The translations under genes were made by a program, and so were the position numbers. Shown piece after piece: positions 1-56,621 of a stretch of 56,621 bases of DNA. Position 1 is the stretch's first letter. Each line of letters starts with the position of its first letter. The notes under the pieces were generated by a model, which was not told the DNA's origin, ran no database searches, and saw nothing but the letters and a program-made list of their open reading frames with translations. This stretch comes from a candidate division KSB1 bacterium (GTDB lineage Bacteria; Zhuqueibacterota; JdFR-76; DREG01): contig JADFJB010000012.1 in NCBI GenBank assembly GCA_022566355.1, positions 1-56,621 on the forward strand, given 5' to 3'.

Positions 1-443
1 AGGAGATAAACAATGCGATTGCAGAACATGGCTACATTGATGACGGTGTTCCGATTGCTGGTTACATATTTAAGGATGAAGATCTGTTCTCTGCTTCTTC
101 TAAAAGGGTCGAGCTCTTTCGCTTGTATAATTCAGCCAGGGGGGATCATTTTTATACGACGAGTGCAGCAGAACGAGACAAAGCAAAAGATGAAAATGGC
201 TACAAAAATGATGGAGTCCCGATTGCTGGTTATGTCTACCTAACTAAGGTAACTGGTACCGTTAAATTCTACCGTCTTTATAAGCCGCAGAATGGAGACC
301 ATTTTTACACAACGGATCTTGCGGAAAGGCAAAAAGCAATAGAAAAAGATGGTTACACATATGATGGGGTTGAGATTGCTGGTTATATATTTGCAAAACC
401 GAGAACCGGCACTGTTCCCCTGTATCGCCTTTACCATCCGTAG
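1..443 (+). CDS. C-terminal part of a DUF5648-repeat protein (5' end outside window)
   Basis: The frame is open from base 3 to the TAG at 441-443, so only the C-terminus of a longer protein is present. It holds three tandem copies of a repeat of about 45 residues. Each has the pattern LYRLYxPxxGDHFYTT, then an AER-xxAxxxxGY segment, then DGVxIAGYIF; the last copy breaks off after LYRLYHP. This is the DUF5648 pattern, usually found at the C-terminus of secreted hydrolases and surface proteins and thought to bind an extracellular ligand or surface. The catalytic part, if any, is not in the window. The ending right after a new repeat begins suggests either a natural end or a small 3' truncation. 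Confidence 0.8.
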   Translation, partial: EINNAIAEHGYIDDGVPIAGYIFKDEDLFSASSKRVELFRLYNSARGDHFYTTSAAERDKAKDENGYKNDGVPIAGYVYLTKVTGTVKFYRLYKPQNGDHFYTTDLAERQKAIEKDGYTYDGVEIAGYIFAKPRTGTVPLYRLYHP

Positions 444-513
444 GTATATGGGAAAACTTGATCTTAGGGGGCTTTTACGTGTTGAGATGAATTATACTTG
501 AGTGAGCAATTAG

Positions 514-858
514 ATTAATGCAAAAGAAAAAGCTGTTTTTATAAAAGAAATTAATTGTGAACCCGAACATGTACATGCACTAATATCACTATCAGCTGAT
601 CAATCAATTAGCAAAGCGCTACAATTATTAAAAGGTGAATCATCGCACTGGATTAATGATAATAAATTAGCAGAAACAAAATTTGGTTGGCAAGATGAAT
701 ACTTTGCCGTATCTGTGAGCGAGTCACAAATTGAGAAAATTATCACAACTATTAGAAATCAAGAAGAACATCACAAAAGAAAAAGTTATATCGAGGAATG
801 CGATGAGTTTTTTAAGAAATATGGTTTTGATAATATCAAGCAGATGAGTTTGGGCTAA
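514..858 (+). pseudogene. IS200/RAYT-like transposase remnant, 5'-truncated
   Basis: An open frame without a start codon runs from 514 (just after an in-frame TAG) to the TAA at 856-858. It encodes the second half of a Y1/REP-associated tyrosine transposase: the HUH motif as EPEHVHALISL, a conserved LLKGESSHWIN segment, FGWQDEYFAVSVSES, and the C-terminal IRNQEEHHKRKSY block. About the first 50 residues of a normal family member are missing. At the place where the family has its catalytic tyrosine (usually Y-I-x-NQ) this copy reads T-I-R-NQ, so it would be inactive even if full length. A hairpin-rich tail follows the stop codon, as is common for this family. Confidence 0.75.
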
Positions 859-904
859 AGCCCGTTTTTAGGTTTGCTTTAAAGCTCCGGCATAAATGCC
901 GGAG
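852..904 (+). repeat. REP-like hairpin pair after the transposase remnant
   Basis: A GGGCTAAAGCCC hairpin overlaps the transposase stop codon. After a GCTTTAAAGC palindrome at 877-886, a perfect 9-bp stem, CTCCGGCAT/ATGCCGGAG, sits at 885-904 with a 2-nt spacer. Paired hairpins of this type commonly flank IS200/RAYT transposases. The second hairpin lies 5 bases before the ATG at 910 and could hinder ribosome access there. Confidence 0.5.
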
Positions 905-909
905 TTATT

Positions 910-1065
910 ATGAAAAAAGAGAATAAAAAATTTGATGCGGTAAAAATGATGCGGGAGATTAGAGACAAATTGCACGAAGAATACGAAAAAGATCCCGGCA
1001 AAAGAAAAAGAGATTTAAAAAGCGTCCGCAGAAAATATATGAAAAGAAAAACTGAATTAGTTTGA
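910..1065 (+). CDS. Small basic protein, 51 aa, possible antitoxin-like
   Basis: ATG at 910 to TGA at 1063-1065. The product is short, charged and helical (MKKENKKFDAVKMMREIRD, then a KDPGKRKRDL stretch). Small proteins with a KMMREIRDK-like start are often annotated as hypothetical antitoxins in environmental genomes; that resemblance is from memory and weak. No toxin partner follows: the downstream sequence is a transposase fragment on the other strand. It may be cargo or a remnant of the hairpin-flanked element. The strong hairpin just before the start leaves no clear ribosome binding site. Confidence 0.35.
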   Translation: MKKENKKFDAVKMMREIRDKLHEEYEKDPGKRKRDLKSVRRKYMKRKTELV

Positions 1066-1073
1066 AATTTAAT

Positions 1074-1169
1074 TCGTAGTAGGTTTTGAAAACTTGTCCA
1101 GATGTTTTTATCGGGATTCAGGTCTAATAAATAGTGTGGCAGTTTGTGCAATTTATGTCCATTGAACAT
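1074..1169 (-). pseudogene. IS630-type DDE transposase fragment
   Basis: Read on the minus strand, about 30 residues, LHKLPHYLLDLNPDKNIW followed by a FQNLLR segment, match the C-terminal block of IS630-like transposases (typically LPPYSPDLNPIEN-W), which holds the third acidic residue of the DDE triad. The rest of the transposase is absent, and the frame then runs into the sequence of the neighbouring short gene. This is a decayed insertion-sequence scar. Confidence 0.5.
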
Positions 1170-1189
1170 ATTGTTAGTGGTTACGGCAA

Positions 1190-1334
1190 AAAACGAGTTC
1201 TCTTTGATATTTCATTCGGATGACATCCCAATTCATATTGTTTGTGGTTGGCCGGAAATAAAATAGCGGTCATTACAGTATATATCCCAAAGAAGCCAAA
1301 ATTTGTTAATCCTTGGAAAAGAGGAAAGCATTAA
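1190..1334 (+). pseudogene. Degenerate DUF4258 toxin, frameshifted
   Basis: Two plus-strand frames together give a DUF4258 (MqsR/RelE-fold) C-terminus: SLIFHSDDIPIHIVCGWPE in one frame (ending near 1256), then KIAVITVYIPKKPKFVNPW to the TAA at 1332-1334 in another. The break at about 1257-1260 needs a one-base frameshift. Intact members have this order (a SLILG-like strand, PxHVV, VVTVY, then a DPxxW tail). The N-terminal half is not recognisable. The pseudogene stops one base before the YgiT-type gene at 1336, the usual toxin-antitoxin gene order. Confidence 0.6.
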
Positions 1335-1335
1335 A

Positions 1336-1587
1336 ATGAGCAAGACTAAATGTCATTATTGTGGGAGTGAGCAATATGAGGAGCGTCGTATTGAGTATTT
1401 ATATAGTCATAAGGGTAAATACTTGCTCGTTCCCAATACACCCGTGGAATTCTGTCTTGATTGTGGTATGATTTACTACGACGCAGTTGTCTTGAAAGAG
1501 ATTGAAAAGCAGTTCTTCGCTATTCACAATAATTCCGAGGAGCCTGACCAATATATTGAAATGCCTACGAAAGCATATGCTCATTGA
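1336..1587 (+). CDS. YgiT-type zinc finger protein (antitoxin of a DUF4258 pair)
   Basis: An 83-residue protein beginning MSKTKCHYCGSEQYEERR. The start at ATG 1336 is chosen over the upstream frame because GAGGAAAG lies about 8 bases before it. It has two zinc-knuckle pairs, CxxC at residues 6-9 and CLDCG near residue 40, as in the N-terminal domain of MqsA/YgiT antitoxins. No C-terminal HTH domain is present, which is normal for the short YgiT-type proteins that sit after DUF4258 toxins. Its toxin partner directly upstream is broken, so this is probably an orphan antitoxin. Confidence 0.7.
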   Translation: MSKTKCHYCGSEQYEERRIEYLYSHKGKYLLVPNTPVEFCLDCGMIYYDAVVLKEIEKQFFAIHNNSEEPDQYIEMPTKAYAH

Positions 1588-1685
1588 CGTGATGAATTCA
1601 TAAACCTCAACGATACGAGGACACGAAAACAAGAAGAAAATAAGCGTAGAGTATTTCCTTCCCCACAACCATTTTTTCACTTCTA

Positions 1686-1777
1686 AAAATTTCCCTTGAC
1701 ATTTACCTCTTAGTTGTGCAATATATTTGCCATCACAGATTCTGCTTTTTTAAGCCGCACTGGAAGGAGTATCATTT
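1686..1777 (+). promoter_or_regulatory. Leader/promoter module, copy 1 of 3
   Basis: AT-rich leader containing TTGACA at 1696-1701, a TATATTTG box at 1722-1729 and a GGAAGGAG ribosome binding site before the ATG at 1778. Nearly the same sequence occurs at 19783-19878 and 21283-21375. Copies 1 and 3 also share the following start of a Tat-signal gene. The TATATTTG box fits the Bacteroidota TAnnTTTG -7 element, although its distance from TTGACA is not standard. Confidence 0.55.
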
Positions 1778-1867
1778 ATGAGCCTTAAAAAACAATCCCG
1801 GCGGGAATTTCTCAGTACTTCCGGCTCAATAATCGGCAGTTCCACGCTTGCACTGGCGGCGCGATAA
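1778..1867 (+). pseudogene. Tat signal remnant of a gluconate-dehydrogenase-like subunit 3 gene
   Basis: Twenty-nine codons starting MSLKKQSRREFLSTSGS, almost identical to the first 25 or so residues of the intact gene at 21376. It contains the twin-arginine motif SRREFL. The frame ends at TAA 1865-1867, immediately after the match is lost, where the sequence switches to the tail of a symporter gene. This is the 5' stump left by a deletion or recombination. Confidence 0.75.
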
Positions 1868-2040
1868 GCTGCGTCATTTGGTATGTGGTCGGCTACATGA
1901 AATATCAATCCTTTTCCAACTGGATTGGCGGCATATGGCCAGCGATCTTTGGAGCTGCAGTTTCATTGGTTTTGATTGTCGTTGTAAGCAGATTAACTTC
2001 ACCCACGCCCAAAGATGTGAAGGAACTATTCTTTGAGTGA
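1858..2040 (+). pseudogene. 3' end of a sodium:solute symporter gene
   Basis: An open frame without a start, ending at TGA 2038-2040, encodes about 60 residues: a transmembrane stretch (CVIWYVVGYMKYQSF), a second one (WPAIFGAAVSLVLIVVVSRL) and a short cytoplasmic tail SPTPKDVKELFFE. This is typical of the last helix and tail of SSS-family symporters. It is joined within a few bases to the Tat-signal stump at 1778-1867, in a different frame, so no fusion protein is made. Confidence 0.65.
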
Positions 2041-2118
2041 GTTTTCACAAAGAGAAAATTTAAATTTCTTTCATACCTGGTTATAGATAGATATGATATT
2101 ATTTCTTTTAAATTTTAG

Positions 2119-2146
2119 AATGATTGAAACCTCCAAATCAATCATT
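2119..2146 (+). terminator. Possible AT-rich hairpin terminator
   Basis: A perfect 9-bp inverted repeat (AATGATTGA/TCAATCATT) with a 10-nt loop lies about 80 bases after the symporter stop and is followed by a mixed T-rich stretch. It may be the symporter's old terminator. The stem is AT-rich and the T-run is interrupted. Confidence 0.3.
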
Positions 2147-2244
2147 GTCTTTACAATACTTTTTTAAATCCTTTTACAGCGTCAAATATACTAATAATCA
2201 TCTTCAAATTATTTTTTTACTTCTAATATTTTTCCCATGACATA

Positions 2245-2382
2245 ATGTATGAAGAATTCTTTTTAGTTTTTGAGATGGAAGGTGTTAGTTCGCTTGAATA
2301 TGGAAAATGGACGGATTTTATTGTACTTATTGATAATCCTTTGGAAGATATTAAAAATATGTGCAGTATTGAATCGGTGTAA
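2245..2382 (+). CDS. Short open frame, 45 aa, doubtful
   Basis: ATG 2245 to TAA 2380-2382, beginning MYEEFFLVFEMEGVSSLEYG. The composition looks protein-like but there is no ribosome binding site and I recognise no family. It lies in the 540-bp gap before the receptor gene and may be a remnant. Nothing else coding is visible in 2041-2583. Confidence 0.15.
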   Translation: MYEEFFLVFEMEGVSSLEYGKWTDFIVLIDNPLEDIKNMCSIESV

Positions 2383-2450
2383 ATGCCAGGACTCGGGCGC
2401 CGGAGCGAAAACAGAAGGTTGTAGAAAATTCAGATCTTTTAAGAAATTGC

Positions 2451-2479
2451 TTGACATCTAATGGATCAACTTGTAAAAT
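2451..2479 (+). promoter_or_regulatory. Sigma70-type promoter upstream of the TonB-dependent receptor
   Basis: TTGACA at 2451-2456 and TAAAAT at 2474-2479, separated by exactly 17 bp. The start codon of the receptor gene is about 100 bp further on, leaving a 5' leader of roughly 95 nt. Confidence 0.55.
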
Positions 2480-2583
2480 AGAGTAATAGAGTATTATTAA
2501 CCGGAATTTGTGAGGGCAGATCTGTAGATAGCGCTAATTAAACAAGTACTGATCCTACTTCTACCTAAATTGTAATTATTTTT

Positions 2584-5367
2584 ATGATCAAAACATCCTA
2601 TATAATTTGCTTGCATTTAATCTTGTTCCAAACGGCTTTTTCAGCGAATGGACATTTAACAGGAAAGATTACCGATCGTGAAACTGGAAAGCCACTCATT
2701 GGAGCCTTGGTAACGATCAACCCACCAAAATTGAATGCCAAAAGCAATCAAGACGGAATTTACCTGGTTTCCAATATACCTGGCGGTAAATACACAATTG
2801 TGCTATCACATACAGGTTACCATGATGTAAGCCTGTCAGATATCCTTATCAACTCAGGAGAAACCACAACCATAGATACCTCTCTGCTTGCGATTCGTGT
2901 CGAAATGAATCCGTATACTGTAAGTGCATCTAAACGGCGGGAGAAATTATTGGAATCGCCGGCCCATGTTATCGTTATAGATGATATAGAAATTGAAAGC
3001 CGTACGGTTTTAACACCATCTGAACACTTAAAAACGATGCCGGCGCTTGATGTTGCAACAACTGGAATTAATCAATCGCTTGTTGTAGTACGAGGGTTCA
3101 ATAATGTTTTTTCCGGTGCCCTATTGTCGCTAGTTGACTATCGTATTGCCAGAGTTCCATCCTTACGAGTTAATATCTACCATTGGATCCCAATTATTAA
3201 TGAAGATTTGGAACGGATTGAAGTCGTTCTCGGACCTGGATCCGCTTTGTATGGTCCAAATAGTGCCAATGGTGTAATGCATATGTTCACCAAGTCGCCT
3301 TTTGATTCGGAGGGAACAAGGATCAGTATAGCAGGTGGCGAACGTAAAATTTTTATGGGTTCTTATCGACACGCTGGAAGTGTTAATAAGCGATTTGGTT
3401 ATAAGATTTCAGGTCAATATTACCAGGGTATGGATTGGCTATATAACGATCCGGAAGAGCCGGAAAAAATTCTGAAGGCAAAGCAAACAAGTTCTGGCCG
3501 GATAGTAATAGGGGATAGTATTGATAATTCAAGGAATTTTGATGTTGAAAAGCTTTCCATAGATGCACGACTTGATTTTAACTTGAAGGATGATATGAAA
3601 TTTATAGTTAATGGGGGATTCAACAAATCCAGTAATTTAGAGCTTACGGGTATTGGCGCGGTGCAAGTTATAGATTGGACATATAGTTACGCGCAAGCGC
3701 GTTTTTCCTATAAAGACCTGTTTATGCAAGGATATATCAATTTTAGTAATGCTGGCAATACCTATGTATTGCGAACAGGCGAATTAATCGTTGACAAATC
3801 CAAACTTTTGGCTGGCCAGGTACAACACGGGGCCTCGCTGGGTAACCAACAACATTTTATCTACGGGTTGGATATTTTATTAACCCAACCTAATACAGGC
3901 CACACAATAAATGGGCGCAATGAAAATAAAGATAGCATCAATGAAATTGGCGTCTATTTACAATCAGAAACCAATCTGAACTCAAAAGTGAAGTTGGTTG
4001 CAGCCTCACGCATAGATCACCACAACCGGCTTGATAATTTGGTTTTTTCACCACGTCTTGCGCTTATTTACAAACCAACTACAAACCAGAACCTTCGGTT
4101 AACCTTTAACCGCGCTTTCGATACACCATCTAGTAACAACCTTTACCTGGATATCCTGAGTCAGGAAGATCCGTTTGGCTTGAAGGCAATAAGTCCAGAT
4201 TCTAAAATTGACATTCGAGTTCAGGGTGTACCTGTGGGTGGATTTCAATTTAGAAGAAGCGCTGACGGTCGACCAAAATTTCGTTCTCCCTTTGCTTCTT
4301 TAATTGGATTAACCACTTCAGACTTTATTGAACTGGATGATCCATTATTTTCTAATGTTATGTGGAACGTAGGGCGGGGTGTGGTTCTCAGCAAATTTGA
4401 AGGTCAGCTTGCCGAAATGGTTGCAAGCGTTATTCCGCTTGAGTTAAATTCGACAATTCCAAATGTTTTATCTATTCTTAATCCAGCTTCTACGTCGACT
4501 CCCTTTAATCCGGTCAATGATGTTGTTGAAATTGAAACTCTCAAACCCAGCATAAAGCAAACTATAGAATTTGGCTATAAAGAAATATTGGGGAACAAAT
4601 TATTGATCACAGTAGATTTTTACCATTCGGTTTTCAAAAACTTCATCGCACCCCTCAATGTCGAAACACCAAATGTATTTTTGGATGGCACATCATTAAG
4701 CACAGAGCTTAGGCAGGCAATTAGTACACTCTATGCAGTCAGTGATGCTGTCACACAAGCTACATTAACCGCATCATTTGACGATCCGGGAAGGGGTGGA
4801 AATGGCAATGGCACACCTGTTGACGAAATCACAGACCTATTTGCGACAAATATTGCAAAGATCCCCTTTGGTACTGTAACACCCGAACAAGCTTTCGATC
4901 CAACTGCTATTATGCTGACTTATCGTAATTTCGGAAACATCTCTTTATCTGGAGCTGATTTTGGTTTCATCTATTATTTAAATCCCAATTGGTCTTTTAC
5001 TGGTAATTATTCCTTTGTCTCCGATGATTTCTTTCCAAAATCAGATTCTCAACCCCATAATATCTCTTTGAATGCACCCAAAAATAAGTTTAGTGCCAGT
5101 ATTCAATATGAAAATCCAAAAACCAGATTTGGCGGAGAGCTGCGCTTTCGGAAGATCTATAGCTTCCCGGTAAATTCGAACGTTTATATAGGTACTGTTG
5201 ATGCATATACAATTCTAGACTTAAATTTAACCTATCAATTACCCTCTTCTAATCATACCAGGCTGTCTCTAACAATTCAGAACCTCACAAATAATAAGCA
5301 TATTGAAATGATTGGAGCCCCTGAAATAGGGCGGTTGGCCTTATTGCGTATAAACCAATCTTTTTAA
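2584..5367 (+). CDS. TonB-dependent outer membrane receptor
   Basis: A 927-residue outer-membrane transporter. It has a signal peptide (about residues 1-20, ending FSA), then a carboxypeptidase-regulatory-like beta-sandwich (about 24-103, GKITDRETGKPLIGALVTI). A plug domain follows (about 115-240) with VIVIDDIEIESR, a VVVRGFNN strand and the ERIEVVLGPGSALYGPNSAN motif. A long beta-barrel ends in a C-terminal phenylalanine, as expected for BAM-assembled proteins. Family members import large or scarce substrates using energy from TonB-ExbBD; the substrate cannot be read from the sequence. No SusD partner is adjacent. The next gene on the strand encodes a kinase with a TonB C-terminal domain, which may be functionally linked. 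A good promoter lies at 2451-2479. Confidence 0.9.
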   Translation: MIKTSYIICLHLILFQTAFSANGHLTGKITDRETGKPLIGALVTINPPKLNAKSNQDGIYLVSNIPGGKYTIVLSHTGYHDVSLSDILINSGETTTIDTSLLAIRVEMNPYTVSASKRREKLLESPAHVIVIDDIEIESRTVLTPSEHLKTMPALDVATTGINQSLVVVRGFNNVFSGALLSLVDYRIARVPSLRVNIYHWIPIINEDLERIEVVLGPGSALYGPNSANGVMHMFTKSPFDSEGTRISIAGGERKIFMGSYRHAGSVNKRFGYKISGQYYQGMDWLYNDPEEPEKILKAKQTSSGRIVIGDSIDNSRNFDVEKLSIDARLDFNLKDDMKFIVNGGFNKSSNLELTGIGAVQVIDWTYSYAQARFSYKDLFMQGYINFSNAGNTYVLRTGELIVDKSKLLAGQVQHGASLGNQQHFIYGLDILLTQPNTGHTINGRNENKDSINEIGVYLQSETNLNSKVKLVAASRIDHHNRLDNLVFSPRLALIYKPTTNQNLRLTFNRAFDTPSSNNLYLDILSQEDPFGLKAISPDSKIDIRVQGVPVGGFQFRRSADGRPKFRSPFASLIGLTTSDFIELDDPLFSNVMWNVGRGVVLSKFEGQLAEMVASVIPLELNSTIPNVLSILNPASTSTPFNPVNDVVEIETLKPSIKQTIEFGYKEILGNKLLITVDFYHSVFKNFIAPLNVETPNVFLDGTSLSTELRQAISTLYAVSDAVTQATLTASFDDPGRGGNGNGTPVDEITDLFATNIAKIPFGTVTPEQAFDPTAIMLTYRNFGNISLSGADFGFIYYLNPNWSFTGNYSFVSDDFFPKSDSQPHNISLNAPKNKFSASIQYENPKTRFGGELRFRKIYSFPVNSNVYIGTVDAYTILDLNLTYQLPSSNHTRLSLTIQNLTNNKHIEMIGAPEIGRLALLRINQSF

Positions 5368-5401
5368 TTATTGAAAAAGTCAAAAAAAATAAATAGAACT
5401 T

Positions 5402-5681
5402 AATTAACCTGGATAATTCATGGATCATGTTTTTAAGTTTAAAACATCCAATGTCATCCCGTCGCGCAGGATGCTGGAGAGTGTCGTTCCCGAATGCTTT
5501 CATGCTGTCCGAGAACCCCAAAAATGTCACCGCCGAGTGCTTACCCGTTAAAATCGTACGGGCACAAGTTTATCGGGGTTCTATGGGCCTGTGTACAAGA
5601 TTCCCGATAATCCCGCCCAGGCGGGACGGGAATGACAGTTTTATAAACCAGTGACAAAGTTTATGAATAGATCAAGTTAAT
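5402..5681. repeat. Dispersed MITE-like repeat, copy A
   Basis: This gap between receptor and kinase holds an element that recurs at 56099-56467 and, as an inverted partial copy, at 54322-54399. Shared ends are TTAACCTGGATAATTCATG and, at the other side, TTTTATAAACCAGT followed by TTTATGAATA. Just inside both ends are GTCATCCC-type and GGGAATGACA motifs in opposite orientation, so the element has imperfect terminal inverted repeats. The interior contains smaller palindromes such as TCCCGCCCAGGCGGGA. No gene is seen here. Confidence 0.65.
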
Positions 5682-5731
5682 CAATCTATATTAAACGATT
5701 TGTAGACATAAAATAAAGGGAAATCATTTAC

Positions 5732-7879
5732 TTGAAAATCTGCCCGAAATGTCACAAAGAATATCCTTTTGAAGCTAAACTTTGTTCCGTTGATGGAACT
5801 ATCCTTATAGTGCAGGATAAACTAATCGGTAAAACCATTGATGGCCGCTACCAGATTGTAGAGAAGATTGGTGAGGGTGGGATGGGGGTTGTCTATAAGG
5901 TGCGACAGATTTACCTCGATGAATTTTTTGCTCTCAAGATAATTCTCCAAGATTTAGCTAAAGATCCTGAGTTTATTGAGCGATTCAGAAAAGAAGCCAA
6001 AACCGCTGTTCGAATCAATCATCCCAATGCCATTATCATTCATGATTTTGGTGTGACAGAGGACGGCCTTTTGTTCCTCTCGATGGAATACCTGGAAAGT
6101 CCGGATTTAAGCAAACTTATCAAAGCATATCCTAATGGTATGCCATTAGAAGTGGTTTTAGAGATTACTAACCAACTTTGCTCGGTGCTTTCAACCGTGC
6201 ATCAAAAGGGTATTATTCATCGTGATCTAAAGCCAGCAAATATAATGGTAGCCGTTGAGGAAGACAAACCCATCCATGTAAAAGTGCTGGATTTTGGTTT
6301 GGCAAAAGCTGCCGGTCAAACAAGGCTAACCAAAACAAACACAACTTTAGGTACAGTCGCTTATATGTCTCCAGAGCAAGCTAGAGGTGAAGAAGTTGAT
6401 CACCGAAGCGACATTTTCTCCGTTGGCATCATATTATATGAGATGCTTACCGGGCAATTACCGTTTAAAGGTGATTATGCACACGCCGTACTGTATTCGA
6501 TTTTGAACGAAGAACCGGACTTAATAACCAATATAAGACCTGATATTCCTTTAGAATTGCAACAAATTGTAAATAAGGCTATGCAAAAGCAACCGGAAAA
6601 TCGCTATCAAAGTGTTGAAGCATTAGCCGCAGATTTAGAAGTCATATCAAAACTGATTAAAGATGATAGATCAAAATACAAAGATGATCTTCTCCCGAGT
6701 CTAAGCACACCAGCAACCACACCGAAAGAATCCATTATAAAGCAAAAACCGAAATTTAAAGAAAGGATACGGATATTCAACAATATATGGATATGGAGTT
6801 CCGGAATTTTGATAGGATTATTACTAGTAATTTTTTTATTTTGGCCGGAAAAAGAGAATTTCAATTTCCAGGCAAGGCAATACACACTGTTTAAGCTGGC
6901 AGGTGATTCTTTATCTGCACTCGGTAAGTATTATGAAGCCTTAGTCAGGTATGATTCTGCTATGACCTATAAACCAAATGACCTCTACGTTTCTAGTCAA
7001 AAAGATTCCATAAACCAAATGTTAAGTGATGAAGAAGAAGAATCTGAAACGGAAAGAAAATATACGCTATATAAAAATGAAGGAGATGCTTTATTTCAAC
7101 AAGGGGACTATAATGAATCAAATCGTAAGTATAAAGCAGCTTTAATTCATAAACCTGGAGATGCTTATCTTCTTAGTAAAATAGAAGAGACGAAGCAAAG
7201 AATTGCTGATGGCAAAGCGAAAGTAGACAATGAAAAGCGGTATACACAATTTAAGGATGAAGGAGATTCATTATTTCAAACAAAGGACTATATTGATTCC
7301 AGACGTATGTACCAGGCTGCTATTTCGCTAAAACCAGGAGTTAGTTATTTAGCAGATAAGATTGAAGAGATAAACCAAATAATTGGTGAAGAAACTGCAA
7401 AAGCAGAGAAAGATAAGCTGTTTATGCAATTTAAGACCAAAGGTGATTCTCTATTTCAATCGCAAAAATATCTTGAAGCTAAATTGATATATATGGAAGC
7501 TTTAAAATTAAAAGATAATGATCCTTATACAATACAAAAAATTCAGGAGTGTACTGCTTTAATTGCTAAAAAAACTCCGGTTTCTCCACAAGAAGAAATG
7601 CCCATCGTGCCACTTGCACTACTCACGGAAAAACCCGTATTTTTAAACAAAGTCAAACCAGACTACCCACGATTAGCAAAGAGAGCGGGAATTAAAGGTA
7701 AGGTTCTAGTACGTGTCTTAATAGATACAAAAGGTAATGTCGAAAAGGTAGAGATTCTTGAGTCGCATCCAACTTTTGATAAAGAAGCAAGAGCGGCCGC
7801 TAGGCAATGTAAATTTAAACCAGGCAAGCAAGGTAATAAATTTGTTAGAACGTGGTTTCTAATTGATTTTGAATGGTAA
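5732..7879 (+). CDS. Zinc-ribbon Ser/Thr protein kinase with repeat region and TonB C-terminal domain
   Basis: A 715-residue protein with a TTG start (AAAGGGAAA lies about 13 bases upstream). In order: a short zinc-ribbon-like N-terminus (C4, C7, C18); a Hanks-type kinase domain (about 40-315) with GEGGMG loop at 47-52, K69, HRDLKPAN at 163-170, DFG at 187-189 and SPEQAR near 213; one transmembrane helix (about 351-371); four TPR-like repeats of about 50 residues (pattern GDSLFQxxxYxEAxxxY); and a TonB C-terminal domain (about 634-715, YPRLAKRAGIKGKVLVRVLI). The kinase would be cytoplasmic; the repeats and TonB domain periplasmic. TonB normally has an N-terminal anchor contacting ExbB, so this architecture suggests a sensor rather than a classical energy transducer. 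It lies between a TonB-dependent receptor and a sigma54 activator. Confidence 0.9.
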   Translation: MKICPKCHKEYPFEAKLCSVDGTILIVQDKLIGKTIDGRYQIVEKIGEGGMGVVYKVRQIYLDEFFALKIILQDLAKDPEFIERFRKEAKTAVRINHPNAIIIHDFGVTEDGLLFLSMEYLESPDLSKLIKAYPNGMPLEVVLEITNQLCSVLSTVHQKGIIHRDLKPANIMVAVEEDKPIHVKVLDFGLAKAAGQTRLTKTNTTLGTVAYMSPEQARGEEVDHRSDIFSVGIILYEMLTGQLPFKGDYAHAVLYSILNEEPDLITNIRPDIPLELQQIVNKAMQKQPENRYQSVEALAADLEVISKLIKDDRSKYKDDLLPSLSTPATTPKESIIKQKPKFKERIRIFNNIWIWSSGILIGLLLVIFLFWPEKENFNFQARQYTLFKLAGDSLSALGKYYEALVRYDSAMTYKPNDLYVSSQKDSINQMLSDEEEESETERKYTLYKNEGDALFQQGDYNESNRKYKAALIHKPGDAYLLSKIEETKQRIADGKAKVDNEKRYTQFKDEGDSLFQTKDYIDSRRMYQAAISLKPGVSYLADKIEEINQIIGEETAKAEKDKLFMQFKTKGDSLFQSQKYLEAKLIYMEALKLKDNDPYTIQKIQECTALIAKKTPVSPQEEMPIVPLALLTEKPVFLNKVKPDYPRLAKRAGIKGKVLVRVLIDTKGNVEKVEILESHPTFDKEARAAARQCKFKPGKQGNKFVRTWFLIDFEW

Positions 7880-7968
7880 TAGATTTATCGAATTATCTTA
7901 TTGAATCATAGGTATAAGACTACATTTCAAATATTCATTTCAGTAATTTACATATAAAGATAATTTTA

Positions 7969-9483
7969 ATGTTGAAGCAGATTTTTGAATTAGGTAAACT
8001 CGTACTCGCCGCGACTGATATTGAGCGTGTATTAGAATTATCGATGGACTATGCAATTGAAATTTCCGCCGCCGAAAGAGGTATGATTATTCTTTTTGAT
8101 GTGAAAGGTGATATCCAATTTGAAAGCGCCCGGAACCTCAACAAAGAAGATATAGAAAATCCACCATTCGAAATTAGTAGGACAATAATTAATGATGTTA
8201 TGTCAGGAGGAGAACCGATATGTATTGCCAATGTTCTGGATGATCCCAAGTTTCAAAGTAGCCGAAGCGCTACCCGTTTGAAGATCCTCTCTGTTATTTG
8301 TCTGCCGTTAATCCATGAAAACGAAATTTTTGGTGTCGTATACCTGGATAACCGCTCCTTTAAGGGAGCTTTTGGTACTGAAACAATGAACTTTGTCCAA
8401 GACTTTGCTGATTTCATTTCTTTGGCGGCCTATAATTCTTTAAAGAAAAAAGAACTTGTTACTCGAGTACATGCGCTTGAGGATGAGTTAAGGACGCAAT
8501 ACGATTTTAACACAATTGTTGGAAACTCCAATAAAATGATTAAAGTCCTGGAGGCAGTTTCTCAAGTGGCGGATACAAATGTCCCTGTCCTAATTGAGGG
8601 TGAGAGTGGTACTGGTAAGGAGCTAATTGCCAAAGCCATACACATTAACAGCAGCCGCCGGGAATGTCCTTTAATTACCCTAAATTGCGGAGCGCTGCCT
8701 GATAACTTATTGGAGTCAGAATTATTCGGGCACGAAAAAGGGGCTTTTACCGGTGCATTCAAAAAATATAAAGGGAAATTTGAACTTGCAGATGGAGGAA
8801 CTATTTTCTTAGATGAAATGGATGAGATGAGTTCGGCCATGCAAGTCAAATTACTTCGCGTCTTACAATGGGGTGAATTTAATCCATTGGGCAGCGAAGA
8901 GACCAAAACCTGTGATGTCCGCATAATCGCAACTTCCAAAACAAATTTGCAAGATTTAGTAAAAAAAGGAAAATTTCGAGAAGATCTATATTATCGCTTA
9001 AATATTTTCCGGATTAAGGTGCCTCCTCTCCGGGAAAGGAAAGAGGATATTTTACCCCTGGTAAAACATTTTTTACAAACGATAATTCCAGAATCCAAAT
9101 CCCTTCCGGTCTTGAGCAAATCGGTTGAAAAAGTCCTTGCCAATTATGAATATCCGGGTAACGTGCGCGAATTGGAGAATGTGCTAAAACATGCAGGCAT
9201 TCTCTGTAATGCCGATACCATTGAACTTGATCATCTGCCTTCTGAACTTACCGAACTAAAATTTGATGAGGATGAAACGGTATCCTCTCTTACATTCAAA
9301 GAAGCAAAAAAAGAAATTGTGGAAAAATTCGAACGACAATATCTTCAAAATATTTTGGATGAATGCGGGGGTGTAATCAATGAAGCAGCCAAACGTGCCG
9401 GTATGTATGAAAAAAATTTCCATGACAAACTAAACAAGTACAGCATTAGAGTCTCCAGGCAAAAGAAAAGTGACAATCTCTAA
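7969..9483 (+). CDS. GAF-domain sigma54-dependent transcriptional activator
   Basis: 504 residues. An N-terminal GAF domain (about 10-165) is followed by a short coiled linker and an AAA+ sigma54-interaction domain (about 180-415). Visible motifs are Walker A GESGTGKE, the sigma54-contact loop GAFTGA, Walker B GGTIFLDEMDEM, and the sensor region NVRELENVLKHA. The C-terminus has a Fis-type helix-turn-helix (INEAAKRAGMYEKNFHDKL). The protein should activate RNA polymerase-sigma54 in response to a signal sensed by GAF, or to phosphorylation by the kinase encoded 89 bp upstream; kinase-activator neighbours are known in myxobacteria and relatives. There is no receiver domain. The ribosome binding site is weak. 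Confidence 0.9.
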   Translation: MLKQIFELGKLVLAATDIERVLELSMDYAIEISAAERGMIILFDVKGDIQFESARNLNKEDIENPPFEISRTIINDVMSGGEPICIANVLDDPKFQSSRSATRLKILSVICLPLIHENEIFGVVYLDNRSFKGAFGTETMNFVQDFADFISLAAYNSLKKKELVTRVHALEDELRTQYDFNTIVGNSNKMIKVLEAVSQVADTNVPVLIEGESGTGKELIAKAIHINSSRRECPLITLNCGALPDNLLESELFGHEKGAFTGAFKKYKGKFELADGGTIFLDEMDEMSSAMQVKLLRVLQWGEFNPLGSEETKTCDVRIIATSKTNLQDLVKKGKFREDLYYRLNIFRIKVPPLRERKEDILPLVKHFLQTIIPESKSLPVLSKSVEKVLANYEYPGNVRELENVLKHAGILCNADTIELDHLPSELTELKFDEDETVSSLTFKEAKKEIVEKFERQYLQNILDECGGVINEAAKRAGMYEKNFHDKLNKYSIRVSRQKKSDNL

Positions 9484-9503
9484 ATCTCGATTATGAGATA
9501 TAA

Positions 9504-9623
9504 GTAACAAAGTAACAAAGTAACAAAGTAACAAAGTAACAAAGTAACAAAGTAACAAAGTAACAAAGTAACAAAGTAACAAAGTAACAAAGTAACAAAG
9601 GCACAAAGGCACAAAGGCACAGA
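9504..9623. repeat. Octamer tandem repeat array (GTAACAAA)n
   Basis: Twelve perfect copies of the 8-bp unit GTAACAAA (9504-9599), then three variant units (GGCACAAA, GGCACAAA, GGCACAGA). The array starts about 20 bp after the stop codon of the sigma54 activator. The same unit family recurs at 23628-23743. An 8-bp unit shifts frame each copy, so the long minus-strand open frame across it is an artefact. Confidence 0.9.
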
Positions 9624-9646
9624 GCTGTGAAACGTGGCTGTTTTTG

Positions 9647-9719
9647 GTAGGACAGATATTCTTGTCTGTCTGTTTGGATCTCAACCTCAGGTTTGGACAG
9701 ACAGGAATGTCTGTCCTAC
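9647..9719. repeat. Imperfect inverted repeat element
   Basis: Two arms of about 30 bp, one starting GTAGGACAGATATTC and the other ending GAATGTCTGTCCTAC, face each other around a 13-bp centre. Each arm also contains its own small palindrome around GACAGA/TCTGTC. The structure would fold into a long hairpin and looks like a small non-coding mobile repeat. Confidence 0.6.
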
Positions 9720-9771
9720 TGGTTCATTAGAATAGGGCAATCCACCGGGTCGACTATTTTACACACCCCTG

Positions 9772-9800
9772 AAAATCCCGCCCCAGGGCGGGATTTTTTT
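9772..9800. terminator. Strong intrinsic terminator
   Basis: A perfect 12-bp stem, AAAATCCCGCCC against GGGCGGGATTTT, followed by a run of seven T. The A-run on the other side would let it work in both directions. It lies about 290 bp after the activator gene, beyond the repeats. Confidence 0.75.
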
Positions 9801-9968
9801 CCCCTTTCAAGAGAGGGGAATTCCAACATCCAACAACTAACCACCTAATTCCTATACCTTATACCTTAGATATAGATATTAAATATTTAAGGTTCTTTCG
9901 ACTTTTCGTTGCACACCTTAGTATGTAACTATTTAGTGCTTGACCGAAAACTCTTTGCCCTTACCACT

Positions 9969-10133
9969 CATTGTCATTTCGATCCGCCAGCTGGCGGAAA
10001 GAAATCTTATAAGTTTCTGTAATTCTAATATCTCAACATTGTTTTAAAAAAAGATTTCTCCTCGCGGAGTTTATCCTGAGCGCAGCCGAAGGTCTTTTTC
10101 GTCCCGTCTAGACGGGACTCCTCGCAATGACAC
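9969..10133. repeat. Second type of non-coding inverted-repeat element
   Basis: The ends read ATTGTCATTTCG and CGCAATGACAC, a short inverted pair. Inside are palindromes (CCGCCAGCTGGCGG and GTCCCGTCTAGACGGGAC) and the stretch TCCTGAGCGCAGCCGAAGG, common in dispersed repeats of environmental genomes. No gene is visible. The rest of 9801-10483 is AT-rich and holds nothing else I can name. Confidence 0.45.
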
Positions 10134-10483
10134 TTGTTTTTGAATAATTCAATTGTTGCAACTTTTTCGCGGAAGAATCCTATTTAAATATTCCTCTCAA
10201 CATTCGATATCCTAATACTTCCATTAATTCTTTACACCACGCCAAAAAAAACATCAATAATTAGTAAAATTGCCAGTTAAAACTGGTAATATTGCTAGTT
10301 CTTAATGGGTTTCTAATTGACTTTATGGGGTAGTTCTTTCATTCAAAAAACATATTTAAGCCATTTATAAATAATAGGATAGGTTATTAATGATTTGGTT
10401 TAATAAGTCACTGATTTTAAAAGTGGTACGAAGTTTGAGTCCAGTCATGATAAATCTGATAATTGTCAAAGGCAGAGGTTATG

Positions 10484-11596
10484 ATGAAAAATATTTTGTT
10501 GTCATTAAGTTTTTTAGTTTTTAGCAATAATTCAAACGGTGCACAAAATAAGGAAATCAATCTAAATATTTCGTCTGAATCAGCCACAAATTCAGTTTAT
10601 ATAGAATCATTAGTCCAGCTTAGCCTGGATTATTTAAACCACAATCAATTCGATAGTGTCTTCGCTATCAGTAAAAAGCTCCAATCTGTTTTTCCCCAGG
10701 ATCCTAAAGGATACTTGATAGAAGCCAATGCTTGCCAGGTTATGATGCGTGATTATCGAGTACGAATTCAGGAAGAGCGTTTTGAGAAGCAGATCTTCCA
10801 TGCCATAAAATTAGCCAGAGACAAATTGAAAGAAGAGAAGACTGCTGAAAACTATTTTTTCCTGGGTTCAGCACAAGGTTATCTCAGCTTTCACCAATTT
10901 CGCAAGGGACAGTGGCTAAAAGCGCTTAATGGCATTTTAAAGAGCATCAATAAATTCAGGAGAGCATACTCTGTAGACAAAAATTTTGTAGATCCATTAT
11001 TAGGACTGGCTCTATACGAATATGGTAAAAGTAAGGTTCCATTGTTAGGAGGCGACCTGGATAAAGCTATTCAATATCTCGAGAAGGTCGAGGGAGGAGC
11101 TAAATATGTTGCAGCAGATGCCTTATATTCCAAACAACTTGTCTATTTCCAGATGGAAGAATTCGAAAAAGCGTTGACCGTAAACGATCGCATCTATGCA
11201 CGTTATCCAAAAAGCGCTGTATGCCTCTATAATCGAGGATTGCTGTTAGAAAAAGCGGGGCGAGATGAAGATGCCATTGAAACCTGGAAATCTCTCATCA
11301 CGGTAATTGAAGCGTTTGTCAAACCGAGCAATGGTTATCTCGCTGAATGTCATTATCATCTGAGTAAAATTTATTTTGAATTAGGCCAATCAGAGAAAGC
11401 TGTACATCAACTAAACAAGGCTGTGCAATATGTTTCCCGTTACAAACCTGAAGAGGAACTGGATGGTCCATATGTATCCTTTAAGGATGTGAAGAAAGCG
11501 ATTCGTAAGCTGAATGCTAAATATGACATAGCAAATGGAAATCACAGATCGTCAGCCAAACAATCAGAAGCGGTCCAAGCTTTAGTAGCTCAATAA
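10484..11596 (+). CDS. Exported tetratricopeptide-repeat protein
   Basis: 370 residues from ATG 10484; the open frame extends to a TTG at 10463, but AGAGG before the ATGs and a clean signal peptide (MKNILLSLSFLVFSNNSNGA) favour the later start. The mature part is mostly helical and contains TPR-like units, clearest near residues 195-280 (AADALYSKQLVYFQMEEFEKAL; CLYNRGLLLEKAGRDEDAIETW) and 305-330 (HYHLSKIYFELGQSEKAVHQL). It probably acts as a periplasmic scaffold. It is the first of a series of closely spaced plus-strand envelope genes: 21 bp separates it from the next. Exact role unknown. Confidence 0.75.
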   Translation: MKNILLSLSFLVFSNNSNGAQNKEINLNISSESATNSVYIESLVQLSLDYLNHNQFDSVFAISKKLQSVFPQDPKGYLIEANACQVMMRDYRVRIQEERFEKQIFHAIKLARDKLKEEKTAENYFFLGSAQGYLSFHQFRKGQWLKALNGILKSINKFRRAYSVDKNFVDPLLGLALYEYGKSKVPLLGGDLDKAIQYLEKVEGGAKYVAADALYSKQLVYFQMEEFEKALTVNDRIYARYPKSAVCLYNRGLLLEKAGRDEDAIETWKSLITVIEAFVKPSNGYLAECHYHLSKIYFELGQSEKAVHQLNKAVQYVSRYKPEEELDGPYVSFKDVKKAIRKLNAKYDIANGNHRSSAKQSEAVQALVAQ

Positions 11597-11617
11597 AAAA
11601 TATAGGGAAAATCTATA

Positions 11618-13252
11618 ATGATTAATCGGATGACAAAAAAACCTAACACGTACAAACATCAAACACAATTGCTTTCCCTGCTATTTTTAGTCACTTCGAT
11701 TCTCGGCTGTTTCCCGAGCAAAAAAGTGATGTTAATCCAGCCTGATAGTATAGAACCTGGCACTCATATTAAATCCCCGGTAAAAGCCTTTTTGTTTGAT
11801 TCTTCTGTTATGTTGTTCCCCAATGGATTTAGTGTTTCGAATGATACTGTAATAGGATATAGCCGACGATTTTGGATAGATAAAAAAGACGATACCTTGC
11901 GACAAAGAAAAATTCAATTAGATAGCATCGCTGCGATGACATATTACGAATTAAAAAGTTCAGGGGAAAGTATTCTTGGTTCAGGACTTTTGGGCTTATA
12001 CGGAGGAATATTGACGCCTTTATCTCTTTACTGTATTTCTTGTCCTAAATGCTGTTTTGGATCTTGTCCAACTGTTTATGGCCTCACAGAGGAGAATTAC
12101 GACTTACAAGCTGAACTATTTTCCTACAGTATTTCGAAATATTTTCAGGAATCAGACCTAGACCGCGTGTCCAAAGAAATTACCAATAAAAAGCAATTTC
12201 GAATTCGATTATCCAATGAAGCCCTGGAAACGCATTACATTAATCAATTTGTCATACTAAAAGTAGATCATCAGGAGGGGACCGAAGTATACCCGACCAG
12301 CTCGGGAGAATTACTGTCTATAAATAGATTAACCTCGCCTGTGCATGTCATAAATTCTATGGGTGAAATTGTTACACAACGTATTGAAAACAAAGACAAT
12401 GATTGCTACAGAAGTGATTGGGGCATAGTAAGAAATTTATCTAACGACAACACAACTGACTGGCTGGATATCACTTTAGATGTTCCCAGAGACAGACAAA
12501 ATGTAAACATGGTGGTTCGAATGCGGAATACCCTATTGAGCACTATTCTTTTTTATGATGTGGTTCTTGCTTCCCAGGGTATCCATGCAATTGAGTGGAC
12601 TGAAAAGATGAACACCGACCCATTGTATGCTTCGAAATTTAATTCTCTGTATAAATCGTATGCCGGCATTAAAGTGAAAATTCATCAAAATGGACAATGG
12701 CAGCAAGTGACCACAATTGGGGATGTAGGGCCGTTATTATGGAAAGATGTTGGAGTGAAAATACCTATTCAGATAGACGATTCAGATATTGATAACAAAT
12801 TGTTAATCCGTTTAGAATTTTTTCCGGATAACTTTATGATTGACTATATCGGTTATGAAGAGAATAGCCAATCCTCAGAATCATTGCATATAAAAGAATT
12901 CCTGCCAGAGAGCATCTATGATGATTCGGGCACAGTTAGAAATGATATTCTCTCCCTCATCCAAAAAGACGATTCTCAATTCCTGGTCACCAATCCTGGT
13001 GAATCCTATTATTTTGACTACAACATTGACCACACCAATGATATGGAAACCACGCTGTTTATTCGTTCGAAAGGTTACTATACAGAATGGATACGGGGAG
13101 AATGGCTGACTACCAGAGAACAGGATTACCACTTTGATCTCCGCGAGGTTGATAAAGCAATCGCCCGGCTCAAACAAAGCTGGTTAGATAACCGGGAATT
13201 GCTCGAGAACGAATTTTTCAAAACTAGAATTCCACTGAAGGAGGAACGATGA
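11618..13252 (+). CDS. Large lipoprotein of unknown function
   Basis: 544 residues with a long basic N-terminus, a hydrophobic stretch and a lipobox (VTSILGC, Cys at about residue 31), so likely a lipoprotein. A notable Cys-rich segment near residue 140 (YCISCPKCCFGSCPTVYG) follows a glycine-rich hydrophobic stretch; similar CPxxY segments occur in uncharacterised proteins of this type. The remainder is beta-rich, with jelly-roll-like alternation in the C-terminal half. I do not recognise a catalytic motif. Its stop codon overlaps the start of the next gene (ATGA), so the two are translationally coupled. Confidence 0.7.
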   Translation: MINRMTKKPNTYKHQTQLLSLLFLVTSILGCFPSKKVMLIQPDSIEPGTHIKSPVKAFLFDSSVMLFPNGFSVSNDTVIGYSRRFWIDKKDDTLRQRKIQLDSIAAMTYYELKSSGESILGSGLLGLYGGILTPLSLYCISCPKCCFGSCPTVYGLTEENYDLQAELFSYSISKYFQESDLDRVSKEITNKKQFRIRLSNEALETHYINQFVILKVDHQEGTEVYPTSSGELLSINRLTSPVHVINSMGEIVTQRIENKDNDCYRSDWGIVRNLSNDNTTDWLDITLDVPRDRQNVNMVVRMRNTLLSTILFYDVVLASQGIHAIEWTEKMNTDPLYASKFNSLYKSYAGIKVKIHQNGQWQQVTTIGDVGPLLWKDVGVKIPIQIDDSDIDNKLLIRLEFFPDNFMIDYIGYEENSQSSESLHIKEFLPESIYDDSGTVRNDILSLIQKDDSQFLVTNPGESYYFDYNIDHTNDMETTLFIRSKGYYTEWIRGEWLTTREQDYHFDLREVDKAIARLKQSWLDNRELLENEFFKTRIPLKEER

Positions 13253-13833
13253 AAAAGAACATCATTTTACCCATTGTTTATATCGTAATTGTTTCTGGTC
13301 TGAATTCCTGTGCCCCTCAAATCAGGAGCCTGCAACCCAATGGAGACACAGCTCAGATTATCCTGAAAGACAAACGGGAGTTTGTCGGCGAATTGCTGGC
13401 AATCTCTGATAGTACTGTGCTTGCAGATTTACAGCCTGGTTCTAAGGATCGATCGGACCTTTCCAAGAGACGTATTACTGAGATACATTTTGATGACCTG
13501 CAATCAATTCGTATTAACGATTATTCTAACACAAAATGGAAACAAGCGATAATACTTTTTGAGGTGATACCCACAATATTAATGGGCATTGCTGCAGGTT
13601 CAGAAGACACCGAACCATTACAAGTAATGGCAATTCTTTCTATTCCGACATTCTTAAGTTTGGCAATTCTTGCGTCTTCTACACCAGCTCCCCCGGGTAT
13701 TACAGCTCCACATTCAACAGACCAATTCATGGACATGAAAAAATATTCGCGATTTCCACAGGGATTGACTGGAGCTCAATTAGACAAACTGTTGACCGTA
13801 AAAAAGCAGAGTAAAGTTAGTCAAATAAACTAA
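13249..13833 (+). CDS. Small lipoprotein with Sm-like N-terminal segment
   Basis: 194 residues; signal peptide with lipobox SGLNSC (Cys at about residue 21). Residues about 36-90 read IILKDKREFVGELLAISDST and then strands ending HFDDLQSIRI. This resembles an LSm-like beta-barrel pattern (a polar beta-hairpin, then an I-x-x-DIxxI strand); it is an inference only. A hydrophobic segment of one or two helices follows (about 98-145). The gene overlaps the preceding lipoprotein gene by 4 bp and has a GGAGGA ribosome binding site. A similar segment occurs in the lipoprotein at 16652. Confidence 0.65.
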   Translation: MKKNIILPIVYIVIVSGLNSCAPQIRSLQPNGDTAQIILKDKREFVGELLAISDSTVLADLQPGSKDRSDLSKRRITEIHFDDLQSIRINDYSNTKWKQAIILFEVIPTILMGIAAGSEDTEPLQVMAILSIPTFLSLAILASSTPAPPGITAPHSTDQFMDMKKYSRFPQGLTGAQLDKLLTVKKQSKVSQIN

Positions 13834-13869
13834 AAATGTCACAATTCAAATACAATAGGAGTCTCATTC

Positions 13870-14811
13870 ATGCAAAGTCTTAAACCCAATCATTTAGAAC
13901 GATTTACCGCCTTTTTCGCAATAGGATTCGGGACACTCATTTGGGTGTTGAGCGGGTTTTCCTCAGAAGGTGCCAGATTGTTGATGCTAAATATTGGAGT
14001 TGCTGCAATTGTTCTCCTAACTCTACCAAATCTAAGGAGTGCTAAGAATCTAGTAGCTATTTTCTTTGGCATTGCCTTGCCCTTGCTGGTTTTTTACCTA
14101 TTCTACCGCGAATCTATGCTTGTGCTTGGTATGCCGAATATAGAATGGCATGATCTTCAAGTATCTTTTCTTGAGGCAGGCTTGTGGCAACACAAGGAAA
14201 ATAATTTCATCCCATTGATCGGTGATTGGTTTGCTTTTTCTTATATGGTATATGTGCCAATGATTATACTTGTCATAGTGATGCTCATAATCCGTACTCC
14301 TCAAGGGTCTCAAAAATCTGCAGAATCAATTGTCAGGCATATCTGTTTAGCATGGGCTATGTGCTATATCACCTTTGTTACCTATCCTGTGCTTGGCCCA
14401 CGGCTCTTCTATCCTGATCTGCAAGGCCCAAGGATGGGCAGTGGTCTTTTTTCGATTCTGGCTCAGTTTAACCACAACAATGGTATGCTCTATGGAGGAT
14501 CCTTTCCAAGCGCTCACGTGGCGGCAATCATTGTTGTACTATGGAACGCCTGGAAAGCACGGTTGCCCTGGTTTTGGGTATTCTTATTTCTTGGAGTTAA
14601 CCTGATCGCGGCCACCGTGTATTTGTGCTATCACTATGTGTCGGACATACTCGCTGGATTGATGGTTGGCTTTTTGGCAATTTCACTCGATCGCTTGTGG
14701 ATGATGAAGAGATTAAATGTTGTATCCATTTTATACTCCAACAAAAGAATCAATACAATAACTCAGAAGGTCTCTATGTATCTATCCGAATCCAGGATAA
14801 AATTAAAATAG
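13870..14811 (+). CDS. PAP2-family membrane phosphatase/phosphotransferase (Aur1-like)
   Basis: 313 residues, about six transmembrane helices. The second and third PAP2 motifs are clear: GGSFPSAHVAA (about 215-225, catalytic His) and YLCYHYVSDILAG (about 251-263). The first motif is the degenerate GPRLFYP at about 178, as in the Aur1/inositolphosphotransferase-like branch. Such enzymes remove or transfer phosphate-linked head groups of lipids on the outer face of the inner membrane. It sits between lipoprotein genes and a lipase gene, which suggests lipid turnover. An AATAGGAG ribosome binding site lies 10 bp before the ATG. Confidence 0.85.
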   Translation: MQSLKPNHLERFTAFFAIGFGTLIWVLSGFSSEGARLLMLNIGVAAIVLLTLPNLRSAKNLVAIFFGIALPLLVFYLFYRESMLVLGMPNIEWHDLQVSFLEAGLWQHKENNFIPLIGDWFAFSYMVYVPMIILVIVMLIIRTPQGSQKSAESIVRHICLAWAMCYITFVTYPVLGPRLFYPDLQGPRMGSGLFSILAQFNHNNGMLYGGSFPSAHVAAIIVVLWNAWKARLPWFWVFLFLGVNLIAATVYLCYHYVSDILAGLMVGFLAISLDRLWMMKRLNVVSILYSNKRINTITQKVSMYLSESRIKLK

Positions 14812-14839
14812 GATTACTTAAGAATAAAGAAAGTTACTG

Positions 14840-15661
14840 ATGATGAATTTTGATAATAGCTGGCAAGCATTGTTCCGTCCGAGTCAATCGAATCATTTTT
14901 TTGATCTAACAAATACTAGAAGAATCAGGATCGATTCACCATACTTCTGCCCCATAAATGCGTGGTGGCTTGCTGAGATTTCGAGATTGATATATAAACA
15001 CAATGGCACAACAAAAGCTCGAACTTATTTTTTGCAAAATGTGAATTTTACGGAGGTAAGTTTTTTTGACCGTGGAGGTACACAATGTTCGATTATTTTC
15101 TCGAGAGATTGTAACAATAAAAAATTTGCAATTCTTGTATTCAGGGGAACCAATGAGCTAATTGATTATATCTCAGACATAAAAACGGGTATGGTAAAAT
15201 GGAGAAAAGGTGGTTCTGTTCATAGAGGTTTTTGTGATTCATTTTTCAATAGTTGGCCATTGGTTTCCAAAGAATTGGAAAGGATAAAAGTACCCATCAT
15301 ATTTACTGGTCACAGTCAAGGCGGGGCTCTGGCTACGTTAGCAGCTTCAATGAGGGCTCCAAATGTACTTTATACATTTGGATCTCCTAAAGTTGGTGAT
15401 AAAAAATTTAAAGATACTTTAGAAAAGGTAAAGATTTACAGGGTAGTTAACAATAGTGACATCATCACCAAATTACCAATTTCTATACCCAATTGTAAAT
15501 ACGTACACGTTGGAAAATTGCAATGCCTGGAGGAAAATTTAAACAATAACATAATGAAGTTATCAAAGTACAAACACTTAAGATGGTATGATCCGCCAAG
15601 AATTCTGAGTGAGCATGCACCTGTGAATTATGTAGCAAGACTTGAAAGGTTATTACTGTAA
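14840..15661 (+). CDS. Class 3 lipase (alpha/beta hydrolase)
   Basis: 273 residues. It has the Lipase_3 signature FTGHSQGGALATL (nucleophile Ser near residue 157), an upstream ILVFRGT oxyanion strand, an Asp in NNSDIITKLP and a His in EHAPVNY near the end, giving a complete triad in the usual order. There is no signal peptide, so it is either cytoplasmic or exported another way. It follows the PAP2 gene by 28 bp and is likely co-transcribed. Substrate unknown; triacylglycerol or phospholipid esters are typical for the family. Confidence 0.85.
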   Translation: MMNFDNSWQALFRPSQSNHFFDLTNTRRIRIDSPYFCPINAWWLAEISRLIYKHNGTTKARTYFLQNVNFTEVSFFDRGGTQCSIIFSRDCNNKKFAILVFRGTNELIDYISDIKTGMVKWRKGGSVHRGFCDSFFNSWPLVSKELERIKVPIIFTGHSQGGALATLAASMRAPNVLYTFGSPKVGDKKFKDTLEKVKIYRVVNNSDIITKLPISIPNCKYVHVGKLQCLEENLNNNIMKLSKYKHLRWYDPPRILSEHAPVNYVARLERLLL

Positions 15662-15747
15662 ATCTTAACAAATTGAAAGGATCATTAAACTTTGAACTGG
15701 ATAAATAAAGCTCTCTTAAATCCAAAAAGATCGAAAGGAGAATCATC

Positions 15748-16608
15748 ATGAAGAAAATCACATTAAAGTACGTGATCATCATCACAATCTTATTAGGATT
15801 CTGGTCGAAAACAACATCTCTTTTGGCTCAATCTATCTGGCTTCCACAAAGCGATGTTAATAGCATTACGATTGAAGCTCTCAAACCTAACTTTGACAGT
15901 GAATTCGGTTTTTCTACCGCTTCTGCAGCAATTTTTCTTTCAGGTCGTTTCTCTATAAAGGAGAATGTGTTTTTTATTGTAGAACTGCCATTTGTGCATA
16001 GCAATCGTGATGAAATAAAAATAGTCAACCCTGCAACTGGAGAAATCTTCTTCCAAATAGATCCTGAGTCTGAGACCATGATTGGCAATCCTTATATCGG
16101 CTTTGAGTTCCACAGGACAGGTTCCCGGATATTTACGGAGGTCGGAATACAAGCGCCTATTGCGTCTGATGATAAACCGGATGCAGCACAGTTTGGAGTG
16201 TCCGCTGATTTTGACCGGATTGAAGCCTTTGCTCCTCATTTACTCAAAATTAGTGGAAAGATCAATTACTATAACAAGAATTCATCCAATGTTGTAGTCC
16301 GGCTTCGTGGAGGCCCAACAGTTTGGATTCCTACCGAAGAAGGCGATGCTGAACTACTTGCCGATTATAGCGCCCAGGTAGGATACGTAGGTAAACAGAT
16401 CAGTATTATCGGTGGTTTAACCGGTAGAATGATTGTTACTGAATCTGACATTGATATCGGGGAACGGACCTCTCATCATTTGGGAGCTTCAGCATTTCTT
16501 ATTTCAGGCGCTTTGCAACCTGGTATCCATGTAAAATTTCCGTTAGACGAGGCATTTGATAATATAAATTATGTGCTTGGTGTAACATTGGCCATCCAGT
16601 TGAAATAA
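15748..16608 (+). CDS. Outer membrane beta-barrel-like protein
   Basis: 286 residues with a signal peptide (about 1-27, ending LLAQ). The mature protein is made of alternating amphipathic strands with glycine and aromatic residues (FFIVELPFVHSNRDE; NPYIGFEFHRTGSRIF; VVRLRGGPTVWIP) and ends VTLAIQLK. This pattern fits an outer-membrane barrel of the type annotated as putative transporter or meta-pathway phenol-degradation-like barrel; I cannot name the family with certainty. A GAAAGGAG site precedes the ATG. The genes on both sides are in the same direction. Confidence 0.65.
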   Translation: MKKITLKYVIIITILLGFWSKTTSLLAQSIWLPQSDVNSITIEALKPNFDSEFGFSTASAAIFLSGRFSIKENVFFIVELPFVHSNRDEIKIVNPATGEIFFQIDPESETMIGNPYIGFEFHRTGSRIFTEVGIQAPIASDDKPDAAQFGVSADFDRIEAFAPHLLKISGKINYYNKNSSNVVVRLRGGPTVWIPTEEGDAELLADYSAQVGYVGKQISIIGGLTGRMIVTESDIDIGERTSHHLGASAFLISGALQPGIHVKFPLDEAFDNINYVLGVTLAIQLK

Positions 16609-16651
16609 TTATTAAGTGCTGTCGTCCGGATTATAATAAGAGGAGGTAAAA

Positions 16652-17401
16652 ATGGTTACTTCAAACAAGATAAAAAACTATTCATCTTTATCCGGTAGAT
16701 TATCAAAACTCTTAACTGTTTTAGCTATCTCAATAACCTTTCTCATATTGAATGGTTGTAGCATTATGGGATTAGCAATCGGTGAAGCAGCGGATGCTTC
16801 AAAACCGGACCGTTATACGCTTTCACAAGGCCAGGTACGCTCTTTGGAAAAAGGGGAAAAACTTGAACTATTACTAAGGAATGGGGAAAAGAAATCCGGC
16901 AAATTCTTTCGAATAGTTCGAACTCCGGAACAGCAATATGCTCGTATTTATTCATTGGCTAGGAAACAAATAAGTAATTTGACTTCTCTGCCAAACTTAG
17001 GAGAGCAGCTGACAATCATTCAGAATAGCAATACGCCGGTTATCTGCAATTTAATAGGGGTTGATTTCAATTATCTCGAAATAAATGTGGACTATCAAAC
17101 CGATCCAACTAAAGTCTACCTGGATAGTGTTGCTTCCATAGTCACTTTTGATGGCAATACGATTGATGGAACCATCATTAGAGATCTAGTGGCTAATGGT
17201 GAAATTTCCTCTTTTTCTATAATACAATTGGATGAAAAAATAGGGACTACTACTACTACTATTTCCAGTATAGCTTTGCACGATATATCCAAAATAGAAA
17301 TGCATAGTACAAAAAAGGGAAAGTTTGTAGGTTTTGGTATGGGTTTGATAATTGACATAGTAATAGTTTCTATAAGTCGAATTAGGGACTGGTATAATTA
17401 A
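16652..17401 (+). CDS. Lipoprotein with Sm-like segment
   Basis: 249 residues; a long N-terminus, hydrophobic stretch and lipobox LILNGC (Cys near residue 36). Residues about 64-80 (EKLELLLRNGEKKSGKF) resemble the segment in the lipoprotein at 13249 (IILKDKREFVGELLAI), and a second such strand set leads to DISKIEMH near 210-215. The C-terminal 25 residues contain a hydrophobic stretch (GFGMGLIIDIVIVSI). The two lipoproteins may be distant paralogues. AGAGGAGG lies just before the ATG. Function unknown. Confidence 0.6.
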   Translation: MVTSNKIKNYSSLSGRLSKLLTVLAISITFLILNGCSIMGLAIGEAADASKPDRYTLSQGQVRSLEKGEKLELLLRNGEKKSGKFFRIVRTPEQQYARIYSLARKQISNLTSLPNLGEQLTIIQNSNTPVICNLIGVDFNYLEINVDYQTDPTKVYLDSVASIVTFDGNTIDGTIIRDLVANGEISSFSIIQLDEKIGTTTTTISSIALHDISKIEMHSTKKGKFVGFGMGLIIDIVIVSISRIRDWYN

Positions 17402-17447
17402 TATTGATTAGAGGTTTTGGAATTCAGCTAAAATAAAAGGAAGAAAA

Positions 17448-18035
17448 ATGAGAAAAATATCAAACGTTGCTTTATTTATCAGTTTAATTTTTAGTACGGC
17501 TTCTGTCTCATCCGCACAAAATAAGCTTGAGTCCTGGTATACGTATTGGGGAGTAGGCTGGGCAAATGTCTCTTATCCAAATGAATTTAATGATAGCCAT
17601 GATTTATTTAAAGGACTGCCAGGTGTTAGACACATTTCAGTGAGCGTTGATTTATTCGGGTTTTATTGGCCCAGCGGAGAGAAAACAGTACTGGGTGTAA
17701 TTGTAAATAGCTGGGGAGATTTCTATACACTGGGATCGGATCATGTCCAAATAAATGGATTTTTACTTTCCTTTAGTTTAATGCACTTTCTAAATCATAG
17801 GATTGGCCAAGGGTTTTTTGTTAGAGGAGATTTTGGCACATCTCAACTTGAAATTAGATCATCTACATATTTTGGGGGAACATCTGACCGTGGTTTCGGT
17901 GGTTTAATAGGCGGCGGTTATGGATTTCCTATTTCAAAAGGGACTCGGATCTTACTCAATATGAATTATTCATTCAGATTCATTGAAGGAGATAATTACG
18001 GGTGTTTAGCAATAACGGTCGGCGGATTATTTTAA
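17448..18035 (+). CDS. Small outer membrane beta-barrel protein
   Basis: 195 residues; signal peptide ending SVSSAQ (about 1-24), then alternating strands rich in aromatic residues and glycine (WYTYWGVGWANVSYP; GFFVRGDFGTSQLEI; GGLIGGGYGFPI) and a C-terminal phenylalanine (AITVGGLF), typical of an eight-strand outer-membrane barrel. An AAAGGAAG site lies before the ATG. It closes the series of envelope genes that starts at 10484. Confidence 0.7.
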   Translation: MRKISNVALFISLIFSTASVSSAQNKLESWYTYWGVGWANVSYPNEFNDSHDLFKGLPGVRHISVSVDLFGFYWPSGEKTVLGVIVNSWGDFYTLGSDHVQINGFLLSFSLMHFLNHRIGQGFFVRGDFGTSQLEIRSSTYFGGTSDRGFGGLIGGGYGFPISKGTRILLNMNYSFRFIEGDNYGCLAITVGGLF

Positions 18036-18061
18036 ATGCAGTTATAACTCAAGAGATTACA

Positions 18062-18220
18062 ATGAAAAAACACATTCTGGCTTTAGTCAATTCACAATTA
18101 ATTTTTTTGGCTTTTTCGAATAGATTCAAATTTCAACTTTTTAAAATGTTGTTTGGATCTCTTGTCGGACAAATAATTGATGCGGAGGACCAAAAATGTT
18201 TAGTAGAAGAGATTTCTTAA
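18062..18220 (+). CDS. Short open frame, 52 aa, possibly a remnant
   Basis: ATG 18062 to TAA 18218-18220. The product begins MKKHILALVNSQLIFLAF, like a damaged signal peptide, and has no recognisable body. It overlaps the next gene by 25 bp. It may be the decayed 5' end of another barrel or lipoprotein gene, or a coupling leader. Confidence 0.25.
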   Translation: MKKHILALVNSQLIFLAFSNRFKFQLFKMLFGSLVGQIIDAEDQKCLVEEIS

Positions 18221-19680
18221 AGATCGCTGCTTTTTTATCATATTGGCCTTATGGTTGGCTTAATGAGAAGAAACAGCAAAATGGAATCATAGTCAACGAT
18301 ATACACTCTCAGTTGAATACGACTCATGTCGCTGAGATTTCAAAAGCCAATTCACTTGATACAATTCGGGAGACTGTAATAAAAGCCGCTGAAGAGAACC
18401 GGCCTATTAGCATTGCTGGAGGTAGACATGCTATGGGGGCCCAACAATTTGGCACAGACACGATTCTTCTCGACATGAATGCTTTGACTAACGTGTTGCA
18501 TTTCGACAAACAAGAAGGATGGGTGGAGGTGGAGGCTGGCATTCAATGGCCTCAATTACTTCAATATTTATTAAATTCTCAAAAAAGCGATTGGCCGCAA
18601 TGGGGAATTATTCAGAAACAGACAGGAGCAAACCGCCTCAGTATTGGGGGTGCACTCTCGGCGAATGTCCACGGTCGTGGTTTGAAATTTAGACCATTTA
18701 TCCAGGACGTCGAATCATTTGATCTCATCAACGCGAGAGGGGATGTTGTTACTTGTAGTCGGGAAAAAAATCCAGAGCTTTTTCACCTTGCAATTGGGGG
18801 GTATGGTCTTTTCGGGGTAATTGTTAACGTAAAATTGAAGCTAAGTAAACGCACAAAATTGAAAAGGGTTGTAAAAATTATTGATATAGAGAATCTAATC
18901 CCCGCTTTTGAGGAACGAATTGCGAATGGCTATCTGTATGGAGATTTCCAGTCCTCGACAGCGATGAAGACGAGTGATTTTCTTCGCAAAGGAGTTTTTT
19001 CTTGTTATTTACCAATCGAAGATAATTCACCTATTACTGATAATCAAAAAGCTTTATCAGAAAACGATTGGAGAAATCTCCTTTATCTAGCTCATGCAGA
19101 TAAGAAAAGAGCATTCGAAGTCTATTCCAACTATTATCTTTCGACATCTGGGCAACTCTATTGGTCCGACACACATCAAATGAGCACATACATCGATAAT
19201 TATCATGATGAACTGGGCCGAAAATTTGGTACTAGAAAAAAAGCTTCCGAAATGATTACAGAAATTTATGTACCCAGAGATACTTTTGTTAACTTCATGT
19301 CTGAAGTGCGGAATGATTTTCTTAAAAATGATGTGAACTTAATCTATAGTACCATTCGGTTAATCGAAAAAGATGACGAAAGCTTCATGGCTTGGGCAAG
19401 AGATAGTTTTGTTTGTATTATATTCAACATTCATATCACCCATGACAAGAGAGAAATCGAAAAAGGTACTAACCACTTTCGGCGTCTTATCGACTTGGCA
19501 ATAAAATACGCCGGGAGTTATTATCTGACATATCACCGCTGGGCAACACGAGAACAAGTTTTGGAGTGCTATCCTCAATTTCCTGAATTTCTCAGGTTAA
19601 AGAAGAAATACGATCCCTATGAACGGTTTCAAAGTGACTGGTATCGCCATTACAAAAAAATGTTTGCAGATTTAATTTGA
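18196..19680 (+). CDS. FAD-linked oxidoreductase (PCMH/FAD_binding_4 type)
   Basis: 494 residues. The start at 18196 follows GGAGG by 7 bases. The N-terminus MFSRRDFLKIAAFLSY is a twin-arginine-type signal, suggesting export or membrane attachment. The FAD-binding PCMH domain (about 45-220) shows ISIAGGRHAMGAQ, where the His is the expected site of covalent flavin attachment, and LSIGGALSANVHGRG. The C-terminal domain ends YDPYERFQSDWYRHY, typical of aldonolactone/alditol-oxidase-like enzymes. The substrate is probably a sugar lactone or polyol, by family only. No subunit partner is adjacent. Confidence 0.8.
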   Translation: MFSRRDFLKIAAFLSYWPYGWLNEKKQQNGIIVNDIHSQLNTTHVAEISKANSLDTIRETVIKAAEENRPISIAGGRHAMGAQQFGTDTILLDMNALTNVLHFDKQEGWVEVEAGIQWPQLLQYLLNSQKSDWPQWGIIQKQTGANRLSIGGALSANVHGRGLKFRPFIQDVESFDLINARGDVVTCSREKNPELFHLAIGGYGLFGVIVNVKLKLSKRTKLKRVVKIIDIENLIPAFEERIANGYLYGDFQSSTAMKTSDFLRKGVFSCYLPIEDNSPITDNQKALSENDWRNLLYLAHADKKRAFEVYSNYYLSTSGQLYWSDTHQMSTYIDNYHDELGRKFGTRKKASEMITEIYVPRDTFVNFMSEVRNDFLKNDVNLIYSTIRLIEKDDESFMAWARDSFVCIIFNIHITHDKREIEKGTNHFRRLIDLAIKYAGSYYLTYHRWATREQVLECYPQFPEFLRLKKKYDPYERFQSDWYRHYKKMFADLI

Positions 19681-19782
19681 CTCAGAACTATTCTTTGGAC
19701 ACAATTTCAAACACCAAAATTGAGCCAGCTTTTATAGGCGATTTTAGAATATGATTTGCACTAAGTCGACTAACCTTTCCAA

Positions 19783-19878
19783 CTAAATAAATTTTTCCCT
19801 TGACATTTACTTCCCAGTTGTGCAATATATTTGTCATAGCAGATTCTACTTTTTTTGCTTCACTTGAAGGAGTGTTCA
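19783..19878 (+). promoter_or_regulatory. Leader/promoter module, copy 2 of 3
   Basis: Contains TTGACA at 19800-19805, TATATTTG at 19826-19833 and GAAGGAG before 19879. It matches the modules at 1686 and 21283 over about 90 bp but is followed by a different gene. On the minus strand this copy reads as part of an open frame (19688-19915), with ILHNWEVNVKGKIYLVGKV as its core, which is broken by stop codons in the other copies; the module may have been captured from, or inserted into, an older small gene. Confidence 0.5.
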
Positions 19879-19902
19879 ATGCCACAGATTCCGATTTGTT
19901 GA
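19879..19902 (+). CDS. Seven-residue leader peptide
   Basis: The ribosome binding site of the module drives an ATG at 19879 encoding only MPQIPIC before TGA 19900-19902. The kinase start codon follows one base later (19904). The arrangement would make kinase translation depend on reinitiation. It may simply mark where the module was joined to a new gene. Confidence 0.35.
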   Translation: MPQIPIC

Positions 19903-19903
19903 T

Positions 19904-21280
19904 ATGGAAAACCAAAATAATATCTCATACACTCAGCTGCAGGCATTATACGAAATCAGCAAGAAAATCAATTCACAGATGTACTTAGATAAATTGCTTG
20001 ATGAAATAATGGATTTAGCTGTTGAGCTGGTAAATGCTGAAAAAGGATTGATAATGTTACGAGATCCTCAATCGGGAAATCTTTCCATGAAAGTAGCCAG
20101 GGCTATAGACAAACAAACCATCCAGGACATTATCGCGATAAGCAAATCAATCGCTGACAAGGTAGCTAGCTCTGGCCAATCAATGCTTTTAAAAGCTGCC
20201 TCAGAAGAAGACGCAAAAGGAGTTAGTTTAAGTTTCTATCGTCTTAAACTTAGGTCTGTCATATGTGTGCCACTCAAAGTTAAAGATCAAATAATTGGGG
20301 TAATTTATCTTGACACCACAAAGTCAAACAATTATTTTAAGAATGAAGATATATTTTTTCTGGAGGCGTTTTCTAACTTAGCAGCAATCTCGATTGAAAA
20401 TGCTAAAAATTACACCGAACTTCAGGATCTAAGTGCTAATCTGGAAAATTTGGTAGAAGAGCGTTCACAAGAGCTGAAAAAAAAACACGTTGAATTAAAA
20501 AAAACCTACGAAAATCTTCAAAAAGCACAGGTCAAATTGGTGCGCTCAGAAAAGATGGCATCGCTAGGAATGTTGGTTGCCGGTGTAGCACATGAAATTA
20601 ATACACCACTGGGTTCAATATATAGCAACACAGATACTTTTCTTAGAACCATGAACAAGCTGGAGCAGAGTCTTACCGAATCTCTTGATGTTCCTAGTAA
20701 TTTCGATTTATCTGAGTTTTTAAAGTCGATAGAACTGGCTAAAAAATTAACAGATGTAAACAAAGTCGCTACTGAAAGAATCATACAGGTTGTAAAAGGG
20801 TTGCGTAGTTTCGCACGGCTTGATGAGGAGGAATTCAAAACTATAGATATTCACGAAGGTTTGGAAAGCACTCTGGATTTAATTCGGCACCTTCAGCAGG
20901 ATAAAATCGAAATCATCAAGGATTATGGAGAAATTCCTGAGCTTCGATGCAGGGTTAGACAGTTAAACCAAGTGTTTATGAGTCTTCTGGTAAATGCGTG
21001 CCAGGCTATTTCTGGAAAAGGAAAGATTCGTATCCAAACGTTTCTCAAAGGAGAAAGTATTGTTATACAAATCAGTGACTCCGGAGTTGGTATTTCACCT
21101 GAAAATCTAGAAAAAATATTTGATCCCGGGTTCACAACTAAAGGAGTTGGAATTGGTATAGGCTTAGGGCTTTCGATATCCTATGAAATAATTGAAGATC
21201 ATAGTGGAACTATAGAAGTGATGAGCAAAATAGGAGAAGGAAGCACATTTACCATAAAATTACCCGTAAAATTCAACTAA
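19904..21280 (+). CDS. GAF-domain sensor histidine kinase, cytoplasmic
   Basis: 458 residues without transmembrane segments. GAF domain (about 15-165), a long coiled coil (about 170-220, NLENLVEERSQELKKK), a dimerisation domain with H-box GVAHEINTPLGS (phospho-His near residue 227), and an HATPase domain with N-box (NQVFMSLLVNACQA), G1 (DSGVGIS) and G2 (GIGIGLGLS). The H-box and coiled coil resemble the family of kinases that pair with separate response regulators; none is adjacent. The GAF domain is of the same general type as in the sigma54 activator at 7969. It lies directly upstream of the dehydrogenase genes, whose promoter module it shares. Confidence 0.9.
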   Translation: MENQNNISYTQLQALYEISKKINSQMYLDKLLDEIMDLAVELVNAEKGLIMLRDPQSGNLSMKVARAIDKQTIQDIIAISKSIADKVASSGQSMLLKAASEEDAKGVSLSFYRLKLRSVICVPLKVKDQIIGVIYLDTTKSNNYFKNEDIFFLEAFSNLAAISIENAKNYTELQDLSANLENLVEERSQELKKKHVELKKTYENLQKAQVKLVRSEKMASLGMLVAGVAHEINTPLGSIYSNTDTFLRTMNKLEQSLTESLDVPSNFDLSEFLKSIELAKKLTDVNKVATERIIQVVKGLRSFARLDEEEFKTIDIHEGLESTLDLIRHLQQDKIEIIKDYGEIPELRCRVRQLNQVFMSLLVNACQAISGKGKIRIQTFLKGESIVIQISDSGVGISPENLEKIFDPGFTTKGVGIGIGLGLSISYEIIEDHSGTIEVMSKIGEGSTFTIKLPVKFN

Positions 21281-21282
21281 AT

Positions 21283-21375
21283 AAATTTTTCCCTTGACAT
21301 TTACCTCCTAGTTGTGCAATATATTTGACATCGCGGATTCTACTTTTTTTTGCTTCACTGGAAGGAGTTTCATTT
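21283..21375 (+). promoter_or_regulatory. Leader/promoter module, copy 3 of 3
   Basis: TTGACA at 21294-21299, TATATTTG at 21320-21327 and GGAAGGAG before the ATG at 21376. This is the only copy placed in front of an intact Tat-signal gene and is probably the parent of the remnant copy at 1686. The match to copy 2 begins around the shared CAACTAAATAAATTTTTCCC. Confidence 0.55.
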
Positions 21376-21969
21376 ATGAGCCTCAAAAAACAATCAAGAC
21401 GGGAATTTCTCAGCACTTCCGGCTCAATGATTGGCAGTTCCATGCTTGCACTGGAAATGTCGGCAATTCTTTCTGCAGCGAATTTCGCCTGCCAGGCCCA
21501 TAAAGCAGGAGCAGGCTTCGAAGTATTGACAGAATTTGAAGCGAAAGAACTTGAGGCAATCGCTGCCCAGATATTTCCCACGGATGACACCCCGGGCGCC
21601 AAAGAAGCGGGTGTTATTTATTTCATCGATCGCGCTTTAAACACGTTCAGATCGGGTGATAAAAAAAGGGTTCGCAGCGGCTTGGCTCGATTCGAATCTA
21701 AAGTTCGGGAAAAACAGGGCGCTGATGATTTTTCCGCGCTTACTTCTGAGCAACAAATTGCAGCGCTGCAATCGATTGAAGAATCGGACTTCTTCGAAAC
21801 TATTCGTTATTTGACCATCGCCGGACTTTTTTCGAATCCATCCTACGGCGGCAATCGCGATATGCTGGGTTGGAAGCATATCGGGTTTGACCACAAGCCG
21901 GTCTGGCAAGCGCCATTCGGTTATTATGATGAACAATATATGAAGGATCAAGATGGCAATGCAAGCTGA
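21376..21969 (+). CDS. Gluconate 2-dehydrogenase subunit 3 family protein
   Basis: 197 residues. The start is ATG 21376, with GGAAGGAG upstream. The N-terminal Tat signal has SRREFL and a hydrophobic stretch; a lipobox-like Cys follows (ANFACQA). The mature part matches the subunit-3 pattern: ELEAIAAQIFPTDDTPGAKEAG near the start and GGNRDMLGWKHIGFDHKPVW towards the end. This small subunit accompanies membrane-bound GMC-type dehydrogenases and is needed for their export and assembly. The next gene, encoding the flavoprotein, overlaps by 17 bp. Confidence 0.9.
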   Translation: MSLKKQSRREFLSTSGSMIGSSMLALEMSAILSAANFACQAHKAGAGFEVLTEFEAKELEAIAAQIFPTDDTPGAKEAGVIYFIDRALNTFRSGDKKRVRSGLARFESKVREKQGADDFSALTSEQQIAALQSIEESDFFETIRYLTIAGLFSNPSYGGNRDMLGWKHIGFDHKPVWQAPFGYYDEQYMKDQDGNAS

Positions 21970-23608
21970 GCAGCCAAAATTTACGACTCGCACACCGGTG
22001 GATTTCGTCGTGATTGGTTCCGGTGCGGCTGGCGGCGTCATGGCAAAGGAGCTTTCTACTGCCGGGTTCGACGTCGTCGTATTGGAACAAGGGCCATACG
22101 TGACGCCGGACAAATTCATGCATGACGAAATCGGGAATTCCACCAAACGCGGACTCGGATTCACGGCTGATGGCGATCCACAGTCCTTCCGTGTTAGCGA
22201 AGATGAAAAAGCTGAAGAAAGACGAAATTTATATTATTTGCGAGTTGTTGGCGGAACAAGCATTCATTTTACCGCCAATTACTGGCGTTTTCATGAAGTG
22301 GATTTTATCGAACGGAGTTTGCTCGGCCCAATAGCGGGCACAGGATTCGCCGACTGGCCAATCACTTATGAAGAGCTTGAACCGTATTATACTAAAGTTG
22401 ATTGGGAAGTTGGCGTGTCCGGGGCTGTAGGTCCGACAGATTCATTCCGTTCGAGATCCTACCCGATGCCGCCATTACCCGTGAAGTCCTCGGGTGTGTT
22501 ATTTGAGAAGGGTGCAAAAAAAATGGGATGGCATGCTTTTCCGGCGCCCATGGCGATTTTATCGGAGCCGTTTAATGGCCGTCCTCCTTGCCAACACTGC
22601 GGCTTCTGTATGTCATTTGGCTGTGAATTCAGTGCGAAATCCTCCAGTCTTGCCGCCATGATTCCCGTGGCGGAAGCAAGTGGACATTGTGAAATCAGAC
22701 CCGAGAGCACTGTGGCCCGATTAGAAACCGATGATTCGGGGCGCGTTAGGGATGTTGTTTATTTTGATCGAAATGGCACTGAACAGGCTCAGCGTGCGAA
22801 AGCCGTGGTGCTGTGTGCAAACGGGGCGGAAACCCCGCGTCTCTTGTTGATGTCGGAATCGAATCGCTTTCCTGATGGATTGGCAAACTCAAGCGGCAAG
22901 GTTGGTAAATATCTTATGGGCAACGGCCAGGTACATGTTTACGGATATTATGAACACCGGTTGAATGATTACAAGAGTGTCCAGGTCACACGTATCCTTC
23001 ACGATTTTTATAATTCGGATCCATCACGTGGATTCTACGGCGGTGGCGGTATGGATGCTCGCTTCCAGTTTAACCCAGTTTCATTTGCACTGCGCGGATT
23101 GCCGCCGGATGCACCCCGTTGGGGTTCGGAATATAAGAAGATGGTAGGGGAATACTTCAATCGTGTAGTTGATGTGAACGGCCATACGACTGTGCTGCCC
23201 CAGGAGTCGAATAACATCTCCCTGGATCCGAATCTGAAAGACAAATATGGACGTCCTGGCATGCGAACAACTTATAAAGATCATCCCGATGATATGGCTG
23301 TTCAGGAGTTTTTCCGCGAGCGCTGTGAAGAACTGGTGGAAGCGTCGGGTGCGTTGCGTATGTGGAATCGGTCAATTAACACGACAACCGGACATGCTCA
23401 CTTGCTTGGAACTTGCAGGATGGGCAATGATCCGGGCGAATCAGTAATCGACAAATTCCACAGAACCCACGACGTGCCCAATCTTTTTATCAGCGATGGC
23501 AGCAGCTTTGTTTCGTCAGGTCGCGGGCAACCAACCATGACGATCCAGGCGCTGGCGTTTCGGGCTGCCGACCACATTATTCAGTTTGCGAAAAAAGGTG
23601 AAATATAA
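21953..23608 (+). CDS. GMC-family oxidoreductase, gluconate-dehydrogenase-like flavoprotein
   Basis: 551 residues. The ADP-binding loop is VIGSGAAGGVMAKEL (about 20-34). A Cys-rich motif, CQHCGFCMSFGCEF near residue 210, is typical of the gluconate/fructose dehydrogenase branch. The catalytic His region is GHAHLLGTCRMG. The second active-site segment, normally NPTLTI, reads GQPTMTIQAL here, so the usual Asn is replaced by Gln. The protein lacks its own signal and should be carried out by the Tat signal of the partner subunit encoded upstream. It oxidises a sugar, sugar acid or alcohol and passes electrons to a cytochrome; a small cytochrome c gene follows about 780 bp downstream. Confidence 0.9.
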   Translation: MAMQAEQPKFTTRTPVDFVVIGSGAAGGVMAKELSTAGFDVVVLEQGPYVTPDKFMHDEIGNSTKRGLGFTADGDPQSFRVSEDEKAEERRNLYYLRVVGGTSIHFTANYWRFHEVDFIERSLLGPIAGTGFADWPITYEELEPYYTKVDWEVGVSGAVGPTDSFRSRSYPMPPLPVKSSGVLFEKGAKKMGWHAFPAPMAILSEPFNGRPPCQHCGFCMSFGCEFSAKSSSLAAMIPVAEASGHCEIRPESTVARLETDDSGRVRDVVYFDRNGTEQAQRAKAVVLCANGAETPRLLLMSESNRFPDGLANSSGKVGKYLMGNGQVHVYGYYEHRLNDYKSVQVTRILHDFYNSDPSRGFYGGGGMDARFQFNPVSFALRGLPPDAPRWGSEYKKMVGEYFNRVVDVNGHTTVLPQESNNISLDPNLKDKYGRPGMRTTYKDHPDDMAVQEFFRERCEELVEASGALRMWNRSINTTTGHAHLLGTCRMGNDPGESVIDKFHRTHDVPNLFISDGSSFVSSGRGQPTMTIQALAFRAADHIIQFAKKGEI

Positions 23609-23627
23609 TTATGGTTGAAAAACATAT

Positions 23628-23743
23628 AACCACAGAGACACAGAGACACAGAGACACAAAGTTAATAAGTAACAAAGTAACAAAGGCACAAAGTAACAAA
23701 GTAACAAAGTAACAAAGGTATAAAGGTATAAAGGTATAAAGAA
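23628..23743. repeat. Octamer tandem repeats, second locus
   Basis: After the GMC stop codon: CACAGAGA-type units, then a mixture of GTAACAAA, GGCACAAA and GGTATAAA units. Together they are a degenerate version of the array at 9504-9623. Both arrays lie just after a stop codon. Confidence 0.8.
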
Positions 23744-23828
23744 ATCTGTTATTTATGAAAAATTAGTAGAATGACAATTCGACCAAATAAATATTAATTT
23801 ATAAATCCCAAAAACAAGGAGATCATCG

Positions 23829-24290
23829 ATGGTTAAAAAATTGACATTTTTGGTTTTATCCCTGATCCTTATTGGATTTCAGCAACTGCAAGCTCAAGAG
23901 CACTCAGAACACGGCGTAGAATACATCAATCCGAGAAGCTCTTTTAGTGAGGTTGTGCGGGTTGGCAATATGCTTTATTTAACCGGTAAACTCGGTTTCA
24001 AAGATCGCCAATTGGCTCCTGGTGGCATCAAAGAAGAGACTCGCCAGACACTGGAGAATATCAAAGCTGTTTTGGAGAAAAATGGTTCATCGATGGATCA
24101 TGTTGTAAAAGTAACGGTTTTTCTTGCAGACATTAAAGAATGGGCGGATATGAATGAAGTATACAAGACATTTTTTCCAAAAAATCGCCCGGCACGCAGT
24201 GCTGTGGGAGTAAGCGGTTTGGCGCGGGATGCCCGGGTGGAGATCGAGTGTATTGCCGTAGTTGCGCAAGAATCACATCATGAGAATTGA
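23829..24290 (+). CDS. Exported RidA/YjgF/UK114 family protein
   Basis: 153 residues. A signal peptide (about 1-22, ending LQAQ) precedes a RidA domain: FSEVVRVGNMLYLTGKLG, ETRQTLENIKAVLEKNGSS, VTVFLADIKEWADMNEVY, and NRPARSAVGVSGLARDARVEIE, which carries the conserved Arg that binds imine or enamine carboxylates. Cytoplasmic RidA hydrolyses reactive enamines from PLP enzymes; an exported version within a sugar/alcohol oxidation cluster may act on oxidised products or have another role. AAGGAG precedes the start. Confidence 0.85.
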   Translation: MVKKLTFLVLSLILIGFQQLQAQEHSEHGVEYINPRSSFSEVVRVGNMLYLTGKLGFKDRQLAPGGIKEETRQTLENIKAVLEKNGSSMDHVVKVTVFLADIKEWADMNEVYKTFFPKNRPARSAVGVSGLARDARVEIECIAVVAQESHHEN

Positions 24291-24383
24291 TTTTAAATTT
24301 GTGACAAGTGAAAATTTGCCATTGACTAAATTCAGTAAATAACAATTTGCAATCATCAAACCTTGAACGGAGTCTATGGGTAG

Positions 24384-24803
24384 ATGTGTAGAGAATCTAA
24401 GACTGCCATTATCATCTTGTTCATTACACTTTCTGTCCGGACTGGTTCGGCTCAGGAAAGTGATTCCACAATCGTTGCAATCTATACTGACGACCAGGCA
24501 GAGCGCGGCGCCCTGGTTTATGAAAAATCCTGCGGTATATGTCATCAGCCGGAACAATTCAAAGGTGCTGTTTTTATGGATGCCTGGGGTGGCCAACCAG
24601 TGGACGCTTTATACACTTTAATCCGAACAACCATGCCTTATGACAATCCCAGCAGGTTATCCAGGCGGCAATATGCAGAAATCCTGGCTTACATCTTTAA
24701 GCTGAATGGCATGCCTGCCGGAGAAACCAAGCTACCAAGCAACATTCGAAAATTAAAAAAAATCACAATTGAACCCTTACCCGAAAAGAGGAGCAAGCAA
24801 TGA
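24384..24803 (+). CDS. Small c-type cytochrome
   Basis: 139 residues with a signal peptide (ending GSAQ) and a single haem-binding CxxCH (SCGICHQ near residue 50). A likely distal Met is in TTMPYDNPSRLSRRQYAEIL, a segment typical of small cytochromes paired with quinoprotein or sorbosone-type dehydrogenases. Its stop overlaps the start of the PQQ dehydrogenase gene (ATGA), so the two should act together, the cytochrome taking electrons from PQQ. The start is not certain because the ATG lacks a strong ribosome binding site. Confidence 0.8.
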   Translation: MCRESKTAIIILFITLSVRTGSAQESDSTIVAIYTDDQAERGALVYEKSCGICHQPEQFKGAVFMDAWGGQPVDALYTLIRTTMPYDNPSRLSRRQYAEILAYIFKLNGMPAGETKLPSNIRKLKKITIEPLPEKRSKQ

Positions 24804-26767
24804 AAGCAAACACCAAAAAGTTCCGGATGAGTATCTTGATGATATTCAGTCTGATTCTGTTTTTGTTGGGTTTTACTATTCCCGGATTCGGGCAGAATGG
24901 AGATAAAAAAGGAGATTGGGCTTATTGGGGTAGCGACGCTGGCAGTAGCCGTTACTCTTCACTTGACCAGATCAATGGCGAAAATGCGGAAGACCTTGAA
25001 GTTGCCTGGCGCTGGAATTCAGCTAATTTCGGCCCGCAACCGGAATATTATTATCGTACCACGCCCATTGCTATCGATGGAATATTATATGCGGTAGCCG
25101 GTGAACGAAGGGCTGTTGTGGCCATCGATGGTGCTACCGGCGAGACAATCTGGATTTGGCGCATGAAACAAACCCCTCGCTGGGAGGTGTCGCCGCGGCG
25201 ATTCTCCGGCCGTGGTGTAGCCTATGCTGAGGTGGAGGGAGAGGGTCGTATATTTGTTATCACTCCGGGATTTTTCCTGGCTTCACTCGATGCCAGGACC
25301 GGTCGTCCCGACAAAGGATTTGGCAAAAATGGTATCGTAGATCTCATGGTCGGACTTGGCTATGATGTGGATCCTGAAACCGGCATCGATCCGAAATATG
25401 GATTGATCACAGCGGGTTCTCCTCCCATTGTAGTGAATGGTGTTATTGTGGTTAATAACGCACATGGACGTGGTTATTATCCGAGCCAAAAAGAAAATAT
25501 TCCCGGCCATATTCGCGGTTACGATGTGCAAACCGGCAAACAAAAATGGATCTTTCATGTAATCCCAAAACCAGGTGAATTTGGCCACGATACCTGGGAG
25601 GGTGATTCCTGGACTTACACCGGCAATGTTTCATCCTGGCCGCCGCTCTCTGCCGATCCTGAATTAGGAATGGTTTATATTCCAACAGATACGCCCACAG
25701 GAGATTATTACGGCGGTCACCGCCACGGTGACAATCTCTATGGCACAAGTGTTATTGCCCTGGATGTAGCGACTGGTAAGCGCGTGTGGCATCAACAGCT
25801 GGTTAAACATGATATCTGGAATTATGACAATCCTACAGCGCCAAACCTGGTGGACATCACAGTCGATGGTCGACGCATCAAAGCGATTGTACAAGCGACC
25901 AAGCAAGGATGGGCTTATGTCTTTGACCGTGAAACAGGTGAGCCGGTTTGGCCGATGGAAGAACGAAAAGTTGCAAAATCCGATGTGCCGGGTGAGAAAA
26001 CATCATCGACTCAACGATTCCCGACCTGGCCGAAACCATATGAACTGCAAGGGATCACCATCGATGATCTAATCGATTTCACACCGGAACTCCGGGCTGA
26101 AGCGATAGAAATAGTCTCCAAACATCGAATGGGTCCGATTTTCACTCCGCCATCCCTGGCCAAAGATGCAAGCGGAACCCTGGGAACTTTGGTCGTACCA
26201 GGTGCAAATGGTGGAACGAACATTTCCGGTGGAGCAGTGGTAGATCCGGAAACAGGCATTCTTTACGTAGCAACAGTTAGAGGCCACAGCAATATTTCCA
26301 TGGTGCACGATCCCAAGAAATCGAATATGAGATATATTTCTCTTGGTCCTGGCGGAATTCGCGGACCTAGAGGATTGCCGCTTCTAAAACCACCCTACGG
26401 ACGCATAGTTGCCATAGACTTGAATACGGGTGAACACATTTGGGAAATTACAAATGGCGATACGCCGGCTGCGGTGAAAAACCATAAGGCTTTACAGGGA
26501 ATCAAAATTCCCAGAACAGGCAAGAACCGGCATGCAAATGTTTTAGTGACTAAAACAGCGCTATTTGCTGGTGAAGGACGCGGAGGAGATCCATGGTTTC
26601 GGGTGATTAATAAAAAGACCGGTAAAATTCTAACTGAGATCGAGCTGCCCGCAAGTACAAATGCAGCCCCAATGACCTACATGGCAAATGGCAAGCAGTA
26701 CATTGTTGTGGCTATAGCCGGTCCTGATTTTCCAGCTGAACTTTTTGCCCTGGCACTGGTTGAGTAG
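24800..26767 (+). CDS. PQQ-dependent (quinoprotein) dehydrogenase
   Basis: 655 residues; signal peptide ending GFGQ, then an eight-bladed propeller with repeated tryptophan-docking-like segments, starting DWAYWGSDAGSSRYSSLDQI and including IAIDGILYAVAGERRAVVAI, VWHQQLVKHDIWNYDNPTAP and YVFDRETGEPVWPMEE. The segment KHDIWNYDNPTAP is characteristic of the family's active-site region. It has no N-terminal membrane domain and no fused cytochrome; the cytochrome is encoded by the overlapping gene upstream. Together with the GMC and FAD enzymes it suggests periplasmic oxidation of sugars or alcohols feeding the respiratory chain. PQQ synthesis genes are not in the window. Confidence 0.9.
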   Translation: MKANTKKFRMSILMIFSLILFLLGFTIPGFGQNGDKKGDWAYWGSDAGSSRYSSLDQINGENAEDLEVAWRWNSANFGPQPEYYYRTTPIAIDGILYAVAGERRAVVAIDGATGETIWIWRMKQTPRWEVSPRRFSGRGVAYAEVEGEGRIFVITPGFFLASLDARTGRPDKGFGKNGIVDLMVGLGYDVDPETGIDPKYGLITAGSPPIVVNGVIVVNNAHGRGYYPSQKENIPGHIRGYDVQTGKQKWIFHVIPKPGEFGHDTWEGDSWTYTGNVSSWPPLSADPELGMVYIPTDTPTGDYYGGHRHGDNLYGTSVIALDVATGKRVWHQQLVKHDIWNYDNPTAPNLVDITVDGRRIKAIVQATKQGWAYVFDRETGEPVWPMEERKVAKSDVPGEKTSSTQRFPTWPKPYELQGITIDDLIDFTPELRAEAIEIVSKHRMGPIFTPPSLAKDASGTLGTLVVPGANGGTNISGGAVVDPETGILYVATVRGHSNISMVHDPKKSNMRYISLGPGGIRGPRGLPLLKPPYGRIVAIDLNTGEHIWEITNGDTPAAVKNHKALQGIKIPRTGKNRHANVLVTKTALFAGEGRGGDPWFRVINKKTGKILTEIELPASTNAAPMTYMANGKQYIVVAIAGPDFPAELFALALVE

Positions 26768-27150
26768 CAATTGCTGGTTATTTTTGGAAGCAAGGTTGAA
26801 AGAATAATAAGGAAATAAGTGACGTAATTTTCAAAGACCAAATTACAAAAGCTCAAATAAATAACAATGAACAATCCTATAAATCCAAACAAAATTTATC
26901 AAAATGAAGTCAACGTCTTACTTTAAATGGAATTTAGAAAAGCACTAAAAATAAAGTTTGGTTATTAGTCTTTTGAATTTGGAATTTATTTGTGATTTGT
27001 TTTTTGAGTTTTTGGGATTTGCTAGCACACACTTCAAAAAAGCAATACCCCTTTCTGCCTTATAATGGGATTGCTATTTGGAAATTGGAATTTGATCATT
27101 ATTTGTGACTTGATGCTTGTATTTTGTAATTTAAACAAATGGAGTACATT
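26768..27150. other. Intergenic region, nothing coding seen
   Basis: About 380 bp, AT-rich, with runs such as GGAATTTATTTGTGATTTG and a weak inverted pair AGCAATACCC/GGGATTGCT around 27042-27076. The end contains the GGAG ribosome binding site of the next gene at 27141-27144. Confidence 0.4.
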
Positions 27151-28278
27151 ATGAAAAAATATGGAATTATCATTGTCAGCTTCATTATTATTTGTACAAT
27201 AGCCACAACTGCTTGTGAACAAGGGAGTTCGGGTGATGCTTATGTTTCGCAAAAACCTACGGCATTTGTGGTCGATCCATTCTGGCCCAAGCCCTTGCCG
27301 AACAATTGGATTCTAGGCCAGGTATCCGGTGTCGCAGTCGATGCAAAGGATCATGTTTGGATTGTGCACCGGCCATTAACCATTTCAACACAGGAAGGCG
27401 GCGCTGCCCAGGATCCACCAATTTCAGAATGTTGTGTACCCGCTCCATCGGTAATCGAATTCGATCCGGAAGGAAATCTTGTTCAAGCATGGGGAGGACC
27501 GGATTCGGGCCAGCAGTGGCCAGCGAGTGAACATGGTATCTTCGTTGACCACCAGGGAAATGTATGGATTGGCAGCAATGGTCGCAATGACCAGGTTGTC
27601 CTCAAGTTTTCTCCGGATGGGAAAAAGCTGCTTCAACTTGGTACCTGGGATGAATCGAAAGGCAGCAACGACACAGAATATCTTGGCCGAACCGCTGATA
27701 TTGCCGTGGACCCCAAGACGAACGAAGTTTACCTAGCGGATGGCTATGGAAATCGGCGGATCATCGTGTTTGATGCGGAAACCGGCAAATATAAACGGCA
27801 CTGGGGCGCTTATGGTGAAATACCCAATGATGATGAATTACCTGCATACGATTCTGCTACAGATCCGATAAAATCGTTCCGCAGTCCCATGCATGCAGTC
27901 CGTTTATCGAATGACGGTCTCGTTTATACGGCTGATCGGGTGAATAACCGAATTCAAGTATTTAACCAGGATGGGACTTTTGTGAAGGAGGGTTTTATTG
28001 CCACCCAAACATTGTCCATGGGATCGGTGTGGGACATTGAATTGTCCAGGGATGAAGCCCAGACATACATGTATATTCCGGATGGAACGAATAATAAGGT
28101 TTGGATTTTGAATCGGGAGAGTCTTGAAGTCGTTGCATCTTTCGGCCGGGGTGGACGAAATGCGGGACAGTTCGGCTGGGTTCATAATGCGGCGATGGAC
28201 TCGAAAGGGAATCTCTATACTACCGAGGTTGAGACTGGTAAAAGAGTGCAGAAATTCAGGCCTGTTGCCGGCTCTTAG
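27151..28278 (+). CDS. NHL-repeat beta-propeller lipoprotein
   Basis: 375 residues from ATG 27151 (GGAG 6 bases upstream; an in-frame ATG 12 bases earlier is less likely). Signal peptide with lipobox TTACEQ (Cys near 22). About six NHL-type blades follow, for example SGVAVDAKDHVWIVHRP, HGIFVDHQGNVWIGSNG, ADIAVDPKTNEVYLADGYG, HAVRLSNDGLVYTADRVNN and HNAAMDSKGNLYTTEVE. Such proteins (peptidyl-alpha-hydroxyglycine-lyase-like propellers) often sit in sugar-oxidation clusters as binding or lyase subunits. A role alongside the PQQ dehydrogenase is inferred from position only. Confidence 0.8.
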   Translation: MKKYGIIIVSFIIICTIATTACEQGSSGDAYVSQKPTAFVVDPFWPKPLPNNWILGQVSGVAVDAKDHVWIVHRPLTISTQEGGAAQDPPISECCVPAPSVIEFDPEGNLVQAWGGPDSGQQWPASEHGIFVDHQGNVWIGSNGRNDQVVLKFSPDGKKLLQLGTWDESKGSNDTEYLGRTADIAVDPKTNEVYLADGYGNRRIIVFDAETGKYKRHWGAYGEIPNDDELPAYDSATDPIKSFRSPMHAVRLSNDGLVYTADRVNNRIQVFNQDGTFVKEGFIATQTLSMGSVWDIELSRDEAQTYMYIPDGTNNKVWILNRESLEVVASFGRGGRNAGQFGWVHNAAMDSKGNLYTTEVETGKRVQKFRPVAGS

Positions 28279-28455
28279 TTGATAAATTATTTACAACCAA
28301 GAAGGACACAAAGAACACGAAAGCATTTGGTATCTTTTTATGCATATCTCCTGGTGGCATCCAATGACAGCAATAGCTGTTAATGATCATAAACCAATTG
28401 TATAGACAAGGAAGATGTTTTTAGCGAAATAGATTAGTGCTTAAAAGAGAGTAGA

Positions 28456-28742
28456 TTACTTCACTTTCATCACCACAAAGGTCACATCTTCTTGCTGAAC
28501 ACGCCTATTCGCCCAGGCCTCTCCTGCTTTTTTCAGACGTTCTATTATTTCTTCAGGGCAGCAATGGAGAGTTGGAGCTGCCGAGCATCTTCGAGTTCTG
28601 TCGTTCCCACAATGTTGGTGTTTGGTTTGGATATGACCCAAGGCCCAACTTTGATTTTCTCAACGCTGCCTGAATTGTTCAACGTGATGCAGCAGGCCGA
28701 CTTCTCGGAAGCGTTTTTTTGCTTTCCCTCATAGTTAACCAT
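28456..28742 (-). pseudogene. Internally deleted SpoIIE-type phosphatase remnant
   Basis: On the minus strand one frame carries ELEDARQLQLSIAALKK (linker just before the phosphatase domain) and the adjacent frame ends with IIERLKKAGEAWANRR and DVTFVVMKVK (the very C-terminus). Both match the intact neighbour at 29008 (ELEEARKLQLSMLPKT; DVTFVVMKIK). Nearly all the catalytic domain between them is missing and the frame is shifted. It is a degraded tandem paralogue. Confidence 0.7.
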
Positions 28743-29007
28743 GTTCTAAAAACAGAACATTGGGAAGACGGTCACTTCTCTTTAATGCCTTTAAAAGAAT
28801 CCTGAAAGACGTGAGTAACATCGCTGTTTTTTCCTCGCACAAAGGTTAAGGTTGACCAGCACCTGCGGCAGATAAACATCAACTTATCTATATTTTTTCA
28901 CTATCAATACCCCCGCTGCTATCCTAGTCCGCGTAGGTGTTTTTCATCGCAATAGATGAATGGAATCATCTTGCTATTAGGTGTTCAATACAACTTTTCG
29001 AAAGTTA

Positions 29008-31449
29008 TTATTTGATTTTCATCACCACAAAGGTCACATCATCTTCTTGCGCTCTGCCGTTCGCCCATTTTTTACCTGCATCGACTAAATGATCAATGAC
29101 TCTTTCCGGGGGCTCCTGCGCTATTTCTTCAAACAACTGTTTCGTTTGTTCTTCTCCTAACATCTCATCCTTTTTATTGAACATCTCGGGGTAGCCGTCA
29201 CTCATAAATAGAATTGAATCACCTGTGTTTAAATTGAATTTTTTCTCCTGGTATGGGAAGTCTACGAAACTTCCCAGGGGCATTCCTTTAAGGACAATCT
29301 CCTCCACATTGCCATTCGCAGCACGATACCACAGGGCAAACGGCATCCCTGCAGCAGCAATTTGCATTTGATGGTCTTTGAATTTTGCAATTGTTAATGA
29401 CATTAGCATTTTCTGAAGACCCATTCCTTTTAGAGCCTTCGTGCCTTTTTTTAGAATCTGGGCAGGCTCCGGCTCATCAGCGACAGTATTAAACATGCTT
29501 TTGGTTGCAGACACCATGGTACCTGCTTGCAGGCCATGCCCCGTGGCGTCACCTATCGCTGTGGTTAGTGTGCCGTCATCATGCAATTTAAAATCATAAT
29601 AATCGCCGCCAACTTCGGTTGCGGTTTGCATGTAAACAGCAATATCGAGGTTAGGAAGCGAGGGTATGGTTTTCGGCAACATGGAGAGTTGGAGTTTACG
29701 AGCTTCTTCTAGCTCCTTGGTTTTACGGGTGTTTTCATCATTGGTCTGTGCGAAATTCCGAGCCAGGTATATAGACATGAATATTAAAAGGCCAAAAATC
29801 CCAGTGAATAATAGTTCATCCGTAAAACTATTCGATCCGCCAAGTGCTAAAACCGCCATTATATATCCCAATGACAAGATAAAAATGAGAAACCCTAAGC
29901 CAAGAATCCAAATTCCCGGGCGTTTTTTAAGCATCGCTATGACGATTACTCGAATCATTTCTGTAAATCCAATTAAGATAAATATGAAAAGATAAACAGG
30001 GATTTCAAATGGCGGGTATACCCAATAATAAACTGCTACGCCTAAACCAGCAGCGAGTAAAATAAAAAATTGTTTTGGTAATTTTGTATAAAATAAAGAG
30101 TACAGGCAGCGGACACCAAACACTGCCATTACGTTTAGTCCGAGACCTAACATTCTAGTAGAAAAACCTGTTTGTTGCAAGCTTGTAAAAAAATTTGTTT
30201 GAACATAAAAGAATGCCATGATTGCGATACCCCCTGTAAAGATTGAAAAGTAAAGATTTTCTTTAAATCGTGGATAAAACAAAAATAGCATCAAAAACTG
30301 AAGAGCAAGAAAAGCAGGCGCAATACTCCAAATCATTTGAAAAATAGTTGCTTTTCGAACATAATCTGTGCGGGTTTCAACGGATTGATTTAAATTTCCA
30401 ATATTCAGCCGGAAGCCTATTGGCAGATCCCATTTTTTGAAATGTTCTGCGGAATAGTTGGAATAGCGTACCGCAAGCAGATGATTCGCTCCAGGTCCAA
30501 ATGAAATCACTTTCGGGTTTTGCTCCATGTAGGTTTTTTCTTCGGTTTCTGTTGTTGCAACTGTGCCAAATTGATAGATCATTTTTCCATCGAGGAAAAT
30601 CTCAGATGCTCCTGCCTGAAACGCTACTGTAAGAGCCAGCGGAGTGTTCCAGAGCGTAGAATCAACTTCCAGGTGCATCCTGAACCAACCGATGCCGTCC
30701 CATCCGCTTTCTGGAAGCCTGTTTTGGCTTAGCCAGGTATCGAATGTTTCCCAAGAACGATCATCAAAATCCGGATCAGACCATGCAAGGCTATCACCGG
30801 GATGATATTTCCAATGTCTCCACAGCGAAATATTATATTCTATACCGCCTGCCCAAATCATTATTTTTGGCAGAACGGCAGTACTATCAGATTTTTCAGG
30901 AATGTCTCGTAAAGCGAAACCCCAAGGACCGGATTTCTGGGTAATTTTAAGAAGGCAAGTATTATCTCCGGCCTCTAACCTTGTATCGAAAACGTCTTCA
31001 CTATTGCTCAAAGCTTTTGCTGTTAAAGAGCTAAATACTTGTTGGTTATTTATCCATATAACGGCGCCATCGTCATGTTTAAACTCAAATGATACTTCAC
31101 CCGGGACCTCTTTATTTAGAATACAGAAGGCATAAATTGTGGCATTGTGATGAGTTCCAAAAGCATCGCTTAGATCGACAATACTGCTCCCTTTTGTGCG
31201 GTAACTTTTCCATGTTAATATATCGCCTTGTTGTGTGAGTACAGTGTCTCCTTTCTGGGGATGGTAGTTTATTCCCTTGATTGAGTTTGCCAAAAAATCA
31301 GTTTCAAGATCACCTGGGAAAAACGGGCCCAACAGAAGCCATTCTCTAATGAATTCTCCATCAACTTGATGGATTTGGCTATTTCCATTCGAATTGTAAA
31401 CTATTATTACTAAAATTAGCAGGCAGATAAAGATAGTTTTTCGTGGCAT
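29008..31449 (-). CDS. Membrane-bound SpoIIE/PP2C-type phosphatase with extracytoplasmic sensor
   Basis: 813 residues from ATG 31449; TGGAG sits 6 bases before it, better than the ATG 66 bases further upstream. Signal peptide, then an extracytoplasmic beta-sandwich region (about 25-380) with galactose-binding-like segments (VSFEFKHDDGAVIWINNQQVF; LTVAFQAGASEIFLDGKMIYQF), seven or eight transmembrane helices (about 385-590, a 7TMR-DISM-like arrangement), a short coiled linker (ELEEARKLQLSML) and a SpoIIE phosphatase domain with TEVGGDYYDF, GDATGHGL, SDGYPEM and the final DDVTFVVMK. The metal-binding Asp residues are all present. Such enzymes dephosphorylate anti-sigma-factor antagonists. No STAS or anti-sigma gene is adjacent. 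Confidence 0.85.
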   Translation of the reverse strand: MPRKTIFICLLILVIIVYNSNGNSQIHQVDGEFIREWLLLGPFFPGDLETDFLANSIKGINYHPQKGDTVLTQQGDILTWKSYRTKGSSIVDLSDAFGTHHNATIYAFCILNKEVPGEVSFEFKHDDGAVIWINNQQVFSSLTAKALSNSEDVFDTRLEAGDNTCLLKITQKSGPWGFALRDIPEKSDSTAVLPKIMIWAGGIEYNISLWRHWKYHPGDSLAWSDPDFDDRSWETFDTWLSQNRLPESGWDGIGWFRMHLEVDSTLWNTPLALTVAFQAGASEIFLDGKMIYQFGTVATTETEEKTYMEQNPKVISFGPGANHLLAVRYSNYSAEHFKKWDLPIGFRLNIGNLNQSVETRTDYVRKATIFQMIWSIAPAFLALQFLMLFLFYPRFKENLYFSIFTGGIAIMAFFYVQTNFFTSLQQTGFSTRMLGLGLNVMAVFGVRCLYSLFYTKLPKQFFILLAAGLGVAVYYWVYPPFEIPVYLFIFILIGFTEMIRVIVIAMLKKRPGIWILGLGFLIFILSLGYIMAVLALGGSNSFTDELLFTGIFGLLIFMSIYLARNFAQTNDENTRKTKELEEARKLQLSMLPKTIPSLPNLDIAVYMQTATEVGGDYYDFKLHDDGTLTTAIGDATGHGLQAGTMVSATKSMFNTVADEPEPAQILKKGTKALKGMGLQKMLMSLTIAKFKDHQMQIAAAGMPFALWYRAANGNVEEIVLKGMPLGSFVDFPYQEKKFNLNTGDSILFMSDGYPEMFNKKDEMLGEEQTKQLFEEIAQEPPERVIDHLVDAGKKWANGRAQEDDVTFVVMKIK

Positions 31450-31600
31450 ACATGGCTCCACACAGGATTTGAAATTATTATTAAAGCTTTGAAAATGAGC
31501 TTTCCCGATAACCAAATGAAAGTAATGAATCAGGGGTAAACTTTACAATTTAAATGGATTTTACAATTAGAATAAAATAAAGTCAAGGGATTTCTTGGAT

Positions 31601-31621
31601 AGCAATAAAAAATTTATTGCT
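31601..31621 (-). terminator. Hairpin at the end of the selenium operon
   Basis: AGCAATAAA/TTTATTGCT, a perfect 9-bp stem with a 3-nt loop that overlaps the last bases of the permease gene. It is AT-rich with no long T-run on the minus strand, so it is a weak terminator candidate. Confidence 0.3.
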
Positions 31622-33110
31622 AATAAGAAGTTTCCAACTTCGCAGATATTTTCAACCGCTTGCGTACCAGTTGCGATATTGTATCAATGCCTATATTTAA
31701 AACGGCTGTGATTAGAATTAATAGAATCGCTTTGTCCATTTTGTCATCGGCGATTGCGCTATCGATTAGAAATCCTAACGTGAAAATACCCAGGATACCC
31801 AAAATAGCCGATTCCCGCATCATCACCTCCCAACGATAGAATAGAAAGGCGAGAAACTGGCCATAAACCCGGGGAAGTATTTCATATGTATAGCGGTTCA
31901 TTCTTTTTTTGGATGCATCGATGCGTAATTTGACCCGGTCTGCAGTTTTAACCATTAAGTGAGATAAAATTCCACCGTTGTGGAAAGTAATTGCTAAAAT
32001 CGCAGGTAACATGGACGGTCCCATCAATTGCACCAAAACATAGGCCATGATGTATTCCGGTGTAGTTCTAATAATAATCAAAAGATACCGTACGATTCTA
32101 CAAATTGCAGGCATACAAAAATGCTGGGAGCCGATGGGAAATCCAATTAGCGTAAACAAGCCGGTACCTACCAGAACAATTTGAGTGAGTATTACTGTGT
32201 GCCAAATTCCGGGAATTGCTTCACTTTTTAAAATATCCCATGTCCACTGCCAGATCTGTTGAATGGGAAATGCAATCGCATAACTACCGTCTAAAAAACC
32301 CTCCCTTCTCATGGGCCATGGCAAAATATCATAGGTGAAAAAGCGTGTAACATTGTCCCAGGAGAATGATGTCTCAGTAGATATCAATAAGAACGCTGCG
32401 ATCACGTAAATTGGCACCAACCTTGCTTTCAACCAGTATTTCAGCGAGGCGATTAAAAGGTAGAAAATGATCAATATTGCAGCAGCTTCGGAATACAGGC
32501 TTTCTCGAAAGGCGGTCTCCAAATGGAATCCTAATGTGGGCAATCCAATAAATCCCAACACCGCGCTGGAGCGCAAGGCGCACTCAAATCGATAAGAAGT
32601 GTAGTGTTTTACATCTTCAATAATAACCGGGAAAATACCGTAAAAGAATTTTCCAAGTGGTCCGGTGTGTGTTGGTAATGCCTTCAATGGCTTTTGATCT
32701 GCTTCCTGGAGTATTTCGGAGTAGACCTTAGCAAAAATTCCGGTGTAAGGAATGGCAATAGCCAATACCCCACAAACCGGATTCAATCCAACGATCGGGA
32801 GTAAAATGAATGCCCAAAAAATTTCATGGATGGCACGAATAAAGGCACAAAATAGTCGAACGATATGGTATTTAAAGAAGAAAGCCAGGAAAGTGCCGAA
32901 CAGGACGCTAAGAGATATCCCGCAAAGTGCAAATATCAATGTGTTCAGGAAAGCAGTGCGAAATTCGTAAAGAACCCAAAAATCGGGTGTGATTATTCCT
33001 GATAATAACCTTTGAATTTCTCCCCACGGATCTAAGGTTGAAATTTCTATATCAGATAATAAAAGACATAAGAAGCCCACCCCCAAAAAATATAGACTGG
33101 TTCTTAGCAA
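31620..33110 (-). CDS. Fused double PhnE-like ABC transporter permease (probable selenium oxyanion uptake)
   Basis: 496 residues holding two consecutive permease domains of the phosphonate (PhnE) type. Each has a variant of the EAA loop: ALRSSAVLGFIGLPTLGF near 180 and MMRESAILGILGIFTLGFLID near 435. About 12 transmembrane helices in total. Fused PhnE-PhnE permeases occur in the PhnCDE-like systems encoded next to selD and annotated as putative selenate/selenite transporters. It overlaps the ATPase gene by 7 bp. Phosphonate or phosphite transport is the alternative, but no phosphonate-degradation gene is present, while selD and sen genes lie in the same operon. Confidence 0.8.
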   Translation of the reverse strand: MLRTSLYFLGVGFLCLLLSDIEISTLDPWGEIQRLLSGIITPDFWVLYEFRTAFLNTLIFALCGISLSVLFGTFLAFFFKYHIVRLFCAFIRAIHEIFWAFILLPIVGLNPVCGVLAIAIPYTGIFAKVYSEILQEADQKPLKALPTHTGPLGKFFYGIFPVIIEDVKHYTSYRFECALRSSAVLGFIGLPTLGFHLETAFRESLYSEAAAILIIFYLLIASLKYWLKARLVPIYVIAAFLLISTETSFSWDNVTRFFTYDILPWPMRREGFLDGSYAIAFPIQQIWQWTWDILKSEAIPGIWHTVILTQIVLVGTGLFTLIGFPIGSQHFCMPAICRIVRYLLIIIRTTPEYIMAYVLVQLMGPSMLPAILAITFHNGGILSHLMVKTADRVKLRIDASKKRMNRYTYEILPRVYGQFLAFLFYRWEVMMRESAILGILGIFTLGFLIDSAIADDKMDKAILLILITAVLNIGIDTISQLVRKRLKISAKLETSY

Positions 33111-33757
33111 GGATGAAATAGTTTTTCGAGAAGTGAATCGTTGATATCTTTACGTGGCAGATCAAAAAGTACTTTACCCAATCGGAGCCCTATAATCCGA
33201 CTAAAATATTGCAGAGCCAATTCAACAGAATGCAGTGAAAGAACAACCGTTTTCGTGGCTTCGGTAAGAATGCCCACAATAGTACCAGCCTGGTGTGGAT
33301 CGATAGAAGAAACAGGTTCATCGCCAAGCAAAACATCCCCTCCCCTGAATAACGCCCGTGCCACCGCTACTCTTTGCTGCTGACCTCCTGATAGTGCCCC
33401 TACTTTATTGAACTTTTTTTCTTCCAATTGTAATCGTTTTAAAACCAGGTTTATTTGCTCCAATTCATTTTTCTGTGGTTTAATAAGATTGAGCAAGTTA
33501 TAAGCTGTGGTATATCGATCCAAACGACCTGCATAGACATTATTAAATACCGAAAGCTGTGGAACCAGTGCGTAATCCTGGTGAATGAAAGCTGCATTTT
33601 CACGTTTAAGTTCATATAAAGTCCGAAGTAATGTTGTTTTACCAGCGCCACTGGGACCGATCAAAGCCACCTTTTCTCCCTCATTGATTTCAAGCGAGAT
33701 GTTATGAAGCGCCTTGGTGTCTTCGTATTTGATTGAGACGTTTTTTAGTTTGAACAT
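33104..33757 (-). CDS. PhnC-like ABC transporter ATP-binding protein
   Basis: 217 residues. Walker A GPSGAGKTT (about 34-42), Q-loop FIHQDYALVPQ, signature GALSGGQQQR (about 122-131), Walker B DVLLGDEP and switch His LSLHSVEL. The start of the permease gene lies inside its 3' end. It powers the double permease, with the periplasmic binding protein encoded just upstream. Confidence 0.85.
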   Translation of the reverse strand: MFKLKNVSIKYEDTKALHNISLEINEGEKVALIGPSGAGKTTLLRTLYELKRENAAFIHQDYALVPQLSVFNNVYAGRLDRYTTAYNLLNLIKPQKNELEQINLVLKRLQLEEKKFNKVGALSGGQQQRVAVARALFRGGDVLLGDEPVSSIDPHQAGTIVGILTEATKTVVLSLHSVELALQYFSRIIGLRLGKVLFDLPRKDINDSLLEKLFHPC

Positions 33758-33857
33758 TTCCGAATCTAATTATTGTTATGGATGATTCATAAAAGATTTT
33801 TTGACAGGATTAACGGGATAAACCATGATATGAATTCTCCTGACTGTTTAAAAAATA

Positions 33858-34727
33858 TCAATTGTCAATTAAACCTATTTTGATTCCTGTTTCGAGAATG
33901 GAATTGTACATTGAATTATCTGCTGAGATAAACCGCTTACGAGGAAACGAATCCAATAGTTCGCGATCACTCATGTTAAGTAAAGCGTCTTTTACTTTTT
34001 GGATAAATCCTTCCCCGAATGTTTTTTCCAAATCCGGCCGGATGGACCAATTGTAATCCGGGTAGGTTGGAGTTTTCCAGATGATTGTCACTTTGTTTGT
34101 ATCAATCTTTCCAGCCATTAATTCATTTTCCCAAACTTTGTAATTCAATACACCGATCTCGTAACTGCCGGATTGCACTAAAGCGATGGTTTTGGAATGA
34201 TCGCCGCTAAAACCCACTCTTTTGAAAATATCTCCAGGGGCTTTTTCAAAATGATCGCGAATGAAATACTCCGGCATCAAGCGTCCGGAGGTGGATCCTT
34301 TAGATCCAAAAGTAAAGGTCTTGCCCTTGATGCTTGCTGGGAAATCTGTTTTCTCTTTGATTCCTGTTTTGGCATTGGCAATAAAATAGGAATAAAACTG
34401 TACGTCTTCTTCTCCCTGCGCAATGGCTTGCGCGCCTCGGATAGCCCTGCGCGCTCTTACTCCGGAGAGCCCACCAAACCAGGCCAATTGGACCTCGTTA
34501 TTTTTAAACGCAGCAACGGATGCAGCATATGACTTTACAGGAATATATTTCACTTCCACATTTAGAACTTTTGAGAGGTATACAGCTACTTTGTTGAATC
34601 GCTGCTGCAATCGATGTGTGTTTTCATCAGGAATTGCTGTAAAACGAAAAGTCTGCGGGAGAACCGAACTTGCTGATATCAAATAGAAAACAGCAATTAA
34701 AATAAATTTATTCATCCACTTACTCAC
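33858..34727 (-). CDS. PhnD-like periplasmic binding protein, putative selenate/selenite ABC importer
   Basis: 289 residues; signal peptide ending VLPQ, then a type II periplasmic binding fold of the PhnD family: FTAIPDENTHRLQQRFNKVA, QLAWFGGLSGVRARRAIRGA, FTFGSKGSTSGRLMPEYFI, GFSGDHSKTIALVQSGSYEIG. The ExTxR-like (PDENTHRL) start and the SxSTSGRL segment are typical of the subfamily found beside selD and annotated as putative selenate transporter component. The operon here supports that role: selD and senB lie upstream in the same direction. It follows the porin gene by 28 bp. Confidence 0.8.
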   Translation of the reverse strand: MSKWMNKFILIAVFYLISASSVLPQTFRFTAIPDENTHRLQQRFNKVAVYLSKVLNVEVKYIPVKSYAASVAAFKNNEVQLAWFGGLSGVRARRAIRGAQAIAQGEEDVQFYSYFIANAKTGIKEKTDFPASIKGKTFTFGSKGSTSGRLMPEYFIRDHFEKAPGDIFKRVGFSGDHSKTIALVQSGSYEIGVLNYKVWENELMAGKIDTNKVTIIWKTPTYPDYNWSIRPDLEKTFGEGFIQKVKDALLNMSDRELLDSFPRKRFISADNSMYNSILETGIKIGLIDN

Positions 34728-34755
34728 ATGAATAGTAATTCAAGCCAGGCATTAT

Positions 34756-35772
34756 CTACCAGGTATAATAAAAAGTCAAACGTGGGATAAAGTCGGTTGA
34801 AGGGGCTTCACCTTCATCCACGTCATAGTTTACTAGTTCAAAATTAGGCATAATATGGACATTCTCTTCTACTGAAAAATCAAGACCAGCTATAATAAGC
34901 TTCGATTTTGCCTGGTCGGAAAAAGGAAGATAAGAAAGACTTTCGCCAGAAGGGTTAGGATCAAAGCCTCTATCTACTCTAGCAAAACCCCATACTTTCT
35001 CTCCAAGCTTTGCAGCTGTAAAAACAGAACCCCATCTTATTTTTTGACTGTCAAGGCCATCCCCCTGTTTGCGTGTTTGATGTAAAAATTGGGCTCCGAT
35101 TCTAAATGTAGATGTTTTATAGGCGATGAATCCTTGCTTTGTATACCGATCCTTCCCATCCGGCATGCCATTCCAGTCACTATATCCCTCGACAAACAAG
35201 TTCTTGACAAGTTCGATAGCAAACGCCAACATGATTTTTTTCTCTTTATTGGTTTCAGAACTTGTACCATTTCCGTTAGCGAGCATAGCATGGTATTGAA
35301 ACCGTTTATTCTGATCCAGGCTGCCTTTGAAGGCGATGCCAGTGTCCCTTGAAGATCCAAATTTATGTAAATCGGCAAGCGTTTTCTCAACCGAGCGATA
35401 TCCCCATACGCTTTCTAAGAAAGCAAAAGTTGGCGATGTTGAAATTCCAACATAAATATCGTGTTGACCCAGGTTCCATTTAAGATATGCATCTTTCACA
35501 AAAGGATTCAATTTTGATTTAGTAGAAAAGTCACCTGGGCTATTCATTTCAAAGCGTAACCGAGTTGAGAAAGCATCACTCAATTGATTATCGTAAGTAA
35601 AGTAAATACGTCGAAACCAGAATCCATTTTGATTCTCATAATTTGAATTGTGGTTTGCGGCTACCCAATACGCATCTGCGTAAACCAATCCGGAAAATTT
35701 GTGATTCTGAGCGAATAATGAGCTTGTTCCCAGCAATAATAACAATATAGCAGGTATAAATTTTCGCGTCAC
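34756..35772 (-). CDS. Outer membrane porin-like protein
   Basis: 338 residues; signal peptide ending LFAQ (about 1-21). Alternating barrel strands follow (FSGLVYADAYWVAANHN; FRRIYFTYDNQLSDAFS; TRLRFEMNSPGDF; VENVHIMPNFELVNYDV), ending in a C-terminal tryptophan (LTFYYTW). The strands resemble phosphate-selective-porin (OprO/P) type barrels. Located between selD and the binding protein in the same operon, it probably lets selenium oxyanions cross the outer membrane. The ligand assignment is by context only. Confidence 0.7.
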   Translation of the reverse strand: MTRKFIPAILLLLLGTSSLFAQNHKFSGLVYADAYWVAANHNSNYENQNGFWFRRIYFTYDNQLSDAFSTRLRFEMNSPGDFSTKSKLNPFVKDAYLKWNLGQHDIYVGISTSPTFAFLESVWGYRSVEKTLADLHKFGSSRDTGIAFKGSLDQNKRFQYHAMLANGNGTSSETNKEKKIMLAFAIELVKNLFVEGYSDWNGMPDGKDRYTKQGFIAYKTSTFRIGAQFLHQTRKQGDGLDSQKIRWGSVFTAAKLGEKVWGFARVDRGFDPNPSGESLSYLPFSDQAKSKLIIAGLDFSVEENVHIMPNFELVNYDVDEGEAPSTDFIPRLTFYYTW

Positions 35773-35836
35773 TTTTTTTCTATTTCTGTCTAGGATTTTA
35801 ATGTTGTCTAACTCTTGTTGATTGTTCTGAAGACAC

Positions 35837-36895
35837 TTAATAAAAAATTAGATTCGTTGAATTTTGTAAATCGGTTACAGTTCCAATCGTTTTTGCTTGC
35901 TTGACGCCGGCATTATGTAATTCATGCAACAAGCCTTCACCCTGCGCCTTGGGAACTGCTACCAAAAGCCCACCGCTTGTCTGCGGATCAAATACGATCT
36001 CCTCATGCCAGCCTGGAAGATCTCTCTGAAAACGAATATGATCGCCAACCATTTGACGGTTATAAAGGTTAACGCCGGTGCTCATCCCTTTTTCATACAT
36101 TGCCAATGCTTCATTCATCACGGGGATTTGATCCATGGAGATTTTCAGGGTAACGTTAGAGCCGTCTGCCATTTCAAAACAATGGCCAGCCAGCCCGAAG
36201 CCGGTAATGTCTGTCGCTGCGTGGATTTCGAAATTAGCCATAACTTCTGCCGGTGCTTTGTTTAAGGTCGTTATAATTTCAATACATTCGTTCAAGGCAT
36301 CTGTGGACACCCAGTTTTTTAGATTTGCGTTGAAAATGACCCCGCTGCCAATTGGCTTTGTCAATATCAACACATCTCCCGGTTTCGCGCCAACATTTCT
36401 CCATATTTTTTTAGGATGAACGATCCCTGTTACAGATAATCCAAATTTCGGTTCTTCATCTTCAGTAGTATGGCCGCCGGCTAATACTGCTCCTGCTTCT
36501 GAGATTTTACTCAGGGCGCCTGCCACAATCCCGTGAAGTACTTCCGGTTCTAATTTATTCGATGGAAAACCCACCAGGTTCAAACAGGTTATGGGCCGGC
36601 CTCCCATTGCGTACACATCACTCAAAGAATTGGCAGCCGCTATTTGACCGTACAGGAATGGATCATCCACCGGGGGAGTAATAAAATCTGCAGTAGTGAC
36701 TAGTGCTGTATCATCGTTTAATCGATAGACGCCGGCATCATCACTGGTTTCAAACCCAACCAATAGATTTGGATCCTGATCTTTTGAAAATTTTTGCAAC
36801 AACTCACCCAACCCGACCGGGCTGATTTTAGCCGCTCAACCGCAGGTTTTTGCCAGGCTGGTCAGAGTATGTTTTTGTATTGCATCACTTGACAT
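35837..36895 (-). CDS. selD: Selenophosphate synthetase, selenocysteine-containing (SelD/SenC)
   Basis: The conventional open frame starts at 36811, but the same frame continues upstream through one TGA (36836-36838) to ATG 36895, giving 352 residues. The added N-terminus contains TSLAKTCG-U-AAKI, with the UGA exactly where SelD enzymes have the catalytic Cys or Sec (CG[C/U]xxK). The Lys after it is conserved. A hairpin 11 nt after the UGA fits a bacterial SECIS. The rest is typical AIR-synthase-fold SelD: VTTADFITPPVDDPFLYGQI, NSLSDVYAMGG, AGGHTTEDEEP, TDITGFGLAGH, VFDPQTSGGLL. It makes selenophosphate from selenide and ATP for selenocysteine and, here, for selenosugar. SenC is the name for the SelD homologue in selenoneine clusters. 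It lies 24 bp after senB. Confidence 0.92.
36809..36838 (-). promoter_or_regulatory. UGA Sec codon and bacterial SECIS element of selD
   Basis: Reading on the minus strand: UGA (36838-36836), 11-nt spacer (36835-36825), stem CAGCCC (36824-36819), loop GGUC (36818-36815), stem GGGUUG (36814-36809). All six pairs form, one of them G-U. The 11-nt spacing and a short apical loop with GGU are those of the minimal E. coli fdhF SECIS recognised by SelB. Confidence 0.8.
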
Positions 36896-36919
36896 CTATT
36901 TGTCTCCTGATTGATAAAA

Positions 36920-37885
36920 TCAATTCTGGTTTTCTGAGTTCCATTCTTTTAACAATTTTTTTAATGATAATTTTTCAACTGACGGATCAAATTTATCGGC
37001 CAATAAATTGATTTTTTGTTTGAGAGCCGCCATAAATTGAGGATCCGTTTCCGTTTTATAGAGGAGTTTTGAAAGAGCTGAAGTATCGCCAACTTCGAAA
37101 AAGCCGGGATAATCTTCACCCAATAATCCAAGGGTAGCTGATATTCGTGAAGCCAATATCGGAACACCGGCCACAACCGCTTCCGAAAGGACGCTGGGTC
37201 CACCTTCCATTAAAGAAGATAATACTACAACCCGGCTTCTTGCTAAAATAATGAGTGTTTGCCACCGGGGTTTTTTGCCGAGCCAAAAATAGCGACTATT
37301 ATTTGCCATTTCTTGCAATGCAATACTTCTCATTTCAGGTTCCAGAACATCGCCAACATGAAGTACTCGAATTTGTGATTCATCAGGAAGATTTCGAACG
37401 GCATAAGCTGTAATGAAAGGATCCTTTACTTTGCGGAGGTGGCCAATCACGCTAACGTCAAATGTTCTTTTTCGTTTTTGGATATTTCCATTGAGCTTTT
37501 CAGCAGATTGAACAATGACTCGAACTTTGCGGTGAAATTCAACGGGTAATTCCCGGATACCAAGAGGCTGTAACAATATTAGGCGGTCAGCATATTCCAA
37601 AGATTTCCTAACATTAGGGTTTGTGTGAATATCTTTGTGAATGTCTGTCCCAGTCAATAGGACCACAATTGGTTTGCCTGGACAATTTTTGTGGAACTCC
37701 TCAATTGCCGGAAAGGTGTGACTTGCATGAAGAGCGATCATTAAATCGCAATTGTTTTTGCGAAAGTTTTGTGAAATAGTCACTTTATGCCCTAATTGTC
37801 TCAAATATCGTGTCCACCTTTGAGCGGTAATGCGGTTTCCTTTCAGAGAATTTTTAGGGGTATGTGTAATGACTTCTATTTGCAT
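36920..37885 (-). CDS. senB: Selenosugar synthase SenB (glycosyltransferase-like)
   Basis: 321 residues, GT4-like glycosyltransferase fold. The N-terminus IEVITHTPKNSLKGNRITAQ followed by RWTRYLRQLGHKV, then VVLLTGTDIHKDI, ADRLILLQPLGIRELP, SVIGHLRKVKDPF, YFWLGKKPRWQT, and LMEGGPSVLSEAVVAGVPIL with GLLGEDYPGFFEVGD, all match the SenB family. SenB joins selenophosphate to a UDP-sugar (UDP-GlcNAc) to make a selenosugar, the selenium donor for selenoneine. It is the first gene of the minus-strand selenium operon and lies next to the selenophosphate synthetase gene that supplies its substrate. Confidence 0.9.
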   Translation of the reverse strand: MQIEVITHTPKNSLKGNRITAQRWTRYLRQLGHKVTISQNFRKNNCDLMIALHASHTFPAIEEFHKNCPGKPIVVLLTGTDIHKDIHTNPNVRKSLEYADRLILLQPLGIRELPVEFHRKVRVIVQSAEKLNGNIQKRKRTFDVSVIGHLRKVKDPFITAYAVRNLPDESQIRVLHVGDVLEPEMRSIALQEMANNSRYFWLGKKPRWQTLIILARSRVVVLSSLMEGGPSVLSEAVVAGVPILASRISATLGLLGEDYPGFFEVGDTSALSKLLYKTETDPQFMAALKQKINLLADKFDPSVEKLSLKKLLKEWNSENQN

Positions 37886-37939
37886 TGTCTTTTGGACAGT
37901 AAAAACAAGAATTTGTTTATTTATTAATTTTTTAACTTA

Positions 37940-37981
37940 TTTTGAAACTTACTACGGCATGTAGTAGTAAATGTTTCAAAA
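37940..37981. promoter_or_regulatory. Palindromic site between senB and the divergent MFS gene
   Basis: Outer arms TTTTGAAAC (37940-37948) and GTTTCAAAA (37973-37981) and inner arms TTACTAC (37949-37955) and GTAGTAA (37964-37970) make a 16-bp stem with a 2-nt bulge and 8-nt loop. It lies between two divergent genes of the selenium locus, about 55 bp from the senB start and 68 bp from the MFS start, so it could be an operator or an RNA hairpin in either leader. Confidence 0.5.
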
Positions 37982-38034
37982 CATAAATTTTAAAGTTATA
38001 AGGTGGTAAATATAAGAGCAAAATTAATTTTTGC

Positions 38035-38051
38035 AAGGAGTAATTTAAATT
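38035..38051 (+). promoter_or_regulatory. Ribosome binding site placed before an AUU start codon
   Basis: AAGGAG at 38035-38040, an in-frame TAA at 38046-38048, then ATT at 38049-38051, 8 nt after the site. The first ATG (38091) is 14 codons later and has no such site. Confidence 0.6.
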
Positions 38052-39257
38052 CGTAACGTACTTATTCTAAGTATTAGTCAAGCATTTGCAATGGCTGGCG
38101 GCCCCATGATTACGTTATTGGGTGGTGTTGTAGGTGCCAAACTGTCACGTGATCCCATGTTGTCTACTCTGCCTGTTTCCATTATGATTGTTGGTATTGC
38201 AATATTCACAATTCCTGCAGCTCATGTGATGAAGTTTATAGGTCGTCGGCGTGGATTCATTGCATCTGCACTGACTTCAGCAGTTGCTTCTTTATTTGCT
38301 GCTTACGCCATTTGGACAGAGAGTTTTATCATATTCTGTTTTACCATGTTATTCATAGGAGCAAATCTCGCATTTGTCCAACAATACCGTTTTGCTGCTG
38401 CTGAGAGTGTAAAGCCGAATCAATCAAGTAAAGCAATTTCGTTTGTCTTAATTGGCTCAATAGGAGCAGCCTACTTAGGGCCTGAAATTGCTAGTCGCGC
38501 GAAAGATTTGTTGGACTTTGGTGTCTATAGCGGATCCTTTTTGGGACTTGCAATAATGTCACTTTTAGCGGCTATTTTATTATATTTTTATGACGATGTT
38601 GAAGTTCAAGATGAAGGGATATTGGCTAAAGAACGCCCTTTGCAAGAGATAATAAAACAACCACTCTTCATCTTAGCTGTATTAGCTGGCGTCGTTGCCT
38701 ATGGTATGATGAGTTTTATCATGACAGCAACTCCGGTCAGTATGCATGTATTTGAAGGATATTCATTAGAAGATACTGCCCGGACTATTCAAATCCATGT
38801 GATAGCGATGTATCTTCCATCCCTTTTTACGGGTACAATCATATCACGATTAGGTGTTTTAAAAGTAATGACTGCAGGCAGTGTATTTTTGAGTGCCAGT
38901 ATTTCTATCGCTTTATTGGGCCACCAATTACAATATTATTGGGGTGCATTATTTTTATTAGGGATTGGTTGGAATTTCTTATTCGTAAGTGGGACAACTC
39001 TATTAACTCGAACTTACCATTCAACAGAACGATTTAATGCCCAGGCAATTAATGATTTTTCAATTTTTGCTATTTCTGCATTAGCATCTTTGCTGGCAGG
39101 AGTGATCATACATCATGTCGGTTGGAATTTTATTAATTTACTTTGCATACCCCTGTTAGTTCTTATGTTCTTGTTCATATTTGCAGTTCGTAAAATCTTG
39201 TACAAAACAAAATCACCAATATCCGGATATGAGGCTACAAGGAATCCATTATTTTAG
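38049..39257 (+). CDS. Major facilitator superfamily transporter, probable AUU start
   Basis: About 402 residues and 12 transmembrane helices. From the first ATG the protein would lack most of helix 1. Extending upstream to ATT 38049 adds RNVLILSISQAFAMAGGPM, the usual beginning of this MFS type, directly after a stop codon and 8 nt after AAGGAG. The inter-helix signature after TM2 is MKFIGRRRGFI (G-R-R-x-G). The substrate is unknown. It is inserted between senB and senA on the opposite strand, shares the upstream region with senB, and ends 17 bp from senA's stop, so a role in moving selenoneine or a selenium/hercynine-related compound is possible. ATG to ATT mutation with reduced expression is the alternative reading. 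Confidence 0.8.
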   Translation: MRNVLILSISQAFAMAGGPMITLLGGVVGAKLSRDPMLSTLPVSIMIVGIAIFTIPAAHVMKFIGRRRGFIASALTSAVASLFAAYAIWTESFIIFCFTMLFIGANLAFVQQYRFAAAESVKPNQSSKAISFVLIGSIGAAYLGPEIASRAKDLLDFGVYSGSFLGLAIMSLLAAILLYFYDDVEVQDEGILAKERPLQEIIKQPLFILAVLAGVVAYGMMSFIMTATPVSMHVFEGYSLEDTARTIQIHVIAMYLPSLFTGTIISRLGVLKVMTAGSVFLSASISIALLGHQLQYYWGALFLLGIGWNFLFVSGTTLLTRTYHSTERFNAQAINDFSIFAISALASLLAGVIIHHVGWNFINLLCIPLLVLMFLFIFAVRKILYKTKSPISGYEATRNPLF

Positions 39258-39274
39258 GATAGTATTGTGAATCA

Positions 39275-40588
39275 CTATTTTGCGCATGTACGAAATCCAG
39301 CAAACACATCATTTCGGTGAGGTAAATAAAAATTGCGATAAGTATTCCGGATAAGACTTGAGCTGGTCGCCCAACATCCGCCACGCAATACTTTGTTGTA
39401 ACCAAACCAAGGGGCAGAATACTCCTTATAAGGCTGATCCACAATATATCCTGGGAAAGGGTAGAATGGGGAGGATGTCCATTCCCAAACGTTTCCGATC
39501 ATCTGCCGACAGCCGAATGCGCTATCGCTATCAGGGAATGCTGCAACATCAACACACCCACCAAACCGATGATCAAGATTTGCATGCTCCCGATTAAGCG
39601 GATTATCACCCCATGGATAAAACCGTTTGTTTTCTGTTATTCTGCCATCATTTGAGACTTCTCCCGATGCAGCTAATTCCCATTCAGCTTCCGTTGGCAA
39701 ACGCCTTCCTGCCCAATTACAATAAGCCTCAGCCTCATACCAATTGACATGGATAACAGGGCAATGATCTTCCAAAAGAATGAAGGGTTCAAAATTTTTA
39801 CGATACCAAAGTTTCCCATCCTGCATATAGTACAGCGGATGTTTAGGTTTGAATTTCTTGAGCCAGATTTTGCCGCCATAGCTCCAATATTGAAGATTTT
39901 CGTACCCTCCTGCTTCTACAAACTCACAAAACTCACTGTTTGTTACTGCGGCTTTAGCAATTTTGAAGGGTTCAATATCAATGGGGTGAGCCCACATTTC
40001 ATTATCAAAGACGAATGGCTGATCTTTTGTCGCACCCAAATGATAAATTCCACCAGGAATTTCCACATCGCCTGGATGTGAACCTGCCTGGATAATATCC
40101 GGATCAATATTTTCCAAGTTAAATTTTGGAGCGGGATAATCCAATGTCTGTCGAGAATAAGTAAAGGATTCGGCGTGCATGTCTTCATGAAAAGCACAGA
40201 GTAAATAAAGATAAGTTTCCCAAGCGCCTGGTTCGTGATTGTCCAATCGAGTTATCATACAGTTTAATACCGTCTCCATATAATCAAAAACAGCAGCGCG
40301 ATCGAGTAATGGTAAATGCCAGCGATCATCGTGGGCGACCAGGAATGAGTCATATAATTCATCACGACCTTCAATCATGGGTTCAGAGTGATCAAGCAGT
40401 CTTAATAAAAACACTTCATGAAAAAAGGCAACATGACCAATCTCCCACAAAAGAGGATTTACGGTTTCGACTTGCTGGTTCATCAACTGATTATCGCTTA
40501 AATCTTCAATTAATTTCAATGATTGTGTACGAGCATTTTTTATGTATTTTATCAATTCTGAAGACTGTAATGTAAAATGTTTTTCCAT
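39275..40588 (-). CDS. senA: Selenoneine synthase SenA (EgtB-like)
   Basis: 437 residues from ATG 40588; a TTG 15 bases upstream is possible. N-terminal DinB-like domain (about 1-165) with PLLWEIGHVAFFHEVFLLRL and the iron-binding FHEDMHAESF (HxxxHxE). C-terminal FGE-sulfatase/EgtB domain (about 180-437): VFDNEMWAHPIDIEPFKIAK, GRRLPTEAEWELAASGE, MIGNVWEWTSSPFYPFPGY, KEYSAPWFGYNKVLRGGCWA and RNFYLPHRNDVFAGFRTCA. The EYSAPWFG and RNFYxPxRxDVxAGFRTCA blocks are those of SenA rather than ergothioneine EgtB, which uses gamma-glutamylcysteine or cysteine. SenA joins the selenosugar to hercynine. No hercynine-forming EgtD gene is in the window. Confidence 0.88.
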   Translation of the reverse strand: MEKHFTLQSSELIKYIKNARTQSLKLIEDLSDNQLMNQQVETVNPLLWEIGHVAFFHEVFLLRLLDHSEPMIEGRDELYDSFLVAHDDRWHLPLLDRAAVFDYMETVLNCMITRLDNHEPGAWETYLYLLCAFHEDMHAESFTYSRQTLDYPAPKFNLENIDPDIIQAGSHPGDVEIPGGIYHLGATKDQPFVFDNEMWAHPIDIEPFKIAKAAVTNSEFCEFVEAGGYENLQYWSYGGKIWLKKFKPKHPLYYMQDGKLWYRKNFEPFILLEDHCPVIHVNWYEAEAYCNWAGRRLPTEAEWELAASGEVSNDGRITENKRFYPWGDNPLNREHANLDHRFGGCVDVAAFPDSDSAFGCRQMIGNVWEWTSSPFYPFPGYIVDQPYKEYSAPWFGYNKVLRGGCWATSSSLIRNTYRNFYLPHRNDVFAGFRTCAK

Positions 40589-40822
40589 AGTTAATAATTC
40601 CAATTTAAAGTAATGGCAAATTAACGCTTTAAAAGTGTATCAATTTGAAACACTGCCTCAATGAAGTTCAAATAATTTTTAAGCAGAACGAAAAAGTAAT
40701 TTTAACACAATGATTAAAATTCCAATAAATATGATAATCAACTATTTAATTATTATATAATTAAACTTATTTTATATTTATCAGAAAATTCAAATTTTTT
40801 TGACAAAATGAATAAAAATTCT

Positions 40823-40838
40823 TGGAATAATAATTGCA
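40823..40838 (+). promoter_or_regulatory. Possible sigma54 promoter (GG-N10-GC)
   Basis: TGGAATAATAATTGCA: GG at 40824-40825 and GC at 40836-40837 with exactly 10 bases between, and TTGCA as the -12 element. The CAC part of the -24 consensus is absent. A TTGACA at 40800-40805 with TGGAAT 17 bp later is a competing, weak sigma70 reading. Confidence 0.35.
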
Positions 40839-41016
40839 TAGTAATGATCTGTGGTCTAGTGCACTATTCATCCTGGGACACCTTAATGAAAATTATAAAG
40901 TTGTAAAAAATTGAATTTATACTACTCTTCTGTAAACAGCTATAGAAAGATAATTTATTTTCAAGGTGTGGAGCTTTCCGCTACTACTCAACAAGGGATA
41001 TTATAAAGTTAAAAAG

Positions 41017-41088
41017 AAAGGGACAAGCTGGAAAGTATGTAAATCACACGGACGTGCATTACAATCCATCCCAGTGCTTGTCCCTTTT
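41017..41088. ncRNA. Long structured hairpin, terminator or small RNA 3' end
   Basis: A perfect 12-bp stem, AAAGGGACAAGC (41017-41028) with GCTTGTCCCTTT (41076-41087), is followed by TTTTAATTTT. The 47-nt loop folds further: TGG/CCA, TGTAA (41038-41042)/TTACA (41059-41063) and CAC/GTG. The T-rich flanks on both sides make it a possible bidirectional terminator for the activator gene at 41260, but such a structured loop is unusual for a terminator. Confidence 0.5.
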
Positions 41089-41259
41089 AATTTTCATTAT
41101 TGTAGATATTATCGAAAGAATACAGAAATACTTTATTTTTTTTAGTTCGGATATGGCTTTTTTGAATTTCTATCTAGGATAAATTCAGGTTCATCCTTTA
41201 TTTTTTAAGGTGAACCAATACCATTCCAGCTGAAAATAGATGATATCGTATTTGGTATT

Positions 41260-42369
41260 TTAACCAGGCATGACTTTAAATGAATACGGATTGATGTTAT
41301 ATTTTTTTATTTTTGAATGAAGATTGGTGACATGTAATCCTGCATATTTTGCAGCTTGTGTAATATTCCCCATGGAAATTTTCAAACAGTCGATGATATA
41401 TTCTTTTTCAAAACTTTCAACTGCATTCTGTTTGGCTTGTTTAAATGTGGACACACCTTTTGGGGTTTCTCTATTTGTTTCAATATGCATGCTTTTAGGC
41501 AATTGGTTTATTTGAATTAGATCATTTTCCGCAACGATTACTGCATGATGTATTGCGTGTTCAAGTTCTCTAATGTTACCTGGAAAATCATAAGTTTGAA
41601 AAACTGTTAATACACCCTTTGAAAATTTTAACATTTTCCTATCATATTGTTTACTGAAATGGTCTAAAAAATATTCAGCAAGTGTAGTTATATCACTTTT
41701 TCGCTCTCGAAGTGAGGGTAAATCTATTTCGATAACACTAAGTCTAAAAAAAGCTTCTTTTCGAAATGAACCATTAGCGACCATATCTTTCAAATTGCCC
41801 GATGAAGCTGCTATTACACGGGCATTGCTTTTTTGTATTTCTGTGCTACCGAGACGATGATATTCTTTCGATTGGAGAACACGTAGTAACTTAATCTGCA
41901 AACTGGAGGGCATTTCATTTACTTCATCCAAAAAAATGGTACCCTCATTTGCAATTTCAAACCAGCCTTTTTTATTTTGGACGGCTCCTGTAAATGCACC
42001 TCGCTGGTGGCCAAATAGTTCTGATTCCATTAAATTCTCAGGAATAGCCGCACAATTCACTGGCACAAAAGCTTGATCTTTTCGATCGCTATTTTCATGT
42101 AGGGCCCGTGCAACCAATTCTTTTCCTGTACCTGTTTCACCCTGTATCAGTACCGTAGCCTGGGTTTTCGCAATCTGGCAAATAAATTTAAGAATATTAA
42201 CAATTTTTGGGTGATGGCCAATTATGGAATCGAGGTGATAATTATTGCGCAATTCAGATTCTAATGAATCTTTATTTTTTAATGATTTTCGCAGTGTTTT
42301 ATCTAAATTCATTTGGCCGTTATTATAAATAACTTGCCCCAGGTTAGAATCAGTTTTAGACATATTCAT
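41260..42369 (-). CDS. Sigma54-dependent transcriptional activator without sensor domain
   Basis: 369 residues. A short N-terminus (about 1-45) precedes an AAA+ domain with Walker A GETGTGKE, GAFTGA, Walker B GTIFLDEVNEMP and NIRELEHAIHHAV; the C-terminus has a Fis-type HTH (NITQAAKYAGLHVTNLHSKI). No receiver, GAF or PAS domain, so activity is probably controlled by a partner protein or by expression. The closest candidate target is the GG-N10-GC promoter 440 bp downstream of its stop codon; senA lies beyond. Related in layout to the GAF-type activator at 7969. Confidence 0.88.
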   Translation of the reverse strand: MNMSKTDSNLGQVIYNNGQMNLDKTLRKSLKNKDSLESELRNNYHLDSIIGHHPKIVNILKFICQIAKTQATVLIQGETGTGKELVARALHENSDRKDQAFVPVNCAAIPENLMESELFGHQRGAFTGAVQNKKGWFEIANEGTIFLDEVNEMPSSLQIKLLRVLQSKEYHRLGSTEIQKSNARVIAASSGNLKDMVANGSFRKEAFFRLSVIEIDLPSLRERKSDITTLAEYFLDHFSKQYDRKMLKFSKGVLTVFQTYDFPGNIRELEHAIHHAVIVAENDLIQINQLPKSMHIETNRETPKGVSTFKQAKQNAVESFEKEYIIDCLKISMGNITQAAKYAGLHVTNLHSKIKKYNINPYSFKVMPG

Positions 42370-42737
42370 CTCTGCTCCTTAAAAAGAAAAATTGATTTGT
42401 TTGGCTCTAAATTATTATTTATAGGTAAATACAAAACCAAGCAAACTAGTTGGAAAAGGGGTAATATGTTGAGGAGTTTTTTCTTAAACGTTCGTGCTTG
42501 CCAATACAATATTAGTTTGCACGCCATTTCAATACTAGTGGAATTCCATTTCCAATACATATTAATCCTTTAATTATGTATTACAGAATAGCATATAATT
42601 GTCACAAGTTGATACAATAAATTCATTAATATCGATTTGTAACAGCGTTTACGCATAACAGCGTCATAATAATTATATTTACTGCAATATTTGTTCCAAA
42701 TTAAAACAAATTGCTAAATGATGATATGAGGTTATTG

Positions 42738-43295
42738 ATGAAATCCACCATAATTTATATTGATGGTGTCGGTCTGGTATTGTTCGAGAGAAGCTTGCGA
42801 GCTAAATATCTCAATATTTCTATAAAGCCTATCCATGGAATCCGGGTTGGTATTCCAATTGGGATTTCCATAAAAAAAGCAGAAGAGTTTGTTTATGCAA
42901 AGATCCCGTGGATTCGAAAACATCTAAAGAAAATTGAGCTTCAAAGTAAAAAGCAAAAGCCTCATTCTGCAACTATAGACCGTGAAATTGCAAAGAAGAC
43001 ATTAGTTTCTCGATTGGTTCAATTGGCTGCAAAACATGGTTTTCAATACAAAAAAGTATTCATAAAAACCCAGAAAACAAGATGGGGGAGTTGCTCGTCA
43101 AAAAATAATATTAACCTCAACATGAAGCTGACTCTATTACCTGCGGAATTAATGGATTATGTAATTGTGCATGAATTAGTACATACCCGCATAAAAAATC
43201 ACAGTAAGGAATTTTGGACAGAATTAGATAGATTTGTTAACAATGCCAGGGAATTGGATCGGAAACTTAAAAATTGGAGTATAGAATTGTTTTAA
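42738..43295 (+). CDS. YgjP/SprT-like metallopeptidase (DUF45)
   Basis: 185 residues from ATG 42738, chosen because GAGG lies 6 bases upstream; earlier in-frame starts exist at 42726 and 42711. The protein has the RWGSCSSKNNINLN segment and the zinc motif VIVHELVHTRIKNHSKEFW, both typical of the DUF45/YgjP metal-dependent hydrolase family. The family includes partners of type I restriction systems, but none is adjacent here. It is transcribed alone; its substrate is unknown. Confidence 0.8.
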   Translation: MKSTIIYIDGVGLVLFERSLRAKYLNISIKPIHGIRVGIPIGISIKKAEEFVYAKIPWIRKHLKKIELQSKKQKPHSATIDREIAKKTLVSRLVQLAAKHGFQYKKVFIKTQKTRWGSCSSKNNINLNMKLTLLPAELMDYVIVHELVHTRIKNHSKEFWTELDRFVNNARELDRKLKNWSIELF

Positions 43296-43360
43296 AGGAA
43301 TATCCTAATAATGCGTACTTATTCTTGCCACAGACTAACACAGCGCAGCCTTGGGCCGCA

Positions 43361-43567
43361 ACAAATTATTTAGCCACGGATTTTCACTGATTGACACGGA
43401 TAAAATCCGTTTAGAATAAAAAAATAAAAATCATTACATTCAATTTGAAATTGGTGGAAATGTTTTAAGTTCAAATAGTGAAATTTAAAGCTCCATTTAT
43501 TAAAACTTGTGCGCCTACTGGCGTATCCGTGTTTTATCCGCGCGAATCCGTGGCTAAATTATTGTTT
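43361..43567. mobile_element. MITE-like element with terminal inverted repeats
   Basis: A 207-bp non-coding stretch starts ACAAATTATTTAGCCACGGA and ends with the near reverse complement, AATCCGTGGCTAAATTATTGT. Sub-terminal GACACGGATAAAA and TATCCGTGTTTTATCC also pair. It lies immediately next to the broken end of a permease gene. Confidence 0.55.
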
Positions 43568-43604
43568 TTATTTAAAAGCCGTATTGTTTGTTGATCTGTG
43601 TGTA

Positions 43605-44003
43605 TTATCTTGGCCAAGCAAAACCTGTAGAATCGGTGTAAAATCCATTGTTTTCATAAAATCTTTTTTCTTCCCTGGACACCAAGGTCTGATTAAAAAA
43701 CATGAATCGAACCGATCGTTCGATTTCCGGTAAATCCTGATGCGCAGCCGGTCCCCAATGGCCAGGTATTTTTGCGATACCTTCAATACCACGCCCATAA
43801 GTATTTCCTGGGCTTCTCATGGCTAATCGGAAAATTCGGTTTGCATTTTCATGATATTTATCATAGCTGAGTTCATTCTGAACATAAAGAAGGGTCAAAA
43901 TACAGCAAGCCATTCCTACTGCTAAGCCAATAATATTTATCCAAGAATAGGCTCTATATTTCTTAAGATTTCTCAATGCAATGATTAAATAATTTTTAAG
44001 CAT
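43605..44003 (-). pseudogene. Truncated MacB/FtsX-type ABC permease
   Basis: 132 residues: the N-terminal transmembrane helix and start of the periplasmic domain (MLKNYLIIALRNLKKYRAYS, then GLAVGMACCILTLLYVQNEL and YDKYHENANRIFRLA), typical of the large permeases of about 800 residues common in the FCB group. The match ends at TDSTGF, after which a stop comes within 5 codons; the rest of the gene, including the other three helices, is missing. A MITE-like element ends 38 bp beyond. No matching ATPase gene is nearby. Confidence 0.8.
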
Positions 44004-44248
44004 AATTACTCCTGGATTATTAGGGAATCAAATCAATAAAATTTTTCTAATGATTAATGTGAACTAATTAAGCTACAGTTGATTGCAACGATTTATAGTA
44101 TAAAGTAGTAACTTTGGAGGACGTGATTTTTGAGGAAAGGTTACAGGAAAATTATTTTGAATAAATAAAGGCAGCACTAAGAATAAATTTGGATATTATC
44201 GTCTTCTAATGCAGCCTATATTTGAGCAAATGATAACTAACTAACTAA

Positions 44249-44563
44249 TCAATTTCCACCCAGCGGAAATGTGATTCCTCCCACTGCACCAAAAAAATCC
44301 GGATCATCGGTAATATTTAGTTCTGCTCCCTTTTGTGAATACATAGGCTGAAAGACAAGTTTGAGCTTTGGGCCTAAGCTAAAATTAAGAACACCGCCTA
44401 TCCCATAACCAGAGCGGGTGCCGGTGTCTACATTATCCTCTACATCGCTTACATCTACATCAGTGATGTTGAAACCACCAATAACACCAACGTTTATTTG
44501 GGCAAACGTTAGATTTGCAAAAATAAATCCGGAGCAGATTAATATAAGTGGTATTTTTTTCAT
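44249..44563 (-). CDS. Short outer membrane barrel-type protein, probably truncated
   Basis: 104 residues; signal peptide ending TFAQ, then NVGVIGGFNITDVDV, a GYGIGGVLNFSLGPKLKLVFQ strand pair and PMYSQKGAEL, matching the first strands of OMP_b-brl-type porin-family proteins (normally about 200 residues). The C-terminus PLGGN lacks the expected final aromatic residue. It may be a deleted version of a full barrel. An AGGAGG site precedes the ATG, so it can still be expressed. Confidence 0.55.
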   Translation of the reverse strand: MKKIPLILICSGFIFANLTFAQINVGVIGGFNITDVDVSDVEDNVDTGTRSGYGIGGVLNFSLGPKLKLVFQPMYSQKGAELNITDDPDFFGAVGGITFPLGGN

Positions 44564-44697
44564 AAAATGCCTCCTAATTTGTTGTAAGTAGTGAAAATTT
44601 AAGATTTGTACTATGACAATATTCTTTGCAATTTTTGATAAGTTTCGATTTCAATATTTATTTAGAATCATCAATATGCTATTTGTTGCATTATTTT

Positions 44698-45588
44698 TTA
44701 ATTGGAGTCCATAAGAAAAACGATTGCAGGTGTTAAATCTGTAATTGATTTTAACTTCCCGGCAATTTGATTTTTATTTGCTCCCCAGGTTATTGTCATT
44801 GCGGGGTTGCGAGTATGTGATTTCGTCGACAGGTCCTCAATATTACCATGGTCACTTGTGAGGATGACAATCGTTTCGGTCAGATCGATTCGATTAAGAA
44901 AATCGAAAACAAAACGGCCTAATTTTTGAATTTCTGCAATTGCAAGCGGCATATCCTGATTATGACCGGCTTTGTCTGATTTAAAATATTCATACAAGAT
45001 AAAATCATATCGATTCGTTGCCTCGGCAACAATTTCAGCAGCTTCTTCAGGTGTATAAACCGGCATTTCAAATCCTTTTTCGATCAAATCATAATTTGTG
45101 AAATCCTGGTAAATTGCCCGTTTTTGAATAATGTCTTCTAGTGTAAAAAAGGGTAAATTTGCGGCATGATTAGCGATTGTCGTTGCGGATAATCGTAAAA
45201 TTTCATTCTCTTCCAATTCAAAAAAAAGAGGGCGAAATGCATTTAAAAATGCAGGTTTTTTCCTTTTCTTTTTTAGTTTTAATAAAAGAGATTGTTTGAG
45301 CAATGCTTCCCGGAGGGTTTTATTCGGAAAGCCGCTGAGATGCCGGCCAAGTAATTGAGCAGAATTGATACCGGTTAATAATGCTGTTTGCCCGGTTGCG
45401 CTTTGGGGCAATCCGCTAATACCCATTGTTGCATCCAACTCTAACGAAATTCCATCAAAGGGTAGAAAGTTTGGACGACTATTTTGGAATATTTGGAAAA
45501 TTCCGGTTTCATCGAAGCAGCAAGGATTGGTTTCTTTATCCTGTCTCCCGATTCCCAGACCATCTACAAATAAGAAAACAACTTTCAT
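44698..45588 (-). CDS. Phosphoglycerate-mutase-like metalloenzyme (alkaline phosphatase superfamily)
   Basis: 296 residues. The N-terminus VVFLFVDGLGIG carries the first metal-binding Asp; QSATGQTALLTG has the catalytic Ser/Thr; and TSDHGNIEDLSTKSHTRNP has the second metal site, as in independent phosphoglycerate mutase. The protein is shorter than true iPGM (about 510) because the inserted phosphatase-transfer domain is absent, so it is more likely a phosphatase or phosphopentomutase-like metalloenzyme. It follows era by 3 bp and is surely co-transcribed. Confidence 0.8.
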   Translation of the reverse strand: MKVVFLFVDGLGIGRQDKETNPCCFDETGIFQIFQNSRPNFLPFDGISLELDATMGISGLPQSATGQTALLTGINSAQLLGRHLSGFPNKTLREALLKQSLLLKLKKKRKKPAFLNAFRPLFFELEENEILRLSATTIANHAANLPFFTLEDIIQKRAIYQDFTNYDLIEKGFEMPVYTPEEAAEIVAEATNRYDFILYEYFKSDKAGHNQDMPLAIAEIQKLGRFVFDFLNRIDLTETIVILTSDHGNIEDLSTKSHTRNPAMTITWGANKNQIAGKLKSITDLTPAIVFLMDSN

Positions 45589-45591
45589 ATA

Positions 45592-46521
45592 TTACTTTCT
45601 GGGAAGTTTTGAACCATAACCAAATTCACGAATAGCATTTGCGTCTCTTCGCCACCTTAGTTTTACTTTAACCCACAACTTTAAAAATACCGGACGCTGT
45701 AAAAAAGATTCAATATCTTTACGTGCGGATTCACCAATTTTCTTTAACGCCACACCATTTTTGCCGATCAGAATTCCTTTTTGGCTGGTTCTTTCAACAA
45801 AAATGATTGCGCTAATGACGTCTTTTTTCCCTTCTTGTTCGTGAAATTCATCAATCACTACAGTGGTTGAATAAGGAATTTCTTCTCCATAAAATTCAAA
45901 AATTTTCTCACGAATCACTTCAGAAACGATAAAACGTTCCGGGTGTTCAGTTAACATTTCGGGTGGATAGTAGGGTGGACTTTCCGGCAACCGTGCCACA
46001 ATTTCTGCGACAACGATTTCCAGGCCATCTTTATTTAAAGCAGAAATGGGAATTATTACCGAACTTTCGAAAGTTTCTGAGATTTGCTGGATCAAAGGCA
46101 ATAGGCGGCCTTTTTTTACTAAATCAATTTTATTGATCAAAATCAAAATTGGTTTTTTTATGGATTTAAATCCATCCAGGATTAATTCATCTTCCATTCT
46201 CAACTTATCCGAAGCCTCAATCATAAATAAAACCAGATCGGAATCCTCCATTGCCGTTTTTACGGAACCCATCATAAATTCCTGAAGCAAGTATTGTGGT
46301 TTAATCATTCCAGGTGTATCCAGGAACAATATTTGGAAATTATCACTGGAGTGTATTCCCAATATCCGATGTCTTGTCGTCTGGGATTTTGGCGATGTTA
46401 TTGAAAGTTTAATCCCCAATACCTGGTTTAAGAATGTTGACTTACCAACATTCGGACGACCGAGAATACTTACATAGCCTGCTTTATGTTTTGTTTGGTC
46501 ATTGATTTGATTATTATTCAT
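45592..46521 (-). CDS. era: GTPase Era
   Basis: 309 residues, the normal length. GTPase motifs are G1 GRPNVGKST, G2 SQTTRHRILGI, G3 LDTPGMI and G4 NKIDLVKK, followed by a C-terminal KH domain with GKNGVALKKIGESARKDIE. Era binds 16S rRNA near its 3' end and helps assemble the 30S subunit. It lies in a minus-strand group coaE, histidine kinase, era, phosphatase-like enzyme. Confidence 0.97.
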   Translation of the reverse strand: MNNNQINDQTKHKAGYVSILGRPNVGKSTFLNQVLGIKLSITSPKSQTTRHRILGIHSSDNFQILFLDTPGMIKPQYLLQEFMMGSVKTAMEDSDLVLFMIEASDKLRMEDELILDGFKSIKKPILILINKIDLVKKGRLLPLIQQISETFESSVIIPISALNKDGLEIVVAEIVARLPESPPYYPPEMLTEHPERFIVSEVIREKIFEFYGEEIPYSTTVVIDEFHEQEGKKDVISAIIFVERTSQKGILIGKNGVALKKIGESARKDIESFLQRPVFLKLWVKVKLRWRRDANAIREFGYGSKLPRK

Positions 46522-46553
46522 TTGGATTTTTGTTTTCCCTTTGGTCTATGATC

Positions 46554-47753
46554 CTACAAATAAACTCTCATTGTAGTACCTGTTTCCGGCCCGGTTTCTT
46601 TAAGCAATATCCTACCATTATGATATTCTTCCACAATACGTTTTGCTAGGTTTAAACCTAAACCCCAACCCCGTTTTTTGGTGCTGAACCCTGGTCTGAA
46701 AATATCATCTTTATTTTTATTTGCGATTCCTCGTCCATTGTCAATTATATCTACATAAATATTGTAACCCTTTTTATCAGACATGCCTGAAATAATCCGG
46801 ATTAAACCCTGGTCATGGTTGATGGAATCAACTGCATTTTTGACAAGATTTTCGAATACCCATTCCATCAAATCGACGTTTATAGGTATGGTTGGAATGT
46901 CTTGCAACTCGTCCTCAATTCTGATCTTCTTATTCATTTGTGGAATTCGTCTACACATATACGTCGACACAGTGGTCAATATTTTATTTACGTCATGGGG
47001 CTTTAAATCTGATTGTGAGCCGATTTGAGAGAACCGCTCCGCTACTTTCCTGAGACGGTCAGCATCCAGTTCCATTTCTTCAATAACTTTTATCGTTTTT
47101 GGGCGATTGTAAGATCTTTCACGAATTATTTCGATCCATCCCATTAAAGAGGAAAGCGGCGTCCCGAGCTGATGGGCGGTTTCCTTTGCCATACCTACCC
47201 ATAGAAATCGTTCTTCGCTCTTTTTAATGGTGCTAAATCCAATAAAACCCACCAAAATAAATAGGGTTACCAAACCAATCTGAATATAAGGCAGCCAGCG
47301 CAAACGGTTAATTGTGGTTGAATCTCCATAGTAGAGGTAACCCAGAATCTGATTGCCATGGGTTGCATCTACATACTCAATTGGAATAGGATTGGCAACT
47401 GTACTCATTCTTTCCTTGATGCGATTAACATATTCAAGATTTTCAGGTGTCTTTTGCGAATCAATATCTCCTATTCCTTTCCAGGCTAGTGGGTTTTTTT
47501 GTTGATCAGTATGTATAATTGGGAAATAGGTGCGTTTTATGATTTCTTCAAAAATGAAACTGACATCTGAATTTGTTTCTGCAGCTGCACTGGCGTAAAA
47601 GCCAGCATAATATTGTAAGATATTACGGGATTCGTCGCGAAGGTCATCGACCATCTTATCCGTGTAATACAATAATCCCACGATGATTATGAGGGCAATC
47701 CCTAATAGGATACCCTTAAATTTTCCCTTAGTCTCATAAAATTCAGTCTGCAT
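46554..47753 (-). CDS. Membrane sensor histidine kinase
   Basis: 399 residues. Two transmembrane helices (about 14-30 and 158-175) flank a periplasmic sensor domain of about 125 residues. A dimerisation domain with the variant H-box AKETAHQLGTPLSSLMGW follows, then an HATPase domain with ENLVKNAVDSI, DNGRGIANK and GWGLGLNLAKRIV. The HQLGTPLSS type of H-box is common in Bacteroidota-like kinases. The stop is 32 bp before era and the start overlaps coaE by 11 bp. No response regulator is adjacent. Confidence 0.9.
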   Translation of the reverse strand: MQTEFYETKGKFKGILLGIALIIIVGLLYYTDKMVDDLRDESRNILQYYAGFYASAAAETNSDVSFIFEEIIKRTYFPIIHTDQQKNPLAWKGIGDIDSQKTPENLEYVNRIKERMSTVANPIPIEYVDATHGNQILGYLYYGDSTTINRLRWLPYIQIGLVTLFILVGFIGFSTIKKSEERFLWVGMAKETAHQLGTPLSSLMGWIEIIRERSYNRPKTIKVIEEMELDADRLRKVAERFSQIGSQSDLKPHDVNKILTTVSTYMCRRIPQMNKKIRIEDELQDIPTIPINVDLMEWVFENLVKNAVDSINHDQGLIRIISGMSDKKGYNIYVDIIDNGRGIANKNKDDIFRPGFSTKKRGWGLGLNLAKRIVEEYHNGRILLKETGPETGTTMRVYL

Positions 47754-48393
47754 TTGACTCCCATTTCCTCATAATGTTTGTGAAAACGGATTGAACGTGT
47801 TTATTCAAACTTTTAACCTGGTTATTGTTATCTATATTAAAATCCGCTCTTTTTATTTTTTTTTCAAGTGGAATTTGGCGAGAAAGCCTATCTTGAATTT
47901 CTTCCCGGCTTAAGCCATTGCGTTGTTGTACGCGTTGAATACACGCCTCTATATCTGACGAAACAACCACTATGAAATCGAGATGGGTATATAGATCGGT
48001 CTCATAGATTAAAGGAGAGTCAATGATGATCAGCGCAACTTCCGCCAATTCTTGCTGAACTTCGACGAAGTTCCACATTTGTTTTCTTACATGAGGATGA
48101 ACTATGCTGTTTAATTGTCGAAGTTTGCTTTCGCTGCTAAAAACGATATTGGCAAGTTTTTTCCGATCCAGGATTCCATTGGAATCAAAAATCTGGTTGC
48201 CGAAAGTTTCTCCAATTCTCGAAATTATTTCCACATCTTCAGTTGATTTACGGGCTGCAACATCTGCATCAAAAATTGCTGCGCCTAACTTTCCGAATAA
48301 CCGACTGACCGTAGTTTTTCCGCTGCCAATGATTCCCGTAACACCGACCAGAGGTTTGCTTCTCTTCACCGAGCTACTGTAAATTTTCCCCAA
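47743..48393 (-). CDS. coaE: Dephospho-CoA kinase
   Basis: 216 residues with a TTG start, supported by AAGGAG 5 bases upstream. The P-loop is GVTGIIGSGKTTVSRLF; DADVAAR, LDRKKLANIVF, LNSIVHPHVR and DSPLIYE complete the CoaE pattern. It phosphorylates the 3' hydroxyl of dephospho-CoA, the last step of coenzyme A synthesis. Its last 11 bases overlap the histidine kinase gene. Confidence 0.95.
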   Translation of the reverse strand: MGKIYSSSVKRSKPLVGVTGIIGSGKTTVSRLFGKLGAAIFDADVAARKSTEDVEIISRIGETFGNQIFDSNGILDRKKLANIVFSSESKLRQLNSIVHPHVRKQMWNFVEVQQELAEVALIIIDSPLIYETDLYTHLDFIVVVSSDIEACIQRVQQRNGLSREEIQDRLSRQIPLEKKIKRADFNIDNNNQVKSLNKHVQSVFTNIMRKWESNAD

Positions 48394-48644
48394 TCTGACT
48401 CCTTTTCATTATAATTGCAAAATAAATAGATACCGGATGGAAATGGATTCCCTTGCCGGTAACGAATTTCCCATTTAAATAGAATCCGTTAAAATCAATG
48501 ATAATCCGTAAATAAAAATTGTGGTTATTTAAGCCCATCGAATTGATAAGTGAATCCTCTTTTAAACAGGTTTTTAACAACTAAAAATATTGGATTTAAA
48601 CAAGTGATTCCACAGCAAAAAAGCGTATAAGCTGCGTGAGGATT

Positions 48645-49868
48645 TCAATCATAAATCAAATACTTCTGGCGAACCTTCATAAATTCCTCCAGCTCTTCCT
48701 GCCAGGAAGCCAAAATCTCGTCAGCGGATTTACCCGCAATTAACGCTTTTCGAACCTGGTCAGTACCATAGGCACGATCGAAACTTGCTGTTCGGTTGGA
48801 TTCATCGAAATAATCATGCTCAGGAAATAAATCCCGGATTGCAGCAAGCAGCCGGATTTCCGTATCTATCGGTTTAAATTTTTTATAATCCCGGATATGC
48901 AATTGCACACCGCCGCAGCGCTCCTGAACAAAACGAAGGTAATATGGCCGGAAAAACAACGGCCGGAAATACACACCCGGAAGGTCCAATTCATTCATAA
49001 CATTTGCCAGGTTTTCACCATCGATCCAGGGTGCGCCACACAATTCAAAAGGCTGGGGTGTTCCAACCCCGGGAGACAAGGTTTCTAATTCACCGAATCC
49101 GCCTGTGGCGGCAATATAAAAGCAGGTTTCGGGGTGGGGAACATGCGGTGAAGTTGGGATCCAGGTTAAACCGGTTTCCTGAAAAATCATATTTCGTCGC
49201 CAGTTTTTCATGGGAACAATTGTTAGCTCACAGTTAATCTCAAACTCTTCATTGAATAGTTTGGCCAATTCTCCAACTGTCATGCCGTGGATATATGGGA
49301 TCGGGTAAAGTCCGATTCCTGATTTGAATTCGGGTTTCAAAACGGCACCTTCGACTAGAGTCCCCCCTAACGGATTCGGACGGTCTAACACAACGAAGGG
49401 AATATTTTGTTCTTTGGCAGCCTCCATTGCCCGGGACATCGTGTAAATATAAGTATAGGGTCTAATGCCGATATCCTGGATGTTGAAAAGAAGGATATCG
49501 ACGTTTACAAGCATTTCGGGAGTTGGCTTGAAGGTTTTTCCATACAAGCTGTAAACCGGCACTCCTGTTTTTGGATCTTTATCGTCTGCAATTTTATGAC
49601 CAGCCATGACATCTCCACGCACGCCATGTTCCGGTCCAAACAGGGCGGTTAACTCAAACCTGCCATCCGCATACAACAAATCGATGTCGGATTGCAAAGA
49701 ACTGCTGACGCCTGATGGGTTGGTAATCAATCCAATTCTTTTTCCTTCTATCAGGGGTGAGAATTCTTCCACCAATCGGTCGATTCCGAGAATGACAGGT
49801 TTGTTTTCCGTAGTTCCGCAAGCAGCAAAGAATAGTAGCGTTAGAATTGCTGTGAGCCATTTGTCCAT
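48645..49868 (-). CDS. namZ: NamZ-like exo-beta-N-acetylmuramidase lipoprotein (DUF1343)
   Basis: 407 residues; signal peptide with lipobox LFFAAC (Cys near 17). The DUF1343 pattern is complete: GKRIGLITNPSGVSS, LTALFGPEHGVRGD, VPVYSLYGKTFKPT, FNIQDIGIRPYTYIYTM, VVLDRPNPLGG, WIPTSPHVPHPET, SPGVGTPQPFELCGAPWID. NamZ removes terminal N-acetylmuramic acid from peptidoglycan fragments in cell-wall recycling. It stands alone on the minus strand, with 270 bp of non-coding sequence before the divergent gene at 50140. Confidence 0.9.
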   Translation of the reverse strand: MDKWLTAILTLLFFAACGTTENKPVILGIDRLVEEFSPLIEGKRIGLITNPSGVSSSLQSDIDLLYADGRFELTALFGPEHGVRGDVMAGHKIADDKDPKTGVPVYSLYGKTFKPTPEMLVNVDILLFNIQDIGIRPYTYIYTMSRAMEAAKEQNIPFVVLDRPNPLGGTLVEGAVLKPEFKSGIGLYPIPYIHGMTVGELAKLFNEEFEINCELTIVPMKNWRRNMIFQETGLTWIPTSPHVPHPETCFYIAATGGFGELETLSPGVGTPQPFELCGAPWIDGENLANVMNELDLPGVYFRPLFFRPYYLRFVQERCGGVQLHIRDYKKFKPIDTEIRLLAAIRDLFPEHDYFDESNRTASFDRAYGTDQVRKALIAGKSADEILASWQEELEEFMKVRQKYLIYD

Positions 49869-50139
49869 TATTTTCTTCCTTGTTATTCTATTAACTCCAT
49901 GTAACTTCGATATTCAATCATTGTTTTTTGTTGTTAAAACAAGAAATTCAATTCTTGTTAATTTTAATAATAATAGTAAACTACAATTAAATAATTTGTA
50001 GGACAGAAATCCCTATTTTTTATTGTCACTTTATGGACCTGTTTTCTACATTTCTTTATGATCAACCCTATTAAAGTTTAATTTTGCAATGTATTAAATT
50101 GAATGATTATTAAAAAACTACCTAAGAAATGGAGGAAGT

Positions 50140-51810
50140 ATGAGCAAGCATTTAGGATTACTTTTCACTCTCCTGATATTTGGATTTGCATGCAGTCAGT
50201 ATGAAGGTCCAAATATGAAAAGGTTCGATGACCCTGAATTTATCCAATCGAAATTAAAAAAATATGCACCTGTAGAATTGAGGGTTGCAAAATATGAACT
50301 GAATGAAAATCAACTCAATATTCTAAAACACTTAGTGAAGGCCGCCCAGGCCATCGATGATATATTTTGGCAGCAGAGTTATAGCCAGTCCTTGTCAATG
50401 AGACAAGAGTTAATCAATTCGACCAAAGCAGTCGACAAAGATTATCTGCACTTTTTGAAAATCAATTATGGCCCATTCGACCGGCAGGATAATGAAAATC
50501 CATTTATCGGAATTGCAGAGAAGCCGCCTGGCGCCGGATTCTACCCTGAAGATATGACTAAACAGGAATTCGAACAATTTGTACAGGATCATCCTGATCT
50601 GAAAGATCAATTCTATTTATTAAATACTATAATCAAAAGAGAAAATGCATCTCTGGTTGCTGTACCCTACGAACAGGAATATCGTGCCAATTTGGAAGTG
50701 GCTTCTAATCATCTTCAACTGGCAGCTGAAATGACATCCGACAGTTTGTTTAAAAAATATCTAAACTTACGTGCCGACGCTTTATTGTCAGGTGAGTTTT
50801 TTAACAGCGATATGGTCTGGATGGAATTGGTGGAGAACGAACTGGATATTGTGATTGGCCCTATAGAGACTTATGAAGATCAACTACTTGGCTTGAAAGC
50901 GTCTTATGAAGGGATCGTGTTGATTCGAGATATGAAAGAAACTGAACGAATGGACAAATATGTAAAATCGATGAATCAACTTGAATACCGGTTGCCCGTA
51001 CCCAGGATGTTTAAAAAAGCAAGTGTGGCACAGCAAGCTCCTATTGGAGTATTCAATACAATCTTTACTTCAGGCGATGCGAACCTGGCGGTGAAAAGTA
51101 TAGCATTCTCACTGCCTAATGATGAACGAGTGAGAGAGTTAAAAGGTGCGCGCACAGTTCAGGAAAAAAATATAATCCTGGCTAAATACGAGAAAATACT
51201 CGTACCAATAGCCGCTCGTGTTTTGGCCGATGAAATTCTGCCATTCGTTGACGGTGATGCATTTTTCACCAACACCCTTCTTCATGAATTGGCCCATCCG
51301 TTGGGTTTGAATTATGTCAGAGGGAAAAATGGGGTAACCGTACGTGAAGCGCTAAAAGAAACCTACTCGCCCATCGAAGAGGCAAAGGCAGATATCGTAG
51401 GACTGTTCAATGTGGGTTATTTTGTTCTAATTGGCGTACTCCCTTCTGATTTTGAGCAGAAGGCTTATGTAACATTTATCGCATCTATCTTTCGCTCAGT
51501 TCGATTCGGGGCCACTGAAGCCCATGCAAAAGCAAACATGATTGCGTTTAACTACCTGGTGAATGAAAAAGCCATCTTATTTGATCCCGCAACTAAACGC
51601 TACAATATTAATTTCAAACGAATGCGAAACGCTGTGAAAAAGCTAGCGGCCGACCTGCTGATGATCGAAGGTGATGGCAATTATGAAAAAGCAAGCCAAT
51701 GGTTGGCTGATTTGGCGACCATCCCTGCCGAAACCCAGGCCATCATAGATGGGCTTTCTGATATTCCGGTTGATTTGGAATTTATATTTGATGCGAGTTT
51801 GTTTGAGTGA
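50140..51810 (+). CDS. M49 (dipeptidyl-peptidase III)-like zinc peptidase lipoprotein
   Basis: 556 residues; lipobox IFGFAC (Cys near 18). The zinc site is LLHELAHPLG (about 385-394), followed by KETYSPIEEAKADIVGLFNV, supplying the third ligand (Glu of EEAKAD). This spacing matches the bacterial M49-related family, although classical DPP III has HExxGH. It probably trims peptides in the periplasm. Signal, GGAGGAAG ribosome binding site and a monocistronic layout are clear. Confidence 0.75.
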   Translation: MSKHLGLLFTLLIFGFACSQYEGPNMKRFDDPEFIQSKLKKYAPVELRVAKYELNENQLNILKHLVKAAQAIDDIFWQQSYSQSLSMRQELINSTKAVDKDYLHFLKINYGPFDRQDNENPFIGIAEKPPGAGFYPEDMTKQEFEQFVQDHPDLKDQFYLLNTIIKRENASLVAVPYEQEYRANLEVASNHLQLAAEMTSDSLFKKYLNLRADALLSGEFFNSDMVWMELVENELDIVIGPIETYEDQLLGLKASYEGIVLIRDMKETERMDKYVKSMNQLEYRLPVPRMFKKASVAQQAPIGVFNTIFTSGDANLAVKSIAFSLPNDERVRELKGARTVQEKNIILAKYEKILVPIAARVLADEILPFVDGDAFFTNTLLHELAHPLGLNYVRGKNGVTVREALKETYSPIEEAKADIVGLFNVGYFVLIGVLPSDFEQKAYVTFIASIFRSVRFGATEAHAKANMIAFNYLVNEKAILFDPATKRYNINFKRMRNAVKKLAADLLMIEGDGNYEKASQWLADLATIPAETQAIIDGLSDIPVDLEFIFDASLFE

Positions 51811-52093
51811 AACACAAAGTTTTTTTCCGAAATAATATTAATTCATTAATTCTGTGTTATAGTGGTCAAATGGAATAATTTATTTAAATTTCGATAAGAT
51901 TCACTAACCAACTGAATATTTAATTTTACGATTCCTTTCTTAAAGTATTATCCTAGCCAAAGTAATTCTATCCATCTGCGTTTAAGGTTTAAAACATTTT
52001 TAATTCTCATTATCAAGTTCGAATTTTATTTACCGATATAAAGAATCAGAAGGAACAGCTTAAACTTTAATCCATTAAAAGGAGGTTTTCACC

Positions 52094-52786
52094 ATGTCAA
52101 TTCGTAAGTTATTCGCTTTATCTATGGTCGGTTTGATGTTTGGGGTCGGGTGTTTTAATCAAAGTAATCCGGTGGGAGAAGATACAGTCATTCCGTCAAT
52201 TCCGAATATCGTTTTCAATGGACCAATATCCAATAATATACCCGCCAATCTCCAACAATTTATTGGCCTTTTTAATGGAAACGCATCAATAGGGTTGAAT
52301 TACCTTAATTTGGCAATTTTTACAAGTCCCAGTGTCGACGAGAATAGCTTTTCATGGGAAGTCACTTGGGATCAAGTTACGGCGAATATACTCGCAGAGA
52401 AGAACTCCGATGGCTCGGTAGATTGGCAGGTTACCGTGAATGGCAGCGATAATAATGTAACCTATACAAATTGGGTTGCTTTGAAAGGTGTCGCTCAATT
52501 AGATGGCAATACCGGTGTGTGGAGTATTTATTCGGAAAATTCAACGACAAAATCTGCAGAGTTCACCTGGGTTGTTGACGGCAACAATAATAAGAATGGC
52601 ACTCTAGAATTGTTTGCTACAAATCAAATCTACGAATTGCTCAATAATTCCGACAAATCAGGATCGCTGGTATTAAAAGAAAACAACGTAAAAGTGTATG
52701 AAGCGCAGTGGAATACCGATGGGACCGGAACATGGACATCCTGGGATGCCCAAGGTAACCAAACCGATACGGGCAACTGGAACTAG
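52094..52786 (+). CDS. Lipoprotein of unknown function, beta-rich
   Basis: 230 residues; lipobox MFGVGC (Cys near 20). The mature part has many short strands with Asn, Thr and Trp (SWEVTWDQVTANILAEK; VYEAQWNTDGTGTWTSWDA), suggesting a beta-sandwich or lipocalin-like fold. I do not recognise a family. A strong GGAGG site lies before the ATG and a terminator follows at 52886. Confidence 0.6.
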   Translation: MSIRKLFALSMVGLMFGVGCFNQSNPVGEDTVIPSIPNIVFNGPISNNIPANLQQFIGLFNGNASIGLNYLNLAIFTSPSVDENSFSWEVTWDQVTANILAEKNSDGSVDWQVTVNGSDNNVTYTNWVALKGVAQLDGNTGVWSIYSENSTTKSAEFTWVVDGNNNKNGTLELFATNQIYELLNNSDKSGSLVLKENNVKVYEAQWNTDGTGTWTSWDAQGNQTDTGNWN

Positions 52787-52885
52787 TATTTATAAGCCTT
52801 CTTTTTAATTGACAATTATGGGAAAAATTACTTATTTGTAAAAGGTCAAAATTTATTTTTGAGGTTTTTTGCAATTATCAAAATT

Positions 52886-52925
52886 TAAGTGCGGTTGGTT
52901 TTAAGTAGCTAACTGCACTTTTTTA
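52886..52925 (+). terminator. Intrinsic terminator
   Basis: AAGTGCGGTTGG and CTAACTGCACTT form a 12-bp stem with two mismatches and an 11-nt loop, followed by TTTTTTA. It lies 100 bp after the lipoprotein gene. Confidence 0.65.
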
Positions 52926-52959
52926 TTTCCAAACTAAGGCAATCAAAAAGGAGAATCCC

Positions 52960-53178
52960 ATGTTCCAAGACCTTCTGCAAACTTACCTGATCAATTTTAC
53001 ATATGTCATTCTAAAAGCTCTTTTCTTTGCAATTGCATGTTTCCTTGCCTGGCGTTTATTCGATTGGCTTGAACCGTTGGATATTCGCGTAGAAATTGCT
53101 GAGAAACACAATATCGGTCTGGCTATTATGATAGCTGCTCTTTTCCTGGGTTTGGCTTATGTTATCGGCCAGATATAG
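52960..53178 (+). CDS. Small DUF350-like membrane protein
   Basis: 72 residues with two transmembrane helices (about 13-34 and 52-71), separated by DIRVEIAEKHNIGLAI. The IAEKHNIGLAIMIAALFLG segment resembles one unit of DUF350 (YjfL-like) proteins, normally four helices. An AAGGAG site lies 8 bp before the ATG. Its 3' end overlaps the transglycosylase gene by 20 bp. Confidence 0.55.
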   Translation: MFQDLLQTYLINFTYVILKALFFAIACFLAWRLFDWLEPLDIRVEIAEKHNIGLAIMIAALFLGLAYVIGQI

Positions 53179-53788
53179 TTATTTGTTTTTTTTGACTTTT
53201 TTTATTTCATGCTCAGGTTTTGAAAATAGCCAGGATCTTTCTGAATTTGTCGAGGAGACAACAGATTCAGATTCATTACAGACCGGAACAGGAGAATCTC
53301 AAATATACTCTCAACTTTTATTATCACGAAGACGGATTTCTCCTTATGATCACATTATAAAAAAATACAGCCGGAGATATGGCTTTGATTGGCGGTTGAT
53401 TGCCGCGCAAATATTTGTCGAAAGCCGGTTTGAAGTCCAGGCACGTAGTGGAAAGGGCGCCATCGGATTGATGCAGTTGATGCCGGGCACTGCAAAATAT
53501 TTAGGGGCGGATGTGCTAAAGTTGTTATTGCCGGAACAGAATATTGCACTGGGATGTTTTTATGATAGAAAATTATTTCAACTCTGGAGAGATAAGGAAG
53601 GTACTAATCGTCTTGCATTTACACTTGCAAGTTATAATGCGGGCAGGTTTCGGATTTTACGGGCAGAAAACAAAGCCGGAAAATCCGGTTATTGGAGCAA
53701 AGTAAAGAATTATGTACCATTAGAAACGAGAAATTATGTAGGCCGCATATTCGGCAAATATGTTGAATATAAGAAAAAGTACTTTTAA
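53159..53788 (+). CDS. Lytic transglycosylase lipoprotein (SLT domain)
   Basis: 209 residues; signal peptide with lipobox FFISC (Cys near 18). SLT domain with AAQIFVESRFEVQARS (catalytic Glu in ESRF), GAIGLMQLMPGTAKYLG and FTLASYNAGRFRI. It cleaves the peptidoglycan glycan strand, leaving anhydro-muramic acid ends. The gene starts inside the DUF350-like gene, so translation is coupled. It ends RIFGKYVEYKKKYF. Confidence 0.85.
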   Translation: MLSARYSYLFFLTFFISCSGFENSQDLSEFVEETTDSDSLQTGTGESQIYSQLLLSRRRISPYDHIIKKYSRRYGFDWRLIAAQIFVESRFEVQARSGKGAIGLMQLMPGTAKYLGADVLKLLLPEQNIALGCFYDRKLFQLWRDKEGTNRLAFTLASYNAGRFRILRAENKAGKSGYWSKVKNYVPLETRNYVGRIFGKYVEYKKKYF

Positions 53789-53830
53789 GTATAAATCCTA
53801 AAATACGAATATCGAAACTTATCCTTGGCA

Positions 53831-53854
53831 GAGCCTGCCCCTGACCGCAGGCTC
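53831..53854. repeat. Hairpin after the transglycosylase gene
   Basis: GAGCCTGC and GCAGGCTC form a perfect 8-bp stem with an 8-nt loop, 42 bp after the stop. There is no T-run, so it is more like a REP-type hairpin than a terminator. Confidence 0.4.
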
Positions 53855-53963
53855 GGGGGTTCAGGAATCCGAAACAATGTCGAAACTCCAAATTTATCCC
53901 TTAGGATAGAAATTATCTATCAGGGTGAGACTATTTCAAAATATTTATTAAGTCTGCAAACTA

Positions 53964-54197
53964 TTGATAAAGAACCCGGCTACAGAAATTCGATATCAAC
54001 TTCCGATTAATACCCATGTAAAAATTGAAATTCTTAATCTGTTAGGTCAGAAAATAATTACTCTCATTGATGAACTTCAGTCTGCTGGAAATTGCACGAT
54101 TAAATGGGTCGGTAAATATGAAAATGGCGATATTGCAAGTTCAGGAATCTATTTGTACCGATTAAAAACCACTGATTTTGAACAAGTGAAAAAGTAA
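53964..54197 (+). pseudogene. Remnant of a type IX-like C-terminal sorting domain
   Basis: The frame to TAA 54195-54197 encodes NPATEIRYQLPINTHVKIEI, LNLLGQKIITLIDELQSAGN, and ASSGIYLYRLKTTDF, the standard FlgD-like/Por-secretion C-terminal domain. It should be attached to a large secreted protein, but no upstream domain of one is present; the sequence before it (53855-53963) has no long related frame. A lone tail left by deletion is the likely explanation. Confidence 0.65.
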
Positions 54198-54321
54198 ATG
54201 TTTCTGAAATGATTTTTTATGGTAATATTATGAACATATTTATTAAAATTTATAGTTTGAATAAATCAATAATTCCAGGTGCTCTATTCATGTTGGGTAC
54301 CTTATTCAAATGTATGGAAAT

Positions 54322-54399
54322 AGATCCCGTCGTGTGACGGGATGACATAGTTGGAAGTTTTAAGCATGAATGCATTATTCATGAATTATTCAGGCTAAT
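54322..54399 (-). repeat. Dispersed MITE-like repeat, inverted partial copy C
   Basis: Read in reverse this matches the left end of copies A and B: TTAGCCTGAATAATTCATGA, then CTTAAAACTTCCAA and TGTCATCCC. It is cut at a perfect palindrome, ATCCCGTC-GTGT-GACGGGAT (54324-54343). It lies just before the gene at 54418. Confidence 0.6.
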
Positions 54400-54417
54400 C
54401 AAAAAGAAGAGGATATT

Positions 54418-55308
54418 ATGAAAAGGATTTTTCGTATTTTTATAAGTTTAGCTTTTTTGCTTGGATTAAGTTTATCCCCTCAGCTTGTTGTAGCTCAAAC
54501 CAGCCTAGAAGATGCAATTCGGCAGTTTGATAGTGACAATACAAAAGGCTACTTACAACCTTTTATCGATTCGTTTGGCAACAACCTTAATTCAGGGATT
54601 TATCGCGGCACAAAGATCCAGACTTTTGGATTAAATATTCAGATCGGTTTGGTGGGGATGATCACACAAATTCCTGATGAAGATCGCACTTTTTTAGGGA
54701 CACCTCCTGCACCATACCCCCAAAACCAGGTTACAACTGCTACTATATTTGGTGAGAGTGGTGCGGTAGTCTCCGGCGCTGGTGGCTTAGAGTTTAATTT
54801 TCAGGATGGACAAATCCAGGGAGATGCAATTCCTTTTGCAGTGCCGCAATTGGAAGTTGGCTCAATACTTGGGACGAATGTTATCCTTCGTTATTTTTCA
54901 GCAGAGTTGGAAGATCTGCCAAAAATTGAACTTCAAGGTTATGGTCTGCGGCACAGTATAAGTCAATACATCCCATTATTCCCATTAGATATATCCGTTG
55001 GTTATTTCCGCCAGACTTTTGATTTTGGCGATTTGATCTCCGCCGAAACAACCAGTATAGGAATTCAAGTCAGCAAATCATTCCCAGTTTTGACTTTATA
55101 TGGTGGTGTCGCTTCAGAATCAGCGGAAATGGATGTAGAATATGTTTTTGAAGAAACCAATGAGAAGATCGCACTGAAATTGGAAAGCGATTCCGGTATC
55201 CGTTTTACAGCAGGTGCACGGCTTGCCCTGGGTATTCTCATTTTGAATGGCGACTTTAATATCGGGAACCAGAATGCTTTTAGCGCTGGTGTGGGTATTG
55301 GTTTTTAA
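54418..55308 (+). CDS. DUF6588-like outer membrane barrel protein
   Basis: 296 residues; signal peptide ending LVVAQ (about 1-26). DNTKGYLQPFIDSFGNNLNS and GIYRGTKIQTFGLNIQIGLVG resemble the start of the DUF6588 family. Barrel strands then lead to a terminal phenylalanine (FSAGVGIGF). Such barrels are common in the FCB group but have no known cargo. It is followed after 62 bp by a small lipoprotein gene in the same direction. Confidence 0.7.
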   Translation: MKRIFRIFISLAFLLGLSLSPQLVVAQTSLEDAIRQFDSDNTKGYLQPFIDSFGNNLNSGIYRGTKIQTFGLNIQIGLVGMITQIPDEDRTFLGTPPAPYPQNQVTTATIFGESGAVVSGAGGLEFNFQDGQIQGDAIPFAVPQLEVGSILGTNVILRYFSAELEDLPKIELQGYGLRHSISQYIPLFPLDISVGYFRQTFDFGDLISAETTSIGIQVSKSFPVLTLYGGVASESAEMDVEYVFEETNEKIALKLESDSGIRFTAGARLALGILILNGDFNIGNQNAFSAGVGIGF

Positions 55309-55370
55309 TTATTAGACCCAACTTATTGAATTTATAAACGTTTGAAGAAGATTATTTGAAGAAGGAAAAT

Positions 55371-55934
55371 ATGATGAAAAAAAGAACTTTCTTATTACCA
55401 ACCATTTTATTAAGCCTGGCTTTATTGAGCTATGGCTGTAAAATTGTAAGCTTTTCTGCTCAAAATCTATTTATAACTGTAACCATTGAAGAAACTTTTA
55501 ACCTTAATTCAAACGATAATGCCTATATGGATATGGCAACCGTGGACTTGTCACAATCGTTTAACGACGTTGATCTCACAAACGTAAAAAATGTTAGTAT
55601 TACGAATGTTGAAGTTACAATTATTAACAACAATACCGGCGCGGCTACAACATCTTCTGGCAGCGTTTTGTTTAACAGTCTCACGGCACCATTTGCACAA
55701 AACGCTCTCCTTGCAAGCTTCATGAATGTCAATTTGAATGCCGCATTAAATGATCCACTAACCTTTACAAATCAATTAGCCATTAACCAAAACGGCATCA
55801 GCAGCCTGGAAACTCATGCAGGTTCGTCTCCTCCGCCCACGCTCAAATTCTTTTTGACAGGTACTGTAAATAATCCACCAGTTGATTTTGAAATTATATT
55901 AAAGGTTACTCTACAATTAGAATTGCAGTCGTAA
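55371..55934 (+). CDS. Small lipoprotein of unknown function
   Basis: 187 residues from ATG 55371 (an adjacent ATG at 55374 is equally possible; AAGGA is just upstream). Lipobox LLSYGC (Cys near 23). The rest is Asn/Thr-rich with beta alternation (VKNVSITNVEVTIINNNTGA). I do not recognise a family. It may be attached to the barrel encoded before it. Confidence 0.6.
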   Translation: MMKKRTFLLPTILLSLALLSYGCKIVSFSAQNLFITVTIEETFNLNSNDNAYMDMATVDLSQSFNDVDLTNVKNVSITNVEVTIINNNTGAATTSSGSVLFNSLTAPFAQNALLASFMNVNLNAALNDPLTFTNQLAINQNGISSLETHAGSSPPPTLKFFLTGTVNNPPVDFEIILKVTLQLELQS

Positions 55935-56098
55935 AAGCAGTTCTTTCCAGATATTGCTAAGGGTTTAGCTGTGATGAACGCTTATCGATAGGTGTTTACT
56001 TAATTGGTTAAATTTTATAATTATGCAAATAGACTTCATGTTTAAACTGTTATGTCACTCATTGTAAAAACCTGCCAGGTTTAGATTTACCCGAGATA

Positions 56099-56467
56099 CA
56101 TTAACCTGGATAATTCATGAATCATGTTTTGAAGCTTAAAACATCCAATGTCATCCCATCGTGCGGGATGCTGCAGAGTGTCGTTCCCGAATGTTTTAAG
56201 GTTATCCGAGAACTCTAAAACTGTCACCCCCGAACGCTTTAATCGGGGGTCTATTTGCATTAGATAAGCACAAAATGGACTTCTGATTAAAGCTTGCAGG
56301 GGTGACAAAACCGGTTCTCGGAACGTTTGATTTGTTTATCGAGGATCTATGGGCTTGGGTAACAAGATTCCCGATAAACTTGTGCCCGTACGTTTTTAAC
56401 GGGTAAACGTTCGGGAATGACAATTTTATAAACCAGTTATAATGTTTATGAATAAATCACATTAATT
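56099..56467. repeat. Dispersed MITE-like repeat, copy B
   Basis: The longest copy (about 370 bp), with the same ends as the element at 5402-5681 and extra internal sequence. Ends TTAACCTGGATAATTCATGA and TTTATGAATAAATCACATTAAT are imperfect inverted repeats of each other. No coding frame is credible. The remaining 150 bp to the window end show nothing recognisable. Confidence 0.65.
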
Positions 56468-56621
56468 AGCTTGTGATTTACATTCGTTTGCCTGGGGGTG
56501 GGATATTTTCGCAGTATTATCTACAAAAATGCATAGTGTCACTGTATCTATAGTTAGTGTTCTACATTTTTTTCTGTAAATTCAAAATGGGTAAGTTTTT
56601 GGAAAGTCCTGTAGCTATGGT

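Follow-up and report, generated by a model that had tools for sequence, protein, structure and literature searches.

Gene content of the locus

The window analyzed here is an entire contig (C12, 56,621 bases) of the draft genome G000, an assembly of 4.62 Mb in 213 contigs with a completeness of 98.5% and a contamination of 0.21%. A selD gene, senB, and senA lie together on its minus strand, and by gene content they constitute a selenoneine cluster (Table 1). A putative selenate ABC transporter (31620-34727) is encoded on the same strand. SelD produces selenophosphate from selenide and ATP. Selenophosphate is used by SelA for the synthesis of selenocysteine (Sec) and by SenB for that of a selenosugar, which SenA turns into selenoneine. 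The senB gene terminates with UGA as an ordinary stop codon, 24 nt before selD.

Table 1. Features of the selD locus, with positions in the window
Feature	Position	Strand	Evidence
ABC transporter permease, PhnE-like, two halves	31620..33110	minus	profile match
ABC transporter ATPase, PhnC-like	33104..33757	minus	profile match
Putative selenate ABC transporter substrate-binding protein	33858..34727	minus	TIGR04553, 369 bits, cut-off 250
Protein with signal-like N-terminus, possibly a porin	34756..35772	minus	without Pfam match
selD, selenide, water dikinase, 352 aa, predicted Sec20 encoded by UGA	35837..36895	minus	TIGR00476, 381 bits
7-bp SECIS-like hairpin with its GGUC loop at positions 36818-36815	36808..36825	minus	folding and covariation
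In-frame UGA at the catalytic Cys/Sec codon	36836..36838	minus	all 32 relatives (>=61% identity) have TGA here
AGGAG ribosome-binding site for ATG 36895	36904..36908	minus	sequence
senB, selenosugar synthase	36920..37885	minus	TIGR04348, 357 bits, cut-off 300
MFS transporter gene between senA and senB, possibly linked to the system	38091..39257	plus	PF07690
senA, selenoneine synthase	39275..40603	minus	NF041186, 463 bits, cut-off 420

In tetranucleotide composition, both the window and the operon agree with other contigs of G000. Mis-binning of the contig was rejected on this agreement, which falls short of proof. Elsewhere in the window, positions 21001-28000 have a GC content of 0.456, compared with about 0.38 over most of the window. 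This stretch, which may have been acquired, carries genes for an apparent GMC-type oxidoreductase and an apparent quinoprotein dehydrogenase.

The selD frame and its in-frame UGA codon

On the minus strand, the selD frame is open from the ATG at 36895-36893 to the stop at 35837 when one UGA is read through. When this UGA was translated as an amino acid, the product matched the SelD profile TIGR00476 over residues 11-317 (381 bits, cut-off 125) as well as the profile NF002098 (340 bits, cut-off 299), and the gene is the sole selD found in G000. The mechanical list of open reading frames picks TTG 36811, the first in-frame start past the UGA and 28 codons downstream of the ATG. Starting there, the protein would lose its catalytic site. 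The AGGAG site precedes ATG 36895, and none precedes the TTG. The original prediction held that the default start drops the catalytic N-terminus and that the frame extends 28 codons to ATG 36895, and the open frame, the ribosome-binding site, and the SelD profile bore this out. The gene is hidden from standard gene calls, as was also claimed, though this is routine among bacterial selenoproteins.

The UGA (TGA at 36838-36836) is located 19 codons after the ATG in the motif TCG-U-AAK. When aligned with solved SelDs (chains of PDB 3u0o and 2yye), residue 20 fell on the active-site Cys and the following Lys was present, confirming the predicted position at exactly the catalytic Cys/Sec site. The codon was TGA throughout the clade of close relatives (32 of 32), whereas only more distant SelDs had a Cys codon, TGC or TGT.

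A SECIS-like hairpin downstream of the UGA

The hairpin UCAGCCC-GGUC-GGGUUGG (36825-36808) begins 10 nt after the UGA, and its loop lies 17 nt after it. The GGUC loop agreed with the original prediction, but the predicted stem of 6 bp at 11 nt is obtained only without the terminal U.G pair; with it, the stem has 7 bp and starts at 10 nt. The 52-nt stretch folded had an energy of -18.4 kcal/mol, giving z = -2.78 relative to dinucleotide shuffles, and only 71-83 of 20,000 synonymous recodings of the 13 downstream codons with local codon usage gave an equally stable fold. No Rfam family matched the selD hairpin.

Among 33 clade sequences, pairing holds in 90.5% of the hairpin cells, and 18 cells are compensatory on both sides. 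Two pairs vary on both sides, namely columns 15/30 (C-G, G-C, or A-U) and columns 18/27 (C-G or U-A). Covariation was 0.281 compared with 0.194 after shuffling, and 0 of 500 shuffles reached as high a value. Because related sequences may exceed shuffles without any structure, the weight lies on the swaps at third positions and on the slide control, in which the covariation peaked at zero slide and dropped once the partner strand was slid. The position just past the UGA, the G-rich apical loop, and the conservation as a structure are those of a bacterial SECIS.

A second gene with an in-frame UGA

Another UGA-containing gene of G000 (L234:2583-3263, contig C53) encodes an AhpC/TSA-type peroxiredoxin-like protein with the motif YRGGW-U-PYC. 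A hairpin 13 nt after its UGA has a perfect stem and GGUC within the loop, and 533 of 20,000 synonymous recodings were as stable, which is weaker evidence than that for the selD fold. A related gene in G013 has a UGA at the same place. Thioredoxin-fold genes with an in-frame TGA were seen in relatives that are Sec-positive, whereas the five Sec-negative genomes tested had none. An all-against-all BLAST of the relatives' loci for further UGA genes was swamped by antisense frames. A redoxin-like frame in G002 (L241) also contains a UGA.

Relatives of the UGA-containing SelD

The G000 SelD and its 32 relatives formed a clade with a support of 100/100, within which the forks were weakly placed. 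Its members come from at least seven phyla, with representatives in Poribacteria, Calditrichota, Thermodesulfobacteriota, Myxococcota, SAR324, Acidobacteriota, Gemmatimonadota, and Pseudomonadota. In G001, which belongs to the same family as G000, SelD lies outside this clade, and this suggests that UGA-SelD has spread horizontally.

In 10 of the 32 relatives, senA and/or senB lie near selD, indicating that the occurrence of a probable Sec-SelD in selenoneine clusters recurs. Two further genomes from the phylum of G000, G056 and G033, keep the senA-senB-selD-transporter arrangement. A Thermoanaerobaculia assembly (JALXFE01) contains two UGA-selDs (L109 and L114), one of them beside senA/senB and the other with tRNA-Sec and selB directly upstream and a putative selenate transporter downstream. 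As a separate observation, many Calditrichota (L020-L023, L026-L033, and others) have an uninterrupted open frame of 730-800 residues, part of which is SelD-like, and in some genomes (e.g., G056 and G044) it co-occurs with a separate UGA-SelD.

Search for Sec machinery in the draft genome

In the 213 contigs of G000, SelA had no match, and SelB had none above the cut-off, the matches being ordinary translation GTPases only. Searches of G000 for tRNA-Sec with the Rfam model, a model built from the phylum, and an anticodon-arm pattern revealed none; the loci inspected held ordinary tRNAs, with the anticodon CCA for Trp. Of about 35 genomes with a UGA-selD in the sample from the phylum, G000 alone had neither SelA nor SelB. 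SelA was found in 15 of the 15 tested genomes bearing this SelD type, in one of them as a contig-edge fragment only. Taken alone, the negative results in G000 would break the inference that the organism makes Sec.

In G001 and G002, selA adjoins selB, so that one assembly gap could take both genes. No member of the G002 cassette (a liaF-like gene, an MFS gene, selA, and selB) had a good match in G000. A synteny test for a clean selA-selB loss was set aside, as the two genomes of the same family have different flanks and a deletion would look the same as a gap. The missing tRNA-Sec was likewise rejected as a sign of loss, since with the anticodon-arm pattern no clear tRNA-Sec was seen in several drafts that have selA and selB (G002, G013, G026, G037, G046, G047, G053, and G056). 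In some other drafts, tRNA-Sec is located near the end of a contig, and this gene may break assemblies.

Considering that G000 has a second UGA gene and that selA occurs in all 15 carriers tested, an assembly gap is likelier than real absence. The distribution of in-frame TGA among thioredoxin-fold genes points the same way. Most likely, selA, selB, and tRNA-Sec are present in the organism and missing from the draft assembly. The original claim that the cell must make Sec therefore softens to likely, with these observations in its favor and the three genes not found in the draft against it. Absence from a complete genome had been named as what would refute the claim; the search found none of the three, in a draft of 213 contigs.

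Interpretation and alternative explanations

We consider that the UGA of the G000 selD is read as Sec and that the gene encodes a Sec-containing selenophosphate synthetase, with insertion and activity deduced from sequence. The probability of this reading is put at roughly 0.86, a judgement and not a formal computation. The clade-wide UGA, the covariation, the second UGA gene, and the presence of selA in all tested carriers give good support to the claim of a selenoprotein gene with a bacterial SECIS. Translation would start at ATG 36895, and SelB with Sec-tRNA would bind the GGUC-loop hairpin so that Sec is inserted at UGA 36838, yielding a catalytic Sec20 with Lys23 downstream. The selenophosphate formed would supply SenB and SenA for selenoneine and SelA for Sec. 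With an E. coli query, SelU had no match in G000, so SelD would serve selenoneine and Sec, its own synthesis needing Sec. It is a reasonable inference that selenoneine synthesis depends on selenium through SelD itself, and regulation by selenium may follow.

The best-surviving alternative is that Sec decoding was truly lost or never present, in which case the UGA would be a stop and selD, acquired with the sen cluster, would be dying or partly expressed. All three machinery genes went undetected at 98.5% completeness, and SelD belongs to another clade than the SelD of G001, a genome from the same family, which is consistent with transfer. However, the hairpin is intact under synonymous constraint, the second UGA gene has a similar hairpin, the selD of the window is the sole copy in the genome, and the composition is native. 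Such a loss with a stranded UGA-selD is unlikely and would be a surprising outcome. It is less probable still that the UGA-selD, acquired with the selenoneine cluster, was kept after the loss of selA, selB, and tRNA-Sec and gives a functional or altered SelD by another decoding route, like the UGA-SPS1 of Hymenoptera.

A SelB-independent decoding of the UGA, through read-through or a reassigned tRNA, into a full-length protein with another residue is very improbable. The undetected machinery would fit this explanation, and Hymenoptera do have a UGA-bearing SPS1 without Sec (PMC4561486). However, senB in the same cluster stops at UGA, only ordinary tRNAs were among the candidates examined (CCA for Trp), and the conserved hairpin would be left unexplained. 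A sequencing error of a Cys codon or a true start at TTG 36811, for which the default start is the sole point in favor, is already contradicted by the comparative data, with TGA in 32 of 32 relatives, a good ribosome-binding site before the ATG and none before the TTG, and a catalytic site that the TTG start would cost.

Comparison with known systems

SelD is the second largest prokaryotic selenoprotein family (PMC13188914), and Sec occurred in 19% of the SelDs detected in a set of 223 genomes (PMC4561486). The G000 selD joins this large known family of Sec-SelDs, and the find is sound and largely expected. It resembles the Sec-SelD of many bacteria in the position of the UGA codon, the SECIS just downstream, and the full SelD signature, and differs in its location with senA/senB and a putative selenate transporter and in machinery that was not found in the draft. 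The selenoneine cluster of Variovorax paradoxus is senA-senB-senC(selD) (PMC11448449). In G000, SenA and SenB above curated cut-offs also occur together with SelD, whereas senA and senB have an opposite-strand MFS gene between them, the cluster also includes a putative selenate ABC transporter, and SelD is the UGA form, the codon being stated here for G000 only. In orphan SelD genomes, SelD is present and the known Sec genes are apparently absent (PMC5029168), as in G000. Unlike these, G000 has an adjacent use in selenoneine synthesis, a UGA in selD, and a second UGA gene, and for these reasons its SelD is probably not an orphan.

Searches of the open-access literature (open-licence papers only) turned up no description of a Sec-SelD within a sen cluster, and the combination of the two across several phyla appears unreported there. 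If the proposed reading is true, selenoneine synthesis in at least a part of bacterial diversity (Calditrichota, Poribacteria, Acidobacteriota, and Lambdaproteobacteria) rests on an enzyme whose own synthesis requires selenium and Sec decoding, which would tie two uses of selenium together and limit the recipients able to use a transferred sen cluster. Because a default start choice leaves out the first 28 codons of SelDs of this kind, the annotation of sen clusters that contain a Sec-SelD is probably wrong.

A separate case was seen in Poribacteria, where a senB (L093, 9100-10047) has an in-frame TGA at L093:9529-9531 with a hairpin shortly after it. This site is Cys in all eight other SenBs compared and Ser in the SenB of the window. 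The TGA, known from a single sequence, may be either a sequencing error or decay, or the mark of a candidate Sec-containing SenB.
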